Positions 1 to 43,283 of a DNA stretch of 43,283 bases are shown here, piece by piece. Under the pieces are notes generated by a model. That model did no database searches. It was not told the DNA's origin and saw nothing but the letters and a program-made list of their open reading frames with translations. Origin of the DNA: Opitutaceae bacterium. GTDB lineage: Bacteria > Verrucomicrobiota > Verrucomicrobiia > Opitutales > Opitutaceae. The stretch spans positions 1 through 43,283 of the forward strand of contig PLTZ01000028.1 in the NCBI GenBank assembly GCA_003164715.1. The letters run 5' to 3'. Position numbers and translations under genes: made by a program. How positions within the stretch are numbered: position 1 is the stretch's first letter; every line of letters begins with the position of its first letter.

Positions 1-161
1 GTCAAGATCTGTCTGGACCTCCCGCCAAGAGAGAGGGCGAGGCGGCCCGCGTGGCATCGAGGCCTCGATTTCACCGAACCTGCCATGCCCGCGCGACATG
101 CGCGCCGACGATATTTGGGCGATGCTACCTGCGCGCTTTGGCGCAACCTTGGCGCGGACGT

Positions 162-1154
162 CTACTTCGCGTCGACGCTTGTGCGAAGCAACATGTACAG
201 CGGGTTTTCGTGCGGCAGGTGGTCAAGCGAAACGCTGTTCGGATCGGGGTCCTCGTAGTGGTCGAGAAGCGTAGCCGCGAGGGAGTCTCGCAGTATCTGG
301 CCGTTCCCCAGCGGCTCGTTCCAATCAATGGTGGACCAAAGACCCTTGGGTGGCGCCTTTAGGAGGGTAACCGTGTATCGGATGGTCTCGTTATCCCGTG
401 CGGCCTGTGGGTTCCAAAAATTACGCCCGAGTAAATAGTCGGATGCGAAGTCAGTCCACGAGCCGTATGAGGCCTGAAGGAGCCGAGCCGCCGGGATAAT
501 CCTGTCCCACGCCTCCTGTTCGGATAGCCACCCGGCTTCGACGCCCCCGCGGCAGAGGCTTATGTATCTCCCGAAATCCCAAGCGGTGATGGGCAGCACG
601 CCCCTGTGTAGGGGCCCGAGATGGGTGGCGACAATGAATGCGCGTTCCCCGTCGTTGTTTTCAGAGGCTTCCTCCTTAATGATGGTGAGATAGTTCTCCA
701 TCTTGCCCACAAGAAGCCTCTTGCGGATATCCCAGTAGGCGTTTCTGTGGCCGTCTTCGCCGCTCTGAAGCTTGTCCAGCGTGCCCAGCAATTCCTCGCG
801 GCTTTGGATGCTCCATTGAGAAGCGAGAAGTTCCTTCAATTTCTTCTGTCGCTCCTCGAGATCGGCGGGCCCCAAGAGCGGCACCAACCTCGAATAAGGA
901 TATCCATTCTGGGAATCAAGAATGGCACCGAATGCGAGAGCATGCGTCTTAACTGAATCTCAGATTACCGCAACCGGGGGTGCCACGACTTGACCTGACG
1001 CGGCCGGGGGTGCCGCAACCTGCCTTAATGAAGGTGCCTTTGCATTCTGGCAACCCGCACACGCGCCTCCAAGCATGGAGGCGACAATAATAATAAGCCT
1101 TGGTTGGGGAAACAGACTCATGGCGTGAGGTGTGGACGTGCGAACGCTTATCAC
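162..1154 (-). pseudogene. DUF1266-domain lipoprotein gene interrupted by an in-frame TGA
   Basis: Two open stretches lie in one frame and are separated only by a TGA at 960-962. The upstream part (960-1154) encodes a lipoprotein-type export signal: a short basic start, a hydrophobic run (LIIIVASMLGG) and Cys within GACAGC. The downstream part (162-959) carries a DUF1266 domain, seen in the motifs AFGAILDSQNG, WDFGRYISLC, GWLSEQEAWDRI and YLLGRNFW. The AFGAILDSQNG motif, normal at the start of the domain, lies between the TGA and the first usable start (TTG at 887), so the downstream part alone cannot make a whole domain. The GTG at 1154 overlaps the stop of the gene before it (GTGA, 1154-1151), which suggests coupling. 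The function of DUF1266 proteins is not known to me. Possible explanations are a nonsense mutation, a sequencing error or TGA readthrough. Confidence 0.7.
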
Positions 1155-2243
1155 AGTGTGGATGACCGCTTTCCCACGACCGGCAATGCTTCGGACCCAT
1201 TATCGATCGGCAGTCTGTAGATCTTTCCCAATGTCTCCATCATCATGCGGAAGTTGTCGTCGTCCTTCTGGCTGAAATTCCCCACCACAACGGCCACGCC
1301 TCCGCCTATTCTGAACAGGCCCAGAAAGAGGTTTCTGAACTGGGCGGCTGGCGGCCTCTGACCATTCGAAAAGGAGGCGTTGGTGAGGATGCAATAGTAG
1401 AGGTTGCCGGACGCAATCGGAAGGCTCTGGACGTCACACCGCCTTTCCAGCGAGTTCGAGAGATAGGGTGCGCAGATCGCCCTGATCTCGGCTTCCGCAA
1501 CCCCTGCCGTACCAAGATTTCCATCCGGGTCTTCGAGCACTTGGATTCGAAAAGTCTGGGCAATCTCGCCCGTTGGGTCCTTGGCCTGCAACCTGCCCCA
1601 ACCCGGGGTCGGACTGGTAATCGTATGCGAGGCGCGGGTCGTGAGGGATCATCATCAACTCGCTCCGCGAGATGGTCACAGCGCTTAAGATTATAGCTGG
1701 CTGACTGCTTAGGGTAGGATCGACGAGAATACCACCTTCGCTTACGGCATTCGGACCATTGGCTTCCTTGGCGCCATCATACCAGGTGACTTCGTACTTG
1801 GTTCCATCGACTGTTCCCGAAACGTTCTGTCGGAGGGGAGCGTGAATAACTACCTGATATGGGTTTATCCGGTCGGGTCCTGGGACTTGCCTAATCGTGT
1901 AGATGACCTCCTTTTCCCCGAATTCCGGCAGTGTCGTTGTCTCAGTGCCCATCGCGTCCGTGTCCCTGTTAGGCCGGAGCGCGGGAAGCGTCTCATCGCC
2001 CTTCCTGAAGGCCCTTGCATAGAGCTCGCTTGATATCGGCGCCGATTGGGGAATCTGGTACGTGATCCTAACCGTTGTCTCTGCCTCGTCGTGACCGCAG
2101 TGGACAAGCCTTGCGGGGGGATTCTCCGCAGCGGCGAGATTCGAAGCGGCGAGAAGGAGCACCGCCAACCCATGCGCCAGATTCTCAATCACAAGCCCCG
2201 CGTTCCGCGAAGGCGGTCTTCTAGGTGTGTGCAGGCTCTTCAT
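1151..2243 (-). pseudogene. Exported protein of unknown function with a frameshift
   Basis: The ATG at 2243 follows a GAGGAGAT ribosome site. The first 45 residues form a signal peptide ending ASNLAAA before ENPPARL. The frame then runs through a mixed, soluble-looking sequence to about 1600. There it drifts into low-complexity, Arg/Gly-rich text, while another frame takes over with protein-like text (LQAKDPTGEIAQTFRIQVLE) down to the stop at 1151. Reading SDPG then WGRLQAKDP joins the two parts with a one-base shift in the GGGTTGGGG run at about 1597-1605. The repaired protein would have about 363 residues. I do not recognise the family. The gene overlaps the DUF1266 gene by four bases, so the two probably formed an operon. 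The local GC content is lower than in the genes to the right. Confidence 0.6.
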
Positions 2244-2410
2244 TGTCTTGCGATCTCCTCACAGGAATCCTCAGCCAAACTGGAGCCCGCCACTGAATCT
2301 GGGCACTCGGACAGTCCGTGCCGGCTTCCCTATACCATTAAGCTGGAGAATGGCCGGACTCTCCAGCAAAATTCCTCTCTGCACCTGCCGGTTGCTATCC
2401 GGGCGGCGGG

Positions 2411-3259
2411 TCAGCAGACGGTCTGCAGCAGCCGGTTGAACGAGCTGAGCGCGTGGTCGATGATCGGGCTGGCCTCCGTGGGATCCAGGCCCGACTTGCG
2501 GTAGATCTCCTCGGAGTCGTGCCAGTAGTCCGATTCTCCGGGAAGTCCGTGCCCCAGCATGTTAGCTATGCCTGCGGCGAGGTGCAGCAGGTGGGTGAGG
2601 GGCATGTGGTGACCCTCCGGGGCGTAGTGGTCGCTGATCGCCACCACGACCTCGCTCGGGAACCTCCAGGCCTTGAGGATGATGGCCGCGGCCTCGGTGT
2701 TCGTGAAGCCGAAGACGCTGCGCTCCCATTCGGCGACGCCCGTCTCCTCGATCCGGTCGGGGACCTCACCGATCTGGATCTGGGGGTTGCACGCAAGCTT
2801 GTCCAGGGCGACCTTGCCGATCGAGCGCAGCAGCCCGATCGTGTAGCAGTTGCGCGGGTCCTCGCCGGCGCCTGCGGCCAGCTCCTCCATCAGGAGCCCC
2901 GTAAAGAGCGAATTCTCCCTGAGCTGCTTGCTGGAGATGCCGTAGGTCGGCAGGCCCCCTTCGCTAAAGTGGTCCAGCAGCGCGAAGCCGACCATGCGGT
3001 GGACCTCCTGGTAGCCCATCAGCGACACCGCGTCCTCCACGGACGCAACGGGCTCCGCCTGCGCGTACACGACGCTGTTTGCCGAGCGAATGAGCCGCGC
3101 GACCAGTGCCGGGTCGCGGCGAAGCGGGACAATGATCCGTCCGAGGTAGACGGAGGGGTCCTTCAGCAACGTCCCCAACTGCAACAGGGTGTGCCGGGTT
3201 GCGGGGAACGAATTTGCGATCTGCAGGATGCGGTCCTGCGACAGGGCCTCTACACTCAT
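2411..3259 (-). CDS. HDOD domain protein
   Basis: A 282-residue cytoplasmic protein that is one HDOD domain, a metal-free relative of HD phosphohydrolases used in signalling scaffolds. Visible hallmarks are LLQLGTLLKDPSVYLGRI near residues 20-40, DPALVARLIRSANSV, the VEDAVSLMGYQEV segment, and the later YTIGLLRSIGKVALD and FGFTNTEAAAIILKAW, where the HD metal ligands are degenerate. The start is set at the ATG at 3259, because upstream in-frame text (to 3586) is Pro/Arg-rich and not conserved in style. The gene lies head to head with a second HDOD gene (3586-4500), and the two align along most of their length, so they are probably duplicates. No output domain is attached. HDOD proteins often work with two-component or c-di-GMP pathways; the partner here is not known. 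Confidence 0.85.
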   Translation of the reverse strand: MSVEALSQDRILQIANSFPATRHTLLQLGTLLKDPSVYLGRIIVPLRRDPALVARLIRSANSVVYAQAEPVASVEDAVSLMGYQEVHRMVGFALLDHFSEGGLPTYGISSKQLRENSLFTGLLMEELAAGAGEDPRNCYTIGLLRSIGKVALDKLACNPQIQIGEVPDRIEETGVAEWERSVFGFTNTEAAAIILKAWRFPSEVVVAISDHYAPEGHHMPLTHLLHLAAGIANMLGHGLPGESDYWHDSEEIYRKSGLDPTEASPIIDHALSSFNRLLQTVC

Positions 3260-3585
3260 GGAATGATAGAATGCATATCGGTTGTTATTGGGCGCACTTA
3301 AGGCTGATGAGGCGCTCAGTCGTGATTCGGGCGGATCGCGTGCGCCACGGTCCTGCCATATGCCCGCTGGCCCGGTTCCTCGGATCCGGGGCGGCATGAT
3401 CGTCCCGCGATTGCCGCCTAGGCGCCAGGTGGGCCGCGTGTGTCGGGATGAATGAACTTGCGGGAGCGACCGTGGCAACCCCCGGGGCGTGGCCGGGACG
3501 CACGCATGCGCGCCGCCCCCCACTTGTAAGATTTGCACGAAACGAACGCGGGATTGTGCCGATAATAAGGTCCGCTGATCTCCCA
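3260..3585. other. Divergent intergenic region between the two HDOD genes
   Basis: These 326 bases should hold both promoters. I see a perfect 10-bp palindrome CGCCTAGGCG at 3415-3424, almost in the middle, which could be an operator for the pair. The in-frame extensions of both flanking genes run through this region, but their Arg/Pro-rich translation does not look like protein. No RNA gene is apparent. Confidence 0.4.
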
Positions 3586-4500
3586 ATGATAGCCGAATGC
3601 CCCACGCTTCCGGTCCATGCGCTCACCCCCGAGGACGTCGCTCGGAGTGTCCGCCATGTTCCGTCGGCACCCAAGGTGCTTCCCCGTCTCAAGCAGATGC
3701 TGAGCGACGGCAATTCGGCGATTCACGAGATCGTCATGCTCATCCGCCTCGATGTCGGCATCTCGGCCCGCGTGCTCCATGTCGCGAACAGCGCCTACTA
3801 CAGCCAGGGGGCCCGCTGCTTCACCGTGGAGGAAGCCGTCGCCCGGGTCGGCTATGACGAGGTCTACGACCTTGTCGCCTACGCCGTGGCCTCGCAGGTG
3901 CTGGTGCGCCCGCTTTCGGCGTACGGCATTGAGGCGGATGAGCTCTGGAGGCAGTCGGTCGCGTGCGCCCTAGCCGCCGAGACGATCGCGCTCTACACGG
4001 GCCAGGACAGGAACGTCGCGTACACGAATGGCCTCCTGCACGCCGTGGGCCTTGTCGCGGTGGACGAATGGGCGAGACGCAACCCGCATTCCTGGACGCT
4101 CGTGAACGAGGGGTTCCCGAGAGAGACGATCGAGAGCGAGCGGGCGGCGCTCGGCTTCACGAACGCCGAGGCGGGCGCCGCGCTGCTGCGCATCTGGGAT
4201 TTTCCGAGGGAGATGTCCGAGCCGGTGCGGTGGCAGTACGCCCCCAACGCATCCGACGGCCACCTGAGGATGGCCTGCCTGCTTCACGCGGCGAAATGGC
4301 TGCGAAGCACCGTGTGCGCCGGGGGCCGGAGGCTTCCGGCCCACCTTGATGAGGCGCAGCTGACGCCGCTGGCGCTCAGCCCGAAGCTCCTGGCGGGGAT
4401 GGTCTTCATGGTCGAGACGAGGCTCGCGGAGATCAGCTCGCTCTTGGACGTTGACAATTACCCGCGGCGGGGCCGCGCGCGCATTTCCGAAGTGGATTGA
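3586..4500 (+). CDS. HDOD domain protein (second copy)
   Basis: A 304-residue protein with one HDOD domain: VRHVPSAPKVLPRLKQML near residues 23-40, then IVMLIRLDVGISARVLHVAN and VEEAVARVGYDEVYDLVAYA, and later YTNGLLHAVGLVAVDEWA and LGFTNAEAGAALLRIWDFP. It matches the neighbour at 2411-3259 in order and spacing of motifs but is clearly diverged, so this looks like an old duplication. The ATG at 3586 begins the protein-like text; an upstream in-frame start at 3448 would add 46 residues of low-complexity sequence. No membrane segment or catalytic output domain is visible. Its role is probably as a signalling adaptor. The downstream padR starts 177 bases later. Confidence 0.83.
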   Translation: MIAECPTLPVHALTPEDVARSVRHVPSAPKVLPRLKQMLSDGNSAIHEIVMLIRLDVGISARVLHVANSAYYSQGARCFTVEEAVARVGYDEVYDLVAYAVASQVLVRPLSAYGIEADELWRQSVACALAAETIALYTGQDRNVAYTNGLLHAVGLVAVDEWARRNPHSWTLVNEGFPRETIESERAALGFTNAEAGAALLRIWDFPREMSEPVRWQYAPNASDGHLRMACLLHAAKWLRSTVCAGGRRLPAHLDEAQLTPLALSPKLLAGMVFMVETRLAEISSLLDVDNYPRRGRARISEVD

Positions 4501-4623
4501 GTGCGGCCCCGCGGCACGGGGTGCGCCCCTGCAGGCTGTGCCGGGACCCTGCGGCCAGGCGAAGGCCGGCAAGACCGTGCGGACAAGCCTGGACGCGCGA
4601 GCGGCAGCGGCGCGCAACAATTA

Positions 4624-4667
4624 CCTCGACAATCTAGGCTTCGCGACTGTAACCTAGATCATCTAGG
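4624..4667 (+). promoter_or_regulatory. Two-box CTAG operator upstream of padR
   Basis: A perfect inverted repeat CCTAGATCATCTAGG (7-1-7) lies at 4653-4667, ending 10 bases before the padR ATG. A second copy with two changes, CCTCGACAATCTAGG, lies at 4624-4638, so the boxes start 29 bases apart. PadR repressors usually bind such dyads in front of their own operon and release them on ligand binding. The position argues for autoregulation of padR and the permease behind it. The assignment to PadR is inference. Confidence 0.6.
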
Positions 4668-4677
4668 CCCCACACCC

Positions 4678-4998
4678 ATGGCTGAACTCCTGTCCGGTAC
4701 CCTCGATCTCCTTGTGCTGCGCGTCCTCAATTCCGGGCCCCTGCATGGGTTTGGGATCGGCGAGCGGATTCACGTCCTCTCGAGGGAGGCCCTGGACGTC
4801 GAGGAGGGGTCGCTCTATCCCGCGCTCTACCGGATGGAGGCGAAGGGATGGATCGAGTCCGAGTGGGGCCAGTCCGAGCGGGGCCGGAAGGCGAAGCTGT
4901 ACTCGCTGACGAGGGACGGCCGCAGTCAGCTCGAGACCGAGCGGGAGAACTGGAACCGGGCGGCGCTCGCGATCCGCGACATCCTAGATAACGCGTGA
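4678..4998 (+). CDS. PadR-family transcriptional regulator
   Basis: A 106-residue protein that is almost only a PadR winged helix. The signature pieces are LLSGTLDLLVLRVLNSGPLHG (residues 4-24), then EGSLYPALYRMEAKGWIESEW and KAKLYSLTRDGRSQLE forming the recognition helix and wing. The short C-terminus fits the PadR-s2 class. The ATG at 4678 is chosen because PadR proteins begin just before this motif and because the operator ends directly upstream. The gene is followed after six bases by an ADOP permease, the standard pairing for this regulator type in Acidobacteria and Verrucomicrobia. It probably represses both genes. Confidence 0.92.
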   Translation: MAELLSGTLDLLVLRVLNSGPLHGFGIGERIHVLSREALDVEEGSLYPALYRMEAKGWIESEWGQSERGRKAKLYSLTRDGRSQLETERENWNRAALAIRDILDNA

Positions 4999-5004
4999 GG
5001 CACG

Positions 5005-7674
5005 ATGAGCTGGATCCGGCGCCTTCGGTTCAGGCTCAGGACGGTGCTCCGGAAAGGGGCGCTGGATGCGGAGATGGCGGAGGAGCTGCGCGAGCATGTT
5101 GAGCTTCTGACCGAGCGCTACGCGAGGGATGGAATGGCGCCGGAGGAGGCGCTCCTCACGGCCCGCAGGAGGTTCGGCGGGGCCGATCAGATCAGCGAGC
5201 GGTGCCGCGACGAGCGCGGCACCCGCTGGATGGACGGCATCGGGCGTGCGGTCCGCCTCGCGGCGCGAGCGCTGCGCAAGAACCCAGGGTTCACGGCCAC
5301 CGCGGTCGCGACGGTCGCCCTATGCCTCGGCGCCAACCTTGTGATCTTTGCGGTGGCTGACGCCGTCCTCTTTCGGCCGCTGCCGCTGGCCGATGAGGCG
5401 AGGCTGGTGACCCTCATGAACAGCTACCCGCTGGCGGGGGATGTCCGCGCCACCAACTCGATCGCGAACTATTACGACCGTCGCGGCTCCATCCCGGCCT
5501 TCTCGTCGGTCTCCATCTACAAGGAAACCTACCTGACCGTGGGGGGTGCGGACCATCCCAGCCGGGTGGATATCGCGCTCATTTCCCCGGAGTTCTTCTC
5601 AACCCTCGGCGTGCGCCTCGCAAAGGGCAGGCCGTTCACGGAAGCCGAGATGATCGATGGCGCCGACGGGGTCGCGATCTTGACCGACGGGTTCTGGCGC
5701 GGGTACTTCAACGCGGACCCCAACGTGATAGGCCGGTCCTTTCCCAGCAATGGACGCGCCACGACGGTTGTCGGCGTCCTGCCGGCGGCCTTTCACTTTC
5801 CCTCGAGCAGGGCGCAACTCTACCGTCCCCTTGCGCACGGCCCTTACGGGCTCAATCCGTGGATGCGCCACACGGCCAACGGAGGGCCGATGGTCGCGCG
5901 GTTGGCTCCCGGGACAACCCTTGCGGACGCCCAGGCGCAGATGGACGCGTTCAACGCCCTCCAGCTCAAGGACGACCCCATTGCGAAGATTGTCACGGAG
6001 GGCGGGTACTGCACCAAGGTCCTGCCCTTTCGCGGCGACTTTATCCGCGCGGTCAGGCCGATCCTGCTCCTCGTGGAATGCGGCGCGCTCTGTCTCCTGC
6101 TCATGGGGCTGGTGAACCTCGTCAACCTGCTCCTCATTCGGGCCAACGGCCGGGTGCGGGAGGTCGCGGTGCGCAGGGCGCTTGGCGCGGGCAGGGGCCA
6201 CATCATCCTCGATTCGGTTGTGGAGACCTTCCTGATCGCCCTCGGCGGGGGCGCCTTGGGCGCGCTCCTCGGCTACTGGGGTATCCGCGTGCTCGGGTCG
6301 CTCGGGGTTGACCGGCTGCCGCTTGGCGAGTTGATCGGGTTCAATGGGCGCATAGCGGCCGCATCCGTGGCGGCCACGGTCGCGGCCGGCCTTCTCCTTG
6401 GCCTCCCCGTCATTGGGTTCAATCTTGGCTCGAGGCTCGCCGGCGGCCTTCAGGCGGAATCCTATGGGGGCACCTCGGGCCGGAGGATCGGTCGAGCCCG
6501 CGGTGTGTTTGTCGTGGCGCAGGTCGCCCTTTCCTTTGTGCTGCTGATGTGCGCGGGGCTGCTGGGGATGAGCCTGATGCGCATTCTTGAAATACCCCCC
6601 GGATTCACGACGGACGGCATCGTGGCCGGGAAGGTTTCGCTTCCGGACCAGAGCTACAAGGACGCCAAGTCCCAAGTTGAATTCGTCGAGCGGCTGCTGC
6701 CCGCACTTCGCGGGATCCCGGGCGTCGAACTGAGCGCGATCAAGAGCGGATTGCCGTTCACGGGGATCATACCCGAGGGCCCGTTCACCGCGGAGGGGCG
6801 CGCCCCCCGGCCCGGGGACGCGATGCTGCTTCATCAGCATTCCGCCGCGACGAGCGACTACTGGAGGATAATGGGCATCCCGCTGATCGAGGGGCGGCTT
6901 CTTGAGGATTCCGACGAGACGCGCAAGGACGTGGTCTGCCTTGTGGACCAGACGTTTGCCAGGCGCTATTGGCCGGGCGCATCCGCCGTGGGGTGCCGCC
7001 TGGGCATCGGCCTTTCGTTCGACAAGGACCACCCCATCACGGTTGTGGGCGTGGTGGGCGACGTGAAGCAGCACGAACTGACCGAGGATTCCGGCACGGG
7101 CTCGGTCTATTTGCCCTATTCCTTCCTCCTGCACCCGGTCTTTTCGATCGTGGTCCGAAGCTCGCTGCCTGCCGCCGTGGTGGCGCCCATGATGCAGAAG
7201 GCGGTCCACCAGCTCGACCCTCTGATCGTGGTTGCCGACCTGCGGTCCATGCAGGCTTATGTCGACGAGAGCTTCGTTGCGCGCCGGTCCCCAGCCATTC
7301 TCGCCGGGACCTTTGCGGCCATCGCGCTGCTCCTGGCCGCGATCGGCACATTCGGCGTCCTGGGCTACGCCGTTTCCCGGCGGCAGCGGGAGATCGGCGT
7401 GCGCATGGCGCTCGGGGCGCAACCCGCCCAGATCCAGCGGAGGTTCCTCCTCGCCGGCCTGCGCCTCGTGGCTGCAGGCGTCGCATTCGGCTTCCTCGGC
7501 GCGTGGGCCGCCAGCCGTGCGATGCAGGGGGTCCTCTTCGGCATTCATCCGATGAACGGCGTGGCGCTCGCAACCACGGCTGTCATTCTTGTGGCCATTG
7601 CGGTTCCGGCCTGCCTGCTTCCGGCAAGGCGTGCTGCGAACGTCGACCCGTCAACGGTCCTGCGCGCGGAATAG
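5005..7674 (+). CDS. ADOP-type MacB/FtsX permease with N-terminal prefix domain
   Basis: An 889-residue inner-membrane protein. Residues 1-80 form the soluble prefix typical of PadR-linked permeases (EMAEELREHVELLTERYARDG, then ARRRFGG). Next come a first transmembrane helix (about 95-120), a MacB-type periplasmic domain (125-340), three helices of an FtsX unit (about 353-472), a second unit with its helix (502-526), a second periplasmic domain (530-740), and three last helices ending LLPARRAANVDPSTVLRAE. The permease is thus duplicated within one chain and has no ATPase domain, as in acidobacterial duplicated orphan permeases. It starts six bases after padR and so is co-transcribed. By family it could export a drug or lipid, or transmit force to envelope proteins; the substrate cannot be read from sequence. 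Confidence 0.9.
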   Translation: MSWIRRLRFRLRTVLRKGALDAEMAEELREHVELLTERYARDGMAPEEALLTARRRFGGADQISERCRDERGTRWMDGIGRAVRLAARALRKNPGFTATAVATVALCLGANLVIFAVADAVLFRPLPLADEARLVTLMNSYPLAGDVRATNSIANYYDRRGSIPAFSSVSIYKETYLTVGGADHPSRVDIALISPEFFSTLGVRLAKGRPFTEAEMIDGADGVAILTDGFWRGYFNADPNVIGRSFPSNGRATTVVGVLPAAFHFPSSRAQLYRPLAHGPYGLNPWMRHTANGGPMVARLAPGTTLADAQAQMDAFNALQLKDDPIAKIVTEGGYCTKVLPFRGDFIRAVRPILLLVECGALCLLLMGLVNLVNLLLIRANGRVREVAVRRALGAGRGHIILDSVVETFLIALGGGALGALLGYWGIRVLGSLGVDRLPLGELIGFNGRIAAASVAATVAAGLLLGLPVIGFNLGSRLAGGLQAESYGGTSGRRIGRARGVFVVAQVALSFVLLMCAGLLGMSLMRILEIPPGFTTDGIVAGKVSLPDQSYKDAKSQVEFVERLLPALRGIPGVELSAIKSGLPFTGIIPEGPFTAEGRAPRPGDAMLLHQHSAATSDYWRIMGIPLIEGRLLEDSDETRKDVVCLVDQTFARRYWPGASAVGCRLGIGLSFDKDHPITVVGVVGDVKQHELTEDSGTGSVYLPYSFLLHPVFSIVVRSSLPAAVVAPMMQKAVHQLDPLIVVADLRSMQAYVDESFVARRSPAILAGTFAAIALLLAAIGTFGVLGYAVSRRQREIGVRMALGAQPAQIQRRFLLAGLRLVAAGVAFGFLGAWAASRAMQGVLFGIHPMNGVALATTAVILVAIAVPACLLPARRAANVDPSTVLRAE

Positions 7675-7722
7675 TACTAGGGCGCGCATCTAAAAAGGGC
7701 CCCGCCTTCCCTCGGGCTGGCG

Positions 7723-10119
7723 TTAGTCGGCCCGCAGCGCCTCAATCGGATCAACCCGTGCCGCGCGCCAGGCGGGGAGCCAGCAGGCCAGCGTCGCGGC
7801 CGCGCCGACCGCGGCCGTCCCGGTTAGCAGCGAAAGCGCGCTGAGCGGGTCAATCCCCCAGGCCAGGGAGCGGAGCACGGAGGCCAGGGCGAGCGAGCCC
7901 GCGATGCCGGTGGCGACTCCGATGAGCACCCAGCCGAAGCCCTGCCTGAAGACCAGTCGGAGGATGTTGCGGCGCTCCGCCCCGATGGCCAGCCGCACGC
8001 CGATCTCTCGCGTGCGCTGCATGACGTGATAGGAAAGCGTCCCATAAAGCCCGACGGCGACCAGCCCCAGCGCCGCGGCCATGAAGACGTCGACCATCCC
8101 GGCGACGACGCGCTCCGCCTGGGTGGCCTCGTGGACCACGTCCTTAAGCGTGCGGATGTGGGCCAGTGGAAGGTCGGGGTCCATCGCCGCGAGTTCCCGG
8201 CGCAGCAGCGGCGCGAGCTGCGCGGCCGGATGCGCCGACCGCACCAAGAGGAAGATCCTCTGGCCCCAAGCCCGATCGGGCGTCCAGTACAGCTCGGGCT
8301 TTGGATCGACCGCCGGGCCCCACTGCCTCACGTCTTCTGCGACCCCGACCACGCGGGCGTGGAACCACGCCTTCGGCGTGTCCGGCCGGATGACCTTCCC
8401 CATCGGGTCCTGGCCCGGCCAGCACTTCTCTGCGAGGGCGCGGTTGACGACGACGCCAATGTTGTCCTCGGCGGCGTCTTCGCGCTTGAGCGTCCGCCCG
8501 CGGATCATCCGGATACCAGCCGCGTCGAAATACCCCGGGGTGACGCTGGAGATCTCCGCCAGCACGCGCTCGGTCGAGGAGTCGAATGCCTCATCATTGA
8601 CAAGGATGTTCATGTTGCTGCCGCCCTCGAGCGGGAGCTTTGTCGTGGTGCCGGCGGCGGCGGCGCCGGGCAGCGCGGCCGCGCGCTCGGCAAGCTGCAG
8701 CGCGAAACGCGTGCGCGCCTCGGTCTTCTCGTATGTGCTTCCCTGAAGGTTCACCTCGGCCGAGAGCACGTGCTCGGTGGCGAGTCCCTCGTTCGCCGTG
8801 AGGAGCTTCATGTAGCTTTGCGAGAAGAGCGCGGCGGCGTCGGCGAGGGTGAAGGCGACGGCGACCTGCGCGATGATGAGGCCGCGGAGCAGGTTGTGGC
8901 GGGTCCTGGAGCCGGCGATGCTCCTGCCGTCGCCGCGCATCAGGTCCGCGACGGAAAGCCTCAGCGACGCGAGGGCGGGCGGAAGGCCCGCAAGAAGCGC
9001 GGTCAGAAGGGTAGCGGCCACGGCGAAGGCGAGCACGCGCCCGTCGAGAACCAGGGCCGCCTTGCGCGTGTCGGTTATCGGGGCGATGAACGCCACGATG
9101 CGCACGCCGTAGGCCGCGAGCAGGATGCCGGCGACGGCCCCGCCGAGCGCCAGGATCAGGCTCTCCGTCAGGACGAGCCTCAGGATCCGGGCGCCCGAGG
9201 CCCCCATCGCGACGCGGATCCCGAACTCGCCGAGGCGTCGCGCGCCGCGGGCGAGGAGCATGCTGGCGACGTTGGCGCAGGCCACCAGCATCACGAGGAC
9301 GACGGCGCTGAAGAGCATCCAGACCGAGGGGGCGATGAAGCGGCCCATCTCCTCCTTAAGCGGCCGGATGAAGAAGGGCTTGGTCGCGTTCGTGTCGGGG
9401 TGGAGCACCTTCAGGCGGGCGCCGATCGCCTTGATCTCGGCATTGGCGGCCGCAAACACGACGCCGTCCTTCAGGCGACCGACGCCGCACAGCCAGTGGT
9501 TGCCCCGTTCGCCCTCATCGCGCTTGAGCTGCAGCGGCATCCAGACCTGGCAGGTGTTGGAGTGCATCCACGGCGACGCGAACTCGAAGCCCGCGGGCAT
9601 GACGCCGACAACGGTGGTGTCCGCGCCGTCCAGGCGGATCGTCCGTCCGACAAGGCCGGGATCGCCCCCGAACGACTGCCTCCAGAGGCCGTCGCTTATG
9701 ATGGCGACGGGGGGCGCCCCGGGGACGTCGTCGGCGGCCGCGAACCAGCGGCCCAGCGCCGGGGCGACGCCGAACGCGCGCAGCACGCCGCAGGTGCACA
9801 GGACGCTGCTGACCGCCTGCGCCTTTTCGCCGCCCAGGTTGGCCGACCGGTTGTTGTACGCGCCGAATTGCGCGAACGAGGTGGCCTGTTCGCGCATGTC
9901 GAGATAATCCGGCGTGGACAGGGGCTGGCCCTCGTTGGACCAGAGCTGGACCACCTGGTCCGCGTTCGGGTAGCTGAACGGCTCCACCACGAGGGCTCGC
10001 AGGACGCTGAACATCGCGGTGGCCGCGCCGATTCCGACGGCGAGGGTGAAGGCGGCGATGAGCGTAACCCCGGGGGTTTTCGCCAGGGACCTCAGGGCGA
10101 AGCGCAGGTCGGAGAGCAT
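7723..10119 (-). CDS. ADOP-type MacB/FtsX permease without prefix domain
   Basis: A 798-residue duplicated permease, convergent with the permease at 5005-7674 and only 48 bases from it. It starts directly with the first permease unit (MLSDLRFALRSLAKTPG, the usual beginning in this family), so the ATG at 10119 is preferred to one 29 codons upstream. The first helix is VTLIAAFTLAVGIGAATAMF. A MacB periplasmic domain and a three-helix FtsX unit (including VVLVMLVACANVASMLLARG) follow, and then the second copy ends YHVMQRTREIGVRLAIGAER with helices to LPAWRAARVDPIEALRAD. No ATPase gene is nearby. It is not a recent copy of its neighbour, as sequence and length differ throughout. Confidence 0.88.
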   Translation of the reverse strand: MLSDLRFALRSLAKTPGVTLIAAFTLAVGIGAATAMFSVLRALVVEPFSYPNADQVVQLWSNEGQPLSTPDYLDMREQATSFAQFGAYNNRSANLGGEKAQAVSSVLCTCGVLRAFGVAPALGRWFAAADDVPGAPPVAIISDGLWRQSFGGDPGLVGRTIRLDGADTTVVGVMPAGFEFASPWMHSNTCQVWMPLQLKRDEGERGNHWLCGVGRLKDGVVFAAANAEIKAIGARLKVLHPDTNATKPFFIRPLKEEMGRFIAPSVWMLFSAVVLVMLVACANVASMLLARGARRLGEFGIRVAMGASGARILRLVLTESLILALGGAVAGILLAAYGVRIVAFIAPITDTRKAALVLDGRVLAFAVAATLLTALLAGLPPALASLRLSVADLMRGDGRSIAGSRTRHNLLRGLIIAQVAVAFTLADAAALFSQSYMKLLTANEGLATEHVLSAEVNLQGSTYEKTEARTRFALQLAERAAALPGAAAAGTTTKLPLEGGSNMNILVNDEAFDSSTERVLAEISSVTPGYFDAAGIRMIRGRTLKREDAAEDNIGVVVNRALAEKCWPGQDPMGKVIRPDTPKAWFHARVVGVAEDVRQWGPAVDPKPELYWTPDRAWGQRIFLLVRSAHPAAQLAPLLRRELAAMDPDLPLAHIRTLKDVVHEATQAERVVAGMVDVFMAAALGLVAVGLYGTLSYHVMQRTREIGVRLAIGAERRNILRLVFRQGFGWVLIGVATGIAGSLALASVLRSLAWGIDPLSALSLLTGTAAVGAAATLACWLPAWRAARVDPIEALRAD

Positions 10120-10343
10120 GGCTGGAAATGCGGCAACGTCATTTAGCAGACGGCATTCCAAATTCTCCGCGTTTCCTAGGTTGTTATGGCGGAAATAAAT
10201 CGGCAAGTGCCCGTCCGCAGGAAGCGGGACACGGAATCAAAAATGGGATAATGGCATCCCTGAAATGGGACGCATCCACGGACGTCGCGGCGCACATTGG
10301 ATTGATCCAACGACTCCAAAGTGGTTCGTCTGTTCTCCTCTCC

Positions 10344-10793
10344 ATGCCTGAATCCATCGCCGAGCTCATCATCGCCCACGTCGTCCGCCTTTATCCGTCG
10401 TACCTCACGGATCCGCTCGACGTCCAGTGGAACCACGGCAACGCGGCGGCGGTGGTCATCGAGCCCGACGGCGGGTTTCACGGGCAGATCTTCGGGGGCG
10501 ACAAGGAGATCGGCCAGAAGTGCTACCAGATCGCCACGCGGAAGGTCCTGCAGGTCTGGAGGACCGGGTATCCCACGGGTCGCTTTGAGGAGCTGGTGTA
10601 CGCGGGGAAGCTCGACGAGGGCTCGTTTGGACTTCAAAAGCCCGACCTCATTGGCTGGGAGGGCGGTATCCCGATCCTGGCCCCCGACGGACGGCTGATC
10701 GCCGCGGCCTTCTCGGGATTTCGGGGAATCAAGGACATCGAGATCCTTGAACGGGCCGCCGAGGCCGCCGGCCTGCGGGTGAAGCGCCCCTAA
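10344..10793 (+). CDS. GlcG/HbpS-like protein
   Basis: A 149-residue protein that resembles the GlcG/HbpS fold: an early helix (ESIAELIIAHVVRLYPS), the strand AAVVIEPDGGFHGQIFGGD, a long helix QKCYQIATRKVLQVWRTG, and the family-like GGIPILAPDGRLIAAAFSG loop near residues 110-128 followed by KDIEILERAAEAAG. HbpS of Streptomyces binds haem, and GlcG sits in glycolate operons; neither role can be assigned here. There is no clear ribosome site. An in-frame ATG at 10251 would add 31 residues. It stands alone, divergent from the permease at 7723-10119 and convergent with the small membrane gene. Confidence 0.6.
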   Translation: MPESIAELIIAHVVRLYPSYLTDPLDVQWNHGNAAAVVIEPDGGFHGQIFGGDKEIGQKCYQIATRKVLQVWRTGYPTGRFEELVYAGKLDEGSFGLQKPDLIGWEGGIPILAPDGRLIAAAFSGFRGIKDIEILERAAEAAGLRVKRP

Positions 10794-10798
10794 ACGAC

Positions 10799-10825
10799 CG
10801 GCGCGGGGCCGTGGGCCCCGCGCCG
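10799..10825. terminator. Hairpin terminator between convergent genes
   Basis: A perfect 12-bp inverted repeat, CGGCGCGGGGCC, with a GTG loop and its complement, starts five bases after the stop at 10793 and sits 23 bases from the stop of the convergent gene at 10848. No T-run follows on either side, so it is either a T-less high-GC terminator or an end-stabilising structure that serves both genes. Confidence 0.7.
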
Positions 10826-10847
10826 AGTCCCAATCGACCTGTTGGGT

Positions 10848-11075
10848 TCAGGCCGCCGCGCGCATCTCTAGGATCGCGCGGCCCCTCGGATTGAAGGGGA
10901 TGATCTCGGCCGGGAGGCTGACCGGCGGGAGGGTGCGGCTGTAGTCCATAGCGAAGATCGCGAGGACACCGGCCACCGTGAAGGCGATTCCGGCGGCGAT
11001 GACGCCCGTTGAGGCGAGGAGGAGGGCTGCGGATATTGCGAGGACTGAGGCGAGGGGGAGGAGGTTGGTCTTCAT
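10848..11075 (-). CDS. Small two-helix membrane protein
   Basis: A 75-residue protein with two close hydrophobic helices (LLPLASVLAISAALLLASTG and VIAAGIAFTVAGVLAIFAMDY, residues 5-45) and a short Pro-rich tail ending FNPRGRAILEMRAAA. Proteins of this size and shape are common in Opitutaceae genomes and have no known function. The ATG at 11075 follows a weak AGAAAC region rather than a strong ribosome site. It is monocistronic, with a hairpin just past its stop. Confidence 0.65.
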   Translation of the reverse strand: MKTNLLPLASVLAISAALLLASTGVIAAGIAFTVAGVLAIFAMDYSRTLPPVSLPAEIIPFNPRGRAILEMRAAA

Positions 11076-11243
11076 GTTGGTTTGGTTTCTTGTTGCCCGA
11101 AGAACACGGACCCTGTCCGGAAAGTTACAGGCATTGCGCGCATGCGCTGCAGGCGGGCCAGGTTTCCCCGGGGCGCACCCTGCACTTACCCGTTGAAAGC
11201 CGCCCCCGGCTCCCCAAGCCTGAGCGCAACCCCGCCCAAGCCC

Positions 11244-11789
11244 ATGAGCCTTCCCAGCCGATTAGAGGCGAACGCGCTCCTCGAGTCCCACGTCCACGAC
11301 GACTACCAGCGCCATCACGCCCTGATGGTCGCCACGGCGATGGAGGGCTATGCGAACGCCCTGGGCGGCGATCCCCATCTCTGGTATGTGACGGGCCTCC
11401 TCCACGACCTGGATTTCGAGGAGTTCCCCGACCTCCATCCCGCCGAGGGCATCAAATGGTTCCGCGAATGGGGATACCCCGAGGAGCTTGTCCACGCCGT
11501 CGAGGCCCACGCCTACGGGTACCATGGGTTCGCGACCCTGCCGCAGACCAAGCTCGCGGCCGCCCTCCTCGCCTGCGACGAGATCAGCGGGATCTTCTAC
11601 GCCTACCGGAAGCTAAACCCCGTGCGATACGGCGAGATGAAGGCGAGCTCGATCAAGAAGAAGCTGAAGGAGCCGTCCTTTGCCGCGAAGGTGGACCGCA
11701 AGACCATCTATCTCGGCTGCGAGCACCTAGGCGTCCCGCTCGATGACCACGTTGCGAACCTGATTCGGTTCTTCGCGGTGCTGCCCTGA
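11244..11789 (+). CDS. HD-domain phosphohydrolase-like protein
   Basis: A 181-residue HD-domain protein. The metal site is visible: an early His (RHHALMVATAMEGYA, about residues 24-38), the HD pair in VTGLLHDLDFEEFP (about residues 50-63), a histidine stretch VEAHAYGYHGF and a later Asp in LACDEISG. These are the usual ligands of an HDIG-type single-domain protein; such proteins act on nucleotides or phosphate esters, but the substrate is not readable. The start is the ATG at 11244; the upstream in-frame text to 11082 is not protein-like. Unlike the two HDOD genes at 2.4-4.5 kb, this one keeps the HD residues, so it is probably catalytic. Confidence 0.82.
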   Translation: MSLPSRLEANALLESHVHDDYQRHHALMVATAMEGYANALGGDPHLWYVTGLLHDLDFEEFPDLHPAEGIKWFREWGYPEELVHAVEAHAYGYHGFATLPQTKLAAALLACDEISGIFYAYRKLNPVRYGEMKASSIKKKLKEPSFAAKVDRKTIYLGCEHLGVPLDDHVANLIRFFAVLP

Positions 11790-11998
11790 TCTAAGGGCGG
11801 CCCGCGTCTGCCGGCGGCTTGGTGGCCAGGAGGGCGCCTGCGGCCGCCCAGGGCCGCATGGCCCTCATCGTCGCGGTTACCGACCGCGCAATGGCCGTGG
11901 GCAGCACCGTCATCGCGCCGCTCTGCGGCGGACGGGGCCCTTGTTGAGACGCATCGTCCTCTTGCCAACCGGGTCGCCGCGAGGCGGAATCGAGGCCT

Positions 11999-12757
11999 AT
12001 GGGACGCTTCGCGACCACGGTGCCTTACTACGAGCGCTTTCGGCAGGCCTATCCGAGGGAATTCTTTGGGAGGCTTGCCAGCATGCTCCGGCTGGACGGA
12101 ACCCAGGACTTGGTCGACTTGGGGTGTGGTCCGGCAATGCTCGCTTTGGGGATTTCAGATCGTGTGAAGAGCGTCGTCGGGGTGGACCCGGAACCGGCCA
12201 TGATAGAGGCTGCGCGCACCGCGGCGGCGCGGGCCGGTGTGCCATTGGCGCTTCACGAATGCAGGGTCGAGGACTTGCCGGCCGGCGCCGGGCCGTTCGA
12301 CGTCGCGTTGATCGGCCGCGCGCTCCACTGGATGGAGCCAAAGGCGACCGCGGCGGTCCTCGAACGCATCCTCACCCCGAGGGGTGTCATCGTGGTCTGC
12401 AGGGCCTTGTCAGCCGAGGGGCTCAATCCGTGGCTTCCGGCCTACGATTTGCTGAAAAGGAGCCTAAGGGCGCCGGATGACGCAGTCGACTATCGCACCG
12501 ACCCGGCGGTCTTCTTCTCGGGGAGCCGGTTTATCCCGAGGGAAAGCTTCTTGGTGATGGAGGAAACGGCCATCTCGGCCGACGACCTGGCCGGCCGGCT
12601 CCTCTCGATGTCAAACACGTCGCGGGCGGTGATTGGAGCCCGCGCAGACGGCGTTGCCGGGGAGGTCCTCAGCGCCGTCGCGCCTTTCATTCGGCCCGAC
12701 GGGATGCTCCCCGAGGTCGTTGAGGCAAAGGCGACCATTCTTGCCCGGAGCGGTTGA
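11999..12757 (+). CDS. Class I SAM-dependent methyltransferase
   Basis: A 252-residue cytoplasmic enzyme with a methyltransf_11/25-like Rossmann domain. Motif I is VDLGCGPAMLALG (residues 39-51), motif II VVGVDPEPAMIEAAR, an acidic loop ECRVEDLPAGAGPFD, and the family's RALHWMEP segment near residues 105-112 (similar to the SAF/HW motif in UbiE-like and trans-aconitate-type enzymes). The N-terminus (TTVPYYERFRQAYP) matches enzymes of the 'YExxRPxYP' group. The acceptor substrate is unknown. The secreted TPR protein gene follows 80 bases downstream on the same strand. Confidence 0.88.
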   Translation: MGRFATTVPYYERFRQAYPREFFGRLASMLRLDGTQDLVDLGCGPAMLALGISDRVKSVVGVDPEPAMIEAARTAAARAGVPLALHECRVEDLPAGAGPFDVALIGRALHWMEPKATAAVLERILTPRGVIVVCRALSAEGLNPWLPAYDLLKRSLRAPDDAVDYRTDPAVFFSGSRFIPRESFLVMEETAISADDLAGRLLSMSNTSRAVIGARADGVAGEVLSAVAPFIRPDGMLPEVVEAKATILARSG

Positions 12758-12837
12758 TTCAACATGAACGTGGCGCCTTGCGAAACCGCGCAATCCCGCG
12801 CAGGCTCAGCGTGGGAGAGGAACCTTACAATTCGCCG

Positions 12838-14376
12838 ATGAAATTGTTTCGTTTGACACTCGCGCTGGCCCCTGCGCTTTGCGCCTCTGCGGCAAACGCT
12901 TCGAATCCCGTGAGCCTGCAGGGCTGGAGGCAGTACTCCGGCCCGGACTTCACGATCATCTCGCAGATGAGCGAGGCCGACACCGCCGCCTGGACGGGGC
13001 GCATCAACCAGTTCATTCACGCCATGCAGGGGAGGCTCCCGGGGGATCCCCGGGTCCTTGGGCCGTTCAATCTCGTCCTGTTTGAGAACAACGCCGATTA
13101 CTGGGCGTCCGCGCCGATACTAAAGAACGGGAGCCCCCTGCCGAATGTCGCCGCTTATGGGCGCGCGGGCGGCTGGGGCGCGATCGCAGCTGCGTGCGCG
13201 CTTGGATCCGACGAGCAGACGCAACGGATCCTTTTTGGGGAGTGCATCAACTGGCTGCTGAGCTCGGATCACCGGTACCGCCCGCGCGCGCTTCGGCAGG
13301 GGCTGAATGAGGTGTACGGAGCGTATGTCATCGAAAACGGCGTCGAGGTTTTTGGCCGGCCCATCCGGGGAGGAACCTCACGCCTGCAGCGCGCCGTGAG
13401 GAATTCCCTCAACAATGCCGAGACCTTCCTGCGGGTCGAGGACCTGCTGGCGGTAAAGGACGTGAGCGAAGTCGCGGACAAGCACGGCGTGCCGATGTTC
13501 GGGCTGGAATCGTGGGGCTTCGCGCACTTCCTCCTGTTCTCCACGGATATGGCGAAGCAGCACGCGATGGACCGGCTTCTTGCTGCGTTTTCGCATCACC
13601 GCGACCCGCACGATGCGCTCCGGGAGGCGTTTGGCGACGGAGCCGACACCCTCAACACCCGCTTCCGCAACTACATCAGTGGCGGCGACTTCTATGAGGT
13701 TTCGGCGCCCATCGAGCCGGCGCCGCTGGCAGGTCGGATCATGCCCGCGAATCCGGCCACCGTCGCGTCGATCCTGGGCCGGCTGGAGGCGTCGACCGGC
13801 CATCTCGATATGGCCCGCTCCCACGCTGAGGAAGCGATACGCCTCGCGCCCAATGATCCGCGGCCGCGCGAGGCGCTGGCCCTGGTCGATTACCTCTCGC
13901 ACAACCCTGCGGCTGCGGCCGCGGACTGCCGGGAGGCCATCCGGCTGAACACCCGTGACGGTTGGACGTGGTTTGAGGCGTCGGAGGAGGTCGGGAGAGC
14001 GGGCCAACCCGACCCGAACCCCGAGGCCCTCGTTCAACTCACCGCGGATCAGGCGCGCGACGCCATCAATGCCGCCGAGAAGGCGATTCTCCCGTGCCGG
14101 GGACTTGAGGCTGCGTATTCGCGGGTCGCCGCACTGATGCCCTTGGCGAGCCAGGTGACGGAAGACGACGGCAAGTTCCTGGCGATGGGCCGGATACTCT
14201 TCCCGAACAACGGATGGATCGAGATTGGCCATGCCCAGTGGGCGCACCGGGTTCACGAGGACGCGCTGGCCCTGAAGATTGTCGGCGACGTGCTGTCGCG
14301 AGCCGCGTCCCTCAGCCCCGAGGAGGTCAGGAGGGCGAAGGATCTCCAGGGCGAGTTGACCGCGGGCCGCGGCTGA
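12838..14376 (+). CDS. Secreted TPR-containing protein
   Basis: A 512-residue exported protein. Residues 1-21 are a Sec signal (LTLALAPALCASAANA). Residues 25-290 resemble DUF1570-like, metallopeptidase-fold proteins: 'YSGPDFTIISQMSEADTAAW' near the start and a helix-rich core with QGLNEVYGAYVI. The expected HExxH is not seen, so I would not call it a peptidase. Residues 300-370 contain TPR repeats (ILGRLEASTGHLDMARSHAEEAI, then DPRPREALALVDYLSHNP). The ATG at 12838 directly precedes the signal. The function is probably envelope or periplasmic protein interaction. Confidence 0.7.
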   Translation: MKLFRLTLALAPALCASAANASNPVSLQGWRQYSGPDFTIISQMSEADTAAWTGRINQFIHAMQGRLPGDPRVLGPFNLVLFENNADYWASAPILKNGSPLPNVAAYGRAGGWGAIAAACALGSDEQTQRILFGECINWLLSSDHRYRPRALRQGLNEVYGAYVIENGVEVFGRPIRGGTSRLQRAVRNSLNNAETFLRVEDLLAVKDVSEVADKHGVPMFGLESWGFAHFLLFSTDMAKQHAMDRLLAAFSHHRDPHDALREAFGDGADTLNTRFRNYISGGDFYEVSAPIEPAPLAGRIMPANPATVASILGRLEASTGHLDMARSHAEEAIRLAPNDPRPREALALVDYLSHNPAAAAADCREAIRLNTRDGWTWFEASEEVGRAGQPDPNPEALVQLTADQARDAINAAEKAILPCRGLEAAYSRVAALMPLASQVTEDDGKFLAMGRILFPNNGWIEIGHAQWAHRVHEDALALKIVGDVLSRAASLSPEEVRRAKDLQGELTAGRG

Positions 14377-14450
14377 AGATCCTCCGCGATCATCCGGTGG
14401 CGCAGAGCTCCGCGGCGCCAGGCCGAGGCGCCCGGCGTCGGGCGGCCCGA

Positions 14451-14840
14451 TCACGCCGGGCCGGCCTCGCTCGGAATCGCAAGCAGCGTTGCGATCGCGG
14501 TCCGGAGCGTTTCGATTTCAAAGGGTTTCTCGAGCACCTGGTTGGCGCCCAGGTGCCGTGCGATGTAAAGGTAGTCCCTGGGGTTGTTGCGGCCTCCGCC
14601 TGAAGTTGCCAGGATGGGGACCTTGGTGCCCATTTCCCTCAGCCTGCGGATGGTCTCGACGCCCTCGACATCGGGCATGATGAGGTCCGTGATCACGAGA
14701 TCGGCAGGGTTTGCCTTGAACGCGGCGATGCCCTCGCGGCCGTTTCCGGCTTCCACGATCTCGTGGCCGGAGCGTTCCAGGCTGAGGCGCAAGGCGCGGC
14801 GCAGCGACGTGTCGTCTTCTATGATGAGGATTCGGGGCAT
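14451..14840 (-). CDS. Stand-alone response regulator receiver protein
   Basis: A 129-residue CheY-like receiver domain without an output domain. Acidic pocket D9-D10 (ILIIEDD), phospho-acceptor D52 (LVITDLIMPD), the conserved Thr/Ser in ILATSGG, and Lys in VLEKPF are all present, so it should be phosphorylated normally. The ATG at 14840 places IEDD at the standard distance from the start. No histidine kinase is in the window, so it is an orphan that would pass the signal by protein contact. It is convergent with the secreted TPR gene. Confidence 0.92.
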   Translation of the reverse strand: MPRILIIEDDTSLRRALRLSLERSGHEIVEAGNGREGIAAFKANPADLVITDLIMPDVEGVETIRRLREMGTKVPILATSGGGRNNPRDYLYIARHLGANQVLEKPFEIETLRTAIATLLAIPSEAGPA

Positions 14841-15253
14841 GATCAGCTTGAATGAAAGGGAAGGGCCTGTGACAGATGACGGCAGACAATCGCGGCATGG
14901 ACTAGCGGCGGGCCTGCAACACATATTCCAGCCGGAAGCCACATGCTAATATTTGGAGAACAAGGGCTTGGCACTAGCCGGGTCACGGCAAAGCCGGCGG
15001 TATAGGCCGAGCACGGTCCGAGGGCCCGTGGGCACAAAGGGCGGAGCGTGGCAACTTCTGGGTGCATCAGTAGTTATATCGGACGTTTGGATGATGGGTA
15101 GAGCATTAAACTCTGCCCGCGCACCCGCAGCAGGCGTCCCATAATGGGATATATCAGACCTATGAAGGGCCCTCATGCGCGCGGCAATGGGGCGTCGGAC
15201 ACCGCATGAATCCCTGACGTTCCCACCTCAGCCGGCGCGTTGCCCTCCACCGT
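14841..15253. other. Intergenic region with short palindromes
   Basis: This 413-base stretch should contain the response-regulator promoter and the 3' end of the permease transcript. A short dyad CCCATAATGGG (15138-15148) is followed at once by GATATATC (15149-15156). No gene-like reading frame or RNA gene stands out. Confidence 0.3.
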
Positions 15254-17764
15254 CTACTCTGTCCTCAGGGCTTCGTTAGGATCGATGCTGGCCGCCCGGC
15301 GGGCCGGAAGGTAGCACGAAGCCACCGCGACGGCGGCCAAGACGAGCGAGACGACCGCGTACGCCCACGGGTCGGTGGGCTTGAGCTCGAAGAGCATGCC
15401 CACCATGAGCCGGCTCAGGAGGACGGCGCTCACGATGCCGACCCCGAGACCGATGCCGGTCCTCCAGAGGCCCTGGCGCATGACCATGCCGAGAATCTGG
15501 GAGCGCGAGGCGCCGATTGCGCCGCGGATGCCGATCTCGCGCGTTCGCTGGGAAATGTCGTAGGCGAGGACGCCGTAGATCCCGATCGCCGAGAGGAAAA
15601 GGGCGAGTGCGGCGAAGCCCCCGAGGAGCAGCATGACGGCCCTCCTGTTGTCGAAGGACTCGTTGATGGCCTTCTGGACCGTGCTGGTGTCAAACAGGGG
15701 CACCGACGGGTCGATCGTCCGCAGCTTTTCGCGCATCGCCGCGGCCATGTCCGCGACGGGGCGCGATGACCTCACGAAAAGGTTCAGCCCATACGGGTTC
15801 GTCGTGAGCAGGGGGTAGTAGATGAACGGGTTGCCGCTCGTGTCCTCGACGCCGTTGTGCGGGACCTGGCGCACGACCCCCACGATCACGGGCCAGTCGC
15901 TCTCCTTCGCGGGGGGCCCTCCGAACGTGAAGTGCCCGCCGACCGCCGAGTGCCCCGGAAAGTACTTCTGCTCAAAGCGCTCGTCGACAATGTAGGCCTG
16001 CCTGGCGCCCTTGGCGGTGTCGGTCTCGTCGAAAAGGCGCCCCTTGAGGAGCTGGATGCGCAGCGTCTTGAAGTACCCGGTGGATACGCCGATCAGGAAC
16101 GCTCCGGGCTGCGGCGAGTCGCGCGGAAGCAGGCTGTCCTTGAGGGTGAGCGCCAGGATACCCAGGCCACCGGTGAACGGGATCCCGGTGGCGAGCGCCT
16201 CACCATCCACGCCCGGTATCTCGGCAAGGCCCTGCTCAAGCCTCCGCTGGAACGCGGTCGCCTTCTCCTGCGCCTGGTACGGGGCCCCCAGGGCGACGCT
16301 GCCGACCTCCAGGTTCTGCGGGTCGAATCCGGGGCTGACCGAGATGGCGTTTGCAAAGCTGTGGATGAGGAGCCCCGCGCCGCTCAGGAGAACGAGCGCC
16401 ACCGCGATCTGGCCCGTCACGAGGACGCTGCTGAGCGCCCGGACGCCCCGCCCCCCGGAGGCGCTGCGCGAGCTGCGGTGGATCACCTCGGCGAGGTTCG
16501 AGCGCAGGATGTGCACGACGGGCACGAGCCCGATCAGAAGGCCCACGGCGACCGAGACGGCCACGCCGTAGAGGAGCACCCCGGTGTCGATCGTGATCGG
16601 CAGCATGTCGGGCAGGAGCCTCTCCGTGAAGTGGTCGATCGCCCGGACGGCGCCCGAGGCGAGGGCGACGCCGATCGCGGCCCCCGCAAGCGTCAGCAGG
16701 AGGCTCTCGACCATAAGCTGCCTTGCGATCGCGCCGCGGCCGGCGCCGAGCGCGGCCCTGATCGCGAGCTCGCTCTGCTGGCCGTTGGCCCGCGTGAGCA
16801 GCAGGTTTGCCACGTTCACGCAGCCGATGAGCAGGACAAAGATCACGCCTCCCTGCAGGAGGTAGAGGGAGGACTTGATCGGCTCGACCCGCTCCGCCTG
16901 GACGAGGCCGATGGAGATCTTGTGGCCGGTCCGGTCGAGGAAGGTCTTCGTGTTGGCGTCGGAGGTGTCGTAGTAATGCTGCTCCAGGCCGGCGACCTCG
17001 GCCAGGGCCTTGCTCTCGGGGGCGCCGGGCTTGAGCCGCGCGTAGAGGTTCAAATTGCAGTAGTACCTCGCCTGCGGATTGACGTCCTCCGGCTTCCACG
17101 AGATCGGCTTAATAAACCTCACCTTGGCGTTGAACCACTCGACGGAATGCGGGGCGACCCCGATGATCCGGTAGGTTGCTCCGTCCACGCGGATCGTCTT
17201 GTCGAGGACTCCGGGATCCTCGTTGTAATGCGACTTCCAGAACGATTCCGTGAGGACGACCACCTTGTCCTCGCCGGGGCGGCAGTTCTTCAGGGTGAAG
17301 AACTGGCCGATGGCCGGCTTCACCCCGAGGACGTCGAACATCTCGGCGGTGCAATCGACTTCCATGATGCGCTCGGCCGAGCCCTTCTCGCCGATCATCA
17401 CCATGTTCGAGGTGCTCAGGGCAACGGCTTCAAAGGACGAGGTGTGCTGCTTGAAGTCAGTGTACTGCGTGAGGTTGCACGGGAAACGGTTGAGGCCCGC
17501 CTTGGGAAAGTTGTTGTAGATCGCCACGATCCGGTTCGGGGCGGGGTAGGGGAGCGGCTTCAGGACGAGGGCGTAGACCATCGAGAAGATGGCCGTGTTC
17601 GCGCCGATGCAGAGCGCAAGCGTGAGCAGCGCAACGGCCGTGAACCCGCGGTCCCTCCAGAGGCGGCGGGCCGCGTACCTCACGTCGCCGGCGACTCCCG
17701 CGCACACCCGGATCACCCACGACTCCCTTCCCAACGCATTCCCAGAAGGTGGCTCGGCGGGCAT
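15254..17764 (-). CDS. ADOP-type MacB/FtsX permease
   Basis: An 836-residue duplicated permease, the third in the window. After a short leader comes VRYAARRLWRDRGF and the first helix ALLTLALCIGANTAIFSMVY (about residues 43-62). Then follow a MacB-type periplasmic domain, the three-helix FtsX unit (GGVIFVLLIGCVNVANLLLT; LAGAAIGVALASGAV), a second periplasmic domain from about residue 480, and final helices from LLLGGFAALALFLSAIGIYG to LPARRAASIDPNEALRTE. There is no prefix domain and no adjacent padR or ATPase gene. The ATG at 17764 is the first in-frame start; a shorter start near residue 20 is possible. The transported or sensed substrate is not known. Confidence 0.88.
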   Translation of the reverse strand: MPAEPPSGNALGRESWVIRVCAGVAGDVRYAARRLWRDRGFTAVALLTLALCIGANTAIFSMVYALVLKPLPYPAPNRIVAIYNNFPKAGLNRFPCNLTQYTDFKQHTSSFEAVALSTSNMVMIGEKGSAERIMEVDCTAEMFDVLGVKPAIGQFFTLKNCRPGEDKVVVLTESFWKSHYNEDPGVLDKTIRVDGATYRIIGVAPHSVEWFNAKVRFIKPISWKPEDVNPQARYYCNLNLYARLKPGAPESKALAEVAGLEQHYYDTSDANTKTFLDRTGHKISIGLVQAERVEPIKSSLYLLQGGVIFVLLIGCVNVANLLLTRANGQQSELAIRAALGAGRGAIARQLMVESLLLTLAGAAIGVALASGAVRAIDHFTERLLPDMLPITIDTGVLLYGVAVSVAVGLLIGLVPVVHILRSNLAEVIHRSSRSASGGRGVRALSSVLVTGQIAVALVLLSGAGLLIHSFANAISVSPGFDPQNLEVGSVALGAPYQAQEKATAFQRRLEQGLAEIPGVDGEALATGIPFTGGLGILALTLKDSLLPRDSPQPGAFLIGVSTGYFKTLRIQLLKGRLFDETDTAKGARQAYIVDERFEQKYFPGHSAVGGHFTFGGPPAKESDWPVIVGVVRQVPHNGVEDTSGNPFIYYPLLTTNPYGLNLFVRSSRPVADMAAAMREKLRTIDPSVPLFDTSTVQKAINESFDNRRAVMLLLGGFAALALFLSAIGIYGVLAYDISQRTREIGIRGAIGASRSQILGMVMRQGLWRTGIGLGVGIVSAVLLSRLMVGMLFELKPTDPWAYAVVSLVLAAVAVASCYLPARRAASIDPNEALRTE

Positions 17765-17871
17765 GGTCTTGGGGATGGGTTCTTAGGGGCTTGGCGGCGT
17801 TTTCCTGACGCGGGATTGTTCCGTGGCGTCCCTCGCCCATGCAACGAGAAACTGCCCCATCCCTGTCGCGC

Positions 17872-18837
17872 TCACTTGTTCCCGGCGACGGGCCCGATAT
17901 ACGCGGTGGCGACGACCACGTCGTCATACCACTTCTTGTTCTCGCGGGCCGTGTTGCTCTTGATGTGCAGGCAGAGCGACGCGGAGTTGATCTTGAGGGT
18001 GTCCACGTCCCTCAGCCGGAGGTCGGGGAAGTCCGCGATCAATTTCCCGTCCAGCCAGCATGCGATGCGGCCATCGCGCTGGCCGGCCTCGTTGGCCTTC
18101 ACCATCAGTTCAAAGCAGTACCAGCGGCCGAGTTCCGGAATGATGTCGGGCCGGGCGACGAAGTGCGCCCCGAATCCCCCCGGGCGCGCCGGGTTGGGCA
18201 TCACCTTGCCCGAGGGGAAGAAATGGTCCCCGTACTCGGAGCGCTGCTCCGGGTGGTAGCAGTAGACGTTCAGCCAGCCCGGCGAGGGCGTGGCGGCGTC
18301 ACCGCGCCAGTTCTCGAAGCTGACGATGAACTTGTTGTGGCCGTCGGCGCGCACGCCGGGCGTCGAGTAGGCCAGCCCCGGCGCCAGCGCGTTCAGGATC
18401 CCGCCGTTGTGGCTCGAGCCGACCTGGTCGAAGCCCTTCTCGAACTTGGAATAGTACCGCAGGAAGACCACATCCTGGCCGGTCGGGAGATTCTTGACCA
18501 CGCCGTCGCTGAGCTCCGCCTGCTGCTTCGGGATCGTGAACTCAAGCGCCCGGGTTCCGCCGTGCACGTTCTGGGGATCTCTGGTGATGCGCAGGTCGGC
18601 CTTTTGGAACGAGTTGTCCCATGTCTTTCGGAGGTCATCCGACTCGAAGTCGTCGTGGAAGAGGACGGCCGGGTCGGCCTCGATCCCCCGGTCTCCGGGA
18701 TACCGGGCGGCGATCCCCTGGCCGCCCTCCGGCAGGGCCGGGGGTGCCGGCGGTGCGCCCTCCGTGCCGCGGGTTGGCGCGGCCCACCAGACGAGCTGCA
18801 GCACGGTCAGCCACATACGGGGTTTCCACGTCGCCAT
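17872..18837 (-). CDS. Secreted concanavalin-like (polysaccharide lyase-type) protein
   Basis: A 321-residue exported protein with a jelly-roll fold of the kind found in polysaccharide lyase families 14 and 20 and in LamG-like lectins. Signs are VLFHDDFESDDLRKTWDNSF at the domain start, LRYYSKFEKGFDQVGSSHNGG in the middle, and ELGRWYCFELMVKANEAG with IACWLDGKLIADFPDLRLRD near the end, a typical beta-strand pair of such domains. The ATG at 18837 follows AAGGG at a good distance and precedes a hydrophobic signal (WLTVLQLVWWAAPTRG). Whether it is a lyase or only binds glycans cannot be settled; catalytic residues of PL14 are not obvious to me. Confidence 0.65.
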   Translation of the reverse strand: MATWKPRMWLTVLQLVWWAAPTRGTEGAPPAPPALPEGGQGIAARYPGDRGIEADPAVLFHDDFESDDLRKTWDNSFQKADLRITRDPQNVHGGTRALEFTIPKQQAELSDGVVKNLPTGQDVVFLRYYSKFEKGFDQVGSSHNGGILNALAPGLAYSTPGVRADGHNKFIVSFENWRGDAATPSPGWLNVYCYHPEQRSEYGDHFFPSGKVMPNPARPGGFGAHFVARPDIIPELGRWYCFELMVKANEAGQRDGRIACWLDGKLIADFPDLRLRDVDTLKINSASLCLHIKSNTARENKKWYDDVVVATAYIGPVAGNK

Positions 18838-19142
18838 TGTGAGCATCCCTTGACGGTAACGGCTCGATGACGATTGCACAAACGGGATCGTCATCCCGAA
18901 TCCCTCGGGGACCGCCCCACGGGCGGCGGACGACCCCTTCCGGTGCCAGTAGCACACGCTGGAGCGTTTGGCCGCAATAGTCCGACCCCAATGCCGGCCC
19001 GAAACCCGGCACCGCGCGCCCCGTCCCCAACGTTCGAAAGATTGTAAAACGGAGAAATCCCCGGCGGACCTGCTGGCTATTTAACACAAATTGATATTAA
19101 TTCCGGGAACCTTCCGCAGCCGGCGTTCGTCGATTCCATATC
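18838..19142. other. Divergent intergenic region
   Basis: These 305 bases separate two divergent genes. The right half becomes AT-rich (around 19070-19100), as expected for the promoter of the gene at 19143. I see no strong dyad or RNA gene. Confidence 0.3.
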
Positions 19143-19736
19143 ATGAAGTACCGCCTATGCGTTCTGCTGGCCCTGCTTCAGGGCCCGGTCGTCGCGGAGC
19201 CGGCTACCCCCCCGGAAACGCCCCGGGGCCTCGTGGATCCTGGCGTGTTCTCGGCGCTGAAGTCGCTGCCCGAGGTGAATCCCGCGCTCGCCAGGAGCGA
19301 TGCGAAAAAGGGACCGCCGGGCTCCGGGTTGCTCACAAGTGAAATCGTGTTCCCGGCGCCGGCGCGCGTCCCGGTTCGGGCGGCGGCCGGCGGGGCCGCG
19401 GTGCGAAGCGCGGTTAGGGACCCGTTCCGCTTCGAGCCGTCGTCCTACTCCCCGCCGGGAGCCGAGGAGGAGACGAACGGCGGCTCGATCACGGTGATGG
19501 AGCCGATCCATGTGCCGGGCAGCAAGGTGCGGGAGATGGCCGACGCGATCGACTTTGCGGAGGATTTCAGGAAGGCCTCCGCGTTCCACGTGACGATGGG
19601 CGGCCGGCTGGCCTCCGTCACGCTCGGCGACTATCATATCGACTTCGGCCTGTGGAGGCACGAGAGCCTGATCGCGGAGGAGACGCACGTCGGGCTGCCC
19701 ACGCTCGTAATCGACCTGATCCATGTCAGGTGGTGA
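19143..19736 (+). CDS. Secreted protein of unknown function
   Basis: A 197-residue protein starting with a Sec signal (MKYRLCVLLALLQGPVVA). The next 90 residues are Pro/Ala-rich and probably unstructured. A compact C-terminal part (about 115-197) contains ITVMEPIHVPGSKVREMADAI and ends in alternating strands VTLGDYHIDFGLWRHESL and GLPTLVIDLIHVRW. I do not recognise the family. The layout, a disordered linker and a small domain, resembles lineage-specific periplasmic proteins. It has no close neighbour on its strand. Confidence 0.6.
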   Translation: MKYRLCVLLALLQGPVVAEPATPPETPRGLVDPGVFSALKSLPEVNPALARSDAKKGPPGSGLLTSEIVFPAPARVPVRAAAGGAAVRSAVRDPFRFEPSSYSPPGAEEETNGGSITVMEPIHVPGSKVREMADAIDFAEDFRKASAFHVTMGGRLASVTLGDYHIDFGLWRHESLIAEETHVGLPTLVIDLIHVRW

Positions 19737-20255
19737 TCCTGGGGCTGGGATTGCACCGGCTTTTGAACGGGCTGGGTCAGCGGTAGAGTTTCCGGTGCCC
19801 CAACCGGGACGCAACGGGGCACGCTAGACAGAAATCGTCCGGATCTATGCCCCGCCGCCTGGCTTGGTCCAGCGGCCTTCAGGCAATGACCTCCCCATTC
19901 ATTGCGATGGATGTCGGTGTGGCTCTGACGTGGCCAAGGATTCTCCTTGCGATCGGCGAGATTGGGACGATGAGTGGTCTTAGTTCAGTCAGGTTTCATA
20001 TGCACGGTTTAGATCGTGATTTGAGTCCGTCATTTAGACTGCAAAACGACTGCTAGGGGCTTCAGCGAAGCTGTAACAAGGCCCGATTTCGTCAGCGTGG
20101 TTTTTTGGACTGGAGCCCAGTGCGCTACGCCTTCGTCAGCGTCAAGGTTTGAGCCCTCATTCTCGTGGCATGTCCGTTCGGCCAGCGACCTAAACCGTTA
20201 CGGTCGGGCAGCATCCAACCACCATGCAATGCGAACAACCCCGGGAGGAAGAATC
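19737..20255. other. Intergenic region without recognised genes
   Basis: This 519-base region has no convincing reading frame. It is AT-richer from about 19980 to 20060. A weak hairpin GCTTC-AGC-GAAGC is present near 20060-20075. The ribosome site GGGAGGAAG of the next gene lies at its right end. Confidence 0.3.
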
Positions 20256-20648
20256 ATGAAACTTTCCCATCTCATTTCGCAGCGAGAGGCTCTGCTGCGG
20301 CAGATCCATCTAGCAAACCTAGCGTTTGCATACCAGCAGCTCGATGCGCTGGTCGCGCGACTCGACCGAGCACAGCTTCGCGGGCTTGTATGTCTCGAAC
20401 CGCGAGACCCCGCTGCGGATCGCTATTGGCCTATATTGAAGGCGCTGGAGGGAAACCAGTCCGTGATCGAGGAGCATTTCACCGACGCACATATCGCCGA
20501 TTTGGCAGACCTCTTGGCGTTCAACACCGGCTGCAACGGCGCGGTGGTGAACTTCCGATTGGAGGAGTTGGGGGAAAAATATCTTGCACCGCTGCGCAGC
20601 GAGCTCCTGAAGGCCGGTGTGCAATTGGAATCTGAGGCTCGCTCATAG
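20256..20648 (+). CDS. Hypothetical helical protein
   Basis: A 130-residue cytoplasmic protein, mostly helical (LISQREALLRQIHLANLAFAY, then LVARLDRAQLRGLVCLEP). The ATG at 20256 follows a strong GGGAGGAAGAATC ribosome site, which makes the start reliable. No domain is recognised. The second half contains IEEHFTDAHIADLADLLAF and NFRLEELGEKYLAPLRSELL. There is no signal or membrane segment. A possible small gene lies convergent on the other strand 21 bases downstream. Confidence 0.7.
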   Translation: MKLSHLISQREALLRQIHLANLAFAYQQLDALVARLDRAQLRGLVCLEPRDPAADRYWPILKALEGNQSVIEEHFTDAHIADLADLLAFNTGCNGAVVNFRLEELGEKYLAPLRSELLKAGVQLESEARS

Positions 20649-20669
20649 CCCGAACCGGAGCAAGGCGAC

Positions 20670-20960
20670 TCAAACCGGAGGCGCCTCTTCGCGCAGTGGT
20701 GCGCCCAGCGGAGAACCCACTCGAACAATCGCAGGCGCCGTCTCGGCGGCCAGTTCCCTCGCCTCGGCTGCCGCCGACTGCCTTTCGTGCGGATTGTGGC
20801 CCTGGCCCGAGACAAGACACCTGTGTGCTTCGATCACCGGGCCAGGGTCCTCGGCGGGGAAGCTCGCGGCGAAATCCAGAACGCAGACAGCGTGGCCAAA
20901 CCGATTCAAATGCTCCGCGAGGTGGCACGTGGACTCGCTCCAGCTCTCGCCGTCGGCCAT
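20670..20960 (-). CDS. Possible small hypothetical protein
   Basis: A 96-residue reading frame with an ATG at 20960 and CGGAG just upstream. The middle part (HLAEHLNRFGHAVCVLDFAA, then GPVIEAHRCLVSGQG) reads like folded protein, while the opposite strand is Arg/Pro-rich. I cannot name a family, and the gene is convergent with the one at 20256-20648. It may be real or only a chance open frame. Confidence 0.4.
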   Translation of the reverse strand: MADGESWSESTCHLAEHLNRFGHAVCVLDFAASFPAEDPGPVIEAHRCLVSGQGHNPHERQSAAAEARELAAETAPAIVRVGSPLGAPLREEAPPV

Positions 20961-21152
20961 CGGCTCCGGTCGCGATTCGAGTGCCGCCGCGAGGTCACCG
21001 CCGGTTCGCGCATAAGCTTTTACCTGACACTCCCCACGGTTTATAGGGGAAGCCGGATCCCGCGCACCGTTACACCGATCTCTGCGCGTCGCGGGCCGCC
21101 TGGATAACGTCCTAGCTTGCGCGCCAGTGGCCGTCGTGGCTATCCTAGGGTG

Positions 21153-21668
21153 ATGATGACCTCAATTATTCGAAGGCTGGAGCAAGCACGGGCCAAGGCG
21201 GCCGAGCTGGAGCAGTCCTTCCAGAAGGAGTTGGCCTCTCTGCCAAGAGCCTATGGCTTCGACTCGCTCAAGGCATTTATCGCTGCCCTGGAAGCTTCTG
21301 GACGCGGCAAACCCAGTGGGACAAAGCGGGCCAAGAGGCCCTCCAAGCCCAAGACGCGAAAACGCGCCGTGATCACTGATTCCGTTCGCGCGAGCGTCCG
21401 GAAACTCTTCAAGGCGGGCAAATCCGGATCGCAAATCGCCAAGGCCGTTGGGATCCCGCTGCCGAGTGTTCAATACATTAAGAAAGCTTTAGGATTGGTG
21501 AAGGCGCCCAAGAAAGCCCTGCCGAAGGCTAAGCGCCGCCGTGCTCCGAGCATACCTGCTGTTGCCCACAAGACTCACAAGAAGCGGGTCGTGCCCAAGA
21601 AGGCTACAGTTCCAGAACCGAAGCCGGCTCCGACAATATTCGTGCCTCCGGCTGCTCCCGCAGTTTGA
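21153..21668 (+). CDS. Basic nucleoid-type protein with coiled coil and HTH
   Basis: A 171-residue protein with three parts. Residues 5-50 form a coiled coil (IIRRLEQARAKAAELEQSFQ). Residues 75-115 look like a helix-turn-helix (VRASVRKLFKAGKSGSQIAK, then GIPLPSVQYIKKALG), similar to the DNA-binding part of resolvase/IS30-type or sigma-4 helices. The rest is Lys/Ala/Pro-rich, like histone H1 tails. The overall plan, an oligomerising coil, a DNA-binding unit and a basic tail, suggests a nucleoid-associated or regulatory protein. Two adjacent ATGs (21153 and 21156) follow TAGGG; I use the first. Confidence 0.65.
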   Translation: MMTSIIRRLEQARAKAAELEQSFQKELASLPRAYGFDSLKAFIAALEASGRGKPSGTKRAKRPSKPKTRKRAVITDSVRASVRKLFKAGKSGSQIAKAVGIPLPSVQYIKKALGLVKAPKKALPKAKRRRAPSIPAVAHKTHKKRVVPKKATVPEPKPAPTIFVPPAAPAV

Positions 21669-21963
21669 GCGCAAGCGGCGCGCAAACCCGGCCGGCTTCA
21701 TAGCAGACCGGGAGGATGTCAAGTCCAAGCTGGGTATAGGAGTCCACGTGGCGCCGATGGGCCCGGTCGGATTCTACGCGGTCACGGTGTTCTACATACC
21801 GATCGCGGTCGGCTTCGGGATATCCTTTTTGAGCGGAAGGCCAAGCTCAGGGGACATGCGGCCGCTGGGCCGCCAATCCGGGACCTCCAATCACAGAAAT
21901 TGCGTTTTCGCGCTCTGTGCCTCGAGATGTGCGGCGCGTCTAGCCCGGTAACACCCGATTCCC
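21669..21963. other. Intergenic region, possibly with a gene remnant
   Basis: No intact gene is seen in these 295 bases. One plus-strand frame at about 21715-21840 gives KLGIGVHVAPMGPVGFYAV and then FYIPIAVGFGISFLSG, a membrane-helix-like text, but no start or ribosome site goes with it. It might be a remnant or chance. Confidence 0.25.
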
Positions 21964-22464
21964 ATGTCTGCCCCATGGAAAAGACTCAGCTTGGCCGCGC
22001 TGGCCACCGCGGCGATGACCGGCTGCTCGGGCACCGACTTTGTCAGCGAGCGTCCGGTCGACAATCCGGTTCCGCCGCTTAAGGCCGGCGTCTATCGGAT
22101 CGAGGCGGTTGACGTGCGCCCCGTGGCGACCCGGGAGGTCGAGCCCGATTATCCCCCTGAACTCGGGTCCATCCTGACCGGAAGCGCCGTTGTCGTGTTT
22201 ACCGTTTGCGCCGATGGCAAGGTGGCGGACGCATCGGTGGTTGAGGCCGCCGACGTCCTGTTTGGCGAGGCTGCGGTCGCGGCGGTCAGGAAGTGGCGGT
22301 TTCGTCCGGCGTTGGTGAAGGGCGCGCCGGTCGACTGCAGGATGACCCTCCCCTTCATCTTCACCTCGCCGTACGGCAGGCTTCCACAGGACGGGTCGGT
22401 GTCCGATGCGCCGAACGGGTCCCCTCCGGACGGCTCCCACCAGACGACGATAGAACCCCGCTGA
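21964..22464 (+). CDS. Lipoprotein with TonB C-terminal-like domain
   Basis: A 166-residue lipoprotein. The signal ends in AAMTGC, with acylation expected at C21. Residues 60-135 match the TonB C-terminal fold as found in 'energy transducer TonB'-type proteins: REVEPDYPPEL, the strand GSAVVVFTVCADGKVADASV and AAVAAVRKWRFRPALVKGAPV. There is no N-terminal transmembrane anchor plus Pro-rich spacer and no exbB/exbD nearby, so it is not a classical TonB. The tail after residue 140 is disordered. It probably works in the periplasm on the membrane surface. Confidence 0.8.
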   Translation: MSAPWKRLSLAALATAAMTGCSGTDFVSERPVDNPVPPLKAGVYRIEAVDVRPVATREVEPDYPPELGSILTGSAVVVFTVCADGKVADASVVEAADVLFGEAAVAAVRKWRFRPALVKGAPVDCRMTLPFIFTSPYGRLPQDGSVSDAPNGSPPDGSHQTTIEPR

Positions 22465-22698
22465 GCGAGTTGCATGCGCCCGAGTGCGGAGGGACTGCCT
22501 TGGCTGTCTTATTGCGGGACAAGGGCCTGTAAAATGCCACGGGATCCGGCGCGGCAGCGTCGGGTGTCGATGTTGCCTTGGAACGCGCCCCGCGTGCAAT
22601 TGACCGGGGTTTTCCCAAGCCGCGGACGCCCGGGTTTCAGGCCCCGCGTTGCCGCTATGGGCTGGCCGACGAGGCCGTTGCCCCCATCATCGCCACCC

Positions 22699-24753
22699 AT
22701 GCCACTTCCCTCCTGCCTCAAGAGGCTTGCGGCGCTGGCGCTCGCCGCCTCGGTTGCCTGCGCCGCCGATCTGCCCAGCCCCAAGCGAGCAATGACGGCC
22801 GAGGACCTGTGGGCCGTGAAGCGCCCCGCGTCGCTCGAGCTTTCTCCGGACGGCGCCCATCTGGTCTTCGCCGTCAAGGAGTACAACCTGCAGAAGAACG
22901 ACTCGGTCACCCACCTCTGGCTCCTGGACACCGCGAGCGGCGCGGCCCGGCAGCTCACCACCGCGGAAGGCACCGACGCAGACCCCGCGTGGAGCCCGGA
23001 TGGCGGCACCGTGGTCTTTGTCTCAAAGCGCGGCGCGGACGATGTCGCGTCGCTCTACACCATCCGCGCCGACGGCGGCGAGGCCCAGAAGGTGCTCGAG
23101 CTGCCCCTGTCGATCTCCTCCCCCAAGTGGCTGCCGGACGGGCGCCGCATCGTCTTTGCCACCAGCGTCCTCCCGAAGCTCGGGGGCAACATCGAGGCGA
23201 CCAAGGCCGAGCTCAAGAAGCAGAAGGAGAGCAAGGTCACCGCTAAGGTCACCGAGAACGGATTCTACCGGTTCTTCGACACCTGGCTCACCGACGAGCG
23301 CGCGACCCACCTGATGGCCGTCGACCTCGCGACGAAGGGGACGGTCGACCTCACCCCACGCTGGGACCGCGCCTTCCAGTTCGACATGGAGGTGCACTAT
23401 GACGTCTCCCCCGACGGCAAATGGATCGCGCTCGCCGCGGGGACCACGCCGCCCCCGTACCGTGAACGGGAGAACATCGACATCTACCTCATCTCCGCCG
23501 ACCAGCCGGGCTCCGCGTGGAGAAACCTGACGGCCGACAACCTGGGCAATGACGGCAATCCGCGCTTCACGCCCGACGGAACGGGTCTCGTCTTCGGGCG
23601 CCGCACGACGGATAGGGAGGGCGAGAACACGAAGCTGATGCGGGTCGACCTTGCGAGCGGCAGGATAAGCCCGCTCTTCCCCGGGGCCGACCTGTCGATG
23701 AAGGGCTGGCGCTTCTCCCCGGACGGCTCGGACCTCTACTTCAGCGCCGAGGATCGCGGCCGCACCAAGGTGTTTAAGGCGCCGGCCGCGGGAGGCTCGT
23801 ATTCGGCCGTGGTCAGCGAAGGCACGTGCTCGAACATCGCCCCGGGGGCGAAGTCCGTCTTCTTCCTCAAGCAGAGCTTCACCCGGCCCGATGAGATCTA
23901 CTCCCTCGACGTGGCGACCGGCGTCGCCTCGGTGCGCTCGCACCTGAACGACGCGCTGTTTGCCCAGCTTAAGCTCGGGAAAGTGGAGGAGCACACCTTC
24001 GTCGGCGCCGGCGGCGACCCGGTCATGCTGTGGATGATCTACCCGCCCGACTTCGACCCGTCGAAGAAGTACCCCCTCCTTCAGCTGATGCACGGCGGGC
24101 CCGCCACCATGATCGGCGACCTGTGGCAGCCGCGCTGGAATGCGCAGGTCCTCGTGGCCCCGGGCTATGTCGCCACGTGGATCAACCGCCATGGATCGAC
24201 CGGGTTCGGGGAGAAGTTCGCCGAGTCCATCGACGGCGCGTGGGGCGAGAAGCCGTTCGAGGACATCATGAAGGGCACCGACTACCTCCTTGCCAATTTC
24301 CCGTTCCTGGACGCCACCCGGACGGCCGCGCTCGGCGCCAGCTACGGGGGGTACATGGCGTGCTGGGTCTGCGGGCACACCGACCGCTTCAAGGCGATCG
24401 TCTGCCACGCCGGCGCGCTCGACTTCAACACCCAGTACGCGTCGGACGTCGCGAACTATTGGCAGGACCAGATGATGGGAGGATCGCCCTGGCACCGCAC
24501 CCCGGAGTACGACAAGGAGAACGCGATCAACTATGCGTCGCACTTCAGGACGCCGACCCTCGTGATCCACGGCGGCATGGACTACCGGGTGCCGGTCGAC
24601 CAGGGCCTCGAATTCTACGCGGCGCTTCAGGCCCAGAACGTGCCCTCCCGGCTGGTCTATTTCCCCGACGAGAACCACTGGGTGCTGCACCCGCAGAACT
24701 CCGTCTTCTGGTACGGCCAGGTCCGCGACTGGCTCGCGCGCTGGCTGGAGTAG
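22699..24753 (+). CDS. S9 family (prolyl oligopeptidase-type) secreted peptidase
   Basis: A 684-residue exported serine peptidase. Residues 1-22 are a Sec signal (LAALALAASVACA). Residues 40-400 form a beta-propeller with WD40-like/TolB-like strands (LELSPDGAHLVFAVKEYN; DPAWSPDGGTVVFVSKRG). Residues 430-684 form the alpha/beta-hydrolase domain with the triad S548 (GASYGGYM), D628 (GGMDYRVP) and H660 (DENHWV). This layout is that of acylaminoacyl/dipeptidyl peptidases (DPP4/DPP5-like). It should cleave short peptides in the periplasm. The ATG at 22699 was chosen as the one starting the signal; upstream in-frame text lacks protein character. Confidence 0.93.
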   Translation: MPLPSCLKRLAALALAASVACAADLPSPKRAMTAEDLWAVKRPASLELSPDGAHLVFAVKEYNLQKNDSVTHLWLLDTASGAARQLTTAEGTDADPAWSPDGGTVVFVSKRGADDVASLYTIRADGGEAQKVLELPLSISSPKWLPDGRRIVFATSVLPKLGGNIEATKAELKKQKESKVTAKVTENGFYRFFDTWLTDERATHLMAVDLATKGTVDLTPRWDRAFQFDMEVHYDVSPDGKWIALAAGTTPPPYRERENIDIYLISADQPGSAWRNLTADNLGNDGNPRFTPDGTGLVFGRRTTDREGENTKLMRVDLASGRISPLFPGADLSMKGWRFSPDGSDLYFSAEDRGRTKVFKAPAAGGSYSAVVSEGTCSNIAPGAKSVFFLKQSFTRPDEIYSLDVATGVASVRSHLNDALFAQLKLGKVEEHTFVGAGGDPVMLWMIYPPDFDPSKKYPLLQLMHGGPATMIGDLWQPRWNAQVLVAPGYVATWINRHGSTGFGEKFAESIDGAWGEKPFEDIMKGTDYLLANFPFLDATRTAALGASYGGYMACWVCGHTDRFKAIVCHAGALDFNTQYASDVANYWQDQMMGGSPWHRTPEYDKENAINYASHFRTPTLVIHGGMDYRVPVDQGLEFYAALQAQNVPSRLVYFPDENHWVLHPQNSVFWYGQVRDWLARWLE

Positions 24754-24844
24754 GCGCGCCGGATCCGCCTGCCGGCGCCCGTCGCGAACAAATACCCTCG
24801 CTCGTTTCGGGCGCCGGTGCTTCGTTACGCCCGAGGCGAAGACC

Positions 24845-26905
24845 ATGAGATTTCCAAGGATATGCCCCCTGCTGTGCGCGCTCGTCCCGGGACTGGCGGC
24901 CGCTGGATCCGCCGAGACCCCCGCCGGCCCCAGGCAGACCGCGATCTACGCCCGGCCGTTCGAGCCCGCCATCGCGCCTGCGCTCCTGCCGCTGCCTCCG
25001 GGCGCGGTGCAACCCGCGGGATGGCTGCGCGACTGGGCGCGCTCGGCGCGCGACGGCATCACGGGACACCTGGACGAGTGGCACCCGACCTTCGCGCAGG
25101 GATGGAAGGGCGTCCCGATCCAGGCGCCCGGGGCAAAGCCCGACGGCACGGGCTGGCCCCTGGAGCAGAGCGCCTACTGGCTGGACGGGGCCCTTCGGCT
25201 CGGGTTCGTGCTTCACGACGAGGCGCTCATCGGGAAGATCCGGGCCCGCCTGGATCCTGTGGTCGACGGCGTGAACAAGGCCGGGCCTGGCGCGACGTTC
25301 ATCTACTGGAAGCCGGGCTACAAGCCGGACGGCTTTGAAAGCTGGGCGCATTCGCAGATGGGCCGGGCCTTGGTGGCGCTCTTTCAGGGCACCGGCGAGC
25401 GGCGCGTCCTCGACGCGCTGGTCAAGGTCTACGCCGACTATCCGCCCAGGATGGGCAACATCGACCTCGGGGACGGTCAAGTCAGCGGGCTGTGCAACGT
25501 TGATCCGATGCTGGAGACCTATTCCTACAGCGGCGACCCGCGGATCCTGGACCGGGCGCTCCAAGCCATGTCCCAGCCCGAGGTCGGCCGGGACATTCGC
25601 AGATGGGAGACGGGAGGGCTGTCTCCCGGGCACACGGACATCTTCTACGAGAACATCCGGCTTCCGGCCGTGGCCTATCCCTGGTCGGGCGATCCCCATC
25701 AGTTGAATGCGACCCTTGCGGCGTTCAAGTGGCTGGACGAGAACCACGTGCTTCCCTACGGGGTGGCGTCCGGCGAGGAGTTCGCGTCGGGGATCGGCGC
25801 CTTCCGCAAGACCGAGACCTGCGACATCACCTCGATGCTCCTGGCCACCTCGTGGATGTACCGAATCCAGGGGTCCGGCGCCTGGGGGGACAAGATGGAG
25901 CGCGCCTTCTTCAACGCGGCTGCCGCTGCGGCGGACCGCGATTTCAAGGCCATGTGCTACTACCAGTCGCCCAACCGGATTCAATCCGCAGCCCTGCCGT
26001 GCGAGCAGCCGAATTGCCCGGGGCCCGAGGGCAACCGGTTCCACCCGCTCGGCTGCCCCACGGTGCTGTGCTGCGTCGGGGCAATCAACCGCATCATCCC
26101 GAACTTCGTCATCCATATGTGGATGGCAACGGGCGACAACGGACTGGCCGCGGCCCTCTACGGCCCGTCGACGGTCGAGGCGAGGGTGGGCGCCGGGATG
26201 CCGGTCAGGATCGTCACGGCGACGGATTACCCGTTCGGGGAATCCGTCCGGATGACGGTCACGCCGCGCGAGGCGGTGGAATTTCCGCTCTACGTGCGCA
26301 TCCCCGGCTGGTGCGGGGGCGCGAGCATCACGGTTGACGGGGCCCCGTTTCCGGCAACGCCAGACCAAAGGGGCTTCGTCAGGATCGCCCGCACCTGGGC
26401 CGGGAGCACCGTGGTCGATGTCACGCTGCCGATGCACCCCGAGGTTGTCCGTGGGTACGAGACCGAGTTTCCGTCAGCCAACCGCGACTACTTCAGCTTT
26501 GAGCCCGCGCAGGTCTTCGAGCGCCGGCACCTGCCCTACGCGAGCGTGTCGTATGGCCCGCTGCTCTTCGCCCTGCCGATTGCGGAGGTTGACGCCAACA
26601 CGCCCGTGAAGACCGCGAAGTGGCGGTATGCGATCGCCGTCGACCCGCGGATGAGGGACGAGGGCATCCGGGTCGTTCGCCAGCCCATGCCGGCGCATTG
26701 GGATTGGTCCCCGGACGCCCCGGTCGCGCTTGAGGCTCCCGCCCGGGCCTTTGACTGGCAACCGACCGACGCACAGGCCTTGCCGGAGCGGCCGATTGAA
26801 GGGCCCGCCTCGGAGACCCTCCGCCTTGTCCCCTACGGCTGCACCAAGTTCAGGATCTCCATGTTTCCCGTGACGGCGGGCGCCTGCTCGAACGGCCCTC
26901 GCTGA
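24845..26905 (+). CDS. GH127-like (beta-L-arabinofuranosidase type) secreted protein
   Basis: A 686-residue exported protein with the DUF1680/GH127 architecture: signal peptide (LCALVPGLAAAGSA), an (alpha/alpha)6 barrel (about 60-440) and C-terminal beta-sandwich domains (VEFPLYVRIPGWCGGASITV). In the family reference HypBA1, a Glu and three Cys bind zinc at the active site, with one Cys as nucleophile. The matching residues here are E324 and C326 (TETCDITSM) and C409-C410 (TVLCCVGAINR), so the site is intact. The start has a GAGG ribosome site. It lies 91 bases after the S9 peptidase gene and may share its transcript. Substrates are probably L-arabinofuranose-type side chains of plant polysaccharides. 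Confidence 0.85.
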   Translation: MRFPRICPLLCALVPGLAAAGSAETPAGPRQTAIYARPFEPAIAPALLPLPPGAVQPAGWLRDWARSARDGITGHLDEWHPTFAQGWKGVPIQAPGAKPDGTGWPLEQSAYWLDGALRLGFVLHDEALIGKIRARLDPVVDGVNKAGPGATFIYWKPGYKPDGFESWAHSQMGRALVALFQGTGERRVLDALVKVYADYPPRMGNIDLGDGQVSGLCNVDPMLETYSYSGDPRILDRALQAMSQPEVGRDIRRWETGGLSPGHTDIFYENIRLPAVAYPWSGDPHQLNATLAAFKWLDENHVLPYGVASGEEFASGIGAFRKTETCDITSMLLATSWMYRIQGSGAWGDKMERAFFNAAAAAADRDFKAMCYYQSPNRIQSAALPCEQPNCPGPEGNRFHPLGCPTVLCCVGAINRIIPNFVIHMWMATGDNGLAAALYGPSTVEARVGAGMPVRIVTATDYPFGESVRMTVTPREAVEFPLYVRIPGWCGGASITVDGAPFPATPDQRGFVRIARTWAGSTVVDVTLPMHPEVVRGYETEFPSANRDYFSFEPAQVFERRHLPYASVSYGPLLFALPIAEVDANTPVKTAKWRYAIAVDPRMRDEGIRVVRQPMPAHWDWSPDAPVALEAPARAFDWQPTDAQALPERPIEGPASETLRLVPYGCTKFRISMFPVTAGACSNGPR

Positions 26906-26951
26906 CACGTGGATGCTTCTTGGGGCACTGGCGGTGATGCCTCCCTTACGC

Positions 26952-28823
26952 CTATCCTGCACTCCAGGCCGGCAGTTTGATGGGAGCGCCCCAGGCAGGC
27001 GCTCCAGGCACCCTCAGCTTGCGTCGATAGATCCTGTGGTCGGCGCAGCTCACGTAGAGCGGGTCGAAGCGCTCGCCGCCGAAGGCCAGGCCGGTCACCT
27101 CGCCGCCAGGTACGGGCAGGATCGCGCGCACGCGGCCGTTGCGGTCGAACGCCTGCACGCCCATCCGGGTGGCCGCGTAGAGGCTGCCCTCGACGTCCAT
27201 GGCCCACGCTCCGCACCCGCTGTCGTCCGCCTCATCCGGCACCTCAAACCGGTAGAACCGCTGCTTGTCCTCAACGCCGCCGCCGGGCAAGACCCGGTAG
27301 CTGTAGCCCCAATGGGATCTGCCCTCGGCCACGGCGAGCCAGAGCCCGTCGGGGGAAAGCGCGATGCCGGAAGGATGGTCGAGGCCGGCATCCAGGAGGG
27401 TCCTGCCGCCGCCGGCCTTGATGAGCCAGACCCTGCCCGAAGAGCTTTCTCCGGACCCGGGCTCCGTCACGTAGATGAGCCCGTCGTGGGTGACCAGGAG
27501 ATCCCGGCCCAGGACATTGTCGGCGATGACCGATTTGCTCCCGTCGGGCGCGTAGGCGCAGAGCCTGGGCGCCTTCCCTTCCGTGACGTAGGCCCGGCCG
27601 TCGGGACCGAAGGCGAGCCCCGTGATCGGATCCGGGATCGCCGTGTCGGGGCCGGGCCTCCCGTCGGCGCCGATCCTCCACGCCTTTTCGCCGGCTGCGT
27701 CCCGAAACACGATCCCACCCTGCCGGTCTGCGGCGATCGAGCCGGTGGCCTCATAATCGCCCGGGACCGCCTCCCAATTCTCTCCCGGGATCAGGACGCC
27801 CGTGAAGTGCCAGTCCGTCCCGTTCGGCGGGGGTGGGGCGCCGGCTAGGAACACATTGCGGCTCGTTCCGGCGGTCACCGGCTTTGGCCAGTCCTTCCAC
27901 AGCCAGCGCATGGCATCCGGAAAGATCGCCGTCGCATGCCTGCCGTTGTGGGAGCCTTCGCCCCAGACATGCTCGACCGGGTAGCCGGCGAACTCGAGCG
28001 CCCGCAGCATGGTCTGGTTGCCCATCCACCAGTCGCCGACCTCGCCGATGAACGTGGTCAGGTTGTCATTGGAGCCGTCCTGCATGAAGACGCGGATCGG
28101 CTTGGGCTCGGTCTTGCGCACGAGGACCGGATAGTGGTCGCCGCCGCGCATCCCCACGAATGTCCCGACCGCGGTGAACACCCTGCGGAACGCGTCCGGG
28201 CGCTCCCATGCGAGGGTGAAGGCGCCGATGCCCCCGGTGCTGCCGCCCCCGGCGGCGCGGTCGTTGGGGTCGCCTGAAAGCAGGAGGGGCCGTCCGTCGG
28301 GCGTCCTTCGGCGCTCCACCTCGGGAAACACCTCCTCGAGCAGGAACCGGGCGAGGTTGCCGTTGAGCCCGTCGAACTCGAGGCTCCTGTTGAACCGGGG
28401 GTCGCTCGGGGGATCGGCCGATATGACCGCGCCCGGCGGCACGCCGATGGCGATCGTCACGGGCATCTCATGCCGGTTGATCAGGTTGTCGAACACCACG
28501 GGCGCCTCGAATCCCAGGCTGTCCAACCCGACGTAGACGCATGCGGGCTTGTCCGCCCGGTACTGCGCCGGGACGTAGACGGTGATCGTCCGCGTGGTGC
28601 CGGGGAAGACCTTCGAATGGTCGAGCACGAATTGGAACGTCTGGCCCTTGGGGACACCGGGCTGCGGCAGCGAGTCCGGCCCGGGCACGTACTGCGCGTC
28701 GGGTGAAGCCGCGAGGGCGCCGGCCGCGCTCGGTTGTGCCTGCGCGCGGGCCACGGTCGCGGCGCCGGCGACCAGCAGCGAAAGAAGGACCCGGCGACCC
28801 CGGCACGCCGTGGTGACTTGCAT
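26952..28823 (-). CDS. Secreted CE1-like esterase fused to an SMP-30/gluconolactonase-type propeller
   Basis: A 623-residue exported two-domain enzyme. After a signal (LLSLLVAGAATVARA) the first half (about 45-330) is a feruloyl/acetyl-xylan-esterase-type alpha/beta hydrolase with S195 (GGGSTGGIG), an acid near D249 (FMQDGSND) and H292 (EGSHNGRH). The second half (about 350-620) is a six-blade propeller of the SMP-30 family (GLAFGPDGRAYVTEGK, then HPSGIALSPDGLWLAVAEG). The start at 28823 puts the signal first. It is convergent with the GH127-like gene (46 bases between stops). Such a fusion would deacylate polysaccharide and act on or bind a sugar lactone or similar product. The propeller's role is inference. 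Confidence 0.85.
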   Translation of the reverse strand: MQVTTACRGRRVLLSLLVAGAATVARAQAQPSAAGALAASPDAQYVPGPDSLPQPGVPKGQTFQFVLDHSKVFPGTTRTITVYVPAQYRADKPACVYVGLDSLGFEAPVVFDNLINRHEMPVTIAIGVPPGAVISADPPSDPRFNRSLEFDGLNGNLARFLLEEVFPEVERRRTPDGRPLLLSGDPNDRAAGGGSTGGIGAFTLAWERPDAFRRVFTAVGTFVGMRGGDHYPVLVRKTEPKPIRVFMQDGSNDNLTTFIGEVGDWWMGNQTMLRALEFAGYPVEHVWGEGSHNGRHATAIFPDAMRWLWKDWPKPVTAGTSRNVFLAGAPPPPNGTDWHFTGVLIPGENWEAVPGDYEATGSIAADRQGGIVFRDAAGEKAWRIGADGRPGPDTAIPDPITGLAFGPDGRAYVTEGKAPRLCAYAPDGSKSVIADNVLGRDLLVTHDGLIYVTEPGSGESSSGRVWLIKAGGGRTLLDAGLDHPSGIALSPDGLWLAVAEGRSHWGYSYRVLPGGGVEDKQRFYRFEVPDEADDSGCGAWAMDVEGSLYAATRMGVQAFDRNGRVRAILPVPGGEVTGLAFGGERFDPLYVSCADHRIYRRKLRVPGAPAWGAPIKLPAWSAG

Positions 28824-28925
28824 GGGGGCCCGCACCCGCGGGGAATTTGTGGAGGATCCGGTCATTCCGAGAGCATGGGCACGGCGGCCGCAGGGCGACA
28901 ACGGCCAAACACCGCCCGGCGGAGC

Positions 28926-29612
28926 TCACTTCATCCCGGCCGGGCCCTCCTTCATCCCGGACATGAAGGACTGTTCCTTGATCGCATCCTGCATGGCCTC
29001 GGCCTCCACCGCGTCGCCCCCGACCGCCATGGCAATCGCGAGGTCCGTGAGTTCCATTCGGTCTGCATAGAGCTGCTCGCTCACAATCGCCTGGTAGGCG
29101 GCCTTCGCGTTGAGGTTGAAGAAGTTCCCTATTCGCAGGCCGGGATGCTCCTTGAACGACCGTTCGATCAACCCGGCTGTCGTGTAAAGATCGCGTGGCC
29201 GAAACACCGGCAGGCGGGACTCGCGCACGACATACCGCTGCATCATCTCCACGGGAAGCCTGGGAATCTGGTTCCTCGGTTTGTCGATATCGCGCAGGTC
29301 CGCCGCCGCGTCGGCCGGGCCCGGCCCGGATTTCCCGGACGCGTAGGCCGGCAGGCCGGCGGCTATGTTTGCGGCGACACTCCCGGGGGCCGGCCGGTTG
29401 TCCGGCTTCGGGCTCGCGTCCGGCGCCGAAGGGGCCGCCGCGGGCCTTGGCGCGAGGAGGATGCTCGCGGTGTCGGGCTGCGCGGATGACGACGGCGACG
29501 ACGATCCAGCCTCGGCCAAGGCCCCGGTCGCCACGAACGCTGCGGCGATAAGGAAGGCCTGATGCGCCTTTTGTCCCGGGGAAATGGGCGGGGGCGTCCT
29601 GCTGCCTTCCAT
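28926..29612 (-). CDS. Exported protein of unknown function
   Basis: A 228-residue protein. Residues 14-35 are hydrophobic (AFLIAAAFVATGALAEA), followed by a long Ser/Pro/Ala linker to about residue 100. The C-terminal 110 residues are helical (LYTTAGLIERSFKEHPGL, then NAKAAYQAIVSEQLYADRME) and end with Met/Gly-rich sequence. I do not recognise the family. The start is the ATG at 29612; a TTG two codons before is also possible. It lies between the esterase and the beta-helix gene on the same strand and could be co-transcribed with them. Confidence 0.6.
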   Translation of the reverse strand: MEGSRTPPPISPGQKAHQAFLIAAAFVATGALAEAGSSSPSSSAQPDTASILLAPRPAAAPSAPDASPKPDNRPAPGSVAANIAAGLPAYASGKSGPGPADAAADLRDIDKPRNQIPRLPVEMMQRYVVRESRLPVFRPRDLYTTAGLIERSFKEHPGLRIGNFFNLNAKAAYQAIVSEQLYADRMELTDLAIAMAVGGDAVEAEAMQDAIKEQSFMSGMKEGPAGMK

Positions 29613-29670
29613 GCTCAAGAGCTAATGCACGTTTCCGCGCATGGCAAGGAGGCCCCTTTTCGCCGGCCAA

Positions 29671-30840
29671 TCAGCGGCCGATCGCGAACAGACGGCCGGG
29701 ATTGTCGCTTACGATGACGCCGTCCTGCTGTCCGCCCAGGTCCAGCAGCAGTTCCTTCAGGGCGCCGTCGTGCAGGACGTTGTCGCGGATGACGCAGTTG
29801 CGGAGCCCCTTGTAGACGATGCCGTAGCTCGGCGTGTAGGTCCCCGTGTCGCCGTCGTCACGGCCCGACCAGATGCTGTTTCCGACGCAGGTGACGCCCT
29901 GGCATCCGTCCATGAAGAGCTGCGACGACTCGTGGCTTCCCTCCCGGGCCAGCTTGCCGCTGCGCTTGATATAGTTCCCGGTGAGGGTGAACTGCGTGCA
30001 GGGCGACTTGCCCCTCCTGAGCGCGATCCCGAAGGTCCCCGCGCGGTCGAAGAAGTTGCCCGTGATCTGGTAGCCGTCGCCGCCCGTGACCAGCATGTTC
30101 TCCTCGCCGTTCCACTCGACGCGGTTGGCCGTGAACGTGACCGACGCGTTCTCAAGGCGCGCTGCGAATCCCGCCCGCTCATTGCCGGAGAACCAGTTGT
30201 CCAAGAGGAAGCCATCCCAGCCGCGCAGGTTGAGGCCGTCACCCTTGTTGTAGGCCAGCATGGAGTGGCGCACGCTGAAGCACCAGGCGCAGGAAAGGTT
30301 TGCGCCGTCCCCGCTGAACCTGGCCACCTGGCAGCGGTCGATGCGGAAGCCGTCCTCATGGTCCGCGAAGCGTGTCCGATTCGTGAAGATCCCGTGGATC
30401 TTCGTGCCCAGGTCCCGGCCGTCGAGCGCCAGGCCCTCTATCGAGGCACCGCGGGCCTCCGTGAGGTTGAGCAGGCAGGTCGAGTCGGCATCCTTCAGGC
30501 GCAGCACGCTGCCGCTCGGGCCGCTGTAGTTCCATGCGGGGACGCCGATCAGGGCAGTGCCCGGCCGGACGTGGAGCTCCTTGGTGAGGTAGACGCCCGG
30601 CGGCACGAACACCCCGCCGCCCGCGGCCGCCGCGGCGTCGAGCGCGCGCTGCAGGGCAAGCGTGTCGTCCGTCGCGCCATCGCCGGCGGCGCCAAGCTTG
30701 CGGGCGTCGAGGAGTCCCTCGGCCGCGGGCGGCGTTGGCGCGCCGAAGGCCACGTTTCCGAGAAGGACGGAGGCGCCCCCGATCATCGCGGCCCGGGCCA
30801 GCTCGCGGCGGTTGAACAACTGCGGTCCATTCTCATCCAT
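29671..30840 (-). CDS. Pectate-lyase-superfamily right-handed beta-helix protein
   Basis: A 389-residue protein. The N-terminus carries a twin-arginine-like signal (FNRRELARAAMIGGASVLLG), so it is probably exported folded. Then comes the pectate_lyase_3 start motif DARKLGAAGDGATDDTLALQ with AAAAGGGVFVPPGVYLTKEL, and regular parallel beta-helix coils (repeated N/G-rich turns such as GNYIKRSG, GNSIWSG, DNVLHDG). Catalytic residues of pectate lyases are not evident, and such proteins include pectinases, epimerases and glycan-binding forms. It is the first gene of a leftward set of hydrolase genes. A LacI-type operator candidate lies 181 bases upstream. Confidence 0.82.
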   Translation of the reverse strand: MDENGPQLFNRRELARAAMIGGASVLLGNVAFGAPTPPAAEGLLDARKLGAAGDGATDDTLALQRALDAAAAAGGGVFVPPGVYLTKELHVRPGTALIGVPAWNYSGPSGSVLRLKDADSTCLLNLTEARGASIEGLALDGRDLGTKIHGIFTNRTRFADHEDGFRIDRCQVARFSGDGANLSCAWCFSVRHSMLAYNKGDGLNLRGWDGFLLDNWFSGNERAGFAARLENASVTFTANRVEWNGEENMLVTGGDGYQITGNFFDRAGTFGIALRRGKSPCTQFTLTGNYIKRSGKLAREGSHESSQLFMDGCQGVTCVGNSIWSGRDDGDTGTYTPSYGIVYKGLRNCVIRDNVLHDGALKELLLDLGGQQDGVIVSDNPGRLFAIGR

Positions 30841-31182
30841 GGTTCGTCTCCTTTTGTTGCCAGCTTTCCGTTGCTACGCGCCATTGGTACCAAAGGCCAT
30901 CGCTTTCGCTCCCGGGTACACCGCTCCTGCGGCGCAGGGTGAGCGCGAGCCGAGGCCCGGGAAAGGCCTCCTGAATTCTCGTGCAAACCGGCATCGGAGA
31001 CTCTCTGTATTTGCTGCTCAATGGAAAGCGTTCCAACCCCAGTGAATCAGCGAAACCGAGCGTCGCCGTCGCCACGTGCCTCGAATGGGATCCCTAAGGC
31101 GCATTCCAGCTGACATTTCCGGTTACACCTCGTTTTCGTGTCCGCTTTGGACGATGACGGCAGCCTTAAGGACAAGACCGTG
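30841..31182. promoter_or_regulatory. Divergent promoter region with LacI-type dyad
   Basis: The 342-base region separates the beta-helix gene and the sigma-ExbD gene. It holds the dyad TGGAAAGCGTTCCA at 31022-31035 (arms TGGAA/TTCCA), which resembles the operators of LacI-family sugar regulators. No lacI gene is in the window. An AAGGAC ribosome site at about 31169 serves the sigma gene. Confidence 0.4.
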
Positions 31183-32478
31183 ATGAAAAGCGACATTGAC
31201 CTCCTCCGTAGCTACGTTCGGCACAATTCGGGAGAGGCGTTCACCGAAATCGTGCGCCGCAATATCGGCCTCGTGCATGCGTGCATCCTGTGCCGAGTCG
31301 GAGGCGACACTCATCTTGCGGAGGACGTAACCCAGAGGATCTTCAGCGACTTGGCGCGCAAGGCGCCCGCGCTCACCAAACGGTCATCGGTATCGGGTTG
31401 GCTTTATGTGAGCGCGATGTTGGCCTCGGCCGAGATTGTCCGAAAGGAAAGGCGGCGGAAGGTCCGTGAAATGGAGGCGTCGCGGATGAACGAGATTCTC
31501 GCCCATGACGGAACCCAGACTTGGGAAGAGTGGAGCCAAATCCGCGATCTCCTTGATGACCTCGTTTGCGGGTTGAGTCCGGACGATCGGGACGCGGTCG
31601 TCCTGCGTTTCTTCTCGAAGCGAACCTATTCGGAGATCGCGCAGGACCAAGGCACAACAGAGGAGGGGGCCCGCAAGCGGGTCGAGCGGGCCTTAGAGAA
31701 GCTTCGCCTCAGGCTGGCAACGTCGGGCGTCACTTCCTCCACGGAGGCCCTCGAGGCCGCGCTCGCGAAACACCCGCAGGGCGAGCCCCCGCAAACGCTA
31801 GCGGACCGGGTGGCGGGAGTCGCCATGGCGGAATTCGGCGCCACCGGGGCCGCGACTTCATGGCTCCTTTCGCTGGCCAGGGCCCTGGTCTCTAGACCAA
31901 CAGCGACAGGTTTGGTCTTTGTTGCCGCCGCGCTCGTGGTGGGATGGCAGCACCACAAGAACGCACTCCTGGAGGCGCAGACGGGCCGCCTAAACAGTCA
32001 GGCTGAGCAGATCCGATGGCTGGAGAACGAGAACCGGAAGCTGACCCATGCGATCTTCGAGGCCGAAGACCTTCGCAGGACGCTCGCGGAAATCCCCGCG
32101 CCCTTGACTGGTCCGGATAGCGGTGCGCCGGCCGGTCGGCCCGCCGCAGCGCCGCTCAATGTAAACGTGACTTCCGAAGGGCGGATCCTCTGGGAGAACG
32201 AACCGGTGACACTCGAGGGGTTCCTTGACAGGTTGGTCGCATCCCACGCACAGGACCCCTCATCCGAAACTCAGCTCATCATCCAAGGGGAGCCTGGGGT
32301 GGAGTTCTCGGCCGCAGCCTACGTCGTGGAGCAGGCCAGCAAGGCGGGGTTCCACGACATTGTTGTCAACAGCCGTTCATCGCCTGGTGTTACCGACAAC
32401 TGGGTTACCCTGCCGTCCACGCAAATCCCGGTAGGGGACAAGGCGCCTCCGACGTTGCCCGATGTGACCGCAAAATGA
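31183..32478 (+). CDS. ECF-type sigma factor fused to a membrane anchor and ExbD/TolR-like domain
   Basis: A 431-residue protein with four parts. Residues 5-180 are a sigma-70 ECF-like factor: region 2 (EAFTEIVRRNIGLVHACILC and DVTQRIFSDLARKAP) and region 4 (LSPDDRDAVVLRFFSKRTYS then EEGARKRVERALEKLRLRL). Residues about 240-256 are one transmembrane helix (ATGLVFVAAALVVGW). Next is a coiled coil (RLNSQAEQIRWLENENRKL). Residues about 324-395 match the ExbD/TolR periplasmic domain in order of strands: PLNVNVTSEGRILWENEPVT, a helix (LEGFLDRLVASHA), QLIIQGEPGVEFS and VVEQASKAGFHDIVVNS. ExbD itself has a cytoplasmic N-terminus, one helix and this domain outside, so the topology fits. The next gene overlaps by ATGA. 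The ATG at 31183 is preferred to the GTG at 31138 because of AAGGAC and typical sigma starts. Confidence 0.85.
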   Translation: MKSDIDLLRSYVRHNSGEAFTEIVRRNIGLVHACILCRVGGDTHLAEDVTQRIFSDLARKAPALTKRSSVSGWLYVSAMLASAEIVRKERRRKVREMEASRMNEILAHDGTQTWEEWSQIRDLLDDLVCGLSPDDRDAVVLRFFSKRTYSEIAQDQGTTEEGARKRVERALEKLRLRLATSGVTSSTEALEAALAKHPQGEPPQTLADRVAGVAMAEFGATGAATSWLLSLARALVSRPTATGLVFVAAALVVGWQHHKNALLEAQTGRLNSQAEQIRWLENENRKLTHAIFEAEDLRRTLAEIPAPLTGPDSGAPAGRPAAAPLNVNVTSEGRILWENEPVTLEGFLDRLVASHAQDPSSETQLIIQGEPGVEFSAAAYVVEQASKAGFHDIVVNSRSSPGVTDNWVTLPSTQIPVGDKAPPTLPDVTAK

Positions 32479-33197
32479 AGCTGATTTCCGCACTTGTATT
32501 CACAGTCGGCGCAGCCTCGGGGATCTATTGGGGAGTGGAGAGGCATGATGCAGCCCTGCTTCAGAGCCGCCTCGACGCGGCCAGGGACCGGCAGGATGAG
32601 ATCGATCGGCGGCGCCTGGAGCACGACAGGCTGCTTCGGCTCCAACCTGCCGCAGGCGAGTTGGAGCGCCTCCGCGCCGAGGTCCGGAGGGCCCGCCAGG
32701 ACGGCCGCTCTGCCGACCCGCAGGCGAATTCCAGGGTGGATTCCTTGAGGCCGGGCTTCTGGGCCCCCGCATCGACATGGCGGGACCAAGGTCGGGCGAC
32801 CCCGGAGGCCACCTTGGAGACCATGCTTTGGGCGGCATCCGGAGGGAATGTCTCTGCCCTAAAGAACGTTTTGATCCTTGCTCCGGAAACGCGCACGAAG
32901 GCTGCGGAGATGATTTCCGGCCTTCAGGGAGCATCCCGACAGCAATTTGGGAGCCCCGAGGATCTCGTGGCCGTCATCGTTGCCGGGAGTCTACCGCTCG
33001 ATAGCGCGCAGCTGGTTGCCCGACAGCAAAATCAGGACGACCAGGCGATCGAGTATCTCAGGCTAAAGGATTCAAGCGGGATTACGCGGCAGGTCTTTCT
33101 CTCGCTTCAGAAGAGCACGGACGGGTGGAAGCTGATCGTGCCGCCAAGCGCGATCGAGCCCGTGGCCAAAGACCAGGGCGATCCGAGAATTCCCTAA
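32475..33197 (+). CDS. Membrane-anchored coiled-coil partner of the sigma-ExbD gene
   Basis: A 240-residue protein whose ATG overlaps the stop of the sigma-ExbD gene (ATGA at 32475-32478), so translation is probably coupled. Residues 4-20 are a membrane anchor (ISALVFTVGAASGIYWG), residues 25-75 are a long charged coiled coil (LQSRLDAARDRQDEIDRRRL), and the C-terminal part has a helix-rich unit starting with RATPEATLETMLWAASGG and a domain ending DGWKLIVPPSAIEP. I cannot name the family; similar ATPEA..LWA stretches occur in tails of long sigma factors of this phylum as I recall them. The plain reading is a subunit or regulator of the sigma-ExbD protein, maybe facing the periplasm. Confidence 0.7.
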   Translation: MKLISALVFTVGAASGIYWGVERHDAALLQSRLDAARDRQDEIDRRRLEHDRLLRLQPAAGELERLRAEVRRARQDGRSADPQANSRVDSLRPGFWAPASTWRDQGRATPEATLETMLWAASGGNVSALKNVLILAPETRTKAAEMISGLQGASRQQFGSPEDLVAVIVAGSLPLDSAQLVARQQNQDDQAIEYLRLKDSSGITRQVFLSLQKSTDGWKLIVPPSAIEPVAKDQGDPRIP

Positions 33198-33353
33198 GAA
33201 ACCCGTTCTGATGGCGCAAGGGCGCTGGCCCGGAGCGCCTTGGCTTTTGGCGCGGCTGGGCTTATGGGAATTCGCAGCAGCCTCGAATTTTGCCCTGTTT
33301 CTCGTAGTCGGGTCCGGTTCGCCCCGAACCCGAATGAACCCCCGGATAGTCCC

Positions 33354-34796
33354 ATGAAACCAACCCCCGCATCCGCAGTGGCGTGCCTGATCGCAATCCT
33401 GTCATTCTGCCCCGTCGCGCGCGCGGCGGCCGCCGACTCAACCCCCACCTGGCAGGAGAGGCACGACAAGCTGGTCCTTCGCCTGCGAAACCTGTCCTCC
33501 AAGGAGGATGCCTTCGGCGCAGCCTACCGGCCCCTCTATCATGCGGCGCTTGCGTGGTACGAGCTCTGGGGCGGCCGCGACCCAAGCCCAGTCGACCCGG
33601 ACATGGTCTCTCCGGAAGCCTACGCCGAGGAGCTCGCGGGAGCCCTCGAGCAGGGGCGCAACTATTTTGCCGAGCAGCCCAACGCGCTGTTCCCGCTCGC
33701 CTTCCAGGGGACCCTGGCCGGCGGCAAGCAGGTCCGCGCCAACTACTGGCTCTATCTTCCGGCAGGGTTTCCCGGGGCCGGCCGCACCTTTCCCCTGGTG
33801 ATCGACCTGCACGGTTCGGGCTGGCTCGGCCACAAGATATCCTTCAAGCCGAGGCCGGGCCCGGCGGGCCCCACCTTTGGCGTCACGCCGATCAACATGG
33901 GCGGACCCTGGCGGATCGACTTTCTGAACGCCTATCTGGACGAGCTGCTGGCGATCCTGCCCGTGGACCGGGACCGCGTCTATGTCGAGGGCCACAGCCT
34001 CGGGGCCATAGCCACCTGGGAATGGGCGCTGGACAACCCGGAGCGGTTCGCGGCGATCTCGCCGCGCTCCGGGGTGGGCGAGCCCTATCGCGCCTCGCGC
34101 CTAAAGAACGTGCCGTCCTGGGTGATTCACGGGGAGAATGACAACGTGATCCCGTACGGCTTTGCGGAGCAGATGGTGTCGGCCCTCGAGTCCCAGGGAG
34201 CGGCCGTGAGGTTATCCGTCCTGAAGGGCGGCGAGCACAACATGCCGGCCGACCTCGACCAGCGGCAGGTCCTCGACTGGTACCTGAGGCAGACCCGAAG
34301 CCACCTTCCTCCTCCGCCCGACCCGAGGGATGGGCTGGGAATCGACGCCTCCGGGTTCTCGCCGTGGGAGATCATAACCGTGCCCGAGACGGCCAGGTGG
34401 AAATCGGAGCCCGTGGCCGACCTGGGCGAGCAGGGGATCCGCGCTGCCGCGAAGGCGCTCTTCCGCAGGGTCCACGACCGGGGTGAGGCCGCTGATGCAC
34501 CCATGGTGTGGCAGATCGATCCGAAGACGCGCCTCACCACCTTCTGGCTCGACGTCCCGAAGACGCTGCACGCGACGGGCCCCGCGGACCCCTCGGCCAT
34601 CTCGGTGCCGCAATCCCGGTACGTGCGCTTCTACGGCCGGGGCAGGATCCAGGGCGCGCTCGATCACCTGCAGGCGATAAGGGCCGATGTCGCTTCGAAG
34701 GGCCACACGCTGCGAGGCGACGTCTGGTACACGCCCCTTTCCTTATGGCACGACTCCCCGGCCGCGGTCTTCGAGTGCCGGGTCGAAACAGACTGA
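33354..34796 (+). CDS. Secreted alpha/beta hydrolase (PHB-depolymerase/esterase type)
   Basis: A 480-residue exported hydrolase. The signal (CLIAILSFCPVARAAAA) begins at the ATG at 33354. The alpha/beta-hydrolase core (about 125-320) has S215 (EGHSLGAIA), D263 (HGENDNVIP) and H295 (KGGEHNMP). The N-terminal 100 residues are helical (WQERHDKLVLRLRNLSSKED), and the C-terminal 160 residues make a second, strand-rich part (TRLTTFWLDVPKTLHATG). It resembles the prolyl-oligopeptidase/dienelactone-type esterases found in polysaccharide loci. The substrate is not known. It follows the sigma-ExbD pair by 156 bases and might be in the same transcript. Confidence 0.82.
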   Translation: MKPTPASAVACLIAILSFCPVARAAAADSTPTWQERHDKLVLRLRNLSSKEDAFGAAYRPLYHAALAWYELWGGRDPSPVDPDMVSPEAYAEELAGALEQGRNYFAEQPNALFPLAFQGTLAGGKQVRANYWLYLPAGFPGAGRTFPLVIDLHGSGWLGHKISFKPRPGPAGPTFGVTPINMGGPWRIDFLNAYLDELLAILPVDRDRVYVEGHSLGAIATWEWALDNPERFAAISPRSGVGEPYRASRLKNVPSWVIHGENDNVIPYGFAEQMVSALESQGAAVRLSVLKGGEHNMPADLDQRQVLDWYLRQTRSHLPPPPDPRDGLGIDASGFSPWEIITVPETARWKSEPVADLGEQGIRAAAKALFRRVHDRGEAADAPMVWQIDPKTRLTTFWLDVPKTLHATGPADPSAISVPQSRYVRFYGRGRIQGALDHLQAIRADVASKGHTLRGDVWYTPLSLWHDSPAAVFECRVETD

Positions 34797-34961
34797 CACA
34801 CCAAGGTCTGCTGTGAGTCCGGCCGACGGAGCTCCCGCGGCGACGGTTGGCCCGTGCCTTCGCGCAAAGGACTGGCCGCATTCCCCCGGCGCCAGAGTGA
34901 GTCGATTTCGAACCCGGGCCCCCTCGTCAGGAAGAGGAAGAGGGGACGCTTTCGCTCCCCG

Positions 34962-36086
34962 TCAGCGCGACGGCACCAAGGTGTATTTTCTGCTGCGACC
35001 ACCGCGGGAACCCGGCTTCAAGACGCCAGCCCCAATCAGATGCTTGATATCGCGCAAAGCGGTGTCGAGGGAAGCGCCGGCAAGTTTGGCGTATTTCGAT
35101 GTGGAGAGTTCCTCGTCGCCATTATCGAGAAGGGCGTTCAGCACTTTCCGCTGCCGCTCATTGGGCTCAACCCGCTTATTGAGCTGCTCCCAGCGAGCCG
35201 CCTTTGCCATGATGCGCTTGAGCGTGCCGGCTGCGCCAACAACGGAGCGCTCGAAGCATCCGACAAACCATTCAAGCCAGCCGGTGATACTGAGCGTGCC
35301 TTTCTGCGAAGTCTCCAGGATGCGGTAATACTCCTGCTTCTCCCTCTCGATCTGGGCGGACATGCTATAGAAGCGCATGGCAGACCCCTCCGACCGGGCC
35401 AAGGCCATGTCCGCAATTGCGCGCGATACGCGCCCATTTCCGTCCTCGAATGGGTGCAGGGTCACAAACCAGAGGTGGGCGATGGCGGCTCGCAGCACCG
35501 GGTCTGTTCCATCGGCGGTCTCGAACCATTTCAGGAACGCGGCCACTTCGCCGGTCAACCGGCTCGCGGCCGGGGCTTCAAAGTGAATGTGCTTGCGGCG
35601 AATCCGGTCGCGGCTGATGGGTCCGGAAACGACCTGCATGGGGTCCATGGCCGGTGTGCGCCATTTGCCGACAGCTATGCGTTGTATGCCGCTGCGCCCG
35701 GCCGGAAAGAGGGAAGCCTGCCATCCGAGCAGGCGGTCTTCGGTGAGCGGCTGGTCGTAGTGCTGGGTGGCGTCGAGGATCATATCGACAGCACCTTCGA
35801 CATCCCGGTCTGAGAAGCCCTCCTTTTCGGGGGGGAGTCCCATGCGACGCGCAATCGACGAGCGCACCGATGCCGGGTCAAATATCGTCCCTTCGATCGC
35901 GCTAGACTTGGTCACTTCGTCTGCGAGGTTCTCAAGGTTGGTCTGCTGTCGAAACTGGAAACCAAGGCTCAGCATTCCTCCTAGCAATAAACCCTGTTGA
36001 TGTCTGGCATTCCCGAGAATGGGCATCAGTCTTTCGTAATCCCATTGGAAGTGAGGCCACTTGGGTAACTGATGGATATAATGCAT
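34962..36086 (-). CDS. Fic family protein with N-terminal self-inhibition motif
   Basis: A 374-residue Fic protein. Residues 1-80 look like the DUF4172-type N-terminus and contain the inhibitory motif S61-S-A-I-E65-G66. The Fic core has H211 in HPFEDGNGR, complete for AMP transfer. The C-terminal 80 residues form a winged helix (RQRKVLNALLDNGDEELSTS, then ASLDTALRDIKHLIGAGVL), so the protein can probably bind DNA. With the inhibitory helix in the same chain, it belongs to the class II layout, and no separate antitoxin gene is required. Three inverted repeats directly upstream are likely operators, perhaps for its own winged helix. GC content is lower than in the region to the left. Confidence 0.9.
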   Translation of the reverse strand: MHYIHQLPKWPHFQWDYERLMPILGNARHQQGLLLGGMLSLGFQFRQQTNLENLADEVTKSSAIEGTIFDPASVRSSIARRMGLPPEKEGFSDRDVEGAVDMILDATQHYDQPLTEDRLLGWQASLFPAGRSGIQRIAVGKWRTPAMDPMQVVSGPISRDRIRRKHIHFEAPAASRLTGEVAAFLKWFETADGTDPVLRAAIAHLWFVTLHPFEDGNGRVSRAIADMALARSEGSAMRFYSMSAQIEREKQEYYRILETSQKGTLSITGWLEWFVGCFERSVVGAAGTLKRIMAKAARWEQLNKRVEPNERQRKVLNALLDNGDEELSTSKYAKLAGASLDTALRDIKHLIGAGVLKPGSRGGRSRKYTLVPSR

Positions 36087-36412
36087 CGGTCATATACTCC
36101 GCAGTTTTGCGGTGAATAGCAAGGGTTAAATGCCGCAATTGTGCGGCGAATGACAGGAATTATTCGCCGCTCAAGAGCGGAGCCTTACCCCGAGCGGCCC
36201 GGCCACCTGGACGTGCTTCGCGTCGACCCGCAGCACAATCGAGCGTCCGATGACACAGCGCCCCAATTCGGCGTCTGAAAACCCACCCTTTTTTGGAGCA
36301 CCTGGGCATTATACATCTGCTTGGGCAAACAAGTCGTAGACAGCCAGGTGATCACTGCGTAGCGGACTCTAATCGTGCAATGGAATCGCGTCCTACAAAT
36401 GCAAGGAGGAGG
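36087..36412. other. Intergenic region upstream of fic
   Basis: Besides the three-box array (36099-36180), this region holds one open minus-strand stretch of 45 codons (36308-36171) that reads like the end of a protein (SDAELGRCVIGRSIVLRVDA) and stops at a TGA inside box 3. It has no start, so it may be the remnant of a displaced gene. I could not assign it to a family. Confidence 0.3.
36099..36180 (-). promoter_or_regulatory. Three 14-bp inverted repeats spaced exactly 34 bp (fic operator array)
   Basis: On the plus strand the boxes are CCGCAGTTTTGCGG (36099-36112), CCGCAATTGTGCGG (36133-36146) and CCGCTCAAGAGCGG (36167-36180). Each has perfect 5-bp arms around a 4-base centre, and their starts are 34 bases apart. 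The bases after boxes 1 and 2 (yGAATrrCA) also agree. Box 1 ends 13 bases from the fic ATG and touches its GGAG ribosome site. This fits a cooperative repressor array for autoregulation, but the binder is inference. Confidence 0.7.
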
Positions 36413-37957
36413 TCATTCCTGTGTTTGAAAGCTCTTCGCTATGCGGTCCTCTAAGTCGACCAATTGCTCACGTCGGTTTGTGCCGAATCCTAAGACGTAT
36501 CCGAGTGTGCCGTCAGGAATCATATAGTGCCGACAGGACCAGCGTCCCCCGTCCGTACTAGCTTGATCGAAATCTAGTGTTACAATTTCTTTCGACCCGA
36601 TGGTCGTCTTCCCAACAACAAAATTTCCAAAGCCTCCTTTGGCTAAGATATTTTGCATCGTGTCGAGCCACTCTGTGAGGGATTGCTTAGGATCGCGCGG
36701 CTGCCGAAATACGATGAGTAGGTTGTGGACGCCATTTTCGTGAGATTCGAAGCGCACCACTTCGTAAGGGCTGTTCGCGGAGACCGGCGGGAATCGGTTC
36801 CAGTTCGTGGGCGTATTGATCGAGAATTTCCACTCCGAGTTCTCGTAGTGTTTTAGCTCGGTCACCGTCAGTTGACCGGCTGGCAAGGACGGTGCTGGCT
36901 GCGCCGTGTCGGTGTTGGAGGCTTTCAACTTGCTGGTCGCTGCCGCTAAGACGACAAGGCCGATGAGGCAGCAGCCCGATGCGAATCGGGAGAAGCTAGA
37001 CGTTCTGAATTGTGCGATCATATGGATTCTCTGTTCTATCTGTTGTTTGCCCCCAAGTATTCCGAGGACGGCAGCGGGAGCATTCCTGTGCTGAACTGTT
37101 GCGAGCACTTTCAGGATGGTCTTGCCGTAAACATCCGGGCGTGATGTAGCCACGTGGGCCAGCACGAATTCGTCGCACGCAAGTTCACAGTCCAAACGGG
37201 CCATTCCGGCGAAGAGCCACGCCGCTGGATTAAACCAATGCACCGCCAGAGCGCATTGGACCAACAAGTTGGCTGCTGCGTCCCTGCGGCACCAATGCCC
37301 AAGTTCATGGAGAATGACCAACCGGAACTCCTCGTCTGAAAGCTGCGCTCCCAGAGACGGGGGAATGACCAAATACGGCCTCCAAATCCCTCCCATCGCC
37401 GGCCCTACGGCAGCGTCGCTTTCAAACACGAGAATTGGCGCCCTAATTCCGAGCATTTGCGCACAATCCTCGATGGCAGAAACGTACTTGGGATTGACCG
37501 GAGCGACAGACTGGCCCAAGCGACTCCGAAACCGATGCCACAAGCGACCGCGGGTCAGTATCAAGGCAACGGCTCCAACCAGCCAGATTAAAGCGGTCAC
37601 AGAGGCGGCGCTCAGGAAGAGTTCCGAACCGCGGCCGGAGTGAACTGCCGGGGAAACCGTTAAACCAAGATTCGAGACGAGGTTCTGAATGCCACGGCTT
37701 GTGGCACCTGTGGCAACATCAATGACTTCGAGTCGCCCCGGAATACCCTTATGCGCGAAGGAGACCGGGTTCCAGGCGATGGGTATCGTAACCGGGAACA
37801 ACAGCGCGACGGCGACTATTATCCAAACACCAAAAAGCAGCTGCTGCGGGACTCGGCCCCTAATTGCCCATCTCAATACTCCCAAGATACAAATTAAACA
37901 GCCGATCTTCCATGATTGAGCGACGACAGTTGAGAACGCCGCATCTATGATTTTCAT
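36413..37957 (-). CDS. BlaR1-like M56 family membrane peptidase
   Basis: A 514-residue membrane protein. Four helices occupy the N-terminal half (GCLICILGVLRWAIR; LLFGVWIIVAVALLFPVTIP; AASVTALIWLVGAVALILTR). The M56 zinc site is H217-E218-L-G-H221 with E258 in LDCELACDE. A further helix (FASGCCLIGLVVLAAA, about 318-335) leads to an outside domain (about 365-514: SEWKFSINTPTNWNRFP, RWSCRHYMIPDGTLGY) of the DUF1795/PsbP-like type. It has no penicillin-binding sensor domain, so the signal is something other than beta-lactam. It overlaps blaI by ATGA (37957-37954) and probably cleaves or releases that repressor. Start: the ATG at 37957 follows a GGGGGG ribosome site. GC content is low here. Confidence 0.87.
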   Translation of the reverse strand: MKIIDAAFSTVVAQSWKIGCLICILGVLRWAIRGRVPQQLLFGVWIIVAVALLFPVTIPIAWNPVSFAHKGIPGRLEVIDVATGATSRGIQNLVSNLGLTVSPAVHSGRGSELFLSAASVTALIWLVGAVALILTRGRLWHRFRSRLGQSVAPVNPKYVSAIEDCAQMLGIRAPILVFESDAAVGPAMGGIWRPYLVIPPSLGAQLSDEEFRLVILHELGHWCRRDAAANLLVQCALAVHWFNPAAWLFAGMARLDCELACDEFVLAHVATSRPDVYGKTILKVLATVQHRNAPAAVLGILGGKQQIEQRIHMIAQFRTSSFSRFASGCCLIGLVVLAAATSKLKASNTDTAQPAPSLPAGQLTVTELKHYENSEWKFSINTPTNWNRFPPVSANSPYEVVRFESHENGVHNLLIVFRQPRDPKQSLTEWLDTMQNILAKGGFGNFVVGKTTIGSKEIVTLDFDQASTDGGRWSCRHYMIPDGTLGYVLGFGTNRREQLVDLEDRIAKSFQTQE

Positions 37958-38331
37958 TTGCCCCCCTTTTTTAATTCGAGGATCTGCTCCAGCTGTTTGA
38001 TTTCGTAATCGGATAGCTGGGCCTTCTCGCAAAAATGGAGCATCAGCGAACCTGAGGCTCCCTGGAAAACCTTCTTCAAGAAGGTATCTCCCTCAGCTGC
38101 TACACACTGTTCCCGGCGCAATCGCGGTGCATAGAGATTTGTGTTCCCGAGCTTTGTAACGGTCAGCACCTTCTTCGCCACAAGCCGAGTAAGGAATGTG
38201 TTTACAGTCTTTTGCTTCCAACCCCGCTTCTCCGGCAGCCCCCCGTAAACTGTAGCCGAAGTCACCGGGGACGAATGCGCCCACACTACATTCATCACCT
38301 CCCATTCAGCAGATGAGATTTTTGGATTCAT
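37954..38331 (-). CDS. BlaI/MecI-family repressor
   Basis: A 125-residue winged-helix repressor: KISSAEWEVMNVVWAHSSPV (residues 3-22), then KTVNTFLTRLVAKKVLTVTK with the wing, and a helical dimer part ending LSDYEIKQLEQILELKKGGK. The ATG at 38331 fits the family start (MNPKISSAEW) and follows AGGA at six bases. A longer in-frame start is not supported. The peptidase gene starts at its stop (ATGA). In this family the repressor binds TACA/TGTA dyads, and two such sites lie just upstream, one next to the ribosome site, so autoregulation is expected. Confidence 0.92.
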   Translation of the reverse strand: MNPKISSAEWEVMNVVWAHSSPVTSATVYGGLPEKRGWKQKTVNTFLTRLVAKKVLTVTKLGNTNLYAPRLRREQCVAAEGDTFLKKVFQGASGSLMLHFCEKAQLSDYEIKQLEQILELKKGGK

Positions 38332-38332
38332 G

Positions 38333-38372
38333 TGTCCTACAATTGTAAGAGCAGTCTCACACTTGTAGGACA
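38333..38372 (-). promoter_or_regulatory. BlaI-type operator pair and SD-covering hairpin
   Basis: TACAATTGTA (38338-38347) is a perfect 10-bp dyad of BlaI type. CACACTTGTA (38358-38367) matches it at 8 of 10 positions, 20 bases away. A separate 10-bp inverted repeat spans both, TGTCCTACAA (38333-38342) and TTGTAGGACA (38363-38372) with 20 bases between. In the minus-strand transcript the second arm holds the AGGA ribosome site of blaI, so a leader hairpin could hide it. Confidence 0.65.
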
Positions 38373-38676
38373 AGTCAAGCGGGAATCGGTCGCGTCTATT
38401 CGGAAGCAGAAAGGAGGCTACAGGTCATTACGTACAGAGAGTCACTCAACCGGCTAGGGTGTTCCAAAAGGGACGGATTACGACGCGGGATCCAAACCAG
38501 GGCTAACCTCGACAATATGGGCACCCTTTATATTGGACGCCCCGGCCCGCACGGGCGACGGTACCGGCATGCGAAAGACCTGATTGGTCAAGTATGTTCA
38601 ATCTGACCAGACCTGATCGCAAGGGCGCCAACACATGCTTGGATGCTGGCTTTAATTGGAAGTAGGCGATCTCACT
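38373..38676. other. Intergenic region upstream of the DoxX-like gene
   Basis: This stretch of 304 bases has no gene. It holds a 6-bp inverted repeat TGGTCA (38585-38590) and TGACCA (38604-38609), about 70 bases upstream of the next start, which could be an operator or promoter element. Confidence 0.3.
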
Positions 38677-39504
38677 ATGCGCATTTCTAGATTCGGCCGT
38701 GCTCTGTTTGGAACCTCAGTCGCTGGCATCGCCGTGCTTAGTTTGGTCTATGGGGACTTTGCGCCCATATTGGAGCCGTCACCCGCCTGGCTTCCCTGGC
38801 CGGAAGTGTGTGCCCGCGGATTGGGGGCGATCCTGCTCACGGCAAGCGTCGCCTTGTTCTTTGCCCGCACCGCCTCGGTAGGCGCGATCACTATCGGTGT
38901 GTGCGGAATGGTCTGGGCCGCGGCTCGCGCGCGCCCCGTATTGCTCAAGCCCCTGATCATCGGCTCCTGGTACGGTCTTGGCGAAGCCCTGGGGCCACTG
39001 GTCGGCGCATGGATTCTCTACGCCGTGCTGCGCCGCCACTATGGCGCGCCCGCCGTGACCGCGATGACCGGCGACCGCGCGCTGCGCCTGGCGAGGGTTC
39101 TTTTCGGCGCGGCCTGCGTCGCGTACGGCGCCGCGCATTTCGCCTATGCAGCGTATACGGCGAAGATGGTGCCGGCGTGGCTTCCCGATCCCAAGGGGCT
39201 CGCGTACCTCACCGGGGCCTTTCACGCTGCCGCGGGCATCGGCCTTCTCCTCGGGGTTCTTCCCCGCCTGGCGGCGACACTGGAAGCCATCATGATTAGT
39301 CTCTTCGGTGTCTTGGTCTGGTTCCCGAGTTTTTTCGCGCAACCCGCGCCTGAATGGGCGCCCTCAGCGCAGATTCGATGGTCGGAGGCCTTCGTGACCT
39401 TCTTGCTGGCCGCGTCGGCATGGATCGTCGCCGCATCGCTGCGAGGCACCCCGAGGGATTTCGCGCCGACGGTGCCCGGCGATTCGACAACGCCGGCCAA
39501 GTAG
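38677..39504 (+). CDS. DoxX-like membrane protein with internal duplication
   Basis: A 275-residue membrane protein with about eight helices. Two halves each resemble a DoxX-like four-helix unit and resemble each other: ALFGTSVAGIAVLSLVYGDF, SPAWLPWPEVCARGLGAILL in the first, and VLFGAACVAYGAAHFAYAAY, VPAWLPDPKGLAYLTGAFHA in the second. So it looks like a fused tandem duplication. The ATG at 38677 is preceded by AGGCGA. DoxX relatives in bacteria are usually of unknown role in redox or stress. It stands alone; downstream is a GC-rich palindrome. Confidence 0.75.
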   Translation: MRISRFGRALFGTSVAGIAVLSLVYGDFAPILEPSPAWLPWPEVCARGLGAILLTASVALFFARTASVGAITIGVCGMVWAAARARPVLLKPLIIGSWYGLGEALGPLVGAWILYAVLRRHYGAPAVTAMTGDRALRLARVLFGAACVAYGAAHFAYAAYTAKMVPAWLPDPKGLAYLTGAFHAAAGIGLLLGVLPRLAATLEAIMISLFGVLVWFPSFFAQPAPEWAPSAQIRWSEAFVTFLLAASAWIVAASLRGTPRDFAPTVPGDSTTPAK

Positions 39505-39663
39505 TGCTGGCATGGGTCCGCAGGCGACGGCACCGTGCGCCACCGGTCGGGAGGCACGATCAGAGTCGATGCTCGATCGTCAGTTTTGTGGGGAGAACAC
39601 CCTCGAAGGAGCATCGAGTGGCGTTTGTTTCAAGAGCGGCTCCCGAGTAGACGCCGCAAAGGT

Positions 39664-39675
39664 GCCCGCGCGGGC
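39664..39675. terminator. GC-rich palindrome between convergent genes
   Basis: GCCCGCGCGGGC is a perfect 12-bp palindrome between the stops of the convergent genes at 39504 and 39732. It may act as a transcription end signal, but no T-run follows and the dyad is short. Confidence 0.3.
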
Positions 39676-39731
39676 GCCCGCCCTGTAAATCTATGCGTGA
39701 CGCACCCAAATTAGCTTAACGATGCCTGGCA

Positions 39732-40637
39732 TCACCGCATGCGGAATGCCGACGGAGCCTGGCCCGCAAAGCGGCGGAACACGCGGTTGAACTGGGAGAG
39801 CGACTGGAACCCGCAGGCGAAGGCTGCCTCCCCGATGTACATGTGCGGGACGAGGAGTTGGGTCTTCACGCTCTCGACGCGCATTCGGGCGAGGTAGTCG
39901 GTGAAGGTGAGGCCTGTCTCGCGCCTGAAGACCTTGCAGAAGTAGAATGGGCTCATGTGGACCGCCCTTGCGACGACGGTCAGCGACAGCTCCTCGGTGT
40001 GGTGTTCCTTGATGAAGGTCCGGGCAAGCGTCACGACGGGAAGCTCGGCCCCAGAGCCTTGGAGAACGAGTTGGTTCGTGAGGCTCGACAGGTGCTCGGC
40101 AAAGACGATTAGGAGACGCAGGATGCAGTCGTACTGCTTCCTCGGAATGACCCGGGTGGCGAAATACGCCTTCCGGAGCAGCCCCTCGTCAAAGACCGCC
40201 CCCAGCTTCCTCAACTGGCCCGCGCAGAGGCGGAAGCGCCGCTCCGACGGGTGGTGCAGGAGCACTTGGCCTGTTTGCAGAAAGGCGACCACGTGCTCGC
40301 CTAAATGGACCGGCACCACCGACTCGCTTATTCCGGCGAAGCAGTCGAGCGTCCGGGCCTCCCCGATGGCTGAGCCCTCGAACTGCTGCTGCCGGCACAG
40401 GCAGGCCGCGCAGCTCTTGTTATCAGAGGCCAGCAGCCGACAGAAAGGGTTCCCGTTCCGGGCGTCCGCGAGCGGGGACCGGAAGGAGCCCACCGATCGC
40501 AGCACAAGCGGCAGGTCGGTCGCGCCTTGGAAGGCGTCGCGATAGGTCGCGTAGAGATTGGATTTCTGGAGGCTGCTCAGGATCAGTCGGCGCTGCCGGG
40601 TGAGGTCCTCAGCTGAAAACGTGCTATCGAATAGCAT
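39732..40637 (-). CDS. AraC-family regulator with PocR-like sensor domain
   Basis: A 301-residue regulator. Residues about 20-190 are a PocR-type ligand-binding domain: YRDAFQGATDLPLVLRSVGS, the Cys-rich segment NKSCAACLCRQQQFEG, TLDCFAGISESVVPVHLGEH and VVAFLQTGQVLL. Residues 200-301 are an AraC double helix-turn-helix (LSLTVVARAVHMSPFYFCKV, then IGEAAFACGFQSLSQFNRVF). PocR domains are proposed to bind small metabolites such as 1,2-propanediol or hydrocarbon derivatives. The ATG at 40637 follows GGGGAGAA at a good distance; an upstream in-frame ATG at 40697 is less likely. No obvious target operon is adjacent. Confidence 0.9.
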   Translation of the reverse strand: MLFDSTFSAEDLTRQRRLILSSLQKSNLYATYRDAFQGATDLPLVLRSVGSFRSPLADARNGNPFCRLLASDNKSCAACLCRQQQFEGSAIGEARTLDCFAGISESVVPVHLGEHVVAFLQTGQVLLHHPSERRFRLCAGQLRKLGAVFDEGLLRKAYFATRVIPRKQYDCILRLLIVFAEHLSSLTNQLVLQGSGAELPVVTLARTFIKEHHTEELSLTVVARAVHMSPFYFCKVFRRETGLTFTDYLARMRVESVKTQLLVPHMYIGEAAFACGFQSLSQFNRVFRRFAGQAPSAFRMR

Positions 40638-40985
40638 GCGGGTTCTCCCCGGTGCGACCGGAAAACCCTTGGCCAAGAAGGTGCTGACCCGTTTCATCCG
40701 ATGAGCATTCGGCCGTAATTGAGAGGAAACGCGCAGGGATGTTGCGCTGGGAATCTTCCGTTTTGAATAGATGGAGAGCGTACGGGCTTTCGCCAAACTT
40801 ATGCTATGGGGTCAAACCCTATCCTAATCACGTTGGGGCCAGACAGCACTTTATCCCAAGACCGACCCTTTCAGAAACGTGCCGGCGATTGCTTCAAGCC
40901 GCACCTGCCTCGAGGCAGGTGCGACGGCTTGTGCTGAATAGCAGGCGCCTCTTGACGTTCTGCGCCTGCGGGGTAGCGCGACGGG
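40638..40985. other. Intergenic region with a long perfect palindrome
   Basis: A 24-bp perfect palindrome (40900-40923; arms CGCACCTGCCTC and its complement) lies 63 bases past the stop of the minus-strand gene at 40986. Outer arms CAAGCCG (40895-40901) and CGGCTTG (40925-40931) give an alternative pairing. It probably folds as a terminator or 3'-end structure of that gene. The rest should contain the promoter of the AraC gene. Confidence 0.5.
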
Positions 40986-41321
40986 TCATTTCCCGTCTTG
41001 ATGTGCCCGTATCGCGTCTTGGACCGCCCGCGCGTCGGATTTCCACAGGCCGTTAATAAAGATGGGTTGGCTCCCTCCAGATGTCTCTATGGAGACATTC
41101 GAAAGGAAGACCCCGTTCTTTATCCGAATCGACGCGACCGCGCGGTAGTTGATGTGCTCCTCGTTCGGCCCGAAAAGACGCCGCTTGCGGAATAGGATCC
41201 CGTCACCGGCCAAGCTGACTGAGTCTCTGAAGAAGTGATTCCCGACAGACCACCTGCTCGACCAGTAGGTGCTCGCCTCCGGCTCGAATCTAGCGGGATC
41301 AACTGGAGGGCTGGCCACCAT
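40986..41321 (-). CDS. Small PH-like domain protein
   Basis: A 111-residue protein resembling bacterial PH-like or DUF6232-type domains: VGNHFFRDSVSLAGDGILFR, a run of strands RRLFGPNEEHINYRAVASIR and KNGVFLSNVSIETSGG, and an ending helix WKSDARAVQDAIRAHQ. There is no signal or helix for the membrane. The start could be the ATG at 41321 or a GTG at 41330. It is upstream of no gene on its strand within the next 340 bases, and a hairpin follows. Its function is unknown. Confidence 0.6.
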   Translation of the reverse strand: MVASPPVDPARFEPEASTYWSSRWSVGNHFFRDSVSLAGDGILFRKRRLFGPNEEHINYRAVASIRIKNGVFLSNVSIETSGGSQPIFINGLWKSDARAVQDAIRAHQDGK

Positions 41322-41545
41322 TCGGAACACTACTTGCCAACGGTCTTCACGACGAACTGAGCCGGGATTGGGCCAATCTTTGCACCGAAGAGCGGGCGTG
41401 CCGGTGGGTGACCAGCAGCGGCGGGTCGCGGGAGAATTGTGGCTAGATCATACACGGGGAAATTCCGCCTTCATCATCGATGATTAATACCGGGTGCCGG
41501 AACGGTCTTGCCGGGAGCGCACGACTGGGCAGGCGCCGACCCGGC

Positions 41546-41881
41546 TTACTTTACTATAAGGTTGTTGCTGACGTTCGTGACACCCGCGACCGAGGCTGCA
41601 TCCCTGGATGCGGCGTTCTTCTGGTTCTCGTTGTCCACGAATCCGCTAAGTTGCACGACGCCCCGCATGGTCTCCACCTTGATTTCAAACGATTTGACCG
41701 CGTCGTCTCGTAGCAACGCAGTCTTAACCTTCGTCGTAATCCCAGTGTCGTCGACGTATTCGCCTGTGCTGTCGTGAGTGCGAGTTCCCGCACACCCCCC
41801 TGAGAATCCGCTGAAAGCGAAGACTCCGATTAGCGCGGCAAGCGGGGCGAGTTTCCTAGCATTAGGATGTGTTTTCATCAT
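41546..41881 (-). CDS. BON-domain lipoprotein
   Basis: A 111-residue lipoprotein: signal LAPLAALIGVFAFSGFSGGC with acylation expected at C30, then one BON domain (DDTGITTKVKTALLRDDAVK, KVETMRGVVQLSGFVDNENQ and AASVAGVTNVSNNLIVK). BON proteins (OsmY-like) bind phospholipid and support the envelope under osmotic stress. It starts 44 bases after the csbD stop on the same strand, so they form an operon. The ATG at 41881 is used; a second ATG follows at once. The cassette continues on the other strand with glycine-zipper and DUF3309 genes. Confidence 0.9.
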   Translation of the reverse strand: MMKTHPNARKLAPLAALIGVFAFSGFSGGCAGTRTHDSTGEYVDDTGITTKVKTALLRDDAVKSFEIKVETMRGVVQLSGFVDNENQKNAASRDAASVAGVTNVSNNLIVK

Positions 41882-41924
41882 GGTCGGCGTCGTTGTGTTT
41901 CGGTTGGAGAGATTCCTGGGACTG

Positions 41925-42125
41925 CTACTCAGCGAAGACCTTCTTGATCTCACCGAGCTTCTTCTGAACATGGCCTTCGCCTTTTTCAGTGTTGCCCTTG
42001 TCCCGCAAGCCCGGGCTGCGAAGAACCCGGCCGGCCTCTTCCTTGATCTTGCCGGAGATTATCTTGGCATTGCCCTCGATCATGTCGGTGGCGCTTGATT
42101 TCTTGCTCTCGTCGTTTGATTTCAT
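41925..42125 (-). CDS. CsbD-family stress protein
   Basis: A 66-residue hydrophilic protein of the CsbD family: DMIEGNAKIISGKIKEEAGR then LRDKGNTEKGEGHVQKKLGE. CsbD-like proteins are abundant, soluble, stress-induced proteins without a clear biochemical role. The ATG at 42125 starts the usual lead-in. It is the first gene before the BON lipoprotein, a common pairing in Opitutaceae and proteobacteria. Confidence 0.9.
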   Translation of the reverse strand: MKSNDESKKSSATDMIEGNAKIISGKIKEEAGRVLRSPGLRDKGNTEKGEGHVQKKLGEIKKVFAE

Positions 42126-42400
42126 GTTCTTCTACACTAAGGGCTTCGCCCAGCTTGTGCCTTGCTGATGGTGGTTGTTACCGTTGCCAGCATTGGTACC
42201 TTACGCGGGCGAGTGGTTCACAACTTTCTAGTGGGGTATTTACCCTAATCCCCCTGAACCTGGTGGCTTAAATGCGCCTGCAGTCGTGCCCTGCCCATAT
42301 TCTCTTGACCGAACTTTCGAGGGTTTCGGCGCCCCGAACGGAACCTTCGGCCGCCATTGGCCACCATACTGGTACACTCGCAAAAACAACCAGGACTTCT
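42126..42400. other. Divergent region of the stress cassette
   Basis: These 275 bases lie between the csbD/BON genes and the glycine-zipper gene and must hold promoters for both. I see AT-rich spots around 42225-42255 and an ECF-like GGAACC at 42340-42345, but no defined promoter. The ribosome site AGGA of the next gene is at about 42392. Confidence 0.3.
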
Positions 42401-42751
42401 ATGGATACAATCGCTTCAGCATCCCACGATGAACCCGCAACGGATTCCTCCGCCAAGTACATCGCTATCGGCAAGAAGACAGTCGTCGGCGGCTCCGGCG
42501 CCCTGCTCGGGGCGATTGTCGGAGGTCCGATTGGGGCGGTAGTCGGCGGCGCAATTGGAGCCGTGGTTGGCGCAGTCGCCGAGCACAACCCCTCAGGCAA
42601 GACATCTCACGCAATCGATTCGACAGTCAATTCGGTCCGGAAGGCAGCCGGAAGTACCGAATCGATGGCCAAGACGGCCACGGCGAGGACCGTCGCAGTG
42701 GCGAAAGGGGCCGCCGAAGGTGCCAAGCGCGAGATGAAAGCCACGAAGTAA
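42401..42751 (+). CDS. Glycine-zipper domain protein
   Basis: A 116-residue protein whose central part (about 27-63) is a glycine-zipper hairpin (VVGGSGALLGAIVGGPIGAV and VGGAIGAVVGAVAEHN), able to insert in membranes. The C-terminal part is a Lys/Ala-rich helix (AKTATARTVAVAKGAAEGAK), like LEA- or CsbD-type stress proteins. The ATG at 42401 follows AGGA. It is eight bases before the start of the DUF3309 gene and probably shares its transcript. Confidence 0.8.
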   Translation: MDTIASASHDEPATDSSAKYIAIGKKTVVGGSGALLGAIVGGPIGAVVGGAIGAVVGAVAEHNPSGKTSHAIDSTVNSVRKAAGSTESMAKTATARTVAVAKGAAEGAKREMKATK

Positions 42752-42758
42752 TCCGGCC

Positions 42759-42905
42759 GTGATCAGCACGATCGTTCTTGTCTTTCTTCTGCTGCTCCTT
42801 GTCGGAGCGCTTCCCACCTGGCCTCACAGCAGAAACTGGGGTTACTATCCCAGCGGCGGTTTGGGCCTGGTCCTGATAGTGCTCTTGATAGTGCTTCTTG
42901 TTTAG
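42759..42905 (+). CDS. DUF3309 family small membrane protein
   Basis: A 48-residue protein, GTG start at 42759. It has one hydrophobic helix (IVLVFLLLLLVGALP), the family signature TWPHSRNWGYYPSGGLG and a second helix LVLIVLLIVLLV. This is the DUF3309 pattern (LGALPTWPHS..WGY.PSGGLG) at normal length. It starts seven bases past the glycine-zipper stop. Members are found in stress cassettes next to CsbD, BON and glycine-zipper genes, as here; the biochemical role is unknown. Confidence 0.85.
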   Translation: MISTIVLVFLLLLLVGALPTWPHSRNWGYYPSGGLGLVLIVLLIVLLV

Positions 42906-42920
42906 GAGCCGGCGCGACCG

Positions 42921-42951
42921 TCGAGCCTGGGGCCCATATGGGCCCGCTCGA
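42921..42951 (+). terminator. Hairpin downstream of the DUF3309 gene
   Basis: GGGCCCATATGGGCCC (42930-42945) is a perfect 16-bp palindrome. Outer arms TCGAGC (42921-42926) and GCTCGA (42946-42951) extend the stem, with a three-base bulge (CTG) on one side. It starts 16 bases past the stop and should end or protect the glycine-zipper/DUF3309 transcript. There is no T-run. Confidence 0.65.
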
Positions 42952-43045
42952 TCTGGAAGGTTGACCTTCCTTCACGATCCCTGTTCGACAAAGGACCCCT
43001 TTAAGAACAACTCGGACACTGGGGGCCAACCTTGCTATGAGGAAT

Positions 43046-43122
43046 TGGTAGACCTGGAGGGACTCGAACCCCCGACCCCTTGGTTCGAAGCCAAGTGCTC
43101 TATCCAACTGAGCTACAGGTCC
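43046..43122 (-). tRNA. tRNA-Arg (anticodon UCG)
   Basis: On the minus strand the acceptor stem is GGACCTG paired to CAGGTCT (one G-U pair), followed by discriminator A and an encoded CCA (43048-43046). The D arm has AGCTCAGTTGGATAGAGC, the anticodon arm CTTGGCTTCGAACCAAG reads UCG, and the T arm has GGTTCGAGTCCC. The length is 77 bases with CCA, as expected for tRNA-Arg. It reads CGA codons. Confidence 0.96.
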
Positions 43123-43283
43123 GCAGCTATTGCCGCCGCATGAATAGTCTTCTTCGCAAAGGGATCAACGCAGTTTGCCGCTACTGTGATTACAGTAAGG
43201 CCGCCAGATCTCTCGCCGGCGGTCCGAGTTGGGGCGCGAAGACACAAAAGACCGAGCTTGAGGCTTGCTGTCCCAATACTGGT

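Follow-up and report, generated by a model that had tools for sequence, protein, structure and literature searches.

A membrane-anchored ECF-type sigma factor with an ExbD-like outer domain and a conserved membrane partner in Opitutaceae

What does a sigma factor do with a piece of the Ton machine, the motor that drives nutrient uptake through the outer membrane? The state of this machine is known to reach gene expression mainly through receptor-anti-sigma cascades such as FecA-FecR-FecI. In one contig of an Opitutaceae bacterium (the window, 43,283 nucleotides; genome G000, assembly GCA_003164715.1, contig PLTZ01000028.1), a first-pass annotation read a single gene as a sigma factor joined to a membrane helix, a coiled coil and an ExbD/TolR-like domain, and coupled to a gene for a second membrane protein. 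It further proposed that the sigma factor takes the place of ExbD's short cytoplasmic tail. Our analysis bears out the sigma factor, its membrane anchor, the ExbD/TolR-like domain on the outer side and the coupling to a membrane partner, and it argues against the tail model.

The reading frame of the fusion is open and unbroken from a GTG at 31138 to 32478 (446 aa). Residues are numbered here from this GTG, and subtracting 15 gives the numbering of the first-pass annotation, which began at the ATG at 31183. The ATG is the better start because a methionine is in line with it in all ten aligned fusions described below. Pfam finds both sigma-70 regions. The region 4 match (residues 145-190, E 1.5e-9, 37.6 bits) is above its cut-off, while the region 2 match is only just over. 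The ECF superfamily model of NCBIfam, TIGR02937, scores 70.1 bits against a cut-off of 42.9, and the sigma part of the AlphaFold model also pairs with ECF sigma structures in Foldseek. By profile and model, then, the window protein is a predicted ECF-type sigma-70 factor with regions 2 and 4 present, as first read (Table 1).

Table 1. Coordinates of the fusion gene, its partner and their parts in the window
Feature	Position	Strand	Size or residues	Basis
Fusion gene (sigma, TM, putative coiled coil, ExbD)	31183..32478	+	431 aa from ATG 31183	
Sigma-70 region 2	31252..31458	+	39-107 of the 446-aa frame	Pfam PF04542, 24.4 bits (cut-off 24)
Sigma-70 region 4	31546..31707	+	137-190	Pfam PF04545 and PF08281
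Transmembrane anchor without acidic residue	31882..31941	+	about 249-268	Hydropathy
Putative coiled-coil stalk	31942..32091	+	about 269-318	Helix in AlphaFold model; conserved N299 and L302
Predicted ExbD/TolR periplasmic domain	32107..32367	+	324-410 (Pfam); strands and helices 340-412 (model)	Pfam; AlphaFold model
Overlap ATGA of stop and next start	32475..32478	+		Read in sequence
Partner gene (N-terminal TM, coiled coil, NTF2-like C-terminal domain)	32475..33197	+	240 aa	
Partner NTF2-like domain	32760..33179	+	about 96-235	

Beyond the sigma regions, a single segment of the window protein exceeds the hydropathy threshold, and it falls where a transmembrane helix had been placed (about 240-256 in the earlier numbering, 255-271 in ours). 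A coiled coil had been read after it. The model indeed has a long helix there, at 257-318, and its Asn and Leu (299 and 302), conserved in the alignment of fusions, would suit a dimeric coiled coil, so that the helix stands and its coiled-coil nature is probable. The whole model is of moderate overall confidence (pLDDT 69.7, pTM 0.30).

Is the outer domain really an ExbD domain? The Pfam match to PF02472 is barely over the cut-off (26.2 bits against 25.4) and spans positions 39-123 of the 128 in the profile, which is the periplasmic part and not the ExbD helix. Seven of the ten fusions pass this cut-off, eight match at E<=1e-3 and all ten at E<=1. A profile of the ten fusions matches ExbD periplasmic domains of known structure in the PDB (8pek, E 5.2e-4; 7ajq, 9.3e-4), and the ExbD matches improve to 1.2e-4 and 1.7e-4 when the C-terminal part alone is used as the profile. 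In the AlphaFold model the C-terminal elements follow the order strand 340-344, strand 350-352, strand 355-357, helix 359-372, strand 380-384, helix 390-402 and strand 408-412, which is that of ExbD, with block pLDDT values of 70-88 over residues 341-410. Foldseek matches the ExbD structures 8p9r, 8vgd and 8vgc at E 1.2e-3 to 2.0e-3, and its ExbD pairings have TM-scores by target of 0.74-0.77 and an rmsd of 2.4-2.5 over 73 columns. Position 410, in the last strand, is hydrophobic in nine of the ten fusions. A chance match is ruled out by Pfam, the PDB profile, the fold and conservation together. We conclude that the outer domain is, as predicted by profiles and model, a genuine ExbD/TolR periplasmic fold. 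The ExbD/TolR domain that the first-pass annotation put at about 324-395 was thus borne out by both the profile search and the structure prediction it had called for.

We next consider how widely the fusion occurs. A profile of the first three fusions found ten full-length fusions in eight genera among 252 genomes of the family, a lower bound, with up to seven candidates scored per genome. These matches score 384-738 bits over nearly the whole profile; the best other match, at 350 bits, ends at position 325 of 419, and some lower matches extend to position 367-369. Across 147 further loci with 140 distinct sigma frames, no frame was found to carry ExbD apart from the ten fusions already known and copies of them. 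Among 387 genomes of the phylum, with up to four candidates scored per genome, full-length fusions were found only in the genome of the window and in G015. A profile running from anchor to ExbD, used on the same 387 genomes with up to nine candidates scored in each, matched 34 genomes (33 in the family, one outside) and returned G000, G015 and frames of 142-309 residues that match the ExbD part only. An assembly fault or a frameshift that joined two genes is ruled out by homologues in eight genera. One homologue sits in a single-contig genome of 5,957,605 bases (G015), which we take to be Opitutus terrae PB90-1.

The survey also covered the neighbouring gene, and the partner lies directly after the fusion in 10 of 10 cases. 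The ATGA overlap noted in the first-pass annotation is present in the window, and a 4-nt overlap of this kind also occurs in L077, L053 and L078; in the five other measured cases the partner starts 1-10 nt past the fusion stop, so that the gap ranges from -4 to +10 nt in nine measured cases. In G118 the partner frame is broken. The window partner has a transmembrane helix from its first residues and then a long helix, as expected from the earlier description of a 240-residue membrane coiled-coil protein, and it ends in an NTF2-like domain that this description did not include. No Pfam family matches the protein. The NTF2-like assignment comes from a fold match to 3k7c (E 1.3e-4, TM-score by target 0.65, but rmsd 5.9), which is followed in the search by PBP2a chains and by further NTF2-type chains at weaker E. 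The partner was considered as an anti-sigma factor and rejected, since its helix starts within the first residues and leaves almost no cytoplasmic part.

Beyond the pair, no neighbour is conserved throughout the ten contexts, whose lengths differ. A metal-dependent hydrolase, recognised by eye, recurs in three of the ten, as does a further upstream gene group, and a Fic gene recurs in two. In the window a Fic/DUF4172 gene (34962-36086) is downstream of the pair; in G118 the Fic-like gene is on the other side of the fusion. A gene for an M56 (BlaR1-type) peptidase (36413-38032) lies about 3.2 kb downstream of the pair on the other strand; it is the only peptidase gene identified near the window fusion, and the other contexts are without it. 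Elsewhere the window encodes three large MacB/FtsX-type permeases (5005-7674, 7723-10206 and 15254-17764).

Does the outer part do anything at all? It could be passive, a tail that merely tethers or stabilises the sigma factor, or the fusion could be decaying. Tail identity to the window sequence is low (25-43%), the fusion is rare (the ten in 252 genomes being a minimum), and one partner gene is frame-broken. The ExbD match and the partner are nevertheless retained across eight genera, and we regard a passive outer part as improbable.

The fusion belongs to a larger set of sigma factors. We gathered 71 sigma frames from matches in 95 genomes and from fetched stretches, a set of best matches rather than an exhaustive one (67 of the frames entered the Pfam scan). 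Two of the 71, L012 and L013, are ordinary short sigma factors, and 68 of the remaining 69 have a hydrophobic segment above threshold. Their outer parts differ. Pfam finds TonB_C in 14 of the 67 frames, serpin in one, SLBB in one and ExbD at E<=1e-3 in two, the third fusion of the set being weaker. With custom profiles on the 71 frames, TonB_C is found in 15, and the partner's NTF2-like domain is itself fused to sigma in seven. Because the outer parts differ across this anchored family, we conclude that the window gene is one variant among anchored sigma factors with exchangeable outer modules. The genome of the window has a TonB_C-type member as well, L009, with its own partner.

The family and its surroundings hold several further arrangements. 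In L039 (1528-3561) an anchored-family sigma factor is fused to a serpin (Pfam E 2.6e-94, profile positions 2-370 of 370), and L051 (9219-10502) carries an SLBB domain on an anchored paralogue. L050 and L051 (G035:C102) and L059 (G076:C1) are dense clusters of anchored paralogues, several with differing outer parts. On the contig of L069 (G000:C59) a 559-residue frame at about 6132-7376 has several tandem TonB_C domains (four by custom profile) and shares the contig with an anchored sigma paralogue; similar frames occur in other genomes. The window has a TonB_C domain of its own at 22174-22365, inside a 170-residue frame (51.3 bits).

The modules bear on where the C-terminal domain lies, for the charges that flank the anchor helix do not fix its orientation. 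The Ala-rich stretch before the anchor might form a hairpin with it, which would leave the C-terminal domain in the cytoplasm; some paralogues show two hydrophobic segments, and model confidence is low at residues 210-258. The window protein, however, has its single segment over threshold, and TonB_C, SLBB and serpin, the other outer modules of the family, are normally extracytoplasmic kinds. A hairpin is therefore most improbable, and the C-terminal part of the fusion is presumably periplasmic.

Which sigma factors keep the partner? A partner gene follows 23 of 25 sigma genes of the TonB_C or ExbD type and 0 of 36 of other types. This comparison uses 61 rows with room downstream, from 78 (the 71 frames and seven further fusions, the latter scored as partner-positive from the adjacency result in all ten fusions). 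The 17 rows left out are two short ordinary sigma frames, one short sigma row, seven lacking downstream room and seven NTF2-fused paralogues, four of which are likewise followed by a partner-like gene. The association is weaker than Fisher's p (8e-15) suggests, because the rows are related, and only two independent contrasts lie on well-supported branches. In the sigma-domain tree nine of the ten ExbD-type rows form one clade (SH-aLRT 100) with L079 apart, and a single clade of all ten is not rejected (AU p 0.714). TonB_C-type rows need seven changes on the best sigma tree and two on supported branches; outer modules and sigma domains therefore seem to have been reshuffled.

Does the protein then work as an ExbD? 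On the first-pass model, a working ExbD with a sigma factor as its tail would sit in the ExbB/TolQ pore and be moved by proton flow. A real ExbD periplasmic domain and a single transmembrane helix fit this model. However, the ExbD match covers the periplasmic domain only and leaves out the transmembrane helix; the anchor is common to non-ExbD paralogues and belongs to a sigma family whose scanned members mostly carry other outer modules. Moreover, none of the ten fusions has D or E within its 19 most hydrophobic residues (in L077 and L079 these residues are not the aligned anchor, which by eye is also without D/E), whereas 34 of 37 free ExbD frames, and five of six in the genome of the window, have the usual aspartate motif. 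Passages of PMC9249621 describe the aspartate of the ExbD transmembrane helix as important for activity. Its absence alone is not decisive, because three divergent free ExbD frames are also without the motif, including L007 of the same genome, which is beside exbB. No ExbB gene is on the contig of the fusion in nine of the ten cases, several of these contigs being short, and in G015, a single contig, the nearest is about 359 kb from the fusion. Since the match skips the membrane helix, the anchor is a sigma-family trait without an acidic residue and no ExbB is nearby, direct coupling of the fusion to proton flow is unlikely, and we consider the model of a working ExbD very unlikely as a whole. 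It would be wrong to classify the protein as an ExbD, though its outer domain is one. As for L007, its ExbD-like frame beside an exbB gene (G000:C1, C1:3116-3469) has similar frames in G220 and G127.

Where did the outer domain come from? On another contig of the same genome, C78, Pfam matches reveal an operon of exbB, exbD1, exbD2 and tonB. When 48 ExbD domains are placed in one tree, the ten borne by sigma factors form one clade (bootstrap 99, SH-aLRT 97) that groups with eight ExbD1 rows, drawn from eight fusion genomes (90/95), while ExbD2 and other free ExbDs fall apart from this group. Bootstrap support for the grouping with ExbD1 is only 90, the alignment has 88 columns, and the branches of the fused domains are long. 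The best free ExbD match in the own genome is also ExbD1 (8.6e-26), followed by ExbD2 (1.5e-11) and then 4.6e-6. By tree and by score, ExbD1 of the C78 operon is thus the nearest relative of the fused outer domain. Free ExbD1 has the motor helix with its aspartate and adjoins exbB, and the fusion has neither. The exbD1-exbD2 pair is found in eight of the ten fusion genomes; none was seen in G220 and G264, with completeness 83 and 91. All ten fusion genomes have TonB_C, ExbD, ExbB and TonB-dependent receptor matches (8 to 55 receptor matches per genome), and therefore the machine to be read is present.

The TonB side is less clear. A TonB_C tree of 42 of 67 rows, with tandem-repeat, short and two partial sigma rows dropped, is mostly unresolved, and the derivation of all sigma-borne TonB_C domains from one operon TonB is accordingly unsupported. 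L056 groups with the operon TonB of its genome, G015 (100/95), and six of the eight operon TonBs fall in a loose group (81/81) together with L023, L009 and L045. By eye, all eight aligned operon TonBs have a D-box-like segment that follows just after the transmembrane helix and ends in proline; the D-box pattern itself matched only three of the eight. A different capture may be seen in L265 (G035:C70:227000-231500, minus strand), where a frame of 796 residues appears, judged by eye, to join a BlaR1/M56 peptidase, a coiled coil and a C-terminal ExbD. In the tree its ExbD falls with another lineage of free ExbDs, apart from that of the sigma fusions, and signalling proteins may therefore have captured ExbD twice.

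How might such a protein act? By computation, the chain combines sigma regions with a single anchor helix, then a long helix and an ExbD fold; the ExbD module is one clade beside ExbD1, and the gene forms a conserved two-gene unit with an anchored NTF2-like partner. According to passages of PMC10907165 and PMC12215075, the free ExbD dimer captures one strand of the TonB D-box in the groove between its two domains. This strand capture, together with the helix and the last-strand features of the fusion, leads us to propose that the window protein is an ECF-type sigma factor, anchored in the membrane as a single chain, which acquired the ExbD1 periplasmic domain of a Ton operon of this family and reads the Ton machine, a proposal on which we would place an even bet. 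The coiled coils of fusion and partner would pair, and the ExbD domains would form a dimer that takes up a beta strand from a Ton component, with the TonB D-box as the likeliest candidate; alternatively, the domains might pair with free ExbD1. Occupancy of this site, sensed jointly with the partner as a co-sensor, would either keep the sigma domain at the membrane or set it free, release perhaps occurring by proteolysis as in IutY. TonB_C-type paralogues would read the same machine from its receptor-facing end.

The module could instead have been co-opted for another ligand, such as peptidoglycan or an envelope protein, so that the protein would be a membrane-tethered sigma factor with a periplasmic sensor and the Ton link would be lost. 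Outer modules in the family are many and unrelated (serpin, SLBB, TonB_C, NTF2-like), the long branches of the fused domains fit a change of role, and TolR, a relative, binds peptidoglycan according to PMC4646322. However, TonB_C and ExbD, the two partner-associated modules, come from a single machine, and the tree joins the ExbD module to ExbD1 of the Ton operon. We regard this alternative as possible but doubtful. Returning to the reading of the Ton machine, a broader and tentative version, one we think rather less than probable, holds that Opitutaceae have connected the Ton motor directly to RNA polymerase. Membrane sigma factors bearing duplicates of the machine's two strand-capturing parts (the ExbD periplasmic domain, which would grip the TonB D-box, and TonB_C, which would grip the receptor Ton box), together with a shared NTF2-like partner, would report Ton engagement and need neither a signalling domain in the receptor nor an anti-sigma factor of its own chain.

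How does the fusion compare with known systems? Single-chain sigma factors with membrane regulators have precedents. Passages of PMC8999054 describe IutY (ECF243, Pseudomonas putida) and groups ECF48, ECF52 and ECF53 as sigma factors fused to membrane regulators, and IutY as released by proteolysis. Like IutY, ECF52 and ECF53, the window protein has a sigma domain, a transmembrane helix and a part that is presumably extracytoplasmic in one chain. IutY and ECF48/52/53 carry an anti-sigma part (FecR-like or zinc-binding), whereas the fusion has an ExbD domain and a separate NTF2-like partner instead. No such anti-sigma Pfam family was found in the window protein or among the 25 commonest of 26 families across the fusions, and no anti-sigma gene was identified beside the window fusion. 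A divergent built-in anti-sigma domain in the fusions is possible. Sigma groups of Planctomycetes include ECF01-Gob and ECF57.

The FecA-FecR-FecI system likewise connects the Ton machine with an ECF sigma factor, as passages of PMC9249621 describe. There the signal passes from the signalling domain of the receptor to a separate anti-sigma factor, neither of which is in the conserved two-gene unit of the fusion, and in the fusion a Ton part is built into the sigma factor. Among the matches listed, the receptor gene closest to a fusion on its contig is about 13.5 kb away (G220). One-component transmembrane transcription regulators, which are DNA-binding regulators, offer another comparison. Like the fusion, they are membrane-bound transcription factors, and passages of PMC10269533 describe them as responding to extracellular information; the word sigma is absent from the main text of that paper.

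Among the matches listed in the open-access literature searched, judged by title and the start of the abstract, none describes a sigma factor fused to ExbD or TonB_C. The words TonB and ExbD are absent from the main text of the review of single-chain sigma factors (PMC8999054), and the passages of PMC9249621 make no mention of an ExbD- or TonB-sigma fusion. Single-chain, membrane-anchored ECF sigma factors with anti-sigma parts are thus already known, and the ExbD outer module and the NTF2-like partner appear to be new.

What does this mean for these bacteria? Our findings suggest that gene expression could be wired directly to the Ton motor in some Opitutaceae. If this is true, a sigma factor that bears a Ton part would be the shortest route from the state of the Ton machine to gene expression. 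The anchored sigma family, with many members in some genomes and swappable outer domains, amounts to a set of natural modular switches from the outside to transcription, in a phylum that has been little studied.
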